From positions 175,674-239,673 of the forward strand of contig JANRBR010000039.1 in assembly GCA_030727405.1 (NCBI GenBank): a stretch of 64,000 nt of DNA, given 5' to 3'. The position numbers were made by a program, and so were the translations under genes. This document shows positions 1 through 64,000 of this stretch, piece after piece; position 1 is the first letter of the stretch; every line of letters begins with the position of its first letter. The notes below the pieces were generated by a model. That model had not been told where the DNA came from. It ran no database searches and saw only the letters and a list, made by a program, of their open reading frames with translations. Source of the stretch: Crocinitomicaceae bacterium (lineage in GTDB: Bacteria; Bacteroidota; Bacteroidia; Flavobacteriales_D; Crocinitomicaceae).

Positions 1-216
1 GATTTATTGCAATTTATCAATGAGAAAAATTCGGATCAAGCCTTCTTACTGATCGGACACAACGATGGACTTTCCGAACTTGTTTCCTACCTATCAGATA
101 AAAATGTTCAGCTCAAGACATGTGGGTACGTACAACTTTCCTTTCCATTTGAACATTCCGGATTTCTTTCCAAAGGAACTGGAGACATTACACGTGTTTT
201 TCGCGTGAATCAATAA
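1..216 (+). CDS. C-terminal fragment of SixA-like histidine phosphatase (truncated by window start)
   Basis: Open reading frame runs in from the window edge; 'AFLLIGHNDGLSELVSYLS' resembles the second His motif (GHNPGLSEL) of SixA-type phosphohistidine phosphatases. Confidence 0.65.
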   Translation, partial: DLLQFINEKNSDQAFLLIGHNDGLSELVSYLSDKNVQLKTCGYVQLSFPFEHSGFLSKGTGDITRVFRVNQ

Positions 217-314
217 CGAGAAAGGCAAACCGGTGGCTTCTTTTCTCTTGCCATGATTCCATTGATTCCTTGAAAATGCCAGCACATCGATCATAAAGTA
301 GCTCTTTGAATGTG

Positions 315-322
315 TATATTTG
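315..322 (+). promoter_or_regulatory. Bacteroidota -7 promoter box TATATTTG
   Basis: Exact TAnnTTTG match, 4 nt upstream of the ATG at 327; no clear -33 TTG at the usual spacing. Confidence 0.4.
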
Positions 323-326
323 TTGC

Positions 327-941
327 ATGCAAGACCTTAGCTATTTTCTAAAGGAACGTTTTGGTGCGAGTCAGGTAGAAATCCTAAATCGCAACGGCAA
401 CTCATTTCATTTAATTACTTTGCCAGGTTCAAAAGAACTACGTATTCTGATGACCGTTGGATTGTCCGACCATCAAATGAAGGTACATGAAAAACACATG
501 GGAGAGGAATGGAAAGAACTCTATGTACTCATCCCAAGTTATTGGAACCTTTTGGATGAACAAGATGAAAACATGAATTGGGTATTTCATTGGTTAACGA
601 AATTGAAAAACTATGTGGTATCAAAAGACACATGGCTTGGACATGGACACACCATCCCTACTGGAAAGGAATTAGCTATGATTTCGCCCAAAATGAAACA
701 AAATCATTTCATTTTGTCAGATCCACTAGAATTGGAAGATGAATTAAAGCCCATTGCGGCAGGAGATAAAACCATTTATTTCCTCGCATTGATACCTATT
801 TTCGCCGACGAAATGGACTACAAACAAGGAAAAGGAACCGCGAAGTTGTTTGCCAAATTTGCACAACAAAACATTACCGAGAAATTGGATGATTTCCGCT
901 CAACAGTTTTGAAAACTCGATGGAATTTCTTTGCTAAATGA
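327..941 (+). CDS. Suppressor-of-fused (SUFU) domain protein
   Basis: ORF 306-941; ATG at 327 (MQDLSYFLKERFG) preferred because the -7 box overlaps the upstream ATG. Motifs 'MKVHEKHMGEEWKELYVLIPSYWNL' and 'WLGHGHTIPTG' are typical of bacterial SUFU-domain proteins. Confidence 0.6.
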   Translation: MQDLSYFLKERFGASQVEILNRNGNSFHLITLPGSKELRILMTVGLSDHQMKVHEKHMGEEWKELYVLIPSYWNLLDEQDENMNWVFHWLTKLKNYVVSKDTWLGHGHTIPTGKELAMISPKMKQNHFILSDPLELEDELKPIAAGDKTIYFLALIPIFADEMDYKQGKGTAKLFAKFAQQNITEKLDDFRSTVLKTRWNFFAK

Positions 942-1858
942 AACAAAAAACACTCCAAGCACACCTGGCTTTATTCATTGTAAATGTACTTTATGGAGCT
1001 AGTCATGTGCTTGCAAAAGGCGTTATGCCGGATTATTTAACACCAAGCGTGTTTATTTTATTCCGCGTTGCTGGAGCGACACTATTGTTTTGGTTGGTGC
1101 TTAGTTTGACCAATAGCAAACCAATCGAACGTAAGGATTTTCCATTAATCGCACTTTGTGGTCTTTTCGGCGTAGCCATTAACCAGCTTTTTTTCTTTCA
1201 TGGTTTGAACCTTTCATCTGCGATTAATTCAGGAATCATCATGGCATTAAATCCTATCATGGTGGTGATTCTCTCCTTTTTTCTTTTCAAAGAGCGTCTA
1301 ACAAGCTTGAAAATAACAGGAATAACATTGGGCGCAGTTGGAGCCATTTTATTGACGCTTAAAGCATCTTCCCATGTCAGTGATTCACGGCTGGGAGATT
1401 TGTTTTTATTTCTGAATGCTTTAAGTTATGCCATTTATTTAGTGTTGGCTAAACCCTTAATGAAAAAATACAGTCCCATTCAAGTGATCACATGGGTATT
1501 TACATTTGGACTCATTTTTGTGCTCCTCTTTCCACCTACGTTAAGTCAATTGAGTCAAACGAATTTTCAGCGCATTTCAACCGAAATTTGGTGGAAAATA
1601 GCCTATGTCGTCATCGGAGTCACCTTCTTTACTTATTTGTTGACCATTTTTGGATTGAAATACCTGAGTGCAACCGTATCTAGCGCCTACATTTACACCC
1701 AACCAGTCATGGTGATGCTATTTACGTTCTTGTTTGCAAGCATTCATTGGTCAGCAGATTATCGTGGCAGCATCACCTCCGAGAAAATTTTGTATATGTT
1801 CGTTATCTTTACCGGCGTTTACTTGACCTCTAAATCTATTTCAAGAAATGAAAATTAA
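938..1858 (+). CDS. DMT-superfamily EamA-type transporter
   Basis: About 10 TM segments, two EamA-like halves ('ALNPIMVVILSFFLFKERLTSLKITGITLGAVGAILL'); ATGA overlap with upstream gene. Confidence 0.85.
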   Translation: MKQKTLQAHLALFIVNVLYGASHVLAKGVMPDYLTPSVFILFRVAGATLLFWLVLSLTNSKPIERKDFPLIALCGLFGVAINQLFFFHGLNLSSAINSGIIMALNPIMVVILSFFLFKERLTSLKITGITLGAVGAILLTLKASSHVSDSRLGDLFLFLNALSYAIYLVLAKPLMKKYSPIQVITWVFTFGLIFVLLFPPTLSQLSQTNFQRISTEIWWKIAYVVIGVTFFTYLLTIFGLKYLSATVSSAYIYTQPVMVMLFTFLFASIHWSADYRGSITSEKILYMFVIFTGVYLTSKSISRNEN

Positions 1859-4643
1859 CCTACTCATCTTGTTTCTGTTATTTGTTTCCTTTGGATGGGG
1901 ACAGAAAAAACCCATTGACCACACTTCTTATAAAGAATGGAAACGAACGGAAAAACAACAATTTAGCACCAATGGAAATTGGATCACTTTTGAAATCAAT
2001 CCACTTCTTGGAGATGGATACCTACATTGGTATGAAACGGCTACCGGGAAACACGACTCACTGCTTCGTGGCAAGGATGCCCAATTAGATCCAAATGGAC
2101 AATTCATCGCCTGGAAGGTAACACCTGGATTTGATACCTTACGTACATGCGAATTGAACAAAGTAGATAGGAAAAAATGGCCTAAGGATAGTTTGTTTAT
2201 TTACATCACCGCGGATGACTCCTTGATTAAACTTCCCAAATTAAAGTCCTTCACTCGGAGTGAGGATGCCTCGGTTCTGGCTTATTTGACAGAAGCAAGT
2301 CCAAAATCAACACTCGAAGAAAAAAAATCGTTCTTTCAAAAACATTGGCCATTTAAAAAGGATGAAAAGCCGGTTGAGAAACCAAAAAGCGATGGACATC
2401 AACTCACCATTTGGACAAATACTTATTCTTGGAGTTTACCGAACGTAACAAAATACTCCCTCCCCAAAAACGGAAAATATGCTGCAGTCGTTGCGCACCA
2501 GAAACTCAAAAACGACTCATCACAAGTAAGGATTTATGACGTTACAACGCAACAAATTGTCAAAGAATTTGATCGAAACATTGCATGTGAATTACCAATA
2601 TGGAACGAAGATGCCACAAAATTGGCGTTCTTTTCGAGTAACGACACGAGTAAAGTAAAGCAATATGAATTGGTTGTTTTTGACCTCATTTCGAATAAAA
2701 CGTGGACATTAGGAGATACCTTGTTGACAAGGGGATTGGATTCCTTGAAAGGGATTTCCGAAAATAGAACGCCCATTTTTACTGAAGATAACCGTTTCTT
2801 ATTCTTTGGCGTGTGTGATCGAGTTAAACCAGAAGTAAAGGACACGCTTTTGGAATCGGAAAAAGTTCGCGTGGACATTTGGCATTATCAAGACCAAGAA
2901 ATCCAAGCGCAGCAACTTGTTCAATTGTCACAAACAAAAAAACGAAGCGACATTCATGTATTTCGCTTCAGTGATGAGAAAATCATCCCTTTGAGCAATG
3001 ATACCTTGACTGTCCGTTTTTCGAATCGAATCGAAGGCAATTATGTCCTGGCAACAAGCAATGAATCATACGCCATTCAACAACAATGGAAAGCACCTGG
3101 ACTAGAAGATGTATACCGCATTTCGTTAATTGATGGCTCGATAGAAATCCTCGCAAAAGGTCTCGCCTATCCAGGGATGCTTTCTCCGAAAGGAAAGTAT
3201 TTTACGTATTTCAATCCAACAAAAAATCAATACATCTTGCTGGATATCGCGGCGAAATCGCTTTCGAACATGAACGCAAATCGCAAAGACATCACCTGGA
3301 ATGAGGACATCAACGGTCAACCAATGGAAGCAGGTCCGGAAGGATGGTTTGGCTTCGATCGCAGCGAAGAGCATGTTTACTTTAAGTCCCGTTTCGACCT
3401 TTGGGATTATCAAATCAGTTCACAGAATTTAAAATCCCTCACCAATGAATGGGCAACGAAAAATAACATTCGCCTGGACCTCATTCAATGGGACGCTGAC
3501 AGCGTTTACATTGATTTAAACGATTGTTATGTGACAAGCTTTGACCTTGCCTCGAAAAAAGAAGGAATTCATCTGGTTGATGCAGATGAAGCGAATGGCC
3601 TGCGACAAATCATCGAAATTCCTGCACGCATTTCTTTGATTGAACGTTCACCAAACAAGCAATGGTATTTTTTCCGTAGAATGACTGTTTCGCAGTATCC
3701 TGAATTAGAATTGTGGAATGAACGACTTCAATTGAATGCTGTTTTGTCAAAAACGAATCCTCAGCAAGCAAATTATAACTGGGCAACTAGTGAATTGGTC
3801 AAGTGGAAAACCTATGACGGACAACAATTAGAAGGGATCCTGTACAAACCTTTGGATTACGATGCAACAAAAAAATACCCGCTCCTTTTGTATTACTACG
3901 AACTAAATTCAGATAACCTAAACAACTATCAAAGCCCTCGTCCATCAGCAAGTACCATTAACCCAACCGAATATGCATCAGCGGGCTACCTGGTGTTTAT
4001 TCCAGATATTCGATATGAAATCGGACATCCTGCCAAATCGGCATATAATTGCATCATGAGCGCAACAGATTTCTTACTAAAAAATTATCCCATTGATTCT
4101 ACTCGAATGGGCTTACAAGGACAAAGCTGGGGAGGTTATCAGACAGCACAATTAATTACCATGACCAAAAGGTATGCTGCCGCAATGGCTGGGGCTCCAG
4201 TCAGCAATATGATTTCTGCTTACGGAGGCATTCGATGGGGCTCTGGATTAAACCGCCAATTTCAATACGAATCAACGCAAAGCCGAATCGGAAAAACGAT
4301 CTGGGAAGCTCCTGAATTGTACATCGAAAATTCTCCCTTGTTCCATTTACCCAATGTTAAAACACCTTTACTAATCATGTCAAATGACCGTGATGGAGCA
4401 GTTCCTTGGTATCAAGGGCTTGAATTATACAATGGAATGAGAAGACTAGGTAAACCATGTTGGATGTTGAATTACAACGATGATAACCACAACCTTACTA
4501 AACTTCCATACAAAATGGACCTAAGCATTCGCATGCGGCAATTTTTTGATCATTATTTACAAAATAAGCCTGCACCAAAATGGATGACCGAAGGAATTCC
4601 GGCGATTGATAAAGGCAAACAGTTCGGCTACGAAACAGAATAG
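1848..4643 (+). CDS. Prolyl oligopeptidase family (S9) serine peptidase, secreted
   Basis: Signal peptide, beta-propeller region, catalytic GQSWGGYQ, NDRDGAVPW and DDNHNL motifs. Confidence 0.88.
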   Translation: MKINLLILFLLFVSFGWGQKKPIDHTSYKEWKRTEKQQFSTNGNWITFEINPLLGDGYLHWYETATGKHDSLLRGKDAQLDPNGQFIAWKVTPGFDTLRTCELNKVDRKKWPKDSLFIYITADDSLIKLPKLKSFTRSEDASVLAYLTEASPKSTLEEKKSFFQKHWPFKKDEKPVEKPKSDGHQLTIWTNTYSWSLPNVTKYSLPKNGKYAAVVAHQKLKNDSSQVRIYDVTTQQIVKEFDRNIACELPIWNEDATKLAFFSSNDTSKVKQYELVVFDLISNKTWTLGDTLLTRGLDSLKGISENRTPIFTEDNRFLFFGVCDRVKPEVKDTLLESEKVRVDIWHYQDQEIQAQQLVQLSQTKKRSDIHVFRFSDEKIIPLSNDTLTVRFSNRIEGNYVLATSNESYAIQQQWKAPGLEDVYRISLIDGSIEILAKGLAYPGMLSPKGKYFTYFNPTKNQYILLDIAAKSLSNMNANRKDITWNEDINGQPMEAGPEGWFGFDRSEEHVYFKSRFDLWDYQISSQNLKSLTNEWATKNNIRLDLIQWDADSVYIDLNDCYVTSFDLASKKEGIHLVDADEANGLRQIIEIPARISLIERSPNKQWYFFRRMTVSQYPELELWNERLQLNAVLSKTNPQQANYNWATSELVKWKTYDGQQLEGILYKPLDYDATKKYPLLLYYYELNSDNLNNYQSPRPSASTINPTEYASAGYLVFIPDIRYEIGHPAKSAYNCIMSATDFLLKNYPIDSTRMGLQGQSWGGYQTAQLITMTKRYAAAMAGAPVSNMISAYGGIRWGSGLNRQFQYESTQSRIGKTIWEAPELYIENSPLFHLPNVKTPLLIMSNDRDGAVPWYQGLELYNGMRRLGKPCWMLNYNDDNHNLTKLPYKMDLSIRMRQFFDHYLQNKPAPKWMTEGIPAIDKGKQFGYETE

Positions 4644-4666
4644 AACTTTCCTTGTGCTTTGGACCA

Positions 4667-5449
4667 CTATTCAGACTTGGCTTGTTTATTTTCCGAATTG
4701 GGCTTAAAATCATAAGTGACTTGAATTTCACTGGAAACAGACTGTTTTTCAGCTTGAATCCGTAGTTCTTCCTCTTCCTTAAGACGCATTCGTTCGAGGT
4801 ACATTCCTTCGAAATCAGGTGGTTCGATTCCCATTTCTTTTTCGATTTCGTATTGGTATTTTGGACGCTGTGGACCTCGGCGTCGGTAATAAATTGCTAG
4901 AATCACCCCGACAACCATGCCGCTGAGGTGTCCTTCCCAAGAAATCCGTTCCTTGGTAGGGAAAATCCCCCAAATCATCGATCCATAAAGAAAAACAATG
5001 AACAAAGACAAGGCTTGTAAGGGCAAGTATTTTCGAAGAACACCCGATGTAAATAAGAATGCTGCAAGACAATAAATCACTCCACTCATTCCGATGTGAT
5101 GCGCACCATTGTCAGCTGCCAGAAGCCACAATAGAAATCCGGTGAGAAACCAAGCGAAAAAAAATACCCGCAAAGCAATTTCTTTATAGGAATAAAACAA
5201 TAAAGTAATGAGTAAAAAAGCTGGAATGGAGTTGTTTAAAATATGCCTCGCATCTGAATGCGCATGAATCCATGGCATAAAAATTAAACCTTTCAAGCCT
5301 GGTAGTTGTTTAGGTACAACACCTAAGGAATGAAAGTCATATATGAACAAGAAGTCTGCCCAGTAAAACAACCACATCATGACCAACACAATGATCGCTG
5401 GAACAACCGCATGGCGCAAATGATGATCAAATTGGTTTGTTGTTTGCAT
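4667..5449 (-). CDS. Rhomboid family intramembrane serine protease
   Basis: HARHILNNSIPAF, GMSGVIY (catalytic Ser) and WEGHLSGMVVG (catalytic His) motifs. ORF extends to 5533; Met at 5449 (MQTTNQFDHHLRHAVVPAIIV) is the likelier start. Confidence 0.85.
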   Translation of the reverse strand: MQTTNQFDHHLRHAVVPAIIVLVMMWLFYWADFLFIYDFHSLGVVPKQLPGLKGLIFMPWIHAHSDARHILNNSIPAFLLITLLFYSYKEIALRVFFFAWFLTGFLLWLLAADNGAHHIGMSGVIYCLAAFLFTSGVLRKYLPLQALSLFIVFLYGSMIWGIFPTKERISWEGHLSGMVVGVILAIYYRRRGPQRPKYQYEIEKEMGIEPPDFEGMYLERMRLKEEEELRIQAEKQSVSSEIQVTYDFKPNSENKQAKSE

Positions 5450-5534
5450 GGCATGATCGAAGTCAAAAGATATGCCTTTATTAAAATACTGACAGTCTGT
5501 CGCAGAAATACGAAGCCTGTTTTTCACAATCAAC

Positions 5535-5542
5535 TATCTTTG
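5535..5542 (+). promoter_or_regulatory. Bacteroidota -7 promoter box TATCTTTG
   Basis: Exact TAnnTTTG match, 4 nt upstream of the ATG at 5547. Confidence 0.45.
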
Positions 5543-5546
5543 CGTT

Positions 5547-6050
5547 ATGGACGAAATTAAAAATAAGGTCAAGGAAAGCGGTCTCATTCAATTGGACTTG
5601 GCTGATTTCAAACCCAAAGAAAAAATGGTGGAACTTGACTTGGCGTCACAGCTTTGGCAGGGACTTGTGCTGAAAGAAAAAGACTTTCGAACTTGGATCA
5701 AAACAGAAAACTGGGAACAATATGAAAACCATGCGGTTTACATTCATTGCTCTGCAGATGCCATCATTCCTACTTGGGCATACATGCTCGTGGCTTCTGC
5801 CCTTCACACAAGGTCCGCCAATGTAGTTGTTGGGTCAAAAGCAGCACTTGAAAAAGCGCTCATCAAAAAAAACATCGAACAACTAGACTTAACTGATTTC
5901 CAAGATGGAAAAGTGATCATCAAAGGATGCAGCGACATTTCCTGTCCAGAATTCGCGATGGTGACACTCGTGCAAAAGTTACAATCGACTGTTGTTTCTA
6001 TCATGTACGGCGAACCATGTTCTACCGTTCCCATTTACAAACGCAAATAA
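5547..6050 (+). CDS. DUF2480 family protein
   Basis: Resembles the Bacteroidota DUF2480 family ('IQLDLADFKPKEKMVELDLASQLWQGLVLKEKDFR...'). Confidence 0.75.
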   Translation: MDEIKNKVKESGLIQLDLADFKPKEKMVELDLASQLWQGLVLKEKDFRTWIKTENWEQYENHAVYIHCSADAIIPTWAYMLVASALHTRSANVVVGSKAALEKALIKKNIEQLDLTDFQDGKVIIKGCSDISCPEFAMVTLVQKLQSTVVSIMYGEPCSTVPIYKRK

Positions 6051-6051
6051 C

Positions 6052-6960
6052 ATGAATATAAAAGCTTGGCTCAATGCTGCGAGATTAAGAACCTTGCCAC
6101 TATCCGTTTCAGGAATCATTGTGGGTTCGGGACTTGCCGCTGCTCTAGACAAATGGGATGGCCTGATTTTCACATTGGCCATGTTCACGACCATTGGATT
6201 TCAAGTAGTTTCCAATTTCGCAAATGATTTGGGAGATAGTCAAAAAGGAACCGATAATGAAAAGCGTGTTGGACCGAAACGAACCATACAAGCAGGACAT
6301 ATTTCGCCACTTTCCATGAAGCGCGGAATTGTGATTACATCCTTTCTTTCTGGGTTAAGTGCTATTTACCTCATTTTCATTAGCTCAAAAAATTTAAACT
6401 CCCAATCATTGTTCTTTTTTCTCATCCTTGCTGGATTATGCATACTTGCTGCCATCACTTACACGGTAGGAAAAAATGCATATGGATACCGCGGACTTGG
6501 TGACATCATGGTCTTCATTTTCTTCGGTTTGGTGAGTGTTTTGGGAGTTTTCAGGTTGTATGGATTGTCTTTTGAGTGGCTTACTCTTTTTCCTGCGATC
6601 ACTATAGGTTTATGGAGTACTGCTGTTTTAAACTTGAACAATTTAAGGGACATAGAAAACGATCGCTTGTCGAAAAAAAATACGATGATTGTCAAATTGG
6701 GCTATGAAAAAGGAAAAAAATACCATGCCTTTTTGATTGTCGGTGGAGCGGTGCTTTGGTGGACAACGGTCTACCTTCTTGCCAAACTTTCAATGAACCC
6801 GTATTTATTCCTTTCGCTGATCCCGAGTGTTTTTCTATTGATTCATTTGAAAAAAGTATTTTTTACAATGGACCCAGCAAAGCTCGATGGAGAATTGAAA
6901 AAAGTGGCATTATTGACTTTTTTCTCAGCGTTATTGTTTTCACTCACCTTGAATTATTAA
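6052..6960 (+). CDS. menA: 1,4-dihydroxy-2-naphthoate polyprenyltransferase
   Basis: MNIKAWLNAARLRTLPLSVSGIIVGS; 'NFANDLGDSQKGTDNEKRVGPKRTIQAG' and 'NNLRDIENDRLSKKNTMIVKLG' UbiA/MenA motifs. Confidence 0.88.
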   Translation: MNIKAWLNAARLRTLPLSVSGIIVGSGLAAALDKWDGLIFTLAMFTTIGFQVVSNFANDLGDSQKGTDNEKRVGPKRTIQAGHISPLSMKRGIVITSFLSGLSAIYLIFISSKNLNSQSLFFFLILAGLCILAAITYTVGKNAYGYRGLGDIMVFIFFGLVSVLGVFRLYGLSFEWLTLFPAITIGLWSTAVLNLNNLRDIENDRLSKKNTMIVKLGYEKGKKYHAFLIVGGAVLWWTTVYLLAKLSMNPYLFLSLIPSVFLLIHLKKVFFTMDPAKLDGELKKVALLTFFSALLFSLTLNY

Positions 6961-7007
6961 TTTTATTTAACATTAAGAATTGTCCAAATTTGGTAGATTA
7001 ATTTCCT

Positions 7008-7015
7008 TAAATTTG
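7008..7015 (+). promoter_or_regulatory. -7 promoter box TAAATTTG upstream of etfB
   Basis: Exact TAnnTTTG, 23 nt before the ATG at 7039. Confidence 0.5.
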
Positions 7016-7038
7016 CATCACTTTTAAAAGATTAGAAC

Positions 7039-7779
7039 ATGAATATTTTGGTTTGCATCAGTAAAGCTCCAGATACCACTTCTAAAATCGCGTTTACAAA
7101 TAACCTAACGCAATTCGATGAAAATGGAGTTCAATATATTGTTAATCCATATGACGAGTGGTATGCACTTGTTCGTGCATTGGAAATAAAAGAATCCATT
7201 GGTGGAAATGTTACCATTGTAACGGTAGGAACCGTTTCAGATGAAGCGGTAATCCGCAAAGCATTAGCCATTGGAGCAGATGAAGCTGTTCGGATTGATG
7301 CAGATCCAAAAGATGCCTTCTTTGTTGCTTCGCAAATTGCCGGTTACGCGAAATCAAAAGGTTTTGACTTGGTAATGACTGGAAAAGAAACCATTAATTA
7401 CAATGGATCTCAAGTAGGTGGAATGATTGCAGAATCTCTTGACCTCCCATTTATTTCTTTGGCGACAAAATTGGATGCAAATGGATCCTTACTTACCTTG
7501 GAACGAGAAATCGTTGGAGGAGTTCAAGTCGTAGAAGTTCAGCTTCCGGCAGTTGTATCGTGTGCAAAAGGAATGGCGGAACAACGCATACCTAACATGC
7601 GTGGAATTATGGCTGCAAGAACAAAGCCATTAACAGTTATTCCTGCTGAAGAAGTGGAAGATTTAACCAATTACGTGGCATATCAAATGCCGAATGCAAA
7701 ATCTTCCGTTAAACTAATTGATCCTTCAAACATGGATGAGCTTGTCGCTCTATTACACAATGAAGCTAAAGTAATTTAA
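7039..7779 (+). CDS. etfB: Electron transfer flavoprotein subunit beta
   Basis: MNILVCISKAPDTTSKI...NPYDEWYALVRALEIKE; full-length EtfB-like, followed by EtfA. Confidence 0.93.
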   Translation: MNILVCISKAPDTTSKIAFTNNLTQFDENGVQYIVNPYDEWYALVRALEIKESIGGNVTIVTVGTVSDEAVIRKALAIGADEAVRIDADPKDAFFVASQIAGYAKSKGFDLVMTGKETINYNGSQVGGMIAESLDLPFISLATKLDANGSLLTLEREIVGGVQVVEVQLPAVVSCAKGMAEQRIPNMRGIMAARTKPLTVIPAEEVEDLTNYVAYQMPNAKSSVKLIDPSNMDELVALLHNEAKVI

Positions 7780-7789
7780 GAAAAGTCAC

Positions 7790-8731
7790 ATGGTACTCGT
7801 ATATATCAATTCAACAACTGGATTATCCAAAGCAGCTTTGGAAACAGTTACTTATGGTAAAAAATTAGGCAATGATGTTACCGTCATAACAAACGGTTCA
7901 GCCTCTGCAGATCAATTGGCCAATTTAGGTGAATACGGCGCGAGTAAGGTCTTGGTAGATCGCTCAGTCGATGGTGAAGATCCACAACAACTTGCCCGAT
8001 TAATTGCTTCAGTAGCGGATCAAGTTTCTGCTTCAACAGTAATCTTTTCTCATGATATTTATGGGAAAGCAGTAGCTCCTAGACTTTCTGTACGCATGAA
8101 GGCCGGTTTGATTTCCGGAGCGATTGCCGTTCCAGAGGCGGATGGATCAATTAAAGTCAATGTTTTCTCAGGGAAGGCAGTTGGATTTGTAAAAGTGACA
8201 AGCGCTAAACAAATCATCTCTTTGCTTCCTAATAGCATTCAACCAGAAAAAACAGCATCGACTTGTGGCGTTGAAGAAATTAGTGGCCTAGCAGGAAATA
8301 GCTCAATCAAAGTGCTTGAAACGAAGAAGCCTGAAGGAAACATTCCTTTGCCTGAAGCAGAACTTGTTGTTTCAGCAGGGCGTGGATTAAAAGGCCCTGA
8401 AAACTGGGGAATGATTGATGATTTGGCATCGGCTTTGGGTGCAGCAACGGCTTGTTCTCGTCCAGTTGCGGACATCGGATGGAGACCTCATCACGAGCAC
8501 GTTGGACAAACAGGTGTAGCGATTAGACCAAATTTATACATTGCTGTCGGGATTTCTGGCGCCATTCAACACCTTGCTGGTGTGAACGGATCCAAAGTCA
8601 TCGTGGTCGTTAATACAGATACAGAAGCTCCTTTCTTTAAAGCAGCTGATTATGGCGTGGTTGGCGATGCATTTGAAGTGATTCCTAGATTAACGGAAGC
8701 AGTGAAACGATTCAAAGCGAATCAACATTAA
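7790..8731 (+). CDS. etfA: Electron transfer flavoprotein subunit alpha
   Basis: C-terminal FAD-binding motif 'VGQTGVAIRPNLYIAVGISGAIQHLAGVNGSKVIVVVNTDTEAPFF'. Confidence 0.94.
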   Translation: MVLVYINSTTGLSKAALETVTYGKKLGNDVTVITNGSASADQLANLGEYGASKVLVDRSVDGEDPQQLARLIASVADQVSASTVIFSHDIYGKAVAPRLSVRMKAGLISGAIAVPEADGSIKVNVFSGKAVGFVKVTSAKQIISLLPNSIQPEKTASTCGVEEISGLAGNSSIKVLETKKPEGNIPLPEAELVVSAGRGLKGPENWGMIDDLASALGAATACSRPVADIGWRPHHEHVGQTGVAIRPNLYIAVGISGAIQHLAGVNGSKVIVVVNTDTEAPFFKAADYGVVGDAFEVIPRLTEAVKRFKANQH

Positions 8732-8759
8732 TTCATTACCTTCGTAAGAAAGAAGCCAA

Positions 8760-9350
8760 ATGCAGAAAATCAAGTTGGAAATTACTGGCATTGCATATAG
8801 TCAAACACAGTCTGGCTCATATGTTCTGACACTTCTTGAGGTGGCTGGAAAACGCAAGCTTCCGATTGTTATCGGTGGATTCGAAGCACAAGCAATTGCG
8901 GTAGAATTAGAGAAAATGGTGCCATCAAGGCCATTGACCCACGATTTATTTAAATCTTTTTGCAAATCCTTTGGGGTAATTGTGAAGGAAGTGTTGATTT
9001 ACAAATTTCAAGAAGGTATTTTTTACGCGAAATTGATTTGTGAACGCGATGGTCAATTAACCGAAATTGATAGCCGTACCTCTGATGCCATTGCGATCGG
9101 CGTTCGATTCAATGCACCGATATTCACATTGAGTAAGGTTTTGGAAGATGTCGGTGGTGCTGAAAATGCCCATGATGACACCTTCGATTTTGATGAAGAT
9201 GAAGACACGGAACAGGTGTTTTCAGCAGATGATAATGAATGGAAAGAAGTCAGTGAAGAGGAACTTTCTAAGCATCTGACTGAGGCGATTGATAATGAAG
9301 ATTATGAACTAGCCTCAAAAATTAGAGATGAAATCAAGCGACGTGGTTAA
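8760..9350 (+). CDS. Bifunctional nuclease (BFN/DUF151) family protein with C-terminal UVR-like helix
   Basis: 'RKLPIVIGGFEAQAIAVELEKMVPSRPLTHDLFKSF', 'SRTSDAIAIGVRFNAPIF' and C-terminal 'LTEAIDNEDYELASKIRDEIKRR'. Confidence 0.88.
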   Translation: MQKIKLEITGIAYSQTQSGSYVLTLLEVAGKRKLPIVIGGFEAQAIAVELEKMVPSRPLTHDLFKSFCKSFGVIVKEVLIYKFQEGIFYAKLICERDGQLTEIDSRTSDAIAIGVRFNAPIFTLSKVLEDVGGAENAHDDTFDFDEDEDTEQVFSADDNEWKEVSEEELSKHLTEAIDNEDYELASKIRDEIKRRG

Positions 9351-10641
9351 TCCCTCTCTTACAACCATCAAATACAAATTAACCTTCATGAGTTTTCTCC
9401 AATTTTTTGTTTGGGGAGCTTGGTTAACAACGATTGGTACCTATTGTACCGTTGGTAAAGGATGGACATTTGGTCAATTTGGAGCGATTTTTTCAACCTT
9501 AGCATTGTCTTCCATCCTCATGCCTTCCCTTATCGGAATCATTGCGGATAAATGGATGCGCGCTGAGCGGCTATATGGCTTGTTGCACGTTCTTTATGGA
9601 AGTATTTTATTACTCATCCCAAACCTGAATTTCCTTCAAAAAAACATCGCTTTTTTCGCTGACATGCCCGAATATGATGTCTTGTATTGGGTCGTTTTTG
9701 CCAGTATGATTTGTTACATGCCTACCATTTCTTTGTCAAATTCAGTTTCTTACCGCATCCTAAACATGTTCAAGGGAAATGTCGTGAAAGACTTTCCGTC
9801 CATAAGAGTTTGGGGAACAATCGGATTCATTGCGGCCATGTGGACGACAAATTTAAGTGGCAGCAAAGATAATTCCATGCAATTTGTTATCGCTGGTATA
9901 ACCGCCGTATTATTAGGTGTCTATGCTTTCACACTCCCAGCTTGTCAACCAGAAGAAAACTCAGGTGAAAAAAAATCATTTGGATCGATGCTTGGACTGG
10001 ATGCTTTCCGCCTATTTGCAAACTATAAAATGGCCTTGTTTTTCGTTTTCTCCATGTTGCTTGGGGCAGCTTTACAATTGTCGAATATGTATGGTGATGC
10101 TTTTTTAAGCAGCTTTAAACCAGGCTCCATTGTCGAAAAATACTCTACCATCATTTATTCCATTTCACAGTTTTCTGAAACAGCATTTATTTTGACAATC
10201 CCGTTTTTCCTGAAACGATTTGGCATGAAAAAAGTCATGCTTTTCGCCTTGATTGCTTGGGTGCTGCGTTACGGATTCTTTGCATTTGGAATGGTGCCAA
10301 TGGGCAGCGCTTTTATCGTTCTTTCCTGCATCGTATATGGAATGGCATTTGATTTTTTCCTGATTTCTGGGTCCATGTACATCGAAACAACAACCGACTC
10401 GCGCTTGAGGTCTAGTGCGCAAGGACTATTCATCATGATGACCAATGGATTCGGCGCTTATTTTGGCACAATCGCTAGTAGCTGGATTATTGATCAGTAT
10501 TTTACGTTCAATGATGGAACAACGAATTGGCATTTTACTTGGATGACCTTTGCCATGTATTGCTTGATTGTGGCTATTTTATTTGCTGTTCTCTTTAAAC
10601 ACGAACATCGTCCAGAAGAAATTGGTGAAGCCTCCCATTAA
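9328..10641 (+). CDS. Nucleoside permease-like MFS transporter
   Basis: 12-TM protein, 'FLQFFVWGAWLTTIGTYCTVGKGWTFGQFGAIFSTLALSSILMPSLIGIIADKW' typical of NupG-like nucleoside:H+ symporters. Confidence 0.8.
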   Translation: MKSSDVVNPSLTTIKYKLTFMSFLQFFVWGAWLTTIGTYCTVGKGWTFGQFGAIFSTLALSSILMPSLIGIIADKWMRAERLYGLLHVLYGSILLLIPNLNFLQKNIAFFADMPEYDVLYWVVFASMICYMPTISLSNSVSYRILNMFKGNVVKDFPSIRVWGTIGFIAAMWTTNLSGSKDNSMQFVIAGITAVLLGVYAFTLPACQPEENSGEKKSFGSMLGLDAFRLFANYKMALFFVFSMLLGAALQLSNMYGDAFLSSFKPGSIVEKYSTIIYSISQFSETAFILTIPFFLKRFGMKKVMLFALIAWVLRYGFFAFGMVPMGSAFIVLSCIVYGMAFDFFLISGSMYIETTTDSRLRSSAQGLFIMMTNGFGAYFGTIASSWIIDQYFTFNDGTTNWHFTWMTFAMYCLIVAILFAVLFKHEHRPEEIGEASH

Positions 10642-11321
10642 GAAAGGAACTTATACCCTACTCCACGTATGGAGAAAAAATGCTGTGGATTTTTTGCGTC
10701 GATTTCAAACAATTTTCTAAAAACAAGGATGTAATTATCAATCGTTCGCGAAGTTGGATATTGATCCGCACCCCAAACTCGGTCTAGAATTTCATTTCTA
10801 GAGACTACTTTTCCTTCCTTTTCATGAAACAATTCCAACAATTGAATTTCCCTTTTCGAAAATTGATGAATGTCATGTCCTTGATCATTTTGAACATTAA
10901 ACGAGGTGAAATCAACTCGAAATGCTCCTATTTTCATGAATTTTTGAGTTTCCGAACCAAATAATCCTTGGGTGAGGATTTGCACTTTTAACAATAACTC
11001 CTCTAAATCAAAAGGTTTCGCCAAATAATCATTGGCCCCTAATTTAAGTCCGGCAACACGATCAGAAGTTGTTCCCTTCGCTGATAAAAATAAAATCGGT
11101 GTGGAATCGTGCTTTCGAATGGCACGACAAATATCAAAGCCATTCACGTGAGGCAACATGACATCTAGTATGATTAAATCAAAATGAAATGGTTCCGATA
11201 GTACATTCATAGCCATTTGACCATCGGAAAAACACTGAACAGAATACCCCTCCATCTCTAAATTGAAGGAGATAAGTTCGATCAAACTTTGTTCATCTTC
11301 CACCAAACATACACGCAACAT
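10638..11321 (-). CDS. OmpR/PhoB-family response regulator (orphan in this window)
   Basis: Receiver domain 'FDLIILDVMLPHVNGFDICRAIR' and winged-helix C-terminus 'RTIDNYILVFRKLFE...FFSIRGVGYKFLS'; no kinase adjacent. Confidence 0.88.
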   Translation of the reverse strand: MLRVCLVEDEQSLIELISFNLEMEGYSVQCFSDGQMAMNVLSEPFHFDLIILDVMLPHVNGFDICRAIRKHDSTPILFLSAKGTTSDRVAGLKLGANDYLAKPFDLEELLLKVQILTQGLFGSETQKFMKIGAFRVDFTSFNVQNDQGHDIHQFSKREIQLLELFHEKEGKVVSRNEILDRVWGADQYPTSRTIDNYILVFRKLFEIDAKNPQHFFSIRGVGYKFLS

Positions 11322-11822
11322 AAACCTTTATTTATTTTATTCTTTTTTACATGGTGAAATTACAATAATCTATGGAACCTCATCACCATTCACCTTTGCC
11401 AATATTTCTTTTGCATGAACAAGATTTGTTAAAGATGAATCTCTGGTTCAAAAAAAACTTCAAGGGTATTAGACCTATTTCAACATGGAATTCATCACAT
11501 ATTTCGATTGGCACGTTCTAAATCACGCTAAATATTTACGTAACACCAAAAATTCCGCTGGTGGACAAAGCGACAACTGTAAGGAGCTTCCATTTACTAC
11601 GCATTTTTTTTGCGTATTATATCAAAAGGAATGGTCGGTGAGTTATTCTATATTACGAATTTATATACAAAATAAAAACATCCAAACTTCATGAATTCAT
11701 TTTGCAGCAAGGTTTTTAAGCGAATTTGATGGCGAACACGAAGCGTAATTAATGTACAATGAACTGGTTGTGATCTTTCTTAATCCTTGCTTAACAATTT
11801 CTTCACTTCTTCCTCAAATTCC

Positions 11823-11830
11823 TAACTTTG
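11823..11830 (+). promoter_or_regulatory. -7 promoter box TAACTTTG upstream of sucA
   Basis: Exact TAnnTTTG, 25 nt before the ATG at 11856. Confidence 0.45.
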
Positions 11831-11855
11831 TGCTGAAAAAAAAGGATTGAAGCGC

Positions 11856-14567
11856 ATGGATAAAATTTCATATGTGGGGAATGCCGATGTTAACGCCATC
11901 GAATACCTTTACGAACAATATCGTCAGAACCCAGAGAATGTTGATTTAAGTTGGAATAAGTTTTTTGAGGGATTCGAATTCGCTCAAACAAATTTCGAGG
12001 AAAAAGGAGTCATTCCTGAGAATTACCTAAAAGAATTCAAAGTATTGAACCTCATCAATGGTTACCGCACACGCGGACATCTTTTTACCAAAACGAACCC
12101 CGTAAGAGAACGAAGAAAATACACGCCTTCCTTAGAAATTGATAATTTCGGTCTTACGGAAGCAGACTTAAACGAGGTCTTTCAAGCAGGTGAAGAAATT
12201 GGCATTGGTGCAGCGAAATTGAGTGATATCATAGCACATTTAGAATTAACGTACTGCCAATCGATTGGGATCGAATACATCTACATGCGTGACCCTGAAA
12301 GAATTGATTGGTTTCGAAACAAAATAGAATTAAATAACCGTCCTTCCTTTGACAAAACCCGTAAGATTCAAATCTTCAAGAAACTGAATCAGGCATCTGG
12401 ATTTGAAGCGTTTTTGGGAAAAAAATTCGTTGGTCAAAAACGATTCTCAATTGAAGGTGGAGAAGCGCTAATTCCAGCTTTAGACACTTTGGTGCAAAAG
12501 GGATCAAGCTTGGGCGTAGAATACTTCGTGATGGGCATGGCTCACCGAGGACGCTTAAATACACTTACCAATATTTTTGAAAAACGTCCGCGGGACATTT
12601 TCTCTGAATTCGAAGGGAAACAATTTGACTTCGTAGGTTATTTTGATGGCGACGTGAAATACCACCAAGGATTTACTTCTCATGTTAAAATAAACGGAGA
12701 CAAAGAGATTGGATTAACATTGGCTCCGAATCCTTCTCACTTGGAAGCAGTCAATACCGTCGTGGAAGGGATTTCACGTGCTAAAATTGATCAAGTGTTT
12801 CACGACGAGAGCAAAGTTTGTCCGGTTTTGATTCACGGTGATGCTGCCGTAGCTGGACAAGGAATCGTTTATGAAACCATTCAAATGGCTCAATTAGATG
12901 GATACAGAGCTGGAGGAACCATACACATCGTTGTCAACAATCAAGTTGGATTCACCACAAACTACTTGGATGCACGTTCGTCAACTTATTGTACGGATGT
13001 AGCAAAAACAACACTTTGTCCTGTTTTTCACGTGAACGGGGACGACATAGAGGCGGTTGTTCAGACCATTGAAATTGCGATGGAATATAGACAACAATTT
13101 CACCGAGACATTTTCATTGATTTGCTTTGCTACCGAAAATACGGACACAATGAAGGTGATGAACCGAAATTCACCCAGCCAAAACTGTACAACATCATTG
13201 TAAAACATCCAAACCCAAAGGATATCTATTTACAGCAACTTGAAAGAGAAGCCATTCTAACGTCTGATGACGCGAAAAAAATTGAAGAAGAATACCAACA
13301 TTTTTTAGAGGATGAATTCACCGCTTCACGTAAAAACGAAAAAGCATTGGTGTACGATTTCTTAAGTGCAACCTGGGAGAAATACCGCCATGGAACACAA
13401 AAAGATTTCGATTCATCGCCAAAAACTGGATTGGACAAGAAAAAGTTATTGGAGCTTGGCGTGAAATTATCTACCCTTCCTGAAGGAAAAAAATATTTTC
13501 GAAAAATCGCCAAAATTTTCGAAGATCGGTTAAATGCGATCAAGGAAGACAAACTAGATTGGGGTTCGGCAGAAATGCTAGCCTATGCAACCTTATTAAC
13601 GGAAGGACACCCTGTTCGTATTTCCGGTCAAGATGTTGAACGCGGAACCTTCTCCCACCGTCATGCCGTTGTTAAAACAGAAGACACTGAAGAAGAAATC
13701 GAAACATTGAACTTGCTGGCTGAAAAACAAGCAAATTTCTCTATCTATAATTCCCTCTTGTCCGAATATGGTGTACTCGGCTTTGAATACGGTTATTCAT
13801 TAGCAACACCAAATTCCCTCACCATCTGGGAGGCACAGTTTGGGGATTTCTTTAATGGTGCACAAATCATGGTGGACCAATTCATTTCCGCTGGAGAAGA
13901 TAAATGGGCAACACAAAGTGGCCTAGTTATGCTTCTACCTCACGGATACGAAGGACAAGGAGCAGAACACTCCTCCGGTAGAATGGAGCGTTTTCTTCAA
14001 CAATGTGCAGATTTAAACATGCAAATTGTAAATACTTCCACTCCTGCCAATCATTTTCACCTGTTAAGAAGACAAGTGAAAAGAGAATTCAGAAAACCAC
14101 TCGTTGTGTTCTCTCCTAAAATGTTATTGCGCTACCCTGGAGCAACATCGAGCCTTTCTGATATGGCGACGGGATCCTTTCAAGAAGTATTAGATGATCC
14201 AAGCGTTGTCGTAAAATCTGTTGACACAGTTGTTCTTTGTAGTGGTAAATTCTACTATGAAATGAAGGTAAAAGCAGAAGAACTTGGTGTTAAAAACATG
14301 GCTTTTGTGCGCATTGAGCAATTGTATCCTTTGCCGCAAAAACAAATCGAAGCAATTTTGGCTAAATACAAGGCGAAAAATATCTTATGGGCACAAGAAG
14401 AACCTGCAAACATGGGGGCTTGGACCCACATCGCTATGAGCATGAGGCACCTTCCTGTTCAAGGGATTTGTCGTTCGGCATCAGCAGCATCGGCGGAAGG
14501 TTCTAAAAAATTGCATGAAATCCGCTTGGCAAAATTGTACAAAGACATCTTTGCTTACGCAAAATAA
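11856..14567 (+). CDS. sucA: 2-oxoglutarate dehydrogenase E1 component
   Basis: Full-length E1: 'FVMGMAHRGRLNTLTNIFEKRPRDIFSEFEG', 'LAPNPSHLEAVNTVVEGISRAK', 'GHNEGDEPKFTQP', 'LLPHGYEGQGAEHSSGRMERFLQ'; start ATG 11856 chosen over TTG 11847. Confidence 0.96.
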   Translation: MDKISYVGNADVNAIEYLYEQYRQNPENVDLSWNKFFEGFEFAQTNFEEKGVIPENYLKEFKVLNLINGYRTRGHLFTKTNPVRERRKYTPSLEIDNFGLTEADLNEVFQAGEEIGIGAAKLSDIIAHLELTYCQSIGIEYIYMRDPERIDWFRNKIELNNRPSFDKTRKIQIFKKLNQASGFEAFLGKKFVGQKRFSIEGGEALIPALDTLVQKGSSLGVEYFVMGMAHRGRLNTLTNIFEKRPRDIFSEFEGKQFDFVGYFDGDVKYHQGFTSHVKINGDKEIGLTLAPNPSHLEAVNTVVEGISRAKIDQVFHDESKVCPVLIHGDAAVAGQGIVYETIQMAQLDGYRAGGTIHIVVNNQVGFTTNYLDARSSTYCTDVAKTTLCPVFHVNGDDIEAVVQTIEIAMEYRQQFHRDIFIDLLCYRKYGHNEGDEPKFTQPKLYNIIVKHPNPKDIYLQQLEREAILTSDDAKKIEEEYQHFLEDEFTASRKNEKALVYDFLSATWEKYRHGTQKDFDSSPKTGLDKKKLLELGVKLSTLPEGKKYFRKIAKIFEDRLNAIKEDKLDWGSAEMLAYATLLTEGHPVRISGQDVERGTFSHRHAVVKTEDTEEEIETLNLLAEKQANFSIYNSLLSEYGVLGFEYGYSLATPNSLTIWEAQFGDFFNGAQIMVDQFISAGEDKWATQSGLVMLLPHGYEGQGAEHSSGRMERFLQQCADLNMQIVNTSTPANHFHLLRRQVKREFRKPLVVFSPKMLLRYPGATSSLSDMATGSFQEVLDDPSVVVKSVDTVVLCSGKFYYEMKVKAEELGVKNMAFVRIEQLYPLPQKQIEAILAKYKAKNILWAQEEPANMGAWTHIAMSMRHLPVQGICRSASAASAEGSKKLHEIRLAKLYKDIFAYAK

Positions 14568-14590
14568 TTTAAGAATTTAAAAGAGAAAAA

Positions 14591-15850
14591 ATGGCTGTTT
14601 TAGAAATGAAAGTCCCAAGTCCGGGAGAATCAATATCAGAAGTAGAAATCGCAACTTGGTTGGTTTCAGATGGTGACTATGTGGAAAAAGATCAAGCAAT
14701 TGCTGAGGTTGACTCAGACAAAGCAACGCTAGAGCTTCCAGCGGAAGAAAGTGGCGTCATAACCTTAAAAGCAGCAGAAGGCGACGTAGTTAAAGTTGGA
14801 CAAGTAGTCTGTTTAATTGACACATCAGCGGCTAGACCTGCGGGAAGTACAGCACCAACAGTTAAACCAGCAGACGTTGTTGCTCCAGCTCCTGTGAAAG
14901 AAGAAAAAGCGGCGCCAGCACCCAATCCAGACCCTATAAAATCTGATTCTTATGCTGCCGGTTCAGCATCTCCAGCTGCAGCGAAATTGATGAATGAAAA
15001 CAACGTTTCTTCCAAACAAGTGAAAGCAAGTGGAAAAGACGGTCGCATTACGAAACAAGACGTAATTGAGGCAATGTCAGCAGGATTCTCAACGGATGCA
15101 GCAAAAGTTTGGGGAGGTTCTCGCGAACAAAGCCGTGAGAAAATGTCCATGTTGCGACGTAAAATTGCTGAGCGACTAGTTGCTGTGAAAAATGAAACAG
15201 CCATGTTGACGACGTTCAATGAAGTAGACATGAAGCCAATCATGGACTTACGCGCAAAATACAAGGATGCATTCTCAAAACACCACGAAGTGAATTTAGG
15301 ATTTATGTCCTTCTTTACAAAAGCTGTAACGGAAGCCCTGAACTTATATCCTTCTGTAAATGCACAAATCAGTGGAAATGAAATGATTTTCCATGACTAT
15401 GCAGATATCGGCATTGCCGTTTCTTCGCCAAAAGGACTTATGGTTCCAGTAGTAAGAAATGCAGAACAAATGTCACTTGCGGAGATTGAACGAGAAATCA
15501 AACGCTTAGCAATCAAAGCACGTGACGGTAAAATTACACCAGAAGACATGACCGGAGGAACCTTTACAATTACCAACGGTGGGGTTTTTGGATCGATGTT
15601 ATCTACGCCAATTATCAATCCTCCGCAATCAGCAATCCTAGGCATGCACAACGTTGTAGAGCGACCTGTTGCCATCAACGGGAAAGTCGAAATTCGTCCA
15701 ATTATGTACGTTGCATTGTCCTATGACCACCGCATCATTGACGGCAAAGAATCTGTTGGATTCTTAGTGAAAGTAAAAGAAATGTTAGAACACCCAGAAA
15801 GAATGATCTTTGGATCTAAAGATCCCTTGGAAGTCCTTCTCGGTCTTTGA
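14591..15850 (+). CDS. odhB: Dihydrolipoyllysine-residue succinyltransferase (2-OGDH E2)
   Basis: Lipoyl domain '[19 protein letters not shown]', E3-binding domain, catalytic '[20 protein letters not shown]'. Confidence 0.95.
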
Positions 15851-15867
15851 TTTGACTCATCAGCTTG

Positions 15868-15914
15868 AAATCCTCCAAAGCGATTGTACAAACAATCACT
15901 TTGGAGGATTTTTG
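15868..15914 (+). terminator. Rho-independent terminator
   Basis: AAATCCTCCAAAG-C-GATTGT-acaa-ACAATC-A-CTTTGGAGGATTTTTG; near-perfect extended hairpin with T-run after odhB. Confidence 0.8.
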
Positions 15915-15938
15915 TTTTAGCTATTCGCCTCGTTTTCG

Positions 15939-15946
15939 TATATTTG
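15939..15946 (+). promoter_or_regulatory. -7 promoter box TATATTTG upstream of maeB
   Basis: Exact TAnnTTTG, 18 nt before the ATG at 15965, with a TTTG about 24 nt upstream. Confidence 0.5.
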
Positions 15947-15964
15947 TTCCCCTAAAATATTGGA

Positions 15965-18235
15965 ATGTCGAAAATCAGAAAACAAGATGCCTTGGATTAC
16001 CATTCTTCTGGAAAACCCGGAAAGATTGAAGTAGTACCTACAAAACCTTATGCATCTCAACGTGATTTATCACTCGCCTACTCTCCTGGCGTTGCCGAAC
16101 CATGCCTTAAAATTGCAGAAAACAAAGCGGATGTATATAAATATACAAGCAAAGCCAATTTAGTTGCCGTAATAACCAACGGTACTGCCGTATTGGGTCT
16201 TGGTGACATCGGACCAGAAGCATCAAAACCCGTAATGGAAGGAAAAGGATTGCTTTTCAAGATTTTTGCCGACATCGATGTGTTTGACATTGAAATTGAC
16301 GCAAAAGATCCCGAACTTTTCATTCAAACCGTAAAAGCCATTGCTCCTACTTTTGGTGGGATCAACCTAGAGGATATTAAAGCACCGGAAGCATTTGAAA
16401 TCGAAAGAAGGCTGAAGGAAGAATTGGACATTCCAATCATGCACGATGATCAACATGGAACGGCGATCATTAGCTCCGCAGCACTTTTAAATGCCTTGGA
16501 ATTAGCCAACAAGGATATTTCCACCATTAAAATCGTTGTTTCAGGAGCAGGAGCAGCAGCCATTTCGTGTGCACGTTTATACCACTCTCTTGGAGTGCCA
16601 TTGAAAAATTTATATTTATACGATTCCAAAGGACTTATACATAAAGGACGTACAGATTTAGATGAAATGAAGGCCTTCTATGCCAATGAGGCAAAAGACA
16701 TTCCATTTGAAGAGGCTTTTAACAATGCCGATGTGTTTTTAGGTTTGTCAAAAGCCGGATTGGTATCTAAAGAAATGATCGCTAGTATGGCGAAAGATCC
16801 GATCGTTTTTGCCTTGGCAAATCCTGAGCCAGAAATCTCCTACAAAGAAGCGATGTCCGTTCGCAAAGACATCATTATGGCTACCGGAAGATCAGATCAT
16901 CCTAATCAGGTAAACAATGTCCTTGGATTTCCTTACATTTTCCGCGGTGCATTGGACGTTCGTGCGACGACCATAAACGAAGAGATGAAATTAGCGGCAG
17001 TAAAAGCGATTGCATCTCTTGCAAAAGAAACCATTCCTGAGGAAGTGATCGAAGCATATGGCGGAAAAAACATATCTTTTGGACGTGAGCAAATCATTCC
17101 AAAACCTTTGGATCCTCGCTTGATTTATTATGTTGCTCCAGCTGTTGCTCGTGCAGCAATGGATTCTGGCGTTGCACAATTCCCGATTCAAAATTGGGAA
17201 GAGTATGAGAATCAATTGAAGAGTCGTCTTGGTTTAGACAACAAACTTTTGAGAAACATTACAACCAAAGCTCAAGGAAATCCAAAAACAGTTGTTTTTC
17301 CGGAAGGGGATAACATAAAGATTTTAAAAGCCGCGCAACAAGCATTCGAAGAAGGTGTTGCCATCCCAATATTATTGGGTCGAAAACAAAAAATACACGA
17401 TTTAATGACCGAATACGGCATTGAATTACCGGAGGTACAAATCATCGATTGCAAATCAGACGAAGAAGAAAAACGCCGCATGGCTTATGGTTCGATGTTT
17501 TTCGAAAAACGCAAGCGCAAAGGAATGACCGAATTCGAGTCCATTTCATTGATGCGTGAACGGAATTATTTTGGCGCTATGATGGTCGATCAGGGTGATG
17601 CGGATGCCATGATTACTGGAATTACACGTAGTTACCGTTCTTCATTTCGACCTGCGATTCGTACTATTGGCATGCAAAAAGATGTCAATGTCGTAGCAGG
17701 AATGTATATTCTGAACACAAAAAGAGGTCCGCTATTCTTAGCTGACACGACGGTAAACTTAAATCCAAGTGCTCAGCAAATCGCGGAAATTACCGTGAAC
17801 GTTGCCAAAATGGTTCGCCGTTTGAAAATGACACCAAGAATTGCCTTGTTAAGCTATTCCAATTTCGGTTCTTCACCTGGTCCAGATCCTGAGAAAATGG
17901 CAAAAGTTGCTGAAATATTACATGAAACACATCCAAATTTGATCGTGGATGGTGAAATGCAAGCAAATTTTGCACTGAATGGCGAACTGATGAACGAGAA
18001 GTTTCCCTTCTCTACATTGGCAAATAAGGAAGTGAATACTTTGATTTTCCCTAATTTATCTTCCGGGAACATCGCCTATAAATTATTGCAACAAATGAAT
18101 GAGGTAGATGCCATTGGACCGATTCTTATTGGTTTGAGAAAATCCATTCACGTATTGCAACTAGGTGCTTCCGTTCGCGAAATTAGCAACATGATCAAAA
18201 TTGCGGTTATTGACGCACAAAACAATGAAAAATGA
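15965..18235 (+). CDS. maeB: NADP-dependent malic enzyme with C-terminal phosphotransacetylase-like domain
   Basis: '[16 protein letters not shown]', '[14 protein letters not shown]' malic enzyme motifs; PTA-like C-terminal half. Confidence 0.94.
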
Positions 18236-18807
18236 TCGGTAGGCTAAACGGACGATTAATTGAAAAAAATCCCACGGACTTGCTCATAGAATGCGGCGGG
18301 GTTGGTTATGAGGTGAAAATCTCCTTAAATACCTATTCTCAATTGGGAAGTGATGAGTCCATTCATGTGTACGCAAAATTAATCGTACGGGAAGACGCGC
18401 ACATTCTTTATGGATTTGCCAATAAGGAAGAACGCGAAATGTTTAACCACCTGATCAGCGTATCGGGAATTGGTCCGAATACAGCTATGATCATGTTGTC
18501 GTCACTTGTGCCCGATGAAATTGCGCAAGCAATCATGAGTGAAGACGTTCCTACCATTCAAAAAATCAAAGGTATCGGAACAAAAACTGCGCAACGCGTG
18601 ATCATTGATCTGAAAAGCAAAGTTTCTAAAATGGAACTTTCGACAGAAAATATTTTCTCATCAAACAATAGAAATCGTTTTGATGCGTTAAACGCATTGG
18701 TGTCCCTCGGATTTGATAAAAAATCCGCTGAAAAGGTATTGGATAAACTCGATACTGGTACACAGAGTGTGGAAGAGTTAATTAAAGAAGCGTTAAGGAA
18801 TTTATAA
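18232..18807 (+). CDS. ruvA: Holliday junction branch migration protein RuvA
   Basis: [28 protein letters not shown]..., 'SVSGIGPNTAMIMLS', 'KIKGIGTKTAQRVIIDLK'; ATGA overlap with maeB. Confidence 0.95.
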   Translation: MIGRLNGRLIEKNPTDLLIECGGVGYEVKISLNTYSQLGSDESIHVYAKLIVREDAHILYGFANKEEREMFNHLISVSGIGPNTAMIMLSSLVPDEIAQAIMSEDVPTIQKIKGIGTKTAQRVIIDLKSKVSKMELSTENIFSSNNRNRFDALNALVSLGFDKKSAEKVLDKLDTGTQSVEELIKEALRNL

Positions 18808-18818
18808 GCTAAAACAGA

Positions 18819-21800
18819 GTGTCTAAACCATTATACTACCATTCACGATTTAAAAAAATAAAGGCGGTTTACATCGCATTATTTCTATTGTTATGGACTG
18901 GAAATGCGAGCGCTCAAAATGGTTTCAACTTACCTTTCCCTATTTTTAACCCGATGAATCCTTATCAAAACTTACCACAAAGTTTTGACCTAGGTGATCC
19001 GAGCTCCATGCAGCAGACCATCGTATTTGATCCTGAAACAGGTCAATACGTTTTCAAAGAAACTCTAGGTAAAAACACATTATTATACCGGAATCCATCT
19101 AAGATGAGCCTCGAGGACTACCTCGAATACAACGAAAAAAAATCGTTGAAAATGGACTGGCAAGAGATCATTGATGAACAAACGGCTGAAAACCGCACCT
19201 TCGAATTGCCCATTAAAATTGGAAGCAAAGCCTTTACAAGTATTTTTGGTTCGGATGAAATTAAAATCATTCCTGGAGGTAACCTAGAATTATCTCTGGG
19301 CTTAAATCATTCGCGGGTGGACAATCCATTGTTGCCGATGAGGCAACGTAAAATCACGCGTTTTGACTTCAATCAAAACATCAATATGGACATTACTGGT
19401 CAAATTGGTACAAAGATGAAGTTGAACATGAAGTACAACACAGCAGCCAATTTTGATTTCGAGAACATTTCAAAAATTGAACACACAGGAAAAGAGGACG
19501 AAATCATACAAAAAATTGCATTGGGAAATGTGGCCTTGGATCTTCCAACCTCCCTGATTCAAGGATCACAGACCTTATTCGGTGTGAAAACACAATTAAA
19601 ATTTGGTCGTTCCACCTTTGATTTAATTGCGGCAGCATCTAAAGGTAAACGAACAGAAATCAACGTAACCGGTAAAGCTCAAATCCAAAAATTTGAAATA
19701 TCTGCTGATAACTACGAAGCGAATCGCCATTATTTCTTGAATCTATACCATCAGCAACATTACGATACGGCAATGTCAACTTTGCCTATGGTTAATTCAA
19801 CCGCATTTATTACAAGAATCGAGGTTTGGGTAACCAATCGAACAAGCAACACTGAAAACACACGTAACATTGTTGCTTTTTCGGATTTAGGGGAAGCTTT
19901 GGAAAGCAATTGTCAAGGTAATCCAGGTTCTTACAGCGGAGGTGAATTTCCAGATAACCAAGCAAATGGACTGTACGACTGGGCAGCAAATCAACCCATG
20001 ATTCGAGGATTTGTTAATTCGGTGACCGCTCTTTCCACTCAAGTCAATTCACCTGGACCCTTTGTTCAAGCCATTGATTTTGAAAAAGTGGAAAATGCAC
20101 GGAAATTAACAGATGCAGAGTTCACGTACAATTCACTTCTTGGATACATTTCCCTTAGTAATGCATTGAATAACGACGAAGTTTTAGCTGTAGCATACGA
20201 ATACACCTATCGAGGAGAAACCTTTCAAGTGGGTGAATTCTCTACAGATGGTGCCAGTGGACAAGAAGCGCTAGTGCTCAAATTAATCAAGCCAACCATC
20301 ACCAATCCAAAAAATAAAATTTGGGATTTGATGATGAAAAACGTTTATTCCATCGGAGCTTATCAAGTGGATCAACTTGGATTCAAAATCGATGTGTATT
20401 ACAACAACAAAGAAACCTCCGTTCTACAACCATTTATGCCCTTTGATGGCATCGATAAAAAACAAATCGTGACCTTGTTGGACATGGATAAAATCAACCA
20501 AAACAACCAACCGTTTTCAGATGGTGTTTTTGATTTCGCACCGTTTAACATCGTTGGAAACAAAATTGATAATGGAGGAACGATCAACAAGAAAAATGGC
20601 CGTATTTTCTTCAGTACAGTTGAACCATTTGGAAAAACACTAGCTGAAAAACTTACCGATGCAGGTGTGCCTCAAGTGAACGTTGGTAAAATTGCCTTCA
20701 CCGAATTATACGATTCTACCAAAACTGCGGCTCAACAAATCCCAAGTAAAAATCGCTTTGTGTTCAAAGGAGAGTTCCAATCTTCGATTAGTTCGGAAAT
20801 TCCATTGAACGTCATGAACATTCCTCAAGGAGCTGTCGTGGTGACGGCTGGTGGCATACGCCTGATTGAAGGAACAGATTACACCGTTGATTATGCATTT
20901 AGCCGCGTGAAGATCCTCAATACCGGAATTCTTGAATCCAATACCCCAATCAAAATTACCATTGAAAGTAATTCTGTCTTTGGTTTCCAAGCTAGATCTA
21001 TGATGGGTGGTCACTATCAATACCGTTTCAACGAGAACATTAAATTAGGAGCTACCTACATTCGAATGATGGAGCGTCCCGTTACGCAAAAAGTTGATTT
21101 TGGAAACGAACCATTCAAAAACAGCATGTTAGGCTTGGATTTTTCCCTCCGAACAAATGTACCGTTCCTCACAAAATTAGTTGATCTATTGCCGGTGATC
21201 TCCACCAATCAAATGTCCACTTTATCCCTTACTGGTGAATACGCTCACCTCATCCCTGGTCAACCAAAAGCGATCAATAAATCAGGAACATCCTACATTG
21301 ATGATTTCGAAGCGAGTCAGAGTGCCATCGATTTACGTCAGTTCTCGGCGTGGAGAATGGCATCCATACCACAAGGTCAACCTGACTTATTTCCAGAAGC
21401 AAGTTCGAAAAACCTGAGTTCCGGTTTTAAAAGGGCGAAAGCAGTTTGGTACACCATTGACCCTGTTTTCTATCAAAGCAATTCCCTCACTCCTCAACAC
21501 ATCAAGCAGAATCCAACAATGCTTACGGATAGTCGTCAACGTTTGGTAAATCAAATTGACATCTTCCCGAATCTGCAGCAACAGTATGGATCGATATCCA
21601 ATATTCCTATATTGGATCTTGCATTCTATCCTACGGAGCGTGGAATGTACAATTATGACACAACGAATACCGTAGACTCATTGGGGCGATTTGTGAATCC
21701 AGAAAATCGATGGGGTGGCATCATGCGCGGATTAACAACCAACGATTTTGAAGTAGCAAACATTGAATTCATCCAGTTTTGGGTTTTAGATCCATTCAAT

Positions 21801-24800
21801 GAAGATGCTGAAAATGAAAATCCCAATACCTTTCACACAGGTGGGGATTTGTATTTTAACTTAGGAAACATATCTGAAGATGTACTTCCTGATTCTCGTA
21901 AAAGTTATGAGAATGGACTTCCTGCTGACTTAGGTGTCCCGTTAACGGATAACATGGATACAACGGCTTGGTCGCGCATTTCGACACAGCAAATTGTTGT
22001 CAATGCATTTGATAACGATCCTGCATCTAGAAAAAATCAGGATGTCGGCATCGACGGTTGGAAAAACAACCAAGAACAAACGTCCTATCAATCTTATGTT
22101 AACTGGGTTCAAAATAATCCGACTCTCAATGCAAGTACCAAAGCTCGCATGATTTCCGATCCATCGAATGATGATTACACCTATTACTTAGATGATAATT
22201 ACGACAATGCGCAGTTAGATATTTTAGGACGTTACAAACGTTACAACGGGATGGAAGGGAATTCACCGACAACAGAAATGTCTGATACAGCAAATGTAGC
22301 AGGATATCCAACTCAGGCAAGTAACCAACCGGATAACGAGGACATAAATCAAGACAACAACTTGGCAGAAAGTGAAAGTTACTTTCAATACCGAGTAAGC
22401 ATGCGTCCAAATGATTTACAACAAGTTGGTAATAATTTCATCACCAACAAACAAGTGTATCAAAACGGTACGAAAACAGAAACCTGGTACCAGTTTAAAG
22501 TACCTTTAAATGCTTTTGAAAAGCGCATTAATGGGATCCAAGATTTTCGATCCATTCGATTTATGCGGATGTTTTTGAAAAACTTTGACGAGGAAGTGGT
22601 GCTTCGTTTTGCTCGTTTGGAATTGATCCGTGGTGAATGGCGTCGTTACACGCAAGATTTAACTCAACCAGGTTTAAGTGTTCAAACGGATCCTAACTTA
22701 ACCACCTTCAATATTGCCGCTTTGAACATCGAAGAAAATGGTCAGCGTCAGCCAATTAACTACGTTATTCCTCCTGGGATAACACGTGAAATCGATCCTT
22801 CCCAAGTGTACCAACGTCAAATGAATGAGCAATCTTTGGTGCTGGAAATATGCAACCTTCAGGATGGAGATGCGCGAGCGGCTTATCGAAATGTTCAATT
22901 TGATGTCCGCACATACAAAAAAATGAAAATGTTTGTTCACGCAGAGTCCGTTGTTCAAAATCAATTAAAAGACAATGAGCTGAGCATATTTGTCCGTTTA
23001 GGTACAGATTACGTTGAAAATTATTACGAATATGAACTTCCCATGAAGGTGACTGATTGGGGAACAAGTGACCCTGAATCCATTTGGGCAGCGGCGAACA
23101 ACATTGAAATCGTTTTTGATGATCTCTTAAATTTAAAAACAGAACGAAACAAAAAAGTGGAGCAAGGTGCTCCGGGAGTTTCTTATGTGAATGAATATGA
23201 AATTGCCGATCCTCAAAATGCACAACGCAAAATAAAAGTCAAGGGAAGTCCAAACTTACAAGGCATGCGAACCATTATGATTGGCGTTCGCAATCCATTA
23301 AAAACAGATCCGGATAACATTTGGCAGCCAGATGCTGGAGATGCAGAGTGCGTCAATGTTTGGGTGAACGAATTGCGATTAACCGATTTCGTTAGCGATG
23401 GTGGTGACGCTGCGATCGGACAAATGCAAGTACAATTAGCTGATTTCGCCAATATTTCAGCTTCAGGGAACTATTCTGGTATCAACTGGGGTAGTGTCGA
23501 TAGCCGCGTTCAAGATCGTCAACGTAATCAAAAAGTTGGTTTCGATATGAACACAACGGTCCAATTGGGACAGTTCTTTGGAAAACAAGCTCGTGTCTCA
23601 TTGCCATTCTTCTACGGATATTCTTTAGGAGTGATTACACCTGAATATGATCCGTTTAATCCTGACATCAAATTATCAAATTATGATTTAGCCACTCGTA
23701 AAGAACGAGCTAAACTTGGTCAAGACTTTACGGAACGTCGCTCTTTCAACTTTACCAATGTTCGCAAAGAAGCAAAAGCGGGAACCAAGCCTCAATTTTG
23801 GAACATTTCCAACTGGTCTGCTACATACGCCTTTGCTGAAAATTTAAAACGCGATTTCAATATTACTGCTGATCGTACAAAAACGTGGACAGGAGCATTA
23901 AATTACAACTACACGTTTTCAGGAAAAGCAATTGAGCCATTTAAAAAATGGGCGCCTGTTCAAAAATCTCCTTGGTTAAAATGGATCAAAGAATTTAATC
24001 TTTTCTTACTCCCGAAAAACATCACTTTCACGAATGACTATTCGCGCATATACAATGAAAGACAAGTAAGAAACATCATTGTTCCTAGCTACGAATTTGA
24101 ACCAATTTACTTGAAACGATTTGATTGGAATCGTAATTATCAAATTGGTTATGACCTTACCAAAAACCTCAAAACGACCTTCCGTGCAACGAATAAATCC
24201 ATCTTTGTTGAAGGAAATCACGGAGTAGATCGTGCAACGAATCCAGAAGGATACCGCGAGTTTATGGATACCATTCGTTCACAAATCAGCACCTTTGGTA
24301 GAACCATGGACTATTCTCACAACTATAGTGTGAGTTATAACATCCCATTGAATAAATTCCCATTAACAAATTGGATTACTTCCAATGTGAAGTACACCGG
24401 AACATTCAATTGGCAACGAGCACCACTTGGTCAAGCTCCATTTGGAAATACCATTCAGAACAACCGCACGGTAAACATGACGCTACAAGGAAATTTTGTT
24501 ACGCTTTATAACAAAATCCCTTATTTCAAGCGCGTACTTTCGGATGGAAAGGGCATGAAAGGAAATGTCAATTCCAAAGTTGGAAATGATGGCCGAGATG
24601 GAGGTGCAGGTGGGAAACCAAAAGCTGGAACAGTTAAATTGCCAGAATTTAAACCTGAGAAGCCAATTGAAGAAATGACGGCGAAAGAATTGAAACAATA
24701 CGAACGTCAGAAAAAACGCTTTGATCGCAAGCAAATTCGAATACAAGCCATAAAAGACAAAGAAAAAGTAAAGGTGAATCCGATCGGTGGATTCTTTGCA

Positions 24801-26174
24801 AGGTTGATTATGAGCGTTCGAAATGTATCCGGTACATATGCCTTAACAGATGGTACCATGTTGCCAGGATACAATCAAGAATCCAGTGTCCTTGGAATGA
24901 ATGGCACGAGTCTTGGAATGTCCGGTTTCGTCTTCGGAAAACAAGGATATGATCTACTTGGCAGATCCAACGGCTACAACGTAAGTACATTGGCGCGAGA
25001 CAATAATTGGTTGGTGCAAAATGAAAACTTAAACAAACAATTTACCACCACACACACCGCAAACCTTCAATTAAAGGCAACGCTTGAACCGATCAAGGAT
25101 TTAAATGTCAACCTAAATTTAAGCCGAAATTACAGTACGAATTCAGGTGAATTCTATCGATGGAATACGACCACCAATGCTTTTGAAAGTCAAAGCAAAT
25201 TCGAAACGAGTACACTGACTTATACTACGGTAACCTGGGGGTCCGCCTTCATTAAAGAAGGAAAAGACTTTTCCTCTTCTGTGTTCCAAAACATGTTGAA
25301 CAATCGCCAACAAGTATCTCAACTTTTAGGTGCACAAAACCCGAATTCGAGTTTGCTTCCGAATGGATACTACAGCGGTTACTCGGGGTCTCAACAAGAA
25401 GTTGTCATGGGAGCTTTCTTGTCGGCATATACCAATTCAACGATCGATTCGAAATCCATTTCTCCTCTTTCAAATTTACCATTACCAAACTGGACCATTA
25501 ACTACAATGGGCTTTCTAAATTTGCCTTTGCGAAGGATGTGGTAAAATCATTTAAACTGAATCATGGTTATACGTCCTCTGTTTCTGTAAACGGCATGCA
25601 AACCAATTTGAACGCAACAGTAGATGCAAATGGATACGCTACAGGTCAAGACATCAACAACAACTATATTGCTTCCATGCAAATTCAAAACATTACCATT
25701 ACGGAACGTTTCTCGCCGCTCATTGGAATGTTGGCAACTTGGAACATTTTAGGAAAAAACATCACCACCAACTTTCAATACAAAAAAGACCGTCAAACGA
25801 CCCTTTCTCTTAATAACAACCAAGTTACTGAAGTTCTAGGAAAAGAAATCGTTGTTGGAACCGTTATTAATATCCCGAAATTGAAATTACCTGTACGTAG
25901 TTTAAAACCAAGTGACTTATTGATCAACATAAATTTCTCTTTCCGTGATAATTCTACAGTGATACGAAAAGTAATTGAACAGACGAATCAAGCTACTGCG
26001 GGTCAAACTACCGTCAGTTTCAAACTCGATGCCAATTACAAACTTTCAGAGCATTTAAGTGCTATTTTCTATTACGAGCAATTCCTAAATACACCAAAGG
26101 TATTCATCAGTTATCCAACAGGAAACTTAAAAACAGGAATTACCTTGCGTTTTGACTTGAATGGATTGAAATAA
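18819..26174 (+). CDS. sprA: T9SS outer-membrane translocon protein SprA/Sov
   Basis: 2451-aa protein with GTG start and signal peptide, directly after ruvA as in many Bacteroidota; SprA-like length and motifs ('GTSYIDDFEASQSAIDLR'). Confidence 0.93.
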   Translation: MSKPLYYHSRFKKIKAVYIALFLLLWTGNASAQNGFNLPFPIFNPMNPYQNLPQSFDLGDPSSMQQTIVFDPETGQYVFKETLGKNTLLYRNPSKMSLEDYLEYNEKKSLKMDWQEIIDEQTAENRTFELPIKIGSKAFTSIFGSDEIKIIPGGNLELSLGLNHSRVDNPLLPMRQRKITRFDFNQNINMDITGQIGTKMKLNMKYNTAANFDFENISKIEHTGKEDEIIQKIALGNVALDLPTSLIQGSQTLFGVKTQLKFGRSTFDLIAAASKGKRTEINVTGKAQIQKFEISADNYEANRHYFLNLYHQQHYDTAMSTLPMVNSTAFITRIEVWVTNRTSNTENTRNIVAFSDLGEALESNCQGNPGSYSGGEFPDNQANGLYDWAANQPMIRGFVNSVTALSTQVNSPGPFVQAIDFEKVENARKLTDAEFTYNSLLGYISLSNALNNDEVLAVAYEYTYRGETFQVGEFSTDGASGQEALVLKLIKPTITNPKNKIWDLMMKNVYSIGAYQVDQLGFKIDVYYNNKETSVLQPFMPFDGIDKKQIVTLLDMDKINQNNQPFSDGVFDFAPFNIVGNKIDNGGTINKKNGRIFFSTVEPFGKTLAEKLTDAGVPQVNVGKIAFTELYDSTKTAAQQIPSKNRFVFKGEFQSSISSEIPLNVMNIPQGAVVVTAGGIRLIEGTDYTVDYAFSRVKILNTGILESNTPIKITIESNSVFGFQARSMMGGHYQYRFNENIKLGATYIRMMERPVTQKVDFGNEPFKNSMLGLDFSLRTNVPFLTKLVDLLPVISTNQMSTLSLTGEYAHLIPGQPKAINKSGTSYIDDFEASQSAIDLRQFSAWRMASIPQGQPDLFPEASSKNLSSGFKRAKAVWYTIDPVFYQSNSLTPQHIKQNPTMLTDSRQRLVNQIDIFPNLQQQYGSISNIPILDLAFYPTERGMYNYDTTNTVDSLGRFVNPENRWGGIMRGLTTNDFEVANIEFIQFWVLDPFNEDAENENPNTFHTGGDLYFNLGNISEDVLPDSRKSYENGLPADLGVPLTDNMDTTAWSRISTQQIVVNAFDNDPASRKNQDVGIDGWKNNQEQTSYQSYVNWVQNNPTLNASTKARMISDPSNDDYTYYLDDNYDNAQLDILGRYKRYNGMEGNSPTTEMSDTANVAGYPTQASNQPDNEDINQDNNLAESESYFQYRVSMRPNDLQQVGNNFITNKQVYQNGTKTETWYQFKVPLNAFEKRINGIQDFRSIRFMRMFLKNFDEEVVLRFARLELIRGEWRRYTQDLTQPGLSVQTDPNLTTFNIAALNIEENGQRQPINYVIPPGITREIDPSQVYQRQMNEQSLVLEICNLQDGDARAAYRNVQFDVRTYKKMKMFVHAESVVQNQLKDNELSIFVRLGTDYVENYYEYELPMKVTDWGTSDPESIWAAANNIEIVFDDLLNLKTERNKKVEQGAPGVSYVNEYEIADPQNAQRKIKVKGSPNLQGMRTIMIGVRNPLKTDPDNIWQPDAGDAECVNVWVNELRLTDFVSDGGDAAIGQMQVQLADFANISASGNYSGINWGSVDSRVQDRQRNQKVGFDMNTTVQLGQFFGKQARVSLPFFYGYSLGVITPEYDPFNPDIKLSNYDLATRKERAKLGQDFTERRSFNFTNVRKEAKAGTKPQFWNISNWSATYAFAENLKRDFNITADRTKTWTGALNYNYTFSGKAIEPFKKWAPVQKSPWLKWIKEFNLFLLPKNITFTNDYSRIYNERQVRNIIVPSYEFEPIYLKRFDWNRNYQIGYDLTKNLKTTFRATNKSIFVEGNHGVDRATNPEGYREFMDTIRSQISTFGRTMDYSHNYSVSYNIPLNKFPLTNWITSNVKYTGTFNWQRAPLGQAPFGNTIQNNRTVNMTLQGNFVTLYNKIPYFKRVLSDGKGMKGNVNSKVGNDGRDGGAGGKPKAGTVKLPEFKPEKPIEEMTAKELKQYERQKKRFDRKQIRIQAIKDKEKVKVNPIGGFFARLIMSVRNVSGTYALTDGTMLPGYNQESSVLGMNGTSLGMSGFVFGKQGYDLLGRSNGYNVSTLARDNNWLVQNENLNKQFTTTHTANLQLKATLEPIKDLNVNLNLSRNYSTNSGEFYRWNTTTNAFESQSKFETSTLTYTTVTWGSAFIKEGKDFSSSVFQNMLNNRQQVSQLLGAQNPNSSLLPNGYYSGYSGSQQEVVMGAFLSAYTNSTIDSKSISPLSNLPLPNWTINYNGLSKFAFAKDVVKSFKLNHGYTSSVSVNGMQTNLNATVDANGYATGQDINNNYIASMQIQNITITERFSPLIGMLATWNILGKNITTNFQYKKDRQTTLSLNNNQVTEVLGKEIVVGTVINIPKLKLPVRSLKPSDLLININFSFRDNSTVIRKVIEQTNQATAGQTTVSFKLDANYKLSEHLSAIFYYEQFLNTPKVFISYPTGNLKTGITLRFDLNGLK

Positions 26175-26623
26175 TGAACGTCGTCATTCGTGCTGCCAAA
26201 CCAACAGATGTTCCATCAATCTTTGAGTTGATCAAAGAATTAGCACTTTACGAAAAAGCACCAGAACAAGTAAGCAACACCAGTAAAGGATTAGAAGAGG
26301 ACCTCTTCGAGAAAAACCTTTGCCAGGCAATTGTTGCTGAAATAGATGCTGAAATAGTGGGCTTCGCATTACATTACACCTCCTACTCTACCTGGAAAGG
26401 AGCTTGTCTTTACTTGGAAGACTTCTACGTAAAAGAGGATAAACGAACGCTTGGAATCGGTCAACTGCTGTTTGATGAAATCATCCGCATCGCAAAGGAG
26501 TCAAAAGTAAAACGCATGGACTGGCAAGTATTAGCTTGGAACGAACCTGCAATTCGCTTTTATCAAAAACAGCAAGCAATTTTAGACCCGGAATGGTTGA
26601 ATGGACGCTTATTTTTTGAGTGA
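26174..26623 (+). CDS. GNAT family N-acetyltransferase
   Basis: 'LYLEDFYVKEDKRTLGIGQLLFDEIIRIAKE...VLAWNEPAIRFYQK' acetyl-CoA-binding pattern. Confidence 0.88.
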   Translation: MNVVIRAAKPTDVPSIFELIKELALYEKAPEQVSNTSKGLEEDLFEKNLCQAIVAEIDAEIVGFALHYTSYSTWKGACLYLEDFYVKEDKRTLGIGQLLFDEIIRIAKESKVKRMDWQVLAWNEPAIRFYQKQQAILDPEWLNGRLFFE

Positions 26624-26662
26624 TGTGCAAGTTTCTCTTCATCTTGACATCTAATTAAAACT

Positions 26663-27232
26663 GTGTCCAAGGAAATTGATATCACCGCCCTCCAAAGTGG
26701 AAACATACAAGCTTTCGAGCAACTCGTAAGCCTTTTTGAAAAAAAGGTCCTCAACATGTGTTGGCACCTTTTACACAACCAAGAGGAAGCAGAAGATGCC
26801 ACGCAAGATGTCTTTATTGCCATTTATCAATCAAAACACTTGTTTAAAGGAGAGTCGCAACTATCCACATGGATTCACCGCATCACCTTGAACAAATGCC
26901 TGGAATACATGCGACGTGCCAAACGAAAAAAACGGTTTGGAATAAAAGTTCCAATTGATGATTCCTTCTTAGGACGGGGGGATGAATCCCAGCTCAATCC
27001 AGAACAAGAACTAATGGAACGGGAACGATCCAAAGCATTTTATCTGGCAGTACAACAGCTATCTGAAAATCAAAGGGTTGCATATTCACTACATCACTTT
27101 GAGGATTTGAGTTATAAAGAAATCAGTGAAAGCATGAACCTATCCCTTTCGGCCATAGAATCGCTGATCTTTCGTGCAAAACAACACTTATTAAAACAAC
27201 TAAAAGACCCCATTCTACAAAATTGGATTTGA
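26663..27232 (+). CDS. ECF-type RNA polymerase sigma factor
   Basis: Sigma region 2 ('HNQEEAEDATQDVFIAIYQSKHLFKGESQLSTWIHRITLNKCLEYMRR') and region 4 ('LSYKEISESMNLSLSAIESLIFRAKQHLLKQL'); GTG start. Confidence 0.9.
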   Translation: MSKEIDITALQSGNIQAFEQLVSLFEKKVLNMCWHLLHNQEEAEDATQDVFIAIYQSKHLFKGESQLSTWIHRITLNKCLEYMRRAKRKKRFGIKVPIDDSFLGRGDESQLNPEQELMERERSKAFYLAVQQLSENQRVAYSLHHFEDLSYKEISESMNLSLSAIESLIFRAKQHLLKQLKDPILQNWI

Positions 27233-27279
27233 TACACAAGGATTACAACACATTAACATCTAAGTAATTAGAAAAGAAC

Positions 27280-27516
27280 ATGAAAAACAAACGAACGATT
27301 CAACCATTAGAAGTCAGCACTTCACTTCATGATAAACTCATGAAAAGTCCGGTTTATGCTCAAAAAATGAAATCGCGCACACTGACCGTTAGTATCATTA
27401 CAACACTTTTGATTCTAATCAACCTATTTTATTATATGTCAAACCAAGAAAATTTAGCTGAAAATCAAATTCTTGAGACGCAATATGCTAATTTTGGTTC
27501 CGACCTTTCCATCTAA
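27280..27516 (+). CDS. Small single-TM protein, candidate CnrY-like anti-sigma factor
   Basis: 78 aa: about 33-aa cytosolic N-terminus, one TM (TLTVSIITTLLILINLFYYM), short tail; lies between the sigma gene and the periplasmic sensor-like gene. Confidence 0.5.
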   Translation: MKNKRTIQPLEVSTSLHDKLMKSPVYAQKMKSRTLTVSIITTLLILINLFYYMSNQENLAENQILETQYANFGSDLSI

Positions 27517-27526
27517 AACTGTAAAA

Positions 27527-27964
27527 ATGAAAGCAAATCGCCTCCTAGTTCTTTGCATGGGAATATTGATTGTCATCAATGTCTTCCTTTTATTTGAGCG
27601 AAATAAACCGGAGCACGGTAATCCACCTCATCACCCAAAATTAAGCGTCGCTCTGGACATGAAAGGATTGGACGCAAAATGGGTCGACCGTGAATTTCAA
27701 CGCCACATTAAGGAAAAAGGCCGCTTTTTAGAACAACAAAAGACCTGGCGCATGAAACTCTTGTTAGATCGATCAAAAACAAAAGAAAATCAAGCTATTT
27801 TTGAAAAAATCAGTCGCCTTCAATTTCAAATTGACTCATGCACATTTGATCATTTCATGCGGGTAAAATCCAAATGTTCGAAGAAACAGGAGATTAAATT
27901 AAACAGCTTGGTGCGTCGCATGATACAGCGAGCAGGCAAACCTGGTCCACAAGGAAGACCATGA
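27527..27964 (+). CDS. Periplasmic helical protein of the CnrX/Spy/CpxP-like type (putative metal sensor)
   Basis: N-terminal TM anchor, His-rich linker (EHGNPPHHPK), helical region ending 'CTFDHFMRVKSKCSKKQEIKLNSLVRRM', similar to Bacteroidota periplasmic heavy-metal sensors; ATG 27527 preferred over 27473. Confidence 0.6.
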   Translation: MKANRLLVLCMGILIVINVFLLFERNKPEHGNPPHHPKLSVALDMKGLDAKWVDREFQRHIKEKGRFLEQQKTWRMKLLLDRSKTKENQAIFEKISRLQFQIDSCTFDHFMRVKSKCSKKQEIKLNSLVRRMIQRAGKPGPQGRP

Positions 27965-28611
27965 AACAATTTTTTATTTTCATTATCTTTTTGGTGCTTT
28001 TCCAACAGGCTCATACGCAATTGAATGTGTCTGTCTATTGGGGTAAAGATCAAATAGAGCTAGAAAAATATTACAAGCTTGGAAAGGATAGTTTGATCTT
28101 TCATGAATTGAAATTCTATCTTTCCGACTTTCAATTTAAACAAGAATCAAGGAAACATTTACAAGTGGGACCGAAACTTCTTGACCTTGAAGACACCAAT
28201 TCTCTTCATTTATTTTCAGGTTTTCCTGTTGAAGAATACCAATCCATCCGCTTCCATTTTGGACTAGATAGTTCGTATCACGTGTCTGAAATTGTCGATG
28301 GACCTTTGAATCCCATGAATGGCATGTATTGGGCATGGAATTCTGGTTACATTCAATTCAAATGTACAGGAACCTCATCATTGATTCCCTTACTTGACAA
28401 AACCTTTGAATTCCATTTAGGTGGATACCGTGAGCCGTTTGAAACGGTCGAATCCATTCAACTTCCAATCCTTGGAAACAAGCTCATTTTGGACATCAAA
28501 CCATTTTTTGAGCAAACGGTCGATTTACCATTGATACAACGTGTGATGATTCCGGGAAAAATGGCACAATCTTATTGTCGGAATCTTTCTAAATCCTTTC
28601 GTTCAGAATGA
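27961..28611 (+). CDS. MbnP-family protein (copper-protein partner of MbnH)
   Basis: Signal peptide; 'LNVSVYWGKDQIELEKYYKLGKDSLIFHELKFYLSDF' and 'NPMNGMYWAWNSGYIQFKCTG', typical MbnP-like motifs; ATGA overlap with the next gene. Confidence 0.8.
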   Translation: MKQFFIFIIFLVLFQQAHTQLNVSVYWGKDQIELEKYYKLGKDSLIFHELKFYLSDFQFKQESRKHLQVGPKLLDLEDTNSLHLFSGFPVEEYQSIRFHFGLDSSYHVSEIVDGPLNPMNGMYWAWNSGYIQFKCTGTSSLIPLLDKTFEFHLGGYREPFETVESIQLPILGNKLILDIKPFFEQTVDLPLIQRVMIPGKMAQSYCRNLSKSFRSE

Positions 28612-29651
28612 AACGAATTGCAGTGATTTTCTGGGGCATGATCGCTGCTCTAATTTTCTTCTCTGTGATGAAGGATGAAACACCCTTTTATGTTCCCGCG
28701 AAGTGGCCAAAACCCTACTATGACTTCTCACAAAATCCTCTTTCAAAGGAAAAATTTGAATTGGGACGCACCTTGTTTTACGATCCAGATCTTTCCAGAG
28801 ATAGTACCATTTCATGTGCAAACTGTCACTTACAATATTCTGGGTTTACACACATTGATCACTCCTTAAGTCATGGCATTGATGGTAAAATCGGAACACG
28901 AAATACACCCGTACTAATTAATATGGCTTGGCAACAATTTTTTCATTGGGATGGTGGCGTGAGTTCCTTAAATAAACAAGCGATTAATCCACTGACTCAT
29001 GCCAAGGAAATGGACAATCGACTAGACGAAGTACTTCGAAGATTAAACCAGTCATCTTTTTACCGAAGTCGTTTTTACCGTGCTTTTGGCGACAGTGTGA
29101 TTGAAACAGCATCTTTATTGAAAGCACTTGCAAGCTTCACGGTTTCCCTCGTTTCTGCAAATTCAAAATATGACCTAGTCAAACGAGGTGAATCGAGCTT
29201 TACAAATCAAGAGAAATCTGGTTATCAACTTTTCAAAAAGTACTGTGCTTCGTGCCATCAAGAACCCTTATTCATGAAAAATGACTTTAAATCCAATGGC
29301 ATTGCACTTGACCCCACACTTCATGATCTTGGACGAATGGGCATCACCAACCGAAAGGAAGATTCTCTACTGTTTAAAATTCCAACGCTACGCAATGTGG
29401 AGTTTAGCTTTCCTTACATGCACGATGGTCGATACAAAAACTTGAAAGAAGTACTGAATCACTATGCGGAAATGCATGAGCATCAACCTTACTTTAGCAA
29501 GGAACTTAAAAAGCTAAATCGTCCGCTATCCTCCAATGAACAAAAAGACCTCATTGCCTTTTTAAAAACATTGAGTGATCCTGAATTTTTATTCAATCCT
29601 TCCTTTAAATACCCGAAAAATGAGCGCAACGCAAGTTTTCAAAAGAATTAA
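28608..29651 (+). CDS. Diheme cytochrome c peroxidase / MbnH-MauG family protein
   Basis: Two CxxCH motifs (CANCH, CASCH), 'IGTRNTPVLINMAWQQFFHWDGG', 'KIPTLRNVEFSFPYMHDGRYKNLKEVLNHY'. Confidence 0.9.
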   Translation: MKRIAVIFWGMIAALIFFSVMKDETPFYVPAKWPKPYYDFSQNPLSKEKFELGRTLFYDPDLSRDSTISCANCHLQYSGFTHIDHSLSHGIDGKIGTRNTPVLINMAWQQFFHWDGGVSSLNKQAINPLTHAKEMDNRLDEVLRRLNQSSFYRSRFYRAFGDSVIETASLLKALASFTVSLVSANSKYDLVKRGESSFTNQEKSGYQLFKKYCASCHQEPLFMKNDFKSNGIALDPTLHDLGRMGITNRKEDSLLFKIPTLRNVEFSFPYMHDGRYKNLKEVLNHYAEMHEHQPYFSKELKKLNRPLSSNEQKDLIAFLKTLSDPEFLFNPSFKYPKNERNASFQKN

Positions 29652-29678
29652 CCTTTAACTTTACTAAAGCAGAACTAT

Positions 29679-31037
29679 ATGAAAAAACCGAACCTTCTAT
29701 TCTTGCTTATTGTTTGCGGTCAGCAAGCAATGGCACAATTAAATCCTGCGATTGAACATTGGATGATCAATTCGACAGGTATAACGGGTAGACATTATAT
29801 TCAAGGGAATTCCACGCCGATCAATGAAACAACCTTGGCGAATGTCCAAACAGTTCAGTATTCAAACAATTGGGTATATGTCACCACAACGGGAGTTCCA
29901 TCCTACATTACAGGACCTTTTATGGATGGCAATCCATCCTTGGCAACCAATCAAAATGCCATCTTTAAAATGCCACTTAATCCAACCCAAAATACAGGAA
30001 CGTTAACAAATACCACGGGTGGAAATATTGGGATTTTCATCAATGGAGTCGCCTTGTTTGACTACCGAGATGGTGTGGCATGGAATTCAACATCAAATAC
30101 CTTGTGTGGCGGCTTACCCGGAATGTCACCTTGCCCGGGTGGACCGGGTGCATCCTTTTCTTGGAATCGAGATGCCATTCCAGCAGAAAAAATGGGATTC
30201 GATTGCTCGAAAGGTCATCCAGCAAACGGTAATTACCACCACCATCAAAATCCGAGCGCGTTTAAATTGGACTTAACAGTCATTTCGAATGTGTGTGATT
30301 TATATGACGCTGATGGACTTTACGTCATTGATTCAACGGTTCATTCTCCTTTAATTGGTTATGCGTATGATGGCTTTCCGATTTACGGAGCATATGGGTA
30401 TAAAAACACGGATGGAACGGGTGGAATCACACGCGTGAAATCGAGTTACCAGTTGAGAAACATCAGCACAAGAGTGGTTTGGGCAGACGGAACAGATGTT
30501 CCTGATGGTCCAATTGTCAGTACAACCTATCCCCTAGGTTATTTTCGGGAAGACTATGAATTTATCAATCATGCCCAATCAGACTACCTAGATGTTCATA
30601 ATGGACGGTTTTGCGTTACTCCAGAATATCCAAATGGGATCTATTGTTATTTCGCGACTGTGAATGAGGAATGGAATTCAGCATATCCTTATGTGGTTGG
30701 ACCAACATTTTACGGTGTGAAAACAGCATCCAAAGTGACTACTATCACTGAAACAGTCACAACATACACATCATCTACTGGAATTTCTGAATTAACTGAT
30801 AATCAGTGGTCAGCATATCCAAATCCAAGTAATGAGATCATTATGGTGCAAGTGAATGATTTGACCAATCAAACCTACGAGGTTGAATTATACGATGCAT
30901 TGGGGAAACTAATCCAAACTCAACCAATTGTTCAAGGAAGTACAATCGCCTATTTCAACGCAGATACACTATACAAAGGTTTGTATTACGTGAAAGTGAA
31001 AGGTCAAAACGGTTCGAAAAAAATTGTGATACAATAA
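29679..31037 (+). CDS. YHYH-domain protein with T9SS type A sorting domain
   Basis: Signal peptide; 'HPANGNYHHHQNPSAF', 'SPLIGYAYDGFPIYGAYGY'; C-terminus 'WSAYPNPSNEIIMVQV...YKGLYYVKVKGQNGSKKIVIQ'. Confidence 0.88.
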   Translation: MKKPNLLFLLIVCGQQAMAQLNPAIEHWMINSTGITGRHYIQGNSTPINETTLANVQTVQYSNNWVYVTTTGVPSYITGPFMDGNPSLATNQNAIFKMPLNPTQNTGTLTNTTGGNIGIFINGVALFDYRDGVAWNSTSNTLCGGLPGMSPCPGGPGASFSWNRDAIPAEKMGFDCSKGHPANGNYHHHQNPSAFKLDLTVISNVCDLYDADGLYVIDSTVHSPLIGYAYDGFPIYGAYGYKNTDGTGGITRVKSSYQLRNISTRVVWADGTDVPDGPIVSTTYPLGYFREDYEFINHAQSDYLDVHNGRFCVTPEYPNGIYCYFATVNEEWNSAYPYVVGPTFYGVKTASKVTTITETVTTYTSSTGISELTDNQWSAYPNPSNEIIMVQVNDLTNQTYEVELYDALGKLIQTQPIVQGSTIAYFNADTLYKGLYYVKVKGQNGSKKIVIQ

Positions 31038-31060
31038 TATCGCCTCCAACAATAAACGAA

Positions 31061-31090
31061 AAGGGCACAACATCAGGTGCCTTTTTTTTT
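31061..31090 (+). terminator. Rho-independent terminator after YHYH gene
   Basis: GGCAC-aacatcag-GTGCC followed by a run of nine T. Confidence 0.8.
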
Positions 31091-31270
31091 ATGCGATTAA
31101 AACAAAAATCCGCTATTTCACTTGAGGACAAAATGAAATATTCACAAAAAGTACTACAATATTCATTCTCAATGGCACAATGTTCATTTGTATCAAATTG
31201 ATAAAAAGTTCTTAATTACATTTAATACGAAATAAGGAGAGAAACAGGATTCTTTTTATATGTAGAAGTT

Positions 31271-31439
31271 GACAGGCTGCTTGGAGAGGCAGTTTCATTT
31301 TCTAGTTTGATAAGAGTTTAATAGTTTTTGTTGACGTCCCTCGGGAATATATATAAAAAGAGCCTGTCCTTATTATTTAAATCGTACCACTCAGACTTTA
31401 ATGTCTACTACTAGGGAAGGGCTGAAAAGCCCTTTTTTT
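31271..31439 (+). ncRNA. Candidate structured small RNA (6S-like is one possibility)
   Basis: Perfect 8-bp closing stem GACAGGCT (31271-31278)/AGCCTGTC (31361-31368), inner CCCTCGGG and AGAC/GTCT hairpin elements, ends in its own terminator; no supported ORF; separate from the 31061-31090 terminator. Confidence 0.45.
31419..31439 (+). terminator. Rho-independent terminator of the candidate RNA
   Basis: GGGCT-GAAA-AGCCC-TTTTTTT. Confidence 0.75.
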
Positions 31440-32178
31440 ATTGTATTTTATATAGTATTGGCCGACTTGGACTGGCATCATTCTGAAAAGCAGCCAGTTG
31501 AATCTCTAGAATATACGTGCCATCCAATACATCATTCGGGACATAGATTAATTCTGTAATCGTACGTTCAAAATTTGGATTATTGGGAACATTCCAAAAT
31601 GCATGGTGAAAGGCCAAGGCTCCTCCATCCTCTTCTCGGTCTACAGACGGCTGGTCAACCAAAAAATGCTTCACCCCATATTTATTCAATAAATCAACAA
31701 TTTCTATGTCAAAATAACATGGGTTTGTACCTGAATAATTTATGGATTTTTTGTCTGGTGCATTCGGCAAAGTTCGAATGAGCACTGCGTCACTGAAGTC
31801 CTTTTGTAAATAAGGTGCAATTTGAGCTGCTTGAACAAGCAAATCCCCATTTTCCATTTTTACCGGATCCACCGTTATTAACGTTGCACGATAAAAATAC
31901 TCCTTGAGCACATCATTGACAGCATACACCTCTTTGGTAATATGACCGCAACATTCCGTATGCGTACCATGTCCATGCGGGTTGAAATAAACATCGCGAA
32001 AGTTCACACTTCCACCCTCTTCAATGCTGCCAATAAATCCATTCGCTCGAACAGGTTCCATTCTGGGAGGATCAACATACCAAGCCCGAACATTTTCTGG
32101 ACTGGATTGAAGGGTCATTGAAAGATCAATAAGCTCACTTGTCTCAATAAATTCAGTAGTAGTTAGATACAAACGCAT
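31438..32178 (-). CDS. Cyclase family protein (kynurenine formamidase-like superfamily)
   Basis: 'FIETSELIDLSMTLQ', 'NFRDVYFNPHGHGTHTECCGHI' metal-binding HGTHTE motif, 'LVDQPSVDREEDGGALAFHHAFW'. Confidence 0.85.
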   Translation of the reverse strand: MRLYLTTTEFIETSELIDLSMTLQSSPENVRAWYVDPPRMEPVRANGFIGSIEEGGSVNFRDVYFNPHGHGTHTECCGHITKEVYAVNDVLKEYFYRATLITVDPVKMENGDLLVQAAQIAPYLQKDFSDAVLIRTLPNAPDKKSINYSGTNPCYFDIEIVDLLNKYGVKHFLVDQPSVDREEDGGALAFHHAFWNVPNNPNFERTITELIYVPNDVLDGTYILEIQLAAFQNDASPSRPILYKIQ

Positions 32179-32266
32179 GATGTAAAAGTAAGCAATCGCC
32201 CCATTCTTTCAAAAATGCTTTGTTGAAATTGTTTTTAGATTTTATCGCTCCATTCTCAATTAGGAC

Positions 32267-32274
32267 TAACTTTG
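32267..32274 (+). promoter_or_regulatory. -7 promoter box TAACTTTG immediately upstream of glyS
   Basis: Exact TAnnTTTG, 4 nt before the ATG at 32279. Confidence 0.45.
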
Positions 32275-32278
32275 TAGC

Positions 32279-33820
32279 ATGGATCAAAATCAAGACAAAT
32301 TAAAGGACATTATTTCGCATTCAAAAGAATACGGATTTATCTTCCCTTCATCAGAAATTTACGACGGACTTGCAGCAACCTATGATTACGGACAATTGGG
32401 TTCTGAACTGAAAAACAACATCAAAACATATTGGTGGAAAGCAATGGTGCAAATGCACGAAAACATCGTGGGCATCGATGCATCCATTTTCATGCATCCA
32501 ACAACCTGGAAAGCATCAGGTCACGTAGACGCATTTAACGATCCTTTAATTGACAACAAAGATTCCAAGAAACGCTACCGTGCGGATGTGTTATTGGAAG
32601 AACACATGGAGAAAATCCGTCAAAAAATAGAAAAAGAGGTTGAAAAAGGAAAAAATCGCTTTGGAACGGATTTCGATGAAACACAATTCAGGGCTACCAA
32701 TCCTAATGTACTTCGAAACCTTGAGAAAATTGAATCCATTGAAGGTCGAATGCGCGAAGCATTGGAAAACAATGATTTAGAGGCTGTTCGAAACTTAATT
32801 ATCGATCTTGAAATCGTATGTCCCGTATCTGGTTCTAAAAACTGGACCGAAGTGCGTCAATTCAACCTGATGTTCTCTACAGAGTTAGGATCTGTTGCCG
32901 GAGATGCTTCGACCATTTATTTGAGACCTGAAACTGCACAAGGGATTTTTGTTAATTTCTTGAACGTCCAAAAATCTGGCAGAATGAAAATTCCATTTGG
33001 TATTGCCCAAATTGGTAAAGCATTCCGAAACGAAATCGTTGCGCGTCAATTTATTTTCCGTATGCGCGAATTCGAACAAATGGAAATGCAGTTCTTCGTT
33101 CGACCTGGAGAAGAAATGACTTGGTATACGTATTGGAAAGAAGCGCGTGAAAAGTGGCACAAAAACTTAGGCCTAGGAGGAAACCTCTACCGTTTCCATG
33201 ACCACATCAAACTAGCACATTACGCCAATGCTGCTTGTGACATAGAATACAATTTCCCTATGGGATTCAAGGAATTAGAAGGAATTCACTCACGTACAGA
33301 TTTCGATTTAAAGCAACATGAGCAATTTTCTGGTAAAAAACTGCAGTTTTTTGATCCCGAATTGAATCAAAGTTATGTGCCATATGTGGTGGAAACATCT
33401 GTCGGACTAGACCGCATGTTTTTATCGGTTTTAAGCGCTGCCTATCAAAATGAGAAATTGGAAGATGGATCGGAACGTGTCGTGTTGCGCATCCCTCCTG
33501 TTTTAGCGCCTTACAAAGCAGCAGTTCTACCTTTGGTGAAAAAAGATGGACTTCCGGAAAAAGCGAGGGAATTGATGAAGTCACTTCAGTTTGACTACTC
33601 CATTCAATACGACGAAAAGGACTCCATTGGAAAACGCTACAGAAGGCAAGATGCGATTGGTACGCCTTTCTCTATTACCATCGACCATCAAACATTAACA
33701 GATGACACCGTGACGGTTCGAGATCGAGATACCATGGAGCAAATTCGTGTTTCCATCAAAGAACTGGAAGGACTTCTTGCTGAAAAAGCAAGTTGGAAAA
33801 GCGTGTTAAGCACTTTATAA
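32279..33820 (+). CDS. glyS: Glycine--tRNA ligase (eukaryote/archaeal-like homodimeric type)
   Basis: 'EYGFIFPSSEIYDGLAATYDYGQLGSELKNNIK', 'YLRPETAQGIFVNFLNV', 'GKAFRNEIVARQFIFRMREFEQMEMQFF'. Confidence 0.95.
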   Translation: MDQNQDKLKDIISHSKEYGFIFPSSEIYDGLAATYDYGQLGSELKNNIKTYWWKAMVQMHENIVGIDASIFMHPTTWKASGHVDAFNDPLIDNKDSKKRYRADVLLEEHMEKIRQKIEKEVEKGKNRFGTDFDETQFRATNPNVLRNLEKIESIEGRMREALENNDLEAVRNLIIDLEIVCPVSGSKNWTEVRQFNLMFSTELGSVAGDASTIYLRPETAQGIFVNFLNVQKSGRMKIPFGIAQIGKAFRNEIVARQFIFRMREFEQMEMQFFVRPGEEMTWYTYWKEAREKWHKNLGLGGNLYRFHDHIKLAHYANAACDIEYNFPMGFKELEGIHSRTDFDLKQHEQFSGKKLQFFDPELNQSYVPYVVETSVGLDRMFLSVLSAAYQNEKLEDGSERVVLRIPPVLAPYKAAVLPLVKKDGLPEKARELMKSLQFDYSIQYDEKDSIGKRYRRQDAIGTPFSITIDHQTLTDDTVTVRDRDTMEQIRVSIKELEGLLAEKASWKSVLSTL

Positions 33821-33827
33821 TTAAGGC

Positions 33828-34721
33828 TTGAGGTTTTTCTTATTCGTTCAACTTTTATGGTTTTTTTCCATTCCTGGATTCAGTCAACTATTGATGAATC
33901 AAGATGGAGAAGCGTTTACGGACAAGCCCTTTTTCAACAAAGACATCGTTCGAACAAATCGAATCAAATCGATTGAAGGTAACTATTCAACAAAAAAACC
34001 AGGTGAAATCGTTCGCGAAACAAGTGATTGGTTTCGATACAAATTTGATGAAAATGGGCAACTCATTGAAACATTGGACATTCGTAGCTCAAATCGGAAA
34101 AAAGACAGTGTCCTTCATCAATATACTTATGATTCAAAAGGCCTGGTCATTGAACACCGTAAAAGCGAAAATGAAGGATTCACTACCGTTAAATGTACTT
34201 ATGATAGCTTAAATCAACTCGAATCAGAAAGTACTTTCCGTGAAATTTATTCGTACAAGCTGCAAAAAGTAATCGAGTCCAATTTGGTCAATGTCGAATA
34301 TTTTCAATACATCAATCGGACAGATGAAACCGAGCAGATTCGTTTTAACAACTACAGACTTCCGTACTTAGATGTGGTAAGTCATTATAACCAAGACCGA
34401 TACTTAATTGACAAAACCACACATTTCCGAGTAAGTTCCATCGAGCACACTACAAAATACACGTATAATGAACGTGGCTTACTTTCTTCCAAAGCGTTTT
34501 ACAATGAACAAGATGAATTAGCGGATGAAGAATGGAAATACACCTATGATTCATTTGGAAATTTAAGCCAGGTGCATTTTTTTCGCTATGGTGAGTTTCA
34601 AAAAGATTTTCAAGTGGTGTTCGATAACAAAACACACCTTTTAGGCGCAACCATTCAACGTGAGGTCGCAACAGATTTTATGTTGATTTTACGCTTTAAA
34701 AAATATACCTACTTCCACTAA
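33828..34721 (+). CDS. Hypothetical secreted protein with YD/RHS-like repeats
   Basis: TTG start, signal peptide; repeated 'YTYDSKGLVIEHRKSE', 'YTYNERGLLSSKAFYNEQDE', 'YTYDSFGNLSQVHFF'. Confidence 0.6.
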   Translation: MRFFLFVQLLWFFSIPGFSQLLMNQDGEAFTDKPFFNKDIVRTNRIKSIEGNYSTKKPGEIVRETSDWFRYKFDENGQLIETLDIRSSNRKKDSVLHQYTYDSKGLVIEHRKSENEGFTTVKCTYDSLNQLESESTFREIYSYKLQKVIESNLVNVEYFQYINRTDETEQIRFNNYRLPYLDVVSHYNQDRYLIDKTTHFRVSSIEHTTKYTYNERGLLSSKAFYNEQDELADEEWKYTYDSFGNLSQVHFFRYGEFQKDFQVVFDNKTHLLGATIQREVATDFMLILRFKKYTYFH

Positions 34722-34821
34722 ATCCTTCATTAAATTGTCGATGAAGCGTTTGGATTTTTTTTCTACTTGAAAATTTCGGAAATTTGGCATGAAAATAGGT
34801 GTAAACCGAAAAAAGTGAATT

Positions 34822-37800
34822 ATGAAAAAATGGTACATTCTAAGCATACTCTTCCTAAGTTTTTCCTTTGCTCGAGCACAACATGTTGCTTATGACCTCA
34901 GTTCAAATTGGTTTTGGGGACTGAATGCAGGGGTAACCTGGAATACCAATGATGTGAAGAATGTCAATAGTTCGGGGTATGGCCTTACACTGGGACGATC
35001 CTTTAACTATGATTACGGCAAACGCATTAGTTTTGATATACGCGCTCGATATTTAACCGGAAATTGGGTTGGTCAAGACGTCGATACCTTTTCATTAAAT
35101 CAATACGCTGGTGGACCTTTAAGCATCTATCAATTGGATAGCTCTTCCGTTTACGTCAATAACTTTCAGACAGAAGTAAAACGCCTAAGCCTGGAATTGG
35201 TTCTTCATTTGAATAATGTAAAGGAACGAACGGGATTTGATCCCTATGTTTTTGGTGGAATCGGTTTGACTTGGACGCAAACGTATGGTGATTTATTGAA
35301 TGGATTAGACTCGTCATCCCTTTATGATTATTCTTCTTTGATCCAGAATGGACCTATTTCCCCACAACTTCCCTCTACACTTGACGGACTCTATGAAACA
35401 AGATTAGACGGCGGATCAAATAATTCATACAATGTGAAATGGATGCCAAGTTTGGGGTTTGGTCTTGGTTACCAAATCGGCAAACGAGTGAGCATCGGAA
35501 TTGAGCACAAAACAACCTTTACAAGAGGGGATTCTTTTGATGGATTCATTTCAGCAACTCCTCGCACCAAAAATGATTGGTACCATTACACGTCAGGATA
35601 CCTTCAGATTCACTTTAAATCAAGGGCAAATCGACCACTTGCTGAAAACAACACAAATAACGTCAACAATTACACAACAGCAACAAATTGTCCAAAACCT
35701 GTCATTACGGTATTGTCTGGGAATAACAAAACAGTAACCAATAGCCAATATAGACTTGAATGTAAGGTGGGCAACCTGCTTAGTTCAGCTGGAGCAACCC
35801 TATTAAACGACCTAAATCAACCTGTATTATTCAACTATAATGCGTCTACACAAATCATTGATGCTGTCGTTCAATTGCATACTGGACAAAACACCTTCTA
35901 TTTATCAGCCAATAATAATTGCGGAAATGAGGCGGTAACCATCACTGTTACTTTATTGAATTGCACCACACCAACTGCTCAATTTACCAGCCCAAATGGC
36001 GGTTCAACAACTGTGAAGTCAAGTGATTTCGCGTTCAGTGCCATCATCCAAGGAACGGTTAATGCCAGCAACATTAAGTTATTGATGAATGGGATGGCTC
36101 TCAATGGCGCAACGTACAACCCAAACAATGGACTATTGCAGCGAGCGATAACGTTGATTCCAGGTGTAAACACCATTCAGTTGACTGTATCCAATGATTG
36201 TGGGTCTAATACATATAATGCAACCATCAACTATGACAACTGTGTTTCTCCTTCCTTGCAATTAATAAGTCCAAGTGCATCTGGAACCACCACAAATCTT
36301 TCCGCATATACGCTGAGTGCGAACATGAACGGTACGCTAACGAATGCGAAAGTAAAGGTTTTTCAAAATGGCATACTGCTCAACAATGTAAGCATTCAGT
36401 CCAATGGGCAAATACAAATTCCCGTTACACTTGTTGCAGGCTTGAATACCTTTAACTTGGAAGTTAGTAATAACTGTGGAAGTGATTCCGAAATCATTAC
36501 GATCAATTTTCAGAATTGCAACGCTCCTATTGTAACGATTCAAAGTCCAACACAAAATCAGTCCATTACCTCTACAAGCAATCCGATACGATTGAAAGCC
36601 TTGGTGAGTAACGTTAGTTCGAAGCAAAACATTAAACTGATCTTCAACGGAATTGAACAAGCTAATTTTACCTACAATGCCGCTACAGGTTTAGTGGAAC
36701 TCGGACTAAATCCAATAAATGGCAACAATAGCCTTACACTCACCGCGACCAATAATTGCGGTTCCGATGTCGAAACAGTCCAATTTAACAACATTAATTG
36801 TACAGGACAAACACCTGTTGTGTCCATCCTGTCAACAGGCGGAACAACCAACACAGCCATTTATAATTTATTTGCAAGTACTTCATCCGTTGGAAGCTCC
36901 CTACTTTACACACCCACCGTTTCGGTAACACAAAACGGATCTCCCATTGCCTTTAATCAAGCAGCAGGACAAATAAATGCCGTAACAACGCTTTTACCAG
37001 GCATTAACACATTTGTGGTTACAGCAACAAGTGTTTCTTGCGGAAGTGATTCCAAAACAATCACCGTTAATTACAACAATTGCATCGCCCCACAAATCAC
37101 GTTGATTCAACCGACTTCTACCGGAGGGACAACAAATACGAGCTCGCTTTCATTTAAAGCAAATGCAAGCAACATCGCGCAAACACAAAACATTCAATTG
37201 GTTAAAAACGGTCAACAAATACCCTTCACGTTTAACAATGGAATGATTGAAGCGAGCATTAACCTAAGCAACGGCATCAATACGATCACCCTTTCGGTAA
37301 GCAACGCTTGTGGCAATGATGCAAAAACGATCACTGTGAACTACGTTCAATGTATACCACCAACCATTCAACTTAATTCTACCATCGCTACAGGAACGAC
37401 CGTTACGAATGCAAATTTCGCCTTTAACGCGATTATTCTTGGCGCAAGCGGACAAAAAATGAGTTTAAAACTGAATGGTGTTTCCTCGGCATTTAACAAT
37501 GGAAACGATGCCGTTACAGCAAATCTCACACTTGCTCCAGGATTAAATACCATTGTTTTCAGTGCAAGTAACGATTGTGGAGCAGATGTTGAAACGATCT
37601 TGGTAAACTACGACAATTGCCTTGTGCCGGTTATTTCTAATTTCTCCAACAATGCCAGTTCCATTATCGCTTTTGCAAATGCATCTCAAGTGATCTCAGC
37701 GAATATTTCCAATGCTAATGTTCAAAACATTGTCTTCACACAAAATGGGATTCAACGTCCTTTTACATTCACGAATGGCCAATTTAGTGCAGGAATAAAT

Positions 37801-40737
37801 TTAATTTCTGGAGCCAATTCTTTTGTTTTGAGTGTGACAAATAATTGTGGAACAGATCAACACAATTGGAATATGCAATACACTCCTTGCACAGCTCCAA
37901 CAGTTACCATATTGAATCCAAGCAATAGCGGTATCACAGTGAGCGCAGCGAATGTGAATTTTCAAGCCTCTCTTTCAAATATTACGGGACCTCAAGAAAT
38001 CCTTTTGAGTTTAAATGGAAATTCAATTGCAACCTATGCCTACGCGAATGGGAACTTAAATGCCAATTTAAATCTTCAAAATGGATTAAATACCATTGTT
38101 CTTAAAGGCACAAATTCCTGTGGTGTCGACATCAAAACAATCACAGTTTTCTACAATAATTGCGTTGCTCCCATCATTTCAGTGAGCAGTCCATCTACCA
38201 CGAATCCAACGGTTTCAACTGCTGCTTTCACCTACACCGCAAGTGTTCAAAACTTGGCGAATTCTCAAGGAATCCTGTTAAGTTTAAATGGTACTGCCAT
38301 TTCTAATTACACGTATTCGAATGGAAATATAACAGCGCAGGTTAATTTAACTGCCGGAATCAACACATTTGTTTTATCGGTGACTAATGGCTGTGGGTCG
38401 GACATGAAATCAACCAATGTCAACTACCTAAATTGTACATCACCAAGTGTGGTAATTACCAATCCAAGCAACAATAATACGAGCGTTACAAGTGCGGCAT
38501 TTAACTTACAAGCAACGGTTCAACATATGAGTTCGGCTCAGGGAATTAGCCTTACATTAAATAGTGTTGCGCTAACCAATTTCAACTTTGCCAACGGTCA
38601 ATTATCTGCATCCGTGAACCTATCACCTGGATTAAACACCTTTGTTATTTCAGTACTCAATGCTTGTGGTAAGGATACCAAAACCCAAGTCATCAACTAT
38701 ACCGCGTGTACGGCACCTCAAGTACAAATTGTTAGTCCGAATAACACCAATTTTGGCGTATCTAATCCAATGGTGAATTTCCAAGCTACCATTTCTCAAC
38801 TCAATTCATCCCAAGGAATTAACTTGACCTTGAATGGGAATCCTATTTCTAACTATAGTTTCGCGAACGGACAATTATCAGCTAATATCACATTAAACAA
38901 CGGCGTTAACACCATCGCGGTAAGTGCAACAAACAACTGTGGAAATGACGCGCAGAATTGCATCATCCGATATGAACCATGTAATCCACCAGTTATCACG
39001 ATTACAAGTCCAACAGGAACAACGTTCACCGCCAATTCAAATACACTTGCGTTTTCTGGCTCAGTTCAAAACATGACCAGTGCACAAGGCTTAAGTTTAA
39101 CGGTAAATGGAGTGCCTGTATCAGGAGTTCAATTCAATGAGAATTCTGGTCAAGTTACTGCAACCATTCCATTATCGAACGGAAATAATTCCATTGTGTT
39201 AAGTGCAAATGGAACCTGTGGGACGGATACTAAATCAATCAGTGTCAGTTATAATCCATGTATAGCCCCTATCGTCTCCATTACAAATCCATCCACATCG
39301 TTAGCAAGCGTTAGTACAAATAATTACGCATTTTCGGGGACTGTTCAAAATGCTACTGCTCAACAAACGAGTTTGACGGTCAACGGAGTTAATATTTCCA
39401 ATTTCAATTTTACAAATGGAACGGTAACGGCCAATCTTTCACTAGCTAATGGAAACAATGAAATCGTATTAAAAGCGATCAATGCATGTGGAACCGATTA
39501 CAAAACAAGCACCATTAAATACGAAGAATGCCTTGCTCCTCAAGTAACCATCACCAATCCATCAAGCGCAAGTTCTTCCGTAACAAATGCAAACTTCAAT
39601 TTCACTGGGAACATAGAAAACATAGGAAATGGCCAAGGAATAAGCTTAACATTAAATGGAAACATCATTCCAAATGCAAGTTTCAGCAACGGACAAATCT
39701 CAGCGATTCTTACACTGAATAATGGTGTCAATCAAATCGTATTGTCCGCGATAAACAATTGTGGAAATGATAGTCAAACAATCACAGTGATGTTCAATCC
39801 ATGCGTGGCACCAATTGTGTCGATTATTAATCCAGTTGATCTATTTTACGGTGTAAATAGTTCCATTTTCCCTTTTCAAGCGAGCATACAGAACATGCCA
39901 AGTGCCCAAGGAATTAACCTCAGTGTATCCGGTAATCCAGTGAATAATTTCACCTTTAACAATGGGAGTTTAACCGCAACATTGAATTTACCGGAAGGTG
40001 TCAATGAAATCGTTTTAACCGCAACAAATGCTTGTGGTACATCCTCGCAATTGAGAACCATTCGTTATCAAAGTTGCCTTGTGCCCGAAATCATTGTTAC
40101 AACAGACCTTGGATCTGGCAGCACGGTCACGTTTAACAATGTCGTTTACACGGCAACTGTGATTAATTACGCCCCAACAACTGTTTTGCAATTATTGGTG
40201 AATGGCGTGGAACAAACGAACTTTGTTAACTCCAATGGCAACATAAGTGCCTCAATCAATTTAGTTTCAGGGAACAATGATGTCCAATTAACAGCAACAA
40301 GTGCTTGTGGTTCAGACACTGAATTATACAACCTAGATTTTCAGGAAGGAACTCCAAACAATGGAACATCTGGTGGAATGATTCAACAAAATCAAAGTCC
40401 AACAGAAATAAAAAATAATAGCCCACAAAATCAACCTGCGCAACCTAAACCAATTCAACCTACTCCAACTAAACCCACGACGACTCCAACCAAACCAACT
40501 AAACCGGCGCCAACCAAACCAACAGTCAATCCTACTCCTACACCGAATAAACCAACGACAAATCCTACTCAAACACCAGCAAAGCCAGCAAAGCCGACTC
40601 AGCCAACTAAGCCAGAACCGGTAAAACCAACATCTGGGGGAGGCACTAATACGACGACACCTCAACAAAGTCCACAAAACCCATCAAAAACAAAAACACC
40701 AAAAGGTGGAACAACTGAAAAAGGAGGAGGCAAATAA
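34822..40737 (+). CDS. Giant repeat protein: signal peptide + OM beta-barrel-like domain + 17 two-Cys repeats + Pro/Thr/Lys-rich tail
   Basis: 1971-aa ORF; N-terminal barrel-like region to about residue 285 ('YVFGGIGLTWTQ', 'LGFGLGYQIGKRVSIGIEHKTTF'); then 17 manually aligned repeats; then 'PTKPTTTPTKPTKPAPTKPTVNPTPTPNKP' tail. Confidence 0.85.
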   Translation: MKKWYILSILFLSFSFARAQHVAYDLSSNWFWGLNAGVTWNTNDVKNVNSSGYGLTLGRSFNYDYGKRISFDIRARYLTGNWVGQDVDTFSLNQYAGGPLSIYQLDSSSVYVNNFQTEVKRLSLELVLHLNNVKERTGFDPYVFGGIGLTWTQTYGDLLNGLDSSSLYDYSSLIQNGPISPQLPSTLDGLYETRLDGGSNNSYNVKWMPSLGFGLGYQIGKRVSIGIEHKTTFTRGDSFDGFISATPRTKNDWYHYTSGYLQIHFKSRANRPLAENNTNNVNNYTTATNCPKPVITVLSGNNKTVTNSQYRLECKVGNLLSSAGATLLNDLNQPVLFNYNASTQIIDAVVQLHTGQNTFYLSANNNCGNEAVTITVTLLNCTTPTAQFTSPNGGSTTVKSSDFAFSAIIQGTVNASNIKLLMNGMALNGATYNPNNGLLQRAITLIPGVNTIQLTVSNDCGSNTYNATINYDNCVSPSLQLISPSASGTTTNLSAYTLSANMNGTLTNAKVKVFQNGILLNNVSIQSNGQIQIPVTLVAGLNTFNLEVSNNCGSDSEIITINFQNCNAPIVTIQSPTQNQSITSTSNPIRLKALVSNVSSKQNIKLIFNGIEQANFTYNAATGLVELGLNPINGNNSLTLTATNNCGSDVETVQFNNINCTGQTPVVSILSTGGTTNTAIYNLFASTSSVGSSLLYTPTVSVTQNGSPIAFNQAAGQINAVTTLLPGINTFVVTATSVSCGSDSKTITVNYNNCIAPQITLIQPTSTGGTTNTSSLSFKANASNIAQTQNIQLVKNGQQIPFTFNNGMIEASINLSNGINTITLSVSNACGNDAKTITVNYVQCIPPTIQLNSTIATGTTVTNANFAFNAIILGASGQKMSLKLNGVSSAFNNGNDAVTANLTLAPGLNTIVFSASNDCGADVETILVNYDNCLVPVISNFSNNASSIIAFANASQVISANISNANVQNIVFTQNGIQRPFTFTNGQFSAGINLISGANSFVLSVTNNCGTDQHNWNMQYTPCTAPTVTILNPSNSGITVSAANVNFQASLSNITGPQEILLSLNGNSIATYAYANGNLNANLNLQNGLNTIVLKGTNSCGVDIKTITVFYNNCVAPIISVSSPSTTNPTVSTAAFTYTASVQNLANSQGILLSLNGTAISNYTYSNGNITAQVNLTAGINTFVLSVTNGCGSDMKSTNVNYLNCTSPSVVITNPSNNNTSVTSAAFNLQATVQHMSSAQGISLTLNSVALTNFNFANGQLSASVNLSPGLNTFVISVLNACGKDTKTQVINYTACTAPQVQIVSPNNTNFGVSNPMVNFQATISQLNSSQGINLTLNGNPISNYSFANGQLSANITLNNGVNTIAVSATNNCGNDAQNCIIRYEPCNPPVITITSPTGTTFTANSNTLAFSGSVQNMTSAQGLSLTVNGVPVSGVQFNENSGQVTATIPLSNGNNSIVLSANGTCGTDTKSISVSYNPCIAPIVSITNPSTSLASVSTNNYAFSGTVQNATAQQTSLTVNGVNISNFNFTNGTVTANLSLANGNNEIVLKAINACGTDYKTSTIKYEECLAPQVTITNPSSASSSVTNANFNFTGNIENIGNGQGISLTLNGNIIPNASFSNGQISAILTLNNGVNQIVLSAINNCGNDSQTITVMFNPCVAPIVSIINPVDLFYGVNSSIFPFQASIQNMPSAQGINLSVSGNPVNNFTFNNGSLTATLNLPEGVNEIVLTATNACGTSSQLRTIRYQSCLVPEIIVTTDLGSGSTVTFNNVVYTATVINYAPTTVLQLLVNGVEQTNFVNSNGNISASINLVSGNNDVQLTATSACGSDTELYNLDFQEGTPNNGTSGGMIQQNQSPTEIKNNSPQNQPAQPKPIQPTPTKPTTTPTKPTKPAPTKPTVNPTPTPNKPTTNPTQTPAKPAKPTQPTKPEPVKPTSGGGTNTTTPQQSPQNPSKTKTPKGGTTEKGGGK
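35686..40350 (+). repeat. 17 tandem divergent repeats of about 90 aa (about 270 bp each), Ig-like by pattern
   Basis: Each begins NC/PC/QC/EC/AC/SC + xxP and contains 'LNG...F.NG...A...L..G.N...L...N.CG.D....'; spacing CG-x(about 12)-C into the next repeat. Confidence 0.88.
40351..40734 (+). repeat. Low-complexity Pro/Thr/Lys/Asn-rich coding tail
   Basis: Repeated CCAACYAAACC-type codon runs encoding PTKPT units. Confidence 0.8.
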
Positions 40738-40749
40738 GCCTCCTTTTTT
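40726..40749 (+). terminator. Rho-independent terminator overlapping the stop codon
   Basis: GGAGGC-aaataa-GCCTCC-TTTTTT; the TAA stop at 40735-40737 lies in the loop. Confidence 0.75.
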
Positions 40750-40811
40750 CTTTAAATTAATAGGGAAATTCATCATTTCTTGCTATATTCGCAATCTTAA
40801 AATTTAGTGAA

Positions 40812-43043
40812 ATGGCAATTATTGGAAAAATTCGTTCGAAATCAGGATTACTTGTTGGTATTGTTGGTCTTGCGTTAGTTACGTTCATCCTTTCAGATTA
40901 CCAACATTTATTAGGAATCAATGAAGGTGAGTTTGGGATTGGAACCGTTTATGGAGAGAAAGTTGATCCAAAAGATTACAACATTGCAAGTACCAAATTC
41001 CAAGAGCAAGGTAGAAACCAAGCGATGCAAAACAATAAAGAGTTTACGGATTCCGATATGGAAACCGCAAATGATAATAGCTGGAACTACTTAGTGGATT
41101 CTACCATTTTAAGCAAAGAATACGATGCACTTGGGATTTCCGTTTCAGATCGTGAATTTAACGCCTATTTATTGGCAACAGATGGATTCGGAATCATTCA
41201 AGATTTAAATCAATTTTTTGTTGACTCTTTGACAGGTGCCGTATCACCTCAGTCGATGGTTGAAGGTAGAAAAAAATTACAATCTACTTTGACAAAACTT
41301 AAAACTAGCAAAGAGCCTCAAGCCGTTCAACAGTGGAATGGAACGAAACAATACTACACAGACACAAGAAAACGTGAAAAATACTTCGGCTTGTTAGATC
41401 AAGCAGCTTATGTAACGAACTTAGAAGCACAAGATAAATACTACGCTACGAAAGAAACAAAATCGATTTCCTTCTTATTCCGACCTTATTCTGATATCGC
41501 TGATGCGGATGTGAAAGTTTCAGAAAAAGAAATCAAAGCATATTACGAAAAACACAAAGCAGATAAAAAATATGCGATTCGCACTTCTTCTCGTGAAGTG
41601 AAGGTGTTTGATGTGGTTGTTGCGCCATCAAAAGCGGATACAAGCAAAATGAATAAAATGTTGAACGAATTAAAAGCTGGATTCATTACTTCCACAAATG
41701 ACTCGTTATATGTTTTGAGAAATAGCGACATTAAAATCTACTTCAACAGCAAGCGTTCAACTGCTGTTCCTGAAAACAATCCTAAAGCAAATCAATACCA
41801 ATCGTACCCAAATTCATACGATACCATTTTCAAATTGGCAAAAATTGGTCAAGTAGTTGGTCCATACGCCATGAAAGAAAGCATGATCATTTCCAAAGTG
41901 ATTGGATTTACACCTTCTCGTTTAAAAGCAAGACACATTCTATTGGCAACAAACGGCACGAAAGATGAGAATGCGATTGAAGCGAAGCGTAAAATGGCAG
42001 ATAGCTTATTGAAAGTCATCAATGCCGAGAACTTTACCGCTATTTCAGACAAATACTCAGATGATACACAATCGAAAAAAGAAGGTGGAGTGATTGATAA
42101 TTTCCTTGAAGGAGATATGGTTCCTGAATTTGGAGCATACTGTGCAACTGCGCCATTAAATAAATTCGGAGTTGTTAAAACAGAATTCGGATTCCACATT
42201 GTGGAAGTAATGGAAAGAGATGCCTCTCAATTACCAGTTTTGGCTTCTATCTCAAAACAATTCAAAGCATCTGAGGAGACCATTGGGAATAAGGAAAGTG
42301 AAATCAATAACATTCTTTACAAATTGGACCGTAAAATTGGTAAAACAGCGGATATCTTGAAAAAAGTGAGTGTATTCGACACCATCGTTCGTCAAGCTAA
42401 CTATGTATCTAGATCAATTGTTCTAGAAGACAATGCTCCGAAAGCATATGGATTTATGACATCGATGGCTGCAGACAAAATCCTCGAATTAGCATACAGT
42501 GATGGTGTTGAAGTTGGATCCTTAACTTCCTATCCTATCAAAGACAAGGATAAGTATGTCATCGGAATGGTGGCGTCCATAAAAGAAAAAGGTGAGCCAA
42601 CCTATGAAAACGTAAAAGCGGAAATGGAAAAAGAGTTGATCATTGAGAAAAAAGCGAAACGCTTTATAAATCAAATGTCAAAAGGTAATTCATTGAAGGC
42701 TGTTGCAAAAAATTGCAACCTAGTGGCACAAACAGCTGAAGTTACTTTTGCAAACCCACAAATTGCCAATGTAGGCTACGAGCCAGAAATCATCGGAATG
42801 TTGTTTTCTTCTGTCATGAAAAATGGAAAACGTACCTTGCCATTAAAAGGTAAAAGCGGTGTCTATATGATTCAAATCATGAAAACAACAAAAGCCCCTG
42901 CTACCAACAATTACAAGGTAGAACGCGATGAAATGGTGAAAACATTGAAAGGTTCTTTCCAAGGATTGGCTATCGGTGCTTTGCGTAAAAAAGCGGAAGT
43001 AGTTGACAACCGTAAATTAAATGCATTAGGATTACGCATGTAA
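40812..43043 (+). CDS. PpiD/SurA-like peptidylprolyl isomerase
   Basis: N-terminal TM anchor and SurA_N-like region; parvulin domain 'ARHILLATNG...SDDTQSKKEGGVIDNFLEGDMVPEFG...VKTEFGFHIVEV'. Confidence 0.9.
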   Translation: MAIIGKIRSKSGLLVGIVGLALVTFILSDYQHLLGINEGEFGIGTVYGEKVDPKDYNIASTKFQEQGRNQAMQNNKEFTDSDMETANDNSWNYLVDSTILSKEYDALGISVSDREFNAYLLATDGFGIIQDLNQFFVDSLTGAVSPQSMVEGRKKLQSTLTKLKTSKEPQAVQQWNGTKQYYTDTRKREKYFGLLDQAAYVTNLEAQDKYYATKETKSISFLFRPYSDIADADVKVSEKEIKAYYEKHKADKKYAIRTSSREVKVFDVVVAPSKADTSKMNKMLNELKAGFITSTNDSLYVLRNSDIKIYFNSKRSTAVPENNPKANQYQSYPNSYDTIFKLAKIGQVVGPYAMKESMIISKVIGFTPSRLKARHILLATNGTKDENAIEAKRKMADSLLKVINAENFTAISDKYSDDTQSKKEGGVIDNFLEGDMVPEFGAYCATAPLNKFGVVKTEFGFHIVEVMERDASQLPVLASISKQFKASEETIGNKESEINNILYKLDRKIGKTADILKKVSVFDTIVRQANYVSRSIVLEDNAPKAYGFMTSMAADKILELAYSDGVEVGSLTSYPIKDKDKYVIGMVASIKEKGEPTYENVKAEMEKELIIEKKAKRFINQMSKGNSLKAVAKNCNLVAQTAEVTFANPQIANVGYEPEIIGMLFSSVMKNGKRTLPLKGKSGVYMIQIMKTTKAPATNNYKVERDEMVKTLKGSFQGLAIGALRKKAEVVDNRKLNALGLRM

Positions 43044-43055
43044 TTTTATTGATGG

Positions 43056-43622
43056 ATGCTCAAGTCTGACATCAGAAAACTCATTAAGGAAAAGAGAACT
43101 GGACTGAGTCCTTTCGAAATAACAAGAATCTCATCACAAGTTCAAGCACTTGTGATGGATTCTTTTTCGTTTAAAGGAAAATATGTTAGTCTTTATCTTC
43201 CCATTGAAAAACAGTGCGAAATAAACACTTACGGCTTGCTAGAGGGCATTACCCTCCAAGGCGGCCATGTAGTATTGTCTAAATCTAATTTCACTGATCA
43301 CACACTAAGCCTGGTACTTTATGAAGGGTCTAATCAACTAGAACTTTCAAGCTTTGGAATACCCGAACCTAAACTGGGACGCATCATTCCAGAAGCGAAA
43401 TTAGACCTTGTATTTGTTCCACTATTAGCTATAAATCAAAACGGACATCGCGTGGGATACGGAAAAGGATTCTATGACCGACTACTTAGCAAATGTAAAA
43501 AGGACTGCTTATTTATTGGATTGAACTTATTTGATGAATTCACCGAAATAAGTGACCTTCATCAAGACGACATCCCTCTTCATATTTGCTTTACTCCAAA
43601 AGGGAAATATGATTTCAGATAA
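43056..43622 (+). CDS. 5-formyltetrahydrofolate cyclo-ligase
   Basis: 'LDLVFVPLLAINQNGHRVGYGKGFYDRLLSKCK' signature. Confidence 0.9.
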   Translation: MLKSDIRKLIKEKRTGLSPFEITRISSQVQALVMDSFSFKGKYVSLYLPIEKQCEINTYGLLEGITLQGGHVVLSKSNFTDHTLSLVLYEGSNQLELSSFGIPEPKLGRIIPEAKLDLVFVPLLAINQNGHRVGYGKGFYDRLLSKCKKDCLFIGLNLFDEFTEISDLHQDDIPLHICFTPKGKYDFR

Positions 43623-43770
43623 AAAACTTCAGGGTAGGTTTCACTTGTTGGCCATACTTCTTATACCAACAAACTTGATGGCCATCTTTCTTACCACAAA
43701 TGTGTGGCTAGAATTGACCATTCACGTATGCCCTATACTCTTGGTTATTTTTGCTTTGAAGAAGCGGTAG
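43609..43770 (+). CDS. Possible short membrane protein
   Basis: 53-aa frame (MISDKKLQGRFHLLAILLIPTNLMAIFLTTNVWLELTIHVCPILLVIFALKKR) with two hydrophobic segments; overlaps the 5-FTHF ligase end and the convergent DUF4920 gene. Confidence 0.35.
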   Translation: MISDKKLQGRFHLLAILLIPTNLMAIFLTTNVWLELTIHVCPILLVIFALKKR

Positions 43771-44230
43771 GAATCAGCACGCCATCGGCCTGAAAATTCA
43801 ATTCGATTTTAGGAGCAACAATTTTATCAATTTCTGATTGTGGTGCGTTCCCGTCCTCCAAAAAGTGTTTCTGTAGCTGCACAGAAATTGTATCGTAATA
43901 AGCAATCCCATGAAAATAAGCGACGTTTCCTGTTTCCGTTTTCGGTGGAATACCAAAATGATCTTTGAAACGAATGCGCAGTAAATCACCGTCCGTTTTC
44001 TTAACATTCACCCAGCAGCCCGCGCTTTGACAAACATTCACAATTGGAGCATAGAATGTAAAGGCATCCTGTTGAGGGTTTTGGTTAAATTGCTTCACCA
44101 TGTCCTCCATTGAAATCGCTTTTGCACTGTCCACTTGAGTTGGCCCATAATGCTTAAATGCTTCTTTTGAAGAACCACAGCTTTGCAGAAGTAAACCAAT
44201 ACTTAAAATAGGGGCAAAATACTTTTTCAT
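43745..44230 (-). CDS. DUF4920 domain-containing lipoprotein
   Basis: Lipobox-like 'LLLQSCGSS'; 'VNVCQSAGCWVNVKKTDGDLLRIRFKDHFGIPP' DUF4920-like core. Confidence 0.75.
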   Translation of the reverse strand: MKKYFAPILSIGLLLQSCGSSKEAFKHYGPTQVDSAKAISMEDMVKQFNQNPQQDAFTFYAPIVNVCQSAGCWVNVKKTDGDLLRIRFKDHFGIPPKTETGNVAYFHGIAYYDTISVQLQKHFLEDGNAPQSEIDKIVAPKIELNFQADGVLIPTASSKQK

Positions 44231-44598
44231 TTTTCCAGGAAATTTTGATAGAAATCTTGCAATTGGTAAGATTTTCCATCTACTGTTATCGTTTGAATTT
44301 GATTCGCAGATAAAAAACGTAAAATTACACGACGAGATTCTGCAGTGTTACTAACCATTTGAAATGTAGCGGTGTGGTTTTTCGAGTTGAAATCAACAAA
44401 GAAAAATGGCTCGTAATATTTGGCATAACTAGCAACATCCTCTGGAGTCAAATGACTAGGAAGAATCACTTCAATTTTTCCTGAAGAAACACCTTCTTTT
44501 AATTGTTTTGACGATGAACAACTTGCGGTATTAGCCGTTTGAGCATACGAAATAGTTCCGGTAAAAAACAAAAGAAATCCAAAAAGTACATGTTTCAT
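44227..44598 (-). CDS. Hypothetical secreted protein
   Basis: 123 aa with signal peptide, ATGA overlap with the DUF4920 gene (operon). Confidence 0.65.
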   Translation of the reverse strand: MKHVLFGFLLFFTGTISYAQTANTASCSSSKQLKEGVSSGKIEVILPSHLTPEDVASYAKYYEPFFFVDFNSKNHTATFQMVSNTAESRRVILRFLSANQIQTITVDGKSYQLQDFYQNFLEK

Positions 44599-44658
44599 GG
44601 CGAGGAGGTTTTATATCTTATATGCTAATCTACAAATTATTTTGCAATTTTGAACCCA

Positions 44659-45270
44659 ATGGCAAATTTATTCGCATATCTTGAATTGGGGCGCATCGAA
44701 TGCGGATGTGATGAAGCTGGACGCGGATGCTTGAGCGGTCCAGTTGTTGCTGCGGCGGTGATTTTAGACCCGGACAAACCCATATCAGCACTAAACGATT
44801 CGAAGAAACTCAATGAGAAAAATCGGCTCATATTGCGTGATCAAATCATGAATGAAGCACTCTCTTATGCCATTGGCGTCGTTAGTCATCAAGAAATCGA
44901 TGAAATCAATATTTTAAACGCGAGTTTTTTAGCCATGCACCGAGCCGTTGATCAATTATCCATGCAGCCACAGTTTTTATTGATCGATGGGAATCGATTT
45001 ACCCCATATCCGGACATTCCTCATACCTGTGTCATCAAAGGCGATGCAAAATACCAATCCATTGCGGCCGCATCTATCTTAGCGAAAACAAAACGAGATG
45101 AAATCATGGCCGCACTACATGTGGAATTTCCCGTTTATAATTGGAAAAAAAACAAAGGATACCCCACGATTGAACACCGTAATTCCATCGAAAAACATGG
45201 GCCGAGTCCACACCATCGTATGACTTTTCAATTGCTTGCAGATAAAAGCCAATTAGAATTGTTCGATTAA
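44659..45270 (+). CDS. rnhB: Ribonuclease HII
   Basis: 'IECGCDEAGRGCLSGPVVAAAVIL', 'FLLIDGNRF', 'IAAASILAKTKRDEIM'; ATG at 44659 preferred over TTG 44650. Confidence 0.93.
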   Translation: MANLFAYLELGRIECGCDEAGRGCLSGPVVAAAVILDPDKPISALNDSKKLNEKNRLILRDQIMNEALSYAIGVVSHQEIDEINILNASFLAMHRAVDQLSMQPQFLLIDGNRFTPYPDIPHTCVIKGDAKYQSIAAASILAKTKRDEIMAALHVEFPVYNWKKNKGYPTIEHRNSIEKHGPSPHHRMTFQLLADKSQLELFD

Positions 45271-45326
45271 ACATTCTTCTGTTAATTTAAATCGGCTTTT
45301 TGCAAATTTACACCGCTAATTCCTTC

Positions 45327-45334
45327 TAATTTTG
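45327..45334 (+). promoter_or_regulatory. -7 promoter box TAATTTTG
   Basis: TAnnTTTG match 14 nt upstream of the ATG at 45349. Confidence 0.4.
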
Positions 45335-45348
45335 AAGAAAAACGTACA

Positions 45349-47502
45349 ATGATTAAACGTTCCTTCCTTGCCATAATTGGCATTGTTCTTTTTTGTTGGA
45401 TTGGCTTTGTTTCTTATGGACTACTGCACAAAGAAAATGCACAGGACTTTCGCTCCTATTTTTCTACCCAAGATGGGGTCGTATGGGCCATCCATCACCC
45501 AGAAGAAGTCAATTGGGATGAACACAACATCCAAACACTTTCCCTTAATCAATCGATTTACTCTTCCGTTGTTCCAAAAATAAAAGAACCAGCTTCGTTC
45601 ATTTTTGGTTCCAAACGTGTTTTGTTTCTCATTGAGAAAGCCCATTCCTGGAAAAAACAAGAAATTAAAAAACTATTTCAAAACGGACTGTTTCCTTTTG
45701 AGATGGGTAAATTAAATTCTTTTGAATATGGTGCCTTGCATGGAATATTCAAAGGAAATCAACTGCTTATATACGATGGAGAGCTCAATCAACCCTCAGA
45801 TGCAATATTTAGTATAGATACCAAAGCAAGTTTCAGTAAGGTCATCCTTTCTCCTCGCGCAACTAAGAGAAAGACAAGCGATATGTACATCAAAAGTGGC
45901 CGTATTTATACCTACACGAAAAGTCAAATAACAGCCAAGCACATTTTAACAATTGACGACCGACGCATTTTCGCTACCTTCCTGTCTTCGAACATTGACT
46001 CTTATGCTTTTTACGAAAAAAATTACCTGTCCGAAATTGATCCAGTATTTGCTAAATCACATTTCGCGGGACAAATGATTTCAAATGGAGTTGTGTTCGT
46101 TGGTAAAGACTCTGCAACTGCTGCTGTTTTTGATTACCAAGAAGAATACACACCCATCGACATTCTAAATGATAAACTTCAAATCGAAACGAGCAATGAA
46201 GATGCTGCATCTTACAAAAACCTAGGATTTTCGCGTTTATTAACGAAGTCAAAATCGGACCTTTACGTAGCACAATCGAATGGATTTGCTGTGGTTTCAA
46301 CTTCGAAAGATTTGGTTGACTTTTTAATTTCTGAAGCAGAACTAGCCAATACTCTTTCTCAAGACGAACAAGAAATCAATCAAATCTATGGAAATTTACC
46401 TCGAAAAGTAGCCTCTCGTCAGGTTTCACGAAAAGGTCAAAAAACGATCAGTGTTTACGAAAACAAAATGCTTGAGACAACTTGCCGACTCATCGATTCC
46501 GTGGAGAGAAAACAATCGAATGACGTGAAAGATTACTTTGTCATGAATCCAGGTGAGCGTGTTTTGGATTTTGTTGCTTTACCAGAAAGAGGCAATGTCA
46601 TTGCATACACCGACAAACAAAAATTAATAGGATACATCAACGGATTGAAAAAATGGGAAAAGAAATGCTCACAAGTTGTCATATCCATGGGACTTGTTGA
46701 ACATGGACAATCGTTTGTTGCTGTCCAATTTGCTTCTGAAGTTCAACTTTTTGATAAAACCGGCCGTCTCGTTTTCAACATGACAAATTATCCTAAAACA
46801 CAACCACTTGCCTATACAGCGAACAACGTTTTAGGATTTGTGTTAGCTAATGCTAAAACAAGCATTCAATTGCTAAACGACAAAGGAGCTCTTGTAAAAC
46901 CTTTCCAAGTAGTTGGAGACATTCAACAAATGGAAGTAACAAATGGAGCGAATAATCCTATGCTTGGCGTTCGCACAAATACCATGTATTATACCATTGA
47001 TCTCGGGAAACGAAAAACCCTCTCCAAAATCTCAATTGATAGTACATATCGCATTGTTAATACAGGCAAAGAACTAATACCAATATCAATAAAAAATAGC
47101 TCCATTAGTCTTAGCATAAAGGGTAAGGCCACACAATTTAAAATAAAAAGTAACGTTAAATTGCTCGGGTCCTATGAATGGAACAAAGAAGTTGTGTTCG
47201 TTCTATCTCGTGGTAAAGAACTTTATGCTTACCAACAAAACGGAAAAATACTATGGGAAAAATCGCTTCCGGTGCAAGAAATTACATCGATGAGCATCAA
47301 ACTTTCCAAAAATGGTTCTCCGCTGATTTGTGTATTAGATGCCATTGATAATGAGCTTTATTTAATGAATCAGCTCGGACAGGCATTCGATCAAAACAAT
47401 CGCCACGGTGAAACGAAGGCTCAAGTGAGTGCTTTCGGAACAAATGCTTACTCGATTACTACCTTTCTAGGATCCTACTTAATCCAATACACGAAACAAT
47501 GA
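45349..47502 (+). CDS. Hypothetical membrane-anchored protein (C-terminal half beta-propeller-like)
   Basis: N-terminal TM; C-terminal half with repeated short beta-rich motifs ('LLNDKGALVKPFQVVGDIQQMEV', 'YAYQQNGKILWEKSLP'); ATGA overlap with the downstream OmpA gene. Confidence 0.65.
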   Translation: MIKRSFLAIIGIVLFCWIGFVSYGLLHKENAQDFRSYFSTQDGVVWAIHHPEEVNWDEHNIQTLSLNQSIYSSVVPKIKEPASFIFGSKRVLFLIEKAHSWKKQEIKKLFQNGLFPFEMGKLNSFEYGALHGIFKGNQLLIYDGELNQPSDAIFSIDTKASFSKVILSPRATKRKTSDMYIKSGRIYTYTKSQITAKHILTIDDRRIFATFLSSNIDSYAFYEKNYLSEIDPVFAKSHFAGQMISNGVVFVGKDSATAAVFDYQEEYTPIDILNDKLQIETSNEDAASYKNLGFSRLLTKSKSDLYVAQSNGFAVVSTSKDLVDFLISEAELANTLSQDEQEINQIYGNLPRKVASRQVSRKGQKTISVYENKMLETTCRLIDSVERKQSNDVKDYFVMNPGERVLDFVALPERGNVIAYTDKQKLIGYINGLKKWEKKCSQVVISMGLVEHGQSFVAVQFASEVQLFDKTGRLVFNMTNYPKTQPLAYTANNVLGFVLANAKTSIQLLNDKGALVKPFQVVGDIQQMEVTNGANNPMLGVRTNTMYYTIDLGKRKTLSKISIDSTYRIVNTGKELIPISIKNSSISLSIKGKATQFKIKSNVKLLGSYEWNKEVVFVLSRGKELYAYQQNGKILWEKSLPVQEITSMSIKLSKNGSPLICVLDAIDNELYLMNQLGQAFDQNNRHGETKAQVSAFGTNAYSITTFLGSYLIQYTKQ

Positions 47503-50156
47503 AAAAACTACTTGTTGCACTGCTTATTTTCACCTTTCACGTAGAAATTCAAGCACAAAGTTACCTAGGGTTGGGAACGAATTACTCCGGAGTAATCGGA
47601 AACCAAACCAATCCCGCTAGTTTTGTTGATGGGCGCTATAAATTTGATATGCTCCTGTTCGGCACGAACTTAAACGTGTACCAAAACTTTGGGTATTTTG
47701 ATGCCAACGCGATGCGTTCTGCACAAGGTGGAAAAGGGTACTGGTGGGTTAAATCATTTGCTGATCAAAACATTCTGAACGCATGGTCTCAAGATTTCAC
47801 TCCTCAAAATCAAAGCTTCATCGATCGATTTATTGTACACAATTACGATGAATTCTCCACAAAAACACTTGGTGCAAACATCAATTTTCAAGTAGATGTA
47901 TTGAATACAATGTTTCACATCAATGAAAAAACAGCCATTGGATTCAATGTGAAGAACAGAACAATTATCAATGTCGATAACATGGACCCTAAATTGGCTG
48001 TACTCGCTGAAGAAGGATTGGAATACCCTAACCTGTGGAACGAAGTATTCAATGAGCAATTATTCAACGTCAACTACATGACTTGGTCCGAACTTGGCTT
48101 TAACTATTCTCAAGTTCTCATGGATAACAAAGAGCATTTTTTAAAGATAGGTATTGCACCAAAATTATTAGTTGGACACGCTGCAGCATATGTTTACACA
48201 GACGATTTTTCATACAATTTGGTCAATGAGGATACCTCTCAGTACCTCTCCGGTACTTTCGACTATGGATATTCAGATAATGCGAATGGAATCATCAATA
48301 ACGGATTAAATGGAATCGACCCAAGCGTCCAAGATCTTATAACCCCAGCATCGAAACTTGGTTTTGGACTAGATATTGGACTTGTTTATGAATGGAGACC
48401 GAAACATGCGGATTTTAAATACGACATGGATGGCGAAACAAATTTATGGAGACGGGATGAAAACAAATACAAGTTGCGTGCTGGAATTTCCCTTTTAGAC
48501 ATGGGTAGCATGAAATTTACGAAAGGTGGCTTAAGCCGTAATTTCGCCGTAAATACCTCCAATTTATTTAACTTACAGCGCTTTGAAACGGCAACGAATT
48601 TAGAGGGATTTGATGGAATAATTGACACCTTAATCCAACAATCTGCAGCTGCAGGAAACACCGAGTGGGTTGCGCTACAACAAACATCACAAACCTTCAA
48701 AATGCGCACACCAACTGCTGTGAGCATGCAATTTGACTATCAAATCTGGAAGGGTTTCTACATTAACGCTACCACGATGGTAAACGTTATTTCTCAGAGC
48801 AAAGACACGAAAGTGAAAACGGCGAATCAATTCTCCATAACGCCAAGCTTTGACAGTCCCTATTTTGGACTTTACATGCCAATTTCCATGAACCAATATA
48901 GCGGAATGAAATATGGCTTTGCGACGCGCCTAGGGCCGGTTGTGTTGGGCGTAACCGATATGAGCGTGCTTTTAGCAAAAGACAAAATTAACGGAGTGGA
49001 GTTTTACTTTGGAACCAGAATTCCGATTCTATATAAAAAGGTAAAAGATAGAGACAAGGATCAAGTGTCGGATAAGAATGATAAATGTAAAACTGTGCCA
49101 GGTATTTGGGCTTTTAACGGCTGTCCGGATACGGATAAAGATGGCATTCCCGATTCAAAAGATGATTGCTTCGACGTTCCAGGAATCGCAGAATTTAACG
49201 GATGTCCAGATACAGATGGAGATAAAATCATGGATAAAAAAGATTCGTGTCCTACCCTTGCAGGCATCATAGAATTTAATGGCTGTCCAGATACCGACGG
49301 AGATAAAATCATTGATCCGGAGGATGATTGTCCAAATACTGCCGGACTCAAAGAATTTAAAGGATGTCCAGATACTGATGGCGATAAAATCATCGACCAA
49401 GATGACGACTGTCCAAACATAGCAGGATTGGCCTCTTTGAAAGGATGTCCGGATAAAGATGGAGATGGAATAACAGACAGCGATGATGCATGTCCAGATC
49501 ATGCCGGCCCTAAAGAAAAAATGGGTTGTCCCGATAAAGACAATGATGGCTTGTTTGATTACATCGATGATTGTCCAGATACACCAGGTCCAAAAGAAAA
49601 CAATGGTTGCCCTTATCCAGATACCGATGGAGATGGTTTATTAGACAAAGATGATGATTGTCCAAACCTTTTTGGCCCGAAAGCAAACAACGGTTGTCCT
49701 TATATTGACACCGATAACGATGGATTATTGGATAAAGATGATGATTGTCCAAATACACCTGGTCCGATTTCTAACAAAGGTTGTCCTGTCATTGAACAAG
49801 AAGTGATTGAAGTGTTGAAAACGGCATTTGATAATTTAGAATTTGAAATTGGAAAAGACATTATTCTTGAATCCTCTAAAATTTCCTTGTCTGAACTTGC
49901 GGATGTCTTGAAGAAAAAACCGACTTGGAAATTGGAAATTGCTGGTCATACAGATAACCAAGGTGATGACAATGCTAATTTGGTGCTTTCAAAAAAACGA
50001 GCAGAATCTTTGAAAAATTACTTGATCTCTCAAGGCATTGATGGCGGACGATTAATCACCTTGTATTTTGGGGAGAAAAATCCAATCGCTGGCAACGACA
50101 CTCCTGAAGGCCGTCAGAAAAATAGGCGTGTTGAAATGAAAGTGGTATTTGATTAA
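47499..50156 (+). CDS. OmpA-family protein with DUF5723-like N-terminus, thrombospondin type 3 repeats and OmpA C-terminal domain
   Basis: N-terminal 'SYLGLGTNYSGVIGNQTNPASFVDGRYKFDMLLFGTNLNVYQNFGYF'; repeated DxDxDGxxDxxDxCP; OmpA end 'LEIAGHTDNQGDDNANLVLSKKRAESLKNYLISQGI...GRQKNRRVEMKV'. Confidence 0.9.
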   Translation: MKKLLVALLIFTFHVEIQAQSYLGLGTNYSGVIGNQTNPASFVDGRYKFDMLLFGTNLNVYQNFGYFDANAMRSAQGGKGYWWVKSFADQNILNAWSQDFTPQNQSFIDRFIVHNYDEFSTKTLGANINFQVDVLNTMFHINEKTAIGFNVKNRTIINVDNMDPKLAVLAEEGLEYPNLWNEVFNEQLFNVNYMTWSELGFNYSQVLMDNKEHFLKIGIAPKLLVGHAAAYVYTDDFSYNLVNEDTSQYLSGTFDYGYSDNANGIINNGLNGIDPSVQDLITPASKLGFGLDIGLVYEWRPKHADFKYDMDGETNLWRRDENKYKLRAGISLLDMGSMKFTKGGLSRNFAVNTSNLFNLQRFETATNLEGFDGIIDTLIQQSAAAGNTEWVALQQTSQTFKMRTPTAVSMQFDYQIWKGFYINATTMVNVISQSKDTKVKTANQFSITPSFDSPYFGLYMPISMNQYSGMKYGFATRLGPVVLGVTDMSVLLAKDKINGVEFYFGTRIPILYKKVKDRDKDQVSDKNDKCKTVPGIWAFNGCPDTDKDGIPDSKDDCFDVPGIAEFNGCPDTDGDKIMDKKDSCPTLAGIIEFNGCPDTDGDKIIDPEDDCPNTAGLKEFKGCPDTDGDKIIDQDDDCPNIAGLASLKGCPDKDGDGITDSDDACPDHAGPKEKMGCPDKDNDGLFDYIDDCPDTPGPKENNGCPYPDTDGDGLLDKDDDCPNLFGPKANNGCPYIDTDNDGLLDKDDDCPNTPGPISNKGCPVIEQEVIEVLKTAFDNLEFEIGKDIILESSKISLSELADVLKKKPTWKLEIAGHTDNQGDDNANLVLSKKRAESLKNYLISQGIDGGRLITLYFGEKNPIAGNDTPEGRQKNRRVEMKVVFD
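49045..49791 (+). repeat. Thrombospondin type 3 (calcium-binding) repeat array
   Basis: About 9 units of CPDTDGDKIxDxxDDCPxxxGxxxxxG with visible DNA-level similarity. Confidence 0.88.
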
Positions 50157-50177
50157 ACCAACTTAAATGAATGGCAA

Positions 50178-50204
50178 AAGGGAGGTTTGAAGCCTCCCTT
50201 TTTT
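50178..50204 (+). terminator. Rho-independent terminator
   Basis: AAGGGAGG-tttgaag-CCTCCCTTTTTT. Confidence 0.8.
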
Positions 50205-50317
50205 GTGTTAAGACAGTGTTAAGTTTTCTCAGAATTCAATTAACACAACCTTAACCTAGGATTAATTTTCGAATCAAAGTACGGTTGTTCCTTTGCATCG
50301 TTAATTAACCATATTTT

Positions 50318-53164
50318 ATGAAGTCCTATTTTCGATTATTATCCATCCTATTTTTTAGTTTATTTCAACTTAACTCATTCGCACAATCTGGAAGTATTTC
50401 AGGAATTGTGAAGGACAAAAACAACAGCAGTGTTCTTGAATCTGCTAAAATCATGTTGATGGGAGTGAACAAAATGGCACTTTCGAATGAAAAAGGAGAA
50501 TTTTCTTTTACCAACATTGAACCGGGTACTTACATGTTGGAAGTTCGTTTCATGGGCTATGTTTCATTGAAAAAAGAAAACATCCTTGTATCGGCAGGTC
50601 AAAATACCATCGTTGAAATCGAAATGGACAATTCAACGAAAACAGAAAAAGATGTTAAGGTAACATGGCAAACAAAACCAAAAGGGGATTCGGAAATTAC
50701 TAAAATGCAATACAACCAAGGTGGTCTCGTGGATGGAATCAATAAAAGCACCTTTACGAAAACACCAGATGCACGGGTTTCCGATGTTTTTAAACGAATC
50801 AGTGGGGCGAGTGTACAAGACAATAAATTTGTTGTAGTAAGAGGTTTGAGTGATCGCTACAATTTCGCTTTAATTAATGGAGCATCCTTGCCAAGTACAG
50901 AAAGTGACAGAAAAGCCTTTGCTTTTGATATTTTTCCTTCCAATATGTTGGAAAATCTATTTGTGATGAAAAGTGCCACTCCGGAATTACCAGGTGAATT
51001 TGCTGGAGGAGTCATCGATATCAAAACATTGGAACCTAGAGACGAAGATTTTCAAAACATTCAAATTGGTGGCGCATACAACAGCATTGCTACCTTCAAA
51101 AATTCTAAAACTTACACTAGTGGAAATTCGGACATTTTTGGATTAGGATCTTCGACACGACAAATACCTGAGGGATTGCCTACAACAGCCGAATTCAATG
51201 CCTTAACAAATGAGCAAAAAGCAACATTTGCTAAATCCATTCCAAATTCTTGGGGATCTATAAACCGTATGACGCTTCCTAATTTCAACTTACAATATTC
51301 CATTGGGAAAATGTATACCTTGAAAAACAAAAAGAAACTAGGCTTTGTACTTGCTTATTCTTATGCCAATAATTTTCAATTCAATTATGTCACTAGACGA
51401 GAATTTGAAGAACAAGTAGGAGGAGTTGTGACCAAAAATGAATTGAGAGATTCAGCTTACACCCAATCCGTTCTAAATACGGGTATGTTCAACTTGAAAT
51501 ACCAACTCAATGCGAAAAATGACATTCAATTAAAAACATTATACTCCATTAGTGCCAATGACAAAGTTAATACAAGGGTAGGAAAACGCGACATGGATAT
51601 CGAGTCTATGTATAATGAGAAGTCAACCAACATTTGGTACACTCAGAACAATATCTTGACGAGTCAATTAATCGGAAATCACAGCATAAAAGATAAAATA
51701 AAACTTACTTGGAACACGGGGATTAGTGACATATCGAGACAAATTCCATTCTTAAGAAGAACCGTATACCAACAAGTGGATACAACGCTTCCTTATTTCG
51801 CGGTGATTCAATCCAATGATATTTCCACTTTAGGAGCTGGAAACATGTTTTGGTCAAACCTTAACGAGCGTATTTACAGTGGTCGATACGACCTTTCTTA
51901 TCAACTCGGAAAAGAGGATTCAAAGAATTTCGTTAAAGCAGGCGGGATGCACCAATACCGTTCTCGTACCTTTGATGCTAGAAACCTTGGATTTAGTAAA
52001 TACGACCCATCCGGTAGTGCAAACTTTAATAGCAATCTACTTCTACTTCCTGAAGATCAGATTTTCAGCGCAGAAAATTTAGGTCAAATGGATTCCGGTC
52101 AAGGAGGATTTAAATTAGAAGAAGGCACAAATGTGGATGATAGCTACCAAGCATCTTCTATGTTACATGCTGGATACGCGATGATTGATACCCGTTTGTT
52201 TTCAAAATTAAGAATTGTGACTGGAGCACGTTTGGAATCGTACAACCAACAGTTCCATTACATTGAATTCGGTTCTAACGCTCAAAGAGACCTGGATACA
52301 ACGGTTATGGATATTTTACCATCCATTAATTTAACTTATAGCTTCACAAAACGTTTCCAATTCAGAGCAAGTGCTTCAAGAACCTTGTCTAGACCTGAAT
52401 TCCGTGAATTAGCACCTTTTACTTTTTACAACTTCTTAAACGACAACTTAACCGCTGGTGATCCAAAATTGCAACGTGCTTTGATCAACAATTACGATGC
52501 AAGATTGGAGTATTTCCCTGGTGAAGGTCAAGTGATTAGTGTTTCAGGATTCTATAAAGACTTTCAGAATCCAATTGAATTAATCTTGCGCACCGGTACA
52601 TCTGGTACACCAGAATTGTATTACAAAAACGTAAGTGCAGTGAAAAGCTATGGTGCAGAATTAGAATACCGAATGAAATTAGATTTCCTAAGTAAGGACA
52701 CGAATTCGTTCTGGAAAAACATCACATTTTACACAAATGCTTCTCTTATTCAATCCAAAGTTGATTTGAGTGACGTTTTTGGACAATCTGAATACCCGAA
52801 CTCTACACGTCCAATGCAGGGACAATCTCCATTTATCATCAACGCTGGTTTATTCTACAGCAACGATAACGACTTAAATGTTAGTTTGTCATATAATTTG
52901 GTTGGACAACGAATTGCTATTGCGGGAAGTATCCAAGAACCAAGCGTATGGGAAAATGGTCGTAATGTGTTAGACTTCCAAATATCAAAAACTTTCAAGG
53001 ATAAATATGAAGTAAAATTAAATGTGAAAGATGCATTAGCACAGGATTTGGTGTTCTTCCAAGACATCAATAAAAATCAAAAATACGACAAAGGCATTGA
53101 TAGCGCATGGCAAGAAATCACCTTCGGACAAACAATTAGTTTATCCCTAAAATATAAATTCTAA
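50318..53164 (+). CDS. TonB-dependent receptor with N-terminal carboxypeptidase-regulatory-like domain
   Basis: 'GSISGIVKDKNNSSVLESAKIMLMG', plug domain 'RVSDVFKRISGASVQDNKFVVVRGLSDRYNFALINGASLPS', C-terminal beta-barrel. Confidence 0.93.
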   Translation: MKSYFRLLSILFFSLFQLNSFAQSGSISGIVKDKNNSSVLESAKIMLMGVNKMALSNEKGEFSFTNIEPGTYMLEVRFMGYVSLKKENILVSAGQNTIVEIEMDNSTKTEKDVKVTWQTKPKGDSEITKMQYNQGGLVDGINKSTFTKTPDARVSDVFKRISGASVQDNKFVVVRGLSDRYNFALINGASLPSTESDRKAFAFDIFPSNMLENLFVMKSATPELPGEFAGGVIDIKTLEPRDEDFQNIQIGGAYNSIATFKNSKTYTSGNSDIFGLGSSTRQIPEGLPTTAEFNALTNEQKATFAKSIPNSWGSINRMTLPNFNLQYSIGKMYTLKNKKKLGFVLAYSYANNFQFNYVTRREFEEQVGGVVTKNELRDSAYTQSVLNTGMFNLKYQLNAKNDIQLKTLYSISANDKVNTRVGKRDMDIESMYNEKSTNIWYTQNNILTSQLIGNHSIKDKIKLTWNTGISDISRQIPFLRRTVYQQVDTTLPYFAVIQSNDISTLGAGNMFWSNLNERIYSGRYDLSYQLGKEDSKNFVKAGGMHQYRSRTFDARNLGFSKYDPSGSANFNSNLLLLPEDQIFSAENLGQMDSGQGGFKLEEGTNVDDSYQASSMLHAGYAMIDTRLFSKLRIVTGARLESYNQQFHYIEFGSNAQRDLDTTVMDILPSINLTYSFTKRFQFRASASRTLSRPEFRELAPFTFYNFLNDNLTAGDPKLQRALINNYDARLEYFPGEGQVISVSGFYKDFQNPIELILRTGTSGTPELYYKNVSAVKSYGAELEYRMKLDFLSKDTNSFWKNITFYTNASLIQSKVDLSDVFGQSEYPNSTRPMQGQSPFIINAGLFYSNDNDLNVSLSYNLVGQRIAIAGSIQEPSVWENGRNVLDFQISKTFKDKYEVKLNVKDALAQDLVFFQDINKNQKYDKGIDSAWQEITFGQTISLSLKYKF

Positions 53165-53186
53165 GAACGATTCTATCGTAAAGATG

Positions 53187-53210
53187 AAAAGCGGCGTTTG
53201 CCGCTTTTTT
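53187..53210 (+). terminator. Rho-independent terminator
   Basis: AAAGCGGC-gttt-GCCGCTTTTTT. Confidence 0.8.
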
Positions 53211-53327
53211 ATTTTGTTAATATACGGCGCGATTCCTTAACAAAGTCTTAAAGTATATTTAAGGGTCTTATAACTTGGACTAGCGAATTATATCGGAAAT
53301 TTGTTTCGATAACAAAAATAAAAAAAG

Positions 53328-55877
53328 ATGAAAAAGAACTATTTACTTTTTGCCGCGTTATTCGTGAGTACTTTACTTAGTGCCCAGGACGCATTTTGGT
53401 CAGTGACCAATTACAAAGGAGCGTTTCCAGTAACGGACAACACTCCAGCAACAGATTGGACTTCAGGATGGTCTAATTTTGATCCAGAAAATACCGTTTA
53501 TCCAGCAACAACTTCTACGGTATCGACAGACATTACCACAAATACAACTTGGAGTGGTGTTGTCTTACTACAAAACAAGATTTATGTCAAAAACAACGCA
53601 ACATTAACGATTGCACCTGGAACAATCATTCGTGGTGATAAATTAACCCAAGGTACTTTGATCATTACAAGAGGGGCGAAATTAATCGCGAACGCAAGTG
53701 CAAGCAATCCAATCGTTTTTACTTCCAACGAAGCTGTTGGATCTAGAAATGAAGGTGACTGGGGTGGAATCGTTGTATTAGGATTAGCTCGCAACAATCA
53801 ACCTGGTGGTGTCGCAAACATCGAGGGAATTGTACCGACAACAGATACACAATATGGAGGAAACTTTGATACAGATAATTCTGGGATCATTAAATTTGTC
53901 CGAATTGAATTTGCTGGTATCGCACTCGAGCCAAACAAAGAAATCAACGGGATTACCTTTGGATCTGTTGGTAATGGAACAATTGTAGATAACGTTCAAG
54001 TATCATTCAGTGGAGATGACTCTTTTGAATGGTTTGGTGGAACAGTGAACTGTAAACACCTTATTGCTTACCGTGGCTTAGACGATGATTTTGATACCGA
54101 CTTCGGATATAGAGGGAAAGTTCAATTCTTCTTATCTATTCGTGACAAAGACTTATTCGATGCACCAGGTGACTCCAACTGTTTCGAATCAGATAATGAT
54201 GCTGCTGGTTCAACTGCACAACCGAAAACCATGCCGATTTTCTCTAATGGTACCATTGTTGGTCCAAAAGGAAATGGTACAATCGCTTTACCTATTGGCG
54301 AGAAATTTGAAAAAGCGTTCCGTTTAAGAAGAAATACATCTACTTCTTGTTTCAATTCAATTGTAACAGGATGGGAAAAAGGTTTATCTATCGAAGGAAC
54401 AGCAGTGGTGAATAATGTGAACGGTGACAGCCTTGTTTTTGCTCACAACTACACAACTAACTTTGCAAACAATACGAACACCATCTACAATGCAGGAACA
54501 AGTGGCGGCGCTGCTTCAACTTCAGCATTTTACACATCTTTCTGGGGTGCAGATGGTAACGACTCAACTCAATCCATTGCTCAAATCAATTGGGTGAATT
54601 TATTTACACCCCTTGGAGTTACTCCTGATGCACGTCTGGCTACTAGCTCTGTAGCAGCAACTGGTGCAAACTTTACGAATGCGAAATTCTTCAGCGTAGC
54701 TGCGCCTACAACGACAACGGCATCTTACACGTATTGCGTAGGTTCAAATGCTACAGCGCTAACAGCTGCTGCTTCTGCTGGAAATACATTGCGTTGGTAT
54801 ACTCAGCCTACAGGTGGAACTTATACAACCTCGGCTCCAACACCATCAACGTCAACAGCAGGTACATTTATGTATTATGTGAGTCAAGCGAATCTTAACA
54901 ACGATGAAAGTCCACGTATCGCAATGACGATTACAGTGAATGCTTTACCTGCTACTCCAACAATTGCAGCAAATGGACCAACAACGTTTTGTACAGGTGG
55001 GTCAGTGAATTTAACTTCAAGTGCATCAAACGGAAATCTTTGGTCAACCAATGCTACAACGGCTACTATTTCTGTAAACGCTTCCGGTTCATATACGGTA
55101 ACTGTTACCGATGTAAATGGTTGTTCTTCTGTTTCCACGCCGATTTCAGTAAACGTTTCAAGTGCACCAGTACCAACAATTAATGCTTCTGCAACACAAG
55201 CATGTGAGGGCGATGTTGTTACCATTACTGCTTCAACTTCTGATAGTTATTTGTGGTCAACAGGCGCAACGACTCAAAGCATTCAATTAACTGCAAGCAC
55301 TCCGAACGTAAACGTTGTAACAACCAATGCAAATGCATGTGATGGAGTTGGTGCTTCAAGCGCAATTAACATTACCTTCACTGCTACACCAACAGCATCT
55401 GGTACCATGTCTTTAAACGGTAACGTAGCAACCTTTACAAATACGTCAACTGGAGCAAGTTCTTATTCTTGGGATTTCGGTGATTTCACGAACTCTTCAG
55501 CTACTGCTCCTGCTCATGCTTACGCAGTGAACGGTGCTTACACGGTGGTTCTAACAGCGATCAATGGTAACTGTTCAGACACGGTGGTGTTCTTAGTTGA
55601 TGTAACAGTTGGAATGAATGAATTGTCAACATCAAACTTGTCCATCTATCCTAATCCAGCAAATGAAGAAGTACATGTTACATTTGAGCAAGTTGCTGAA
55701 TTCATGAACATCGAATTAATTGATGCAACAGGTCGTGTATTAAACAATCAAGTTTCTAACCAAATGGGAGCTAATTTAATCACATTTAATGTTGCCAATT
55801 TATCATCTGGTTTCTACACCGTTCGTTTGACAAGTTCAAATGTAAGTGAGACTCAAAAATTGATGATTCAAAAATAA
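53328..55877 (+). CDS. T9SS type A sorting domain protein with right-handed-beta-helix-like N-terminus and PKD domain
   Basis: 'NNATLTIAPGTIIRGDKLTQGTLIITRGAKLIANASASNPIVFTSNE'; PKD 'SYSWDFGDFTNSSATAPAHAY'; C-terminus 'LSIYPNPANEEVHVTF...SGFYTVRLTSSNVSETQKLMIQK'. Confidence 0.88.
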   Translation: MKKNYLLFAALFVSTLLSAQDAFWSVTNYKGAFPVTDNTPATDWTSGWSNFDPENTVYPATTSTVSTDITTNTTWSGVVLLQNKIYVKNNATLTIAPGTIIRGDKLTQGTLIITRGAKLIANASASNPIVFTSNEAVGSRNEGDWGGIVVLGLARNNQPGGVANIEGIVPTTDTQYGGNFDTDNSGIIKFVRIEFAGIALEPNKEINGITFGSVGNGTIVDNVQVSFSGDDSFEWFGGTVNCKHLIAYRGLDDDFDTDFGYRGKVQFFLSIRDKDLFDAPGDSNCFESDNDAAGSTAQPKTMPIFSNGTIVGPKGNGTIALPIGEKFEKAFRLRRNTSTSCFNSIVTGWEKGLSIEGTAVVNNVNGDSLVFAHNYTTNFANNTNTIYNAGTSGGAASTSAFYTSFWGADGNDSTQSIAQINWVNLFTPLGVTPDARLATSSVAATGANFTNAKFFSVAAPTTTTASYTYCVGSNATALTAAASAGNTLRWYTQPTGGTYTTSAPTPSTSTAGTFMYYVSQANLNNDESPRIAMTITVNALPATPTIAANGPTTFCTGGSVNLTSSASNGNLWSTNATTATISVNASGSYTVTVTDVNGCSSVSTPISVNVSSAPVPTINASATQACEGDVVTITASTSDSYLWSTGATTQSIQLTASTPNVNVVTTNANACDGVGASSAINITFTATPTASGTMSLNGNVATFTNTSTGASSYSWDFGDFTNSSATAPAHAYAVNGAYTVVLTAINGNCSDTVVFLVDVTVGMNELSTSNLSIYPNPANEEVHVTFEQVAEFMNIELIDATGRVLNNQVSNQMGANLITFNVANLSSGFYTVRLTSSNVSETQKLMIQK

Positions 55878-55889
55878 TTTAACCTCAAT

Positions 55890-55923
55890 GGCTGCTAGAT
55901 TTAGATCTAGCAGCCTTTTTTTT
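55890..55923 (+). terminator. Rho-independent terminator
   Basis: GGCTGCTAGA-tttaga-TCTAGCAGCC-TTTTTTTT. Confidence 0.85.
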
Positions 55924-55929
55924 ATTCCT

Positions 55930-56607
55930 ATGGAGAACTCAAAAGGACATACCATTTTAATCGTTGATGATGAACCAGATATTCTGGAGTTCCTTTCTTA
56001 TAACATCCGAAAAGAAGGTTATAAAGTGTATGTTGCCTCCAATGGACAAGAAGCATTGCGCATTGTTCAACAAATCAACCCTTCCCTCATCCTTTTGGAT
56101 GTCATGATGCCGGTAATGGATGGCGTCGAAACGTGTCAGATCATTCGGAAAGATTTAAACCTAAATCAACCCATCATTGCTTTTCTAACGGCACGCACTG
56201 AAGATTATGCACAAATCGCAGGATTTGAAGCTGGCGCAGATGATTACATCAATAAACCCATACGACCTAGGTTGCTATTAAGTAAAATCGAATCGCTTTT
56301 GAGAAGAATCAAATCGACCGATCAAATGGCAAATTCAAGTATCGTGATTGACCGTGATCGCTTCATCGTAGTACTGAATGGCGAAACGTTGACCTTACCT
56401 AAAAAAGAATTCGAACTATTGGAATTGCTTGCGAGTAGGCCTGGAAAAGTGTTCAACCGCGACCAAATATTAGCCGTTGTTTGGGGAAATGAGACCGTAG
56501 TTGGTGAAAGAACCATCGATGTTCACATTCGAAAATTACGTGAAAAGCTTGGAGATGACTATATTCGTACCATAAAAGGTGTCGGATATACCTTCAAGGA
56601 TAAATGA
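55930..56607 (+). CDS. PhoB-like OmpR-family response regulator
   Basis: 'HTILIVDDEPDILEFLSYNIRKEGYKVYVASNGQEAL', 'LILLDVMMPVMDGVE', winged helix 'RTIDVHIRKLREKLGDDYIRTIKGVGYTF'; start ATG 55930 because the upstream ATG 55888 precedes the terminator hairpin. Confidence 0.92.
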   Translation: MENSKGHTILIVDDEPDILEFLSYNIRKEGYKVYVASNGQEALRIVQQINPSLILLDVMMPVMDGVETCQIIRKDLNLNQPIIAFLTARTEDYAQIAGFEAGADDYINKPIRPRLLLSKIESLLRRIKSTDQMANSSIVIDRDRFIVVLNGETLTLPKKEFELLELLASRPGKVFNRDQILAVVWGNETVVGERTIDVHIRKLREKLGDDYIRTIKGVGYTFKDK

Positions 56608-57677
56608 AAACAGCAAGACCTAGTTTATTAATTTTTTATGGGAGTTTGGCTTTTATGCTCATCAGCTTCCTTTTTACACTCATCGTACATTTCAGTATGA
56701 TTGCACTGAGTAAAAACCTCATCATTGCCATTCCAATCGTTTCAGGCATTTTTGCATACTTGGTATTTTATTTTTTACTCAAAGGTTTTATTCAATACCG
56801 CTTATCACTGATCTATCGATCGATTCAAATAAATCAACCAGAAAACATTGCTTTTTCAAAATCCATTGATTCACTCATGGAAGATGCTGAAAAAAACGTT
56901 TCTGAATGGAAAGAAAATAGCGCCATTGAAATTTCCAAATTAAAAGAACAGGCCGCATTCAGAAAAGAATTTCTTGGAAACTTAGCTCACGAATTAAAAA
57001 CACCCGTTTTTTCCATTCAAGGATATTTACTGACCTTACTAGATGGTGGACTCGAAGATCCAAATGTCAACAGAGCATTCCTCGAGCGCGCCTCTAAATC
57101 TACGGATCGCATCACCGGTATTTTGGACGACTTGGATCAAATTACACGCATGGAAACAGAAAACCTTCGCTTGGAAATTCGATCGTTTGACATCGTTGAA
57201 TTATTGAAAGAATCATTTGAAACGTTTGAACTCATCGGGAAAGAGAAAAATTTTAAGCTAAATTTTGAAAAAAGCTTTTCAGCCAAGTATGTGCAAGCGG
57301 ACCGTAATAAAATGGGACAAGTATTTACGAATCTGATTTCAAATGCCATCTCCTATGGAAAAGAAAACGGAGAACTTAAGGTTTCTATCTTAGACATCGA
57401 AGACCGTTACTTGTTGGAATTTAAAGATAATGGTCCAGGTATAGAACCACACCACCTTTCGCGCTTATTTGAACGGTTTTACCGAGTGGAAAAAAGCAGG
57501 AATCGAAACGAAGGAGGCTCAGGTCTCGGCCTTGCTATTGCAAAGCACATTGTGGAATCACATGGACAATCCATTCAAGTGAAAAGTGAAGTGGGTGTAG
57601 GCACGACCTTTGTCATCACCATCGAAAAAAGCAAAAACTCAGGTCCAGTCAGTTCTCGTGGAATTCCTTTGAAGTAA
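56604..57677 (+). CDS. PhoR-like sensor histidine kinase
   Basis: Two N-terminal TMs; H-box 'EFLGNLAHELKTPVFSIQGYL'; G-box 'RNEGGSGLGLAIAKHIVESHG'; ATGA overlap with the response regulator. Confidence 0.93.
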   Translation: MKTARPSLLIFYGSLAFMLISFLFTLIVHFSMIALSKNLIIAIPIVSGIFAYLVFYFLLKGFIQYRLSLIYRSIQINQPENIAFSKSIDSLMEDAEKNVSEWKENSAIEISKLKEQAAFRKEFLGNLAHELKTPVFSIQGYLLTLLDGGLEDPNVNRAFLERASKSTDRITGILDDLDQITRMETENLRLEIRSFDIVELLKESFETFELIGKEKNFKLNFEKSFSAKYVQADRNKMGQVFTNLISNAISYGKENGELKVSILDIEDRYLLEFKDNGPGIEPHHLSRLFERFYRVEKSRNRNEGGSGLGLAIAKHIVESHGQSIQVKSEVGVGTTFVITIEKSKNSGPVSSRGIPLK

Positions 57678-57717
57678 CTAAGGTCTTTTTTCTACCTTTA
57701 TTCTTCCAATTAAGCGC

Positions 57718-59040
57718 ATGAGTCAGCCCGAAAAACAGGTATTTTCACTTAAACAAGTCGTTCAATCCATTCAAAAAACAATGGAAGACCGCTATTCTAC
57801 TCAATATTGGGTGAAAGCCGAAATGCATAAAATGAATCGCTATCCCAGTGGTCACGCTTTTCCGGAATTGGTCCAAAAAGAAGGTGGTAAAATTGTTGCA
57901 CAAATGACGGGAAACATCTGGAAGCAACAACTTGAACGAATTAATGAAGCGTTTATCCGCGTGGTCAAGGAACCTCTTCAAGATGGCAAAACACTTTTGC
58001 TCCTAGTTAAAATTCAATTTCATCCGACCTTTGGATTAACCTTACAAATTTTAGACATCGATCCCTCCTATTCCCTCGGTGAATTACAGCGAGAAAGAGA
58101 AGAAACATTGAAAAAATTAGAAGCACTTCAATTAATTAATTGCAATCAAACCAAGGAATTCCCTCTTTTACCGAAGCGAATTGCCATCGTCTCAGGTGAT
58201 TCAAGTAAAGGACTTTCGGATTTTTATCAAGTTTTACAAGAAAACCCCTATCGCTATCGCTTCGAAACAACACTCTTTGAAGCATATGTTCAGGGAGATT
58301 TAGCCGTTCATTCCATTTGCGCCGCACTGGAAAAAATTAAAGACAGCATTGAGCTTTTTGATGTGGTCGTGATTGTTCGAGGCGGAGGGGCAGAAGTTGG
58401 TATGACGTGCTACAACCACTTTGATCTTTGCAAATCAATCGCTTCTTTTCCCATTCCTGTTTTGACAGGCATCGGACATTCAACGAATTTAACCGTGGCC
58501 GAAATGGTGGCATATCGGAATGCCATCACCCCTACTCAATTAGCCGAATTCCTTGTGCTTACTTTTCGGGAGTTCGATTTAGAAATACAGCACTTAGCTA
58601 AACAAATGTCGCTTCAAAGTGAACGAAGCCTTTCACTTAAAAAGCAAGCACTTACTTCCGCTGCTAATCTTGTGCATCATGGTGTTATTAAACGAATTCA
58701 ATCGGCAAAAGAACGCTTTCTAAGCCTCCAATTTCAAGTTCAGTCCCAATCGAGAAATCAATTGACCATTCACTTGCAACACATCGAAAACCAAGCAACA
58801 CGGTTAAAGCCTCACGTTCAATTTTTCCTTGATAAAGAAGAACGCAACTTGTCACAATTAGCAGAGAAAGTAAAATTCCTAGACCCCATTCATGTATTGA
58901 AGCGAGGATATAGCATCACCAGAATCAATGGTAAAGCAATCGATGAAAACGCCATTATTCAAGTCGACACTGAAATAGTAACACAAACGATACAAGGAAG
59001 CATTTCCGCAAAAGTTACTGCGATTTCAAGAAATTCTTAG
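57718..59040 (+). CDS. xseA: Exodeoxyribonuclease VII large subunit
   Basis: 'QYWVKAEMHKMNRYPSGHAFPELVQ', 'FDVVVIVRGGGAEVGMTCYNHFDLCKSIASFPIPVLTGIGHSTNLTVAEMVA'. Confidence 0.94.
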   Translation: MSQPEKQVFSLKQVVQSIQKTMEDRYSTQYWVKAEMHKMNRYPSGHAFPELVQKEGGKIVAQMTGNIWKQQLERINEAFIRVVKEPLQDGKTLLLLVKIQFHPTFGLTLQILDIDPSYSLGELQREREETLKKLEALQLINCNQTKEFPLLPKRIAIVSGDSSKGLSDFYQVLQENPYRYRFETTLFEAYVQGDLAVHSICAALEKIKDSIELFDVVVIVRGGGAEVGMTCYNHFDLCKSIASFPIPVLTGIGHSTNLTVAEMVAYRNAITPTQLAEFLVLTFREFDLEIQHLAKQMSLQSERSLSLKKQALTSAANLVHHGVIKRIQSAKERFLSLQFQVQSQSRNQLTIHLQHIENQATRLKPHVQFFLDKEERNLSQLAEKVKFLDPIHVLKRGYSITRINGKAIDENAIIQVDTEIVTQTIQGSISAKVTAISRNS

Positions 59041-59918
59041 TGTGTTCGTGTCATGGTTTCAGGGACGCAAATGATAAAGTCCGCACGTCCAATATGCTCC
59101 TTATCTAATTTTCGAACATCACCCTGTGTCACAGTAGAAATGGTTAACACGCGAATTTCAGGTTGTTTTTGCTGCACGTACCATAGGATTCCTTGGTAAA
59201 AATCAGAGTGAAAGGCCCCGTTAAAATGAAGGTGAACTGTGCCCTCTTTCCTCCCAAGATTTTCTAAAATAAATTGTGCCATCGTAGCATCCTTAAATGC
59301 CTGTGATTCGACCATGTTCATTCCCATGTTTGGACCCATATGTCCACCCATGGAGAAAACCTCTTTGTATTGGGAAAGACTAGTGTCCACCCTAAAATCA
59401 ATTGGCGCCATTTGTGCTCTGACCGCCGGACTTATCGTGTCAAATGCAGCTCTGCCTTTTTTAAACAAGAGGGAGGCATATTTACGCTGGACATTGGAAG
59501 CGACACAATACAATTGTTTGGTTTTAGCGAATTCAATCAATGGAGCATAATCCGTTTCATAATTTGGCCACAAACGAAGGGAATCCTTGAATTGTTTTTC
59601 AGTTAAACCACCGGCTAAATGCATGGTAAGCAAAGCTTGCTGATCTTGTTCAAACATTTCAAAACCCAATTCGAGTTGTGCGCCAACTTGCGCATACATT
59701 TCCTTTGTCAATTCGAATTGCAACCAATGAGTAATTGGATTGTCATGAAACTCACCGAATAAAATCAATTCCTTTTTTTCAGTTGCTTCCACTAACTTTT
59801 TGAAACTTGTTTTTTTGCCTTTGGCTGTATATATTTCGTAAGCAGGCATATTCTGGGAAAATAATGGAAAGAAGCATAACTGGGATGCTAGGACCAAAAA
59901 AATGCGAATTCTCTTCAT
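59037..59918 (-). CDS. ChaN-family lipoprotein-like protein
   Basis: 'ELILFGEFHDNPITHWLQFELTKEM' and 'LELGFEMFEQDQQALL' typical of ChaN/Haem_bdg_2. Confidence 0.85.
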   Translation of the reverse strand: MKRIRIFLVLASQLCFFPLFSQNMPAYEIYTAKGKKTSFKKLVEATEKKELILFGEFHDNPITHWLQFELTKEMYAQVGAQLELGFEMFEQDQQALLTMHLAGGLTEKQFKDSLRLWPNYETDYAPLIEFAKTKQLYCVASNVQRKYASLLFKKGRAAFDTISPAVRAQMAPIDFRVDTSLSQYKEVFSMGGHMGPNMGMNMVESQAFKDATMAQFILENLGRKEGTVHLHFNGAFHSDFYQGILWYVQQKQPEIRVLTISTVTQGDVRKLDKEHIGRADFIICVPETMTRTH

Positions 59919-59952
59919 TGTGGAGGTTTAAGTTTTGTTCGACTAAATTTAA

Positions 59953-59960
59953 TATATTTG
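59953..59960 (+). promoter_or_regulatory. -7 promoter box TATATTTG
   Basis: Exact TAnnTTTG, 20 nt upstream of the GTG at 59981. Confidence 0.5.
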
Positions 59961-59980
59961 ATACAACCCAAGTCAAAACC

Positions 59981-61216
59981 GTGAAATCTTTATTCAACCT
60001 ACTTTGCCTTTCTTGCATATTGCTGATCTCTTTTTCGTATTACGGACAAGGTTTTCAAGTTAATTTTCAAGGTCAAAAACAACAAGGAATGGGTTGCGCA
60101 GGATCTGCAAATTTTTTGGATGCCTCTAGTTTGTTTTTCAATCCAGGTACCAGTGCCTTTGCAAATAAGTCGGAGGTCAACGTGGCTGGCACACCTATTT
60201 TTGCAAATGTCCTCTTCACCGATTCGTCCACAAAAACAAGTTATCGCACTCAAAATCCAATTGGAACTCCATTTTCGGTTTATGGGCTTTACCGCTTTAA
60301 AAAATCACTTGAGCCCCTCACTTTAGGGCTTGCGATTTACACACCCTTTGGAAGTACCGTGCAGTGGGAACCGAATTGGATCGGTCGTTTTGCTTTGACA
60401 AGACTTTCCTTAAAAGCGATTTTCATCCAACCTACATTTTCCTATAGATTTAATGAGAGACTTGGATTTGGAGCTGGATTTGTAGTGAGTTCAGGAAGTG
60501 TAAATCTGCAAAAGGATATTCCCGTTCAAGACAGCCTAGGAAATTACGGCCGCGCCGAACTTGCAGGTAAAGCACTTGGTTTTGGATACAATGCAGGAGT
60601 TCTTTTCCATGTAAATCCAAACTTCTCCATTGGACTATCCTATCGATCAAAGGTTTCGATGTCGGTTTCCAATGGACTCGCAACGTTTAGTGTTCCAAGT
60701 GCTTTAACGAGTAGTTTTCCAGATGGAATATTTTCTAGTCAGTTACCCCTGCCGAGTGTCTTGACACTTGGCCTTAGTTTCAATCTAAACTCGAAATGGA
60801 GTTTCGTTTTGGATGTTAATCACGTCAACTGGAAAGTGTACGACACGCTTGCGTTCGATTATGCCCAAAACACCAGCGCTCTTAGTGACACAAAATCGGC
60901 CAGAAAATACGAAAGTATTTTTGCATTCCGCGGAGGAGTTTCTTACGCTGCCACGAAAAAATGGACCCTCCGACTTGGCAGTGGATTTGGCTTCACACCT
61001 GTTCAATCAGGGTATGTTACCCCCGAAACACCAGATGCGAATCGACTTTATGGAACAGGTGGATTCAGTTTTGCTCCAAACAATCATTTTTCAATCGATG
61101 CATCATTGTATTTGACTCGCATGCAACGAACGGATAAGAACTTGGAAACACAGTTGAATGGAACGTTCACCTCTATTGCATTGGCTCCTGGTATTTCGTT
61201 AAACTATGTATGGTAA
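59981..61216 (+). CDS. OMPP1/FadL/TodX family outer membrane transport protein
   Basis: Signal peptide VKSLFNLLCLSCILLISFSYYGQG, 'GMGCAGSANFLDASSLFFNPGTSAF', C-terminal barrel strand 'FTSIALAPGISLNYVW'; GTG start since upstream ATGs precede the -7 box and overlap chaN. Confidence 0.88.
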   Translation: MKSLFNLLCLSCILLISFSYYGQGFQVNFQGQKQQGMGCAGSANFLDASSLFFNPGTSAFANKSEVNVAGTPIFANVLFTDSSTKTSYRTQNPIGTPFSVYGLYRFKKSLEPLTLGLAIYTPFGSTVQWEPNWIGRFALTRLSLKAIFIQPTFSYRFNERLGFGAGFVVSSGSVNLQKDIPVQDSLGNYGRAELAGKALGFGYNAGVLFHVNPNFSIGLSYRSKVSMSVSNGLATFSVPSALTSSFPDGIFSSQLPLPSVLTLGLSFNLNSKWSFVLDVNHVNWKVYDTLAFDYAQNTSALSDTKSARKYESIFAFRGGVSYAATKKWTLRLGSGFGFTPVQSGYVTPETPDANRLYGTGGFSFAPNNHFSIDASLYLTRMQRTDKNLETQLNGTFTSIALAPGISLNYVW

Positions 61217-62526
61217 TGAGAAATCTTAAAATCATCGGTCTATTGATTTTTACCTCATTGGGAATACTTTCCTGTGAACCAAAAATAAAAAGCCCCATTC
61301 CATCGAAAGGTGAACTTGATGTATCGAAGGTCATTTATATTGGGGACGGGCAAATGGGTGGATACATGAATGATGGCCTTAAAAATGAAGGTCAGAAAAA
61401 TTCCTTAGCGAACATTCTAGCAGCACAATTTGAATTAGTTGGTTCCTATCCTGCGATTACCCCTTTTATAAATAGTGCTTCCATCGGAATAAGTACCGCT
61501 GGACTCTCACCGCTACATTTGGGGTATAAAACCGATTGTCAAGGAACTGTTTCTTTATCGCCTGTCCGAGATGCCAGCACCGGAGATGTAAGCAGTATCA
61601 GTCAATCTTGTTACGACGCCAATAATCCCTTTACAGTTTTTGGCATTCCTGGGTTAAGATTAAATCAATTTACCAACCCAAGCCTAGCAGGAACGAATGC
61701 TTTTTACAACCGAATGTGTGCATCTCCAAACGTAAGCTTACTTGATGAATTACTAGCACAAAACGCCACATTTTTTCAATTGTACATCGGACTGGAAGAC
61801 GTTTTAGGTTATGCAAAATCCGGCGGGACAAACGAAACCTTGCCCTCTGATCTTCAATTTCAACAAAACTACGAGCAAGTCGTTCAGAATTTAACCGCAA
61901 ATGGTGCCAAAGGTGCAATTGCAACAATACCTGATGTCAGTCAAATGCCTTATTTCAGGACAATTCCGTGGAACGGATTGACGCTTGATAATGGCAATGT
62001 TGGAACGTTAAACAACATCTATAATCCTCTTGGATTTTACTTTCAACTGGGTTCAAATCCATTCATGATAGTCGATTCAAGTGCGAATATGTTCGCTGTT
62101 CGCCAGATTCAATCTTCCGAATTATTACTTCTAAGTTTACCTTTAGATTCTGTTAAATGCAATCAAATGGGTGTTCTTTTCCCTATTCGAGATGAATTTG
62201 TTTTAGATGTCGAAGAACTTGCCTTACTCAGAGGGAAAATTCAATCATACAATAATTTTATTCGTCAAATTGCTCAAACATACAATTTAGCATTAGTGAA
62301 TACGGATCAATTGGTTTCAAGACTAGCAGATGGATTCACCTATAACGGGGTGAGTATGACTGCGAAATTCGTATCCGGAGGCGCCTACTCACTAGATGGA
62401 ATATACTTGAGTCCTCGTGGAAACGCTCATTTTGCAAATGCGTTCATCAAAGCCATTAACAAGAAATACCACTCAACAATACCGGAAGTGAACGCTAACA
62501 AATTCGACGGAGTACGCTTTCCTTAA
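61210..62526 (+). CDS. SGNH/GDSL-family-like lipoprotein with substituted catalytic positions
   Basis: Lipobox-like 'LGILSCEP'; overall Bacteroidota SGNH-hydrolase family pattern; block I reads GDGQMGGY and block V reads DGIYLSPRGN. Confidence 0.75.
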   Translation: MVMRNLKIIGLLIFTSLGILSCEPKIKSPIPSKGELDVSKVIYIGDGQMGGYMNDGLKNEGQKNSLANILAAQFELVGSYPAITPFINSASIGISTAGLSPLHLGYKTDCQGTVSLSPVRDASTGDVSSISQSCYDANNPFTVFGIPGLRLNQFTNPSLAGTNAFYNRMCASPNVSLLDELLAQNATFFQLYIGLEDVLGYAKSGGTNETLPSDLQFQQNYEQVVQNLTANGAKGAIATIPDVSQMPYFRTIPWNGLTLDNGNVGTLNNIYNPLGFYFQLGSNPFMIVDSSANMFAVRQIQSSELLLLSLPLDSVKCNQMGVLFPIRDEFVLDVEELALLRGKIQSYNNFIRQIAQTYNLALVNTDQLVSRLADGFTYNGVSMTAKFVSGGAYSLDGIYLSPRGNAHFANAFIKAINKKYHSTIPEVNANKFDGVRFP

Positions 62527-62540
62527 TCAAACCTGTAACT

Positions 62541-63836
62541 ATGAAAAAAATTACCTTCATTTTAACCATGTTAATCAGCTTAACAACTTATGCTCAATCG
62601 CCTTGTAGTAGCGGTCGATACGCGAATGATGTTTTCACTAACTTCACACTGACAAGTGATGTGATCTACGGACAAAACAATACCTGGAGTGGCGCAAACA
62701 ACCAATTGAAACTAGACTTTTATGAGCCAACGGGCGATACTGAACTTGCTCGACCGTTAATTATTTGGGTACACGGAGGGAGTTTTATTGGAGGATCAAA
62801 AACAGACAACGACGTCAAAACATGGTCGGAAAGTTTTGCGAAAAAAGGATACGTTTGTGCCAGCATCGATTACCGTCTTGGATTCTTTCCCTTTGATTCA
62901 GCCAATGCAGTGAAAGCTGTTGTACGTGCAGTTCAAGATTTAAAAGGAGCCATCCGTTATTTCTATAAAGATTGTCAAACAGCTAATCAATATAAAGTGG
63001 ACACCAATCATATTTTCATTGGAGGAAGTTCCGCAGGTGCCATAACTGCCCTACATGTTGCCTACCTCAATGATCCTTGTGAAATTGCTGATTATTTAAG
63101 TGCAAGTACCATGAATACCCTTGGTGGATTGGAGGGAAACAGTGGGAATCCAGGTTATTCTACCAAGGTGCATGGAGTAATTAATGGTTGTGGTGCATTG
63201 GCAAGGTATAGCTGGCTCGAATCCGGTGACATTCCATTATGTTCCTTCCACGGAACAGCGGATGGGACCGTGAAGTACAACCGTGGAGTAGTAAATCCAG
63301 GGACACCACTCATGTATTTAGATGGAAGTCGCATGTTGCATGAACGTGCATGTGCAATTGGTGTAGAAAATCAGTTTTACACATTTCCTGGGGCGCCACA
63401 TGTGCCTTACCTGGGAAATACCGCATACATGGATACCTCCATTCGGTTCATTCGCGATTTTTTGGTTGGACAATTGGCTTGCAATGAAACAGCTTTACAA
63501 GCAGCCAATTCACCGCTTCAAAATGCCTATTTATATCCTGCCAACTATTGTGACGGAACTCCTGTGAATGAAGTTTGTACCTCATCAGGTATAGCAGAGG
63601 AAGTGAACAACATCGAAATATTCCCAAATCCTAGTACTGGAATGATTTATGTGAATGGCGGAGAAATCAAATTTTTAACCATTCAAGTCATTGATCTAAT
63701 GGGAAGGATTAAATTTGAGCAAAACCATGTGGTCGCGCAAGAATTCGATCTTTCCCATTTACAAAAAGGAACTTACGTTTTGCGAATGCAAACAGATAAT
63801 GGCGTTTTTATATCGAAAACACTGATGCTTCATTAA
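62541..63836 (+). CDS. Secreted alpha/beta-hydrolase (carboxylesterase-like) with T9SS sorting domain
   Basis: 'WVHGGSFIGGSKTDND' oxyanion region, 'FIGGSSAGAITALH' nucleophile elbow, 'GAPHVPY' His; C-terminus 'IEIFPNPSTGMIYVNG...KGTYVLRMQTDNGVFISKTLMLH'. Confidence 0.9.
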   Translation: MKKITFILTMLISLTTYAQSPCSSGRYANDVFTNFTLTSDVIYGQNNTWSGANNQLKLDFYEPTGDTELARPLIIWVHGGSFIGGSKTDNDVKTWSESFAKKGYVCASIDYRLGFFPFDSANAVKAVVRAVQDLKGAIRYFYKDCQTANQYKVDTNHIFIGGSSAGAITALHVAYLNDPCEIADYLSASTMNTLGGLEGNSGNPGYSTKVHGVINGCGALARYSWLESGDIPLCSFHGTADGTVKYNRGVVNPGTPLMYLDGSRMLHERACAIGVENQFYTFPGAPHVPYLGNTAYMDTSIRFIRDFLVGQLACNETALQAANSPLQNAYLYPANYCDGTPVNEVCTSSGIAEEVNNIEIFPNPSTGMIYVNGGEIKFLTIQVIDLMGRIKFEQNHVVAQEFDLSHLQKGTYVLRMQTDNGVFISKTLMLH

Positions 63837-63876
63837 TAATTTAAAGCAAATTGATTGGAAAGAAATATAATTTTCC

Positions 63877-63884
63877 TAAATTTG
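63877..63884 (+). promoter_or_regulatory. -7 promoter box TAAATTTG upstream of tRNA-Cys
   Basis: Exact TAnnTTTG with a TTGG about 19 nt upstream. Confidence 0.6.
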
Positions 63885-63895
63885 CAACCCATGAT

Positions 63896-63966
63896 GGTCT
63901 CATGGCCGAGCGGTTAGGCACCGGTCTGCAAAACCGTCTACAGCAGTTCGAATCTGCTTGAGACCT
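63896..63966 (+). tRNA. tRNA-Cys (anticodon GCA)
   Basis: Acceptor GGTCTCA/TGAGACC, D-arm GCC/GGC, anticodon loop CTGCAAA, T-arm AGCAG-TTCGAAT-CTGCT; no encoded CCA. Confidence 0.95.
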
Positions 63967-63974
63967 CAAGAAAA

Positions 63975-64000
63975 CCCCTCTTTCTTAATGATAGGAGGGG
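63975..64000 (+). terminator. Probable terminator hairpin after tRNA-Cys (truncated by window end)
   Basis: CCCCTC ... GAGGGG inverted repeat; any T-run lies outside the window. Confidence 0.4.

Follow-up and report, generated by a model that had tools for sequence, protein, structure and literature searches.

Six genes on the + strand of an aquatic Bacteroidota bacterium, encoding in order an ECF sigma factor, a 78-aa transmembrane (TM) protein, a periplasmic sensor, an MbnP-like protein, an MbnH/MauG-type di-heme enzyme and a YHYH protein, form a block fairly likely to act as a Cnr-like switch, which would activate itself and drive a kynurenine-copper protein pair together with a surface-exported YHYH protein. 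The open reading frames of the window (the whole stretch of 64,000 nucleotides that was analyzed) confirmed the preliminary description of six contiguous genes on the same strand, some of them overlapping. The features of the block are as follows.

26627-26654, + strand: ECF-type promoter-like element GCAAGTTT-N13-CATCTAA, from comparison of upstream regions
26663-27232, + strand: ECF sigma factor (CnrH role), 189 aa, GTG start, Sigma70_r2/r4
27280-27516, + strand: 78-aa single-TM protein, candidate anti-sigma factor (CnrY role), from its placement between sigma factor and sensor in the loci
27527-27964, + strand: membrane-anchored periplasmic helical sensor (CnrX role), 145 aa counted from the ATG, from AlphaFold/Foldseek and profile search
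27961-28611, + strand: MbnP-like protein with signal peptide, 216 aa, PF20243, WxW motif
28608-29651, + strand: MbnH/MauG-type di-heme enzyme, 347 aa, CCP_MauG, two CXXCH motifs
29679-31037, + strand: YHYH protein with type A T9SS export tail, 452 aa, PF14240, Por_Secre_tail, TIGR04183
31413-31438, + strand: terminator-like hairpin 3' of the operon, from a pattern scan

The sensor and MbnP genes overlap by 4 bp, as do the MbnP and MbnH genes. The remaining gaps are 47 bp (sigma/TM protein), 10 bp (TM protein/sensor) and 27 bp (MbnH/YHYH). The hairpin is a weak call, since six such sites were found in the region against 4.6 expected. An arylformamidase-like neighbor was rejected as a seventh part of the operon: its place beside a GNAT gene is retained in relatives that lack the operon, and a signal peptide is not evident.

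The promoter-like element lies upstream of the sigma gene, with the predicted transcription start approximately at the sigma start codon. The motif GCAWG-N16-YRTC was present in 15 of 68 non-redundant upstream regions, where 0.25 were expected, and it occurred solely at that spacing. Such a conserved, fixed-spacing ECF-type motif in front of the sigma gene agrees with the earlier suggestion that the module may be self-regulated. The exact element GCAAGTTT-N13-CATCTAA has no other copy in the 2.23-Mb genome. A wider regulon was considered and rejected; the sole other near-perfect copy (C30:51252, one mismatch) sits within coding sequence.

The reference system is Cnr, a cobalt/nickel switch from a soil bacterium with metal resistance. 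In CnrYXH of Cupriavidus metallidurans, metal binding activates the system (PMC7689651), and the CnrY-CnrH pair has been discussed in PMC7406223. The window block resembles CnrYXH in combining an ECF sigma factor, a small single-TM protein and a TM-anchored sensor of the CnrX fold, all of nearly equal size to their counterparts, with the sigma gene encoded together with the sensor. The sigma factor itself best matches RpoE/AlgU-type ECFs and reaches CnrH (4cxf_A) at an E-value of 2e-8. The two systems differ in gene order (H-Y-X in the window, Y-X-H in Cnr) and in output, which is MbnP/MbnH/YHYH in the window and an RND metal efflux pump in Cnr; in addition, the Cnr metal ligand set is mostly missing from the window sensor, and similarity to CnrY is undetectable. 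The 78-aa protein consists of a short N-terminal part, a TM segment at about residues 35-53 and a short C-terminal tail, and in 91 of 93 loci a short single-TM protein is encoded between the sigma factor and the sensor. The window copy gave no meaningful family match and none to any anti-sigma family, and a TM-protein profile of 66 rows did not find CnrY in the PDB. The likeness to CnrY that had been drawn is thus one of position and architecture, not of sequence, and we regard the protein as a candidate anti-sigma factor. The Cnr-like architecture as a whole is supported by the CnrX/NccX fold matches of the sensor, the TM protein in nearly all loci, the promoter motif and the conserved gene order.

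We propose that the six genes would work as a single operon that activates itself. In the resting state, the ECF sigma factor would be held at the inner membrane by the 78-aa protein, which would be maintained in this state together with the CnrX-fold sensor. The periplasmic domain of the sensor would bind a ligand, in the likeliest case a metal ion, with copper as the most plausible one, and the ligand-bound sensor would alter the 78-aa protein such that the sigma factor is released. Together with RNA polymerase, the freed sigma factor would then start transcription of the six genes at the GCAAGTTT-N13-CATC promoter before its own gene. MbnH would oxidize the tryptophan of the MbnP WxW motif, probably to kynurenine, creating a copper site, and the His-rich YHYH protein would be exported to the cell surface via the type IX system.

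The sign of the signal could also be the opposite, with low periplasmic metal freeing the sigma factor and MbnP and the YHYH protein serving as surface copper scavengers, as for CorA and MopE; we consider this possible but rather unlikely. For CorA, a known kynurenine-copper protein, copper represses and does not induce, and CorA, which is surface associated, is produced with its MauG-like partner at low copper (PMC3912023). CorA/CorB and MopE/SACCP share with the window a small kynurenine copper protein and a di-heme partner in association with the surface, but they are regulated by copper repression (PMC3912023); MbnP was reported as not markedly similar to CorA/MopE (PMC3621798). The export tail of the YHYH protein would also fit scavenging at the surface. 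The protein matches PF14240 (E 6.3e-60) with the motif CSKGHPA-GNYHHHQ, and its tail matches Por_Secre_tail (E 6.2e-12) and, above the cut-off, the type A family TIGR04183. Its structural model is of low confidence (pLDDT 64.5), and Foldseek matched it foremost to Ig-like domains such as occur in export tails. The sequence gives no indication of the sign, and a scarcity response needs a reversed one, because in Cnr metal binding activates.

Metal is the likely signal of the proposed switch, and the earlier comparison of the sensor with CnrX held for the fold but mostly not for the metal ligands. The AlphaFold model of the sensor (pLDDT 84) returned CnrX/NccX structures as its 15 best Foldseek matches in the PDB, the top thirteen at probabilities of 0.99-1.00, with TM scores of 0.64-0.70 on the target; the E-values for this small helical protein are high (at least 0.09). 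In the profile search, NccX was aligned over the full length including the TM segment (residues 1-139, E 0.008). Of 39 sensor homologs, 13 match PF13801 (Metal_resist), a family that belongs with the helical hairpins of Spy, CpxP and ZraP; the window sensor itself matched no Pfam family. We take the metal ligands of CnrX to be H42, H46, E63, H119 and M123; at these positions, four of the five (H42, H46, E63, M123) are not conserved in the sensor according to the NccX alignment, and the counterpart of H119 is H109, a position occupied by Tyr in many relatives. The conserved residues are instead an invariant His60 and the near-invariant Phe110, Cys117 and Gln121, and the His-rich linker described before is present (EHGNPPHHP). 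His60 and Cys117 were rejected as copper-specific residues: they are not confined to MbnP-linked sensors and do not point to copper, since they are also common in sensors unlinked to copper-type genes.

The missing ligands leave room for a sensor that reads not metal but a folding or export state in the manner of Spy/CpxP, for example unmodified MbnP or jammed T9SS cargo, which we regard as unlikely, slightly more so than the reversed sign. The best single sequence match of the sensor in the profile search is Spy (E 0.0015). The sigma/TM/sensor trio elsewhere precedes other T9SS-tailed proteins that share no metal theme, and in some loci (L084, L096) the sensor is followed by Spy-like genes. 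However, the fold of the window sensor ranks CnrX/NccX ahead of CpxP and ZraP. Further, His60 and Cys117 resemble ligands or a functional site, and a TM-anchored protein of CnrX size with a partner of CnrY size differs from the Spy/CpxP arrangement. We favor the Cnr-like switch, in which the sensor would probably detect a metal.

The output genes carry marks consistent with a tryptophan-modifying MbnPH pair, as the preliminary description had supposed. The window MbnP matches PF20243 with an E-value of 4.5e-30 (105 bits, cut-off 27) and contains the WxW motif as MYWAWNSGY; a sequence search of the PDB with MbnP gave no match. All 64 sensor-linked MbnPs have WxW and an adjoining di-heme enzyme. 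The window MbnH matches CCP_MauG (E 2.7e-52), and two CXXCH heme motifs were found in 91 of 91 MbnH/MauG-type enzymes. The pair thus resembles methanotroph MbnP/MbnH, a PF20243 WxW protein beside a MauG-like di-heme enzyme (PMC3621798), but lies far under the NCBI equivalog cut-offs (33 bits against 140 for TIGR04052; 201 bits, E 1.9e-59, against 363 for TIGR04039); in addition, the window operon is without methanobactin genes and is coupled to a sigma switch. The kynurenine chemistry of MbnPH is reportedly the subject of a 2021 paper. These marks suggest that kynurenine would be formed on MbnP, and copper may be the signal or the cargo, bound by MbnP and the YHYH protein.

It is very improbable that MbnH is a conventional cytochrome c peroxidase in an operon that responds to peroxide stress. 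While peroxidases are its closest solved structures by sequence (E 1e-44), the window enzyme has a Tyr, aligned with that of BthA (6e1c), at the likely ligand site where peroxidases have Met, a position that we take to be the distal heme ligand. This Tyr pattern occurs in 73 of the 91 enzymes and Met in none, and in sensor-linked loci the enzyme is always paired with MbnP.

The grouping of the six genes is not due to chance, and its conservation is far above chance. The preliminary description had named loss of the trio next to MbnPH in relatives as a refutation; the trio was instead kept next to MbnPH and YHYH, with the full six-gene order in 26 of 41 sensor-centered loci of the family. Among the 49 YHYH loci with sufficient upstream sequence, it was found in 29, from MAGs of several Bacteroidota orders. 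Within the genus, the sensor is present in 27 of 58 genomes, with MbnP directly adjoining on the same strand in nearly all of them, and the YHYH protein occurs in 26 of these 27 genomes compared to 10 of 31 without the sensor (Fisher P-value = 3e-7). The sequence distances of sigma factor, TM protein and sensor intercorrelate (0.76-0.82). Five relatives without the operon retain its two flanking genes (GNAT and cyclase) about 330 bp apart, indicating that the operon is gained or lost as a unit. Because it also recurs across the phylum, the block is very probably one working machine. Accidental neighborhood of functionally unrelated genes, which the separate occurrence of the trio and of the MbnPH-YHYH block in some genomes might suggest, is contradicted by this survey and has a negligible probability. 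We did not find the six-gene combination described in the open-access papers that were searched, which does not prove its novelty.

The trio is wider than the copper theme and adjoins other secreted proteins elsewhere. In other families it precedes Lcl_C or phosphatase proteins, and in some loci no downstream output was recognized. We tentatively suggest, at slightly less than even confidence, that throughout the phylum Bacteroidota the sigma/short-TM/CnrX-fold trio constitutes one class of transmembrane switch of the metal type, supplying the anti-sigma factors reported missing. One branch of this class would directly govern both the post-translational assembly of a kynurenine copper site and T9SS export to the surface. 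A class I anti-sigma factor was reported nearby for only 6% of Bacteroidetes ECFs (PMC7406223), and with this usual class so rare, the trio is a concrete candidate for the control of many Bacteroidota ECF sigma factors. Outside methanotrophs, the arrangement also assigns MbnPH, termed 'mysterious partners' (PMC3621798), a periplasmic sensor of its own and adds a frequent third, surface-exported partner, the YHYH protein. Of 297 genomes sampled across the phylum, 133 contained the sensor gene, so that a result on one system would extend to many.

The six genes at window 26663-31037 agree in content and order with the preliminary description, as judged by gene calls and family matches. Genes overlap by 4 bp at two junctions, and no sigma-70-like promoter match was found between them on the + strand, the one such + strand match lying within the YHYH gene. 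A pattern scan placed a weakly supported hairpin 3' of the last gene.

18819-26174, SprA/Sov, the T9SS outer-membrane translocon (TIGR04189, 2331 bits), two genes ahead of the operon
26627-26654, promoter-like element GCAAGTTT-N13-CATCTAA, upstream of the sigma gene
26663-31037, operon, in order: ECF sigma factor; 78-aa single-TM protein; 145-aa TM-anchored helical sensor with a His-rich linker; MbnP; MbnH/MauG, a di-heme enzyme; YHYH protein with a type A T9SS tail
31438-32178, minus strand, PF04199 cyclase, convergent neighbour of the operon

The SprA/Sov gene thus lies near an operon that itself encodes a T9SS cargo.

The gene order recurs in Crocinitomicaceae. A search with the window sensor gave sensor hits in 55 of 148 family genomes, and sigma, sensor, MbnP, MbnH and YHYH were all present in the same order at 26 of 41 sensor-centred loci (window counted in; some cut by contig ends). 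MbnP-MbnH is missing from loci L055, L064 and L067 and YHYH from L070 and L071. When centred on YHYH, the search found MbnP-MbnH preceding it in 42 of 49 loci (named genomes with long enough upstream sequence) and the whole operon in 29; these came from MAGs labelled, possibly wrongly, as Crocinitomicaceae, other Flavobacteriales, Sphingobacteriales, Chitinophagales, Saprospiraceae and others. Within the genus sample, 27 of 58 genomes carry the sensor, nearly always right next to a same-strand MbnP in the coordinate tables (exception G465, opposite strand), and YHYH occurs in 26 of these 27 versus 10 of 31 genomes lacking the sensor (Fisher P = 3e-7). In five operon-less genomes (G022, G052, G064, G448 and G452) the flanking genes, GNAT on the left and cyclase on the right, lie ~330 bp apart. 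Therefore, the operon block is gained or lost as a single unit at this site. The cyclase itself was rejected as operon-linked, since it still adjoins the GNAT gene in genomes without the operon; its weak resemblance to arylformamidase (TIGR03035, E = 3.6e-9, under cut-off) is curious next to a possible Trp-to-kynurenine pair. Two loci retain intact sigma, TM protein and sensor genes beside a damaged MbnP, shrunk to a 76-aa remnant (L045:8105-8335) or apparently split over two frames (L058:7349-7988).

The proposal that the 145-aa protein is CnrX-like held up at the level of fold. The 15 best PDB matches of its structure model (pLDDT 84) are all CnrX or NccX, with CpxP and ZraP ranking after; Foldseek E-values are weak (at least 0.09), as is normal for a small helical protein, while the ranking is uniform and probabilities reach 0.99-1.00 in the top thirteen. 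By sequence, the family profile matches Spy (E = 0.0015) and, over the full length including the TM part, NccX (E = 0.008), and 13 of 39 homologues match PF13801 (Metal_resist). The proposed CnrYXH-like switch stands in architecture and fold, whereas four of the five CnrX metal ligands, at positions we assumed for the profile alignment, have no counterpart here. His60 and Cys117 are common to most sensors lacking MbnP or YHYH alongside and so do not single out copper. Therefore, we claim that the switch works like Cnr, not that it is a Cnr system; the sensor presumably detects a metal.

Between sigma and sensor, 91 of 93 loci encode a short single-TM protein, mostly of 75-116 aa and highly variable (median identity 19%). 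The suggested likeness to CnrY holds for size and TM segment; sequence and profile comparisons gave no firm match. CnrY is likewise short, a TM class II anti-sigma factor with two helices wrapping the sigma (PMC7406223). Across loci, the pairwise distances of these three proteins (sigma, TM protein, sensor) are correlated, with coefficients of 0.76-0.82 uncorrected for shared ancestry.

All 64 sensor-linked MbnPs carry a WxW motif and an adjacent MbnH. The window MbnH has a Tyr, aligned with that of BthA, at the peroxidase Met position, and the Met pattern occurs in none of 91 MbnH relatives. Such a Tyr together with WxW marks tryptophan-modifying pairs (MauG, BthA, MbnH), and the window pair may convert Trp to kynurenine. 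Both proteins score far under the NCBI equivalog cut-offs and are therefore distant relatives of the characterised pairs. From this output we infer a copper role for the operon. The response could take either sign: CnrX is activated by metal (PMC7689651), whereas CorA, a kynurenine-copper protein, is produced at low copper (PMC3912023). YHYH is the best-conserved member (median identity 65%), with an invariant His-rich motif, a T9SS tail and a poorly modelled fold. All 58 sampled genomes of the genus have 1-4 MbnP copies. The window's own genome has two extra mbnP-mbnH pairs without trio (sigma, TM protein, sensor) or YHYH (L074:7387-9203, G000 C39, ~124.4 kb; L075:1314-3268, G000 C30). At L071:5851-10835 a second pair directly ahead of the sigma gene leaves MbnP-MbnH on both sides of the trio.

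In a sample of 297 genomes of the phylum, the sensor profile was matched in 133, MbnP in 79 and YHYH in 36. In other families the trio precedes nothing recognised or other secreted T9SS-tailed proteins, such as Lcl_C proteins (L084, L090) and calcineurin-like phosphoesterases that resemble purple acid phosphatases in some features (L098, L099); further surface proteins may therefore be served by this switch. L084:7508-8473, L089:8077-9284, L095:7357-8404 and L096:7538-8488 have either a second copy of the sensor gene or, after it, a gene for a secreted helical protein resembling Spy. According to PMC7406223, a class I anti-sigma is encoded near just 6% of Bacteroidetes ECFs, and anti-sigma factors of other classes are suggested there; the trio may represent one of these. 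Its combination with MbnP-MbnH and YHYH was not found among the open-access papers searched.

The promoter-like element, with its ECF-promoter layout, recurs in 15 of the 68 upstream regions in a non-redundant set, versus 0.25 expected from shuffles (thinning followed a simple identity rule, which left a few related sequences among the 15). The element is almost confined to one spacing, and distant families carry a CGTC or TGTC variant. The single exact copy in the 2.23-Mb genome is that before the sigma gene, which suggests that the sigma serves this operon alone and may thereby regulate its own gene. In the window (26627-26665) and at L034, L037, L054 and L105, GCA lies 33-36 nt from the sigma start; the predicted transcription start falls on the start codon or within ~3 nt of it, and the sigma mRNA would thus be leaderless.
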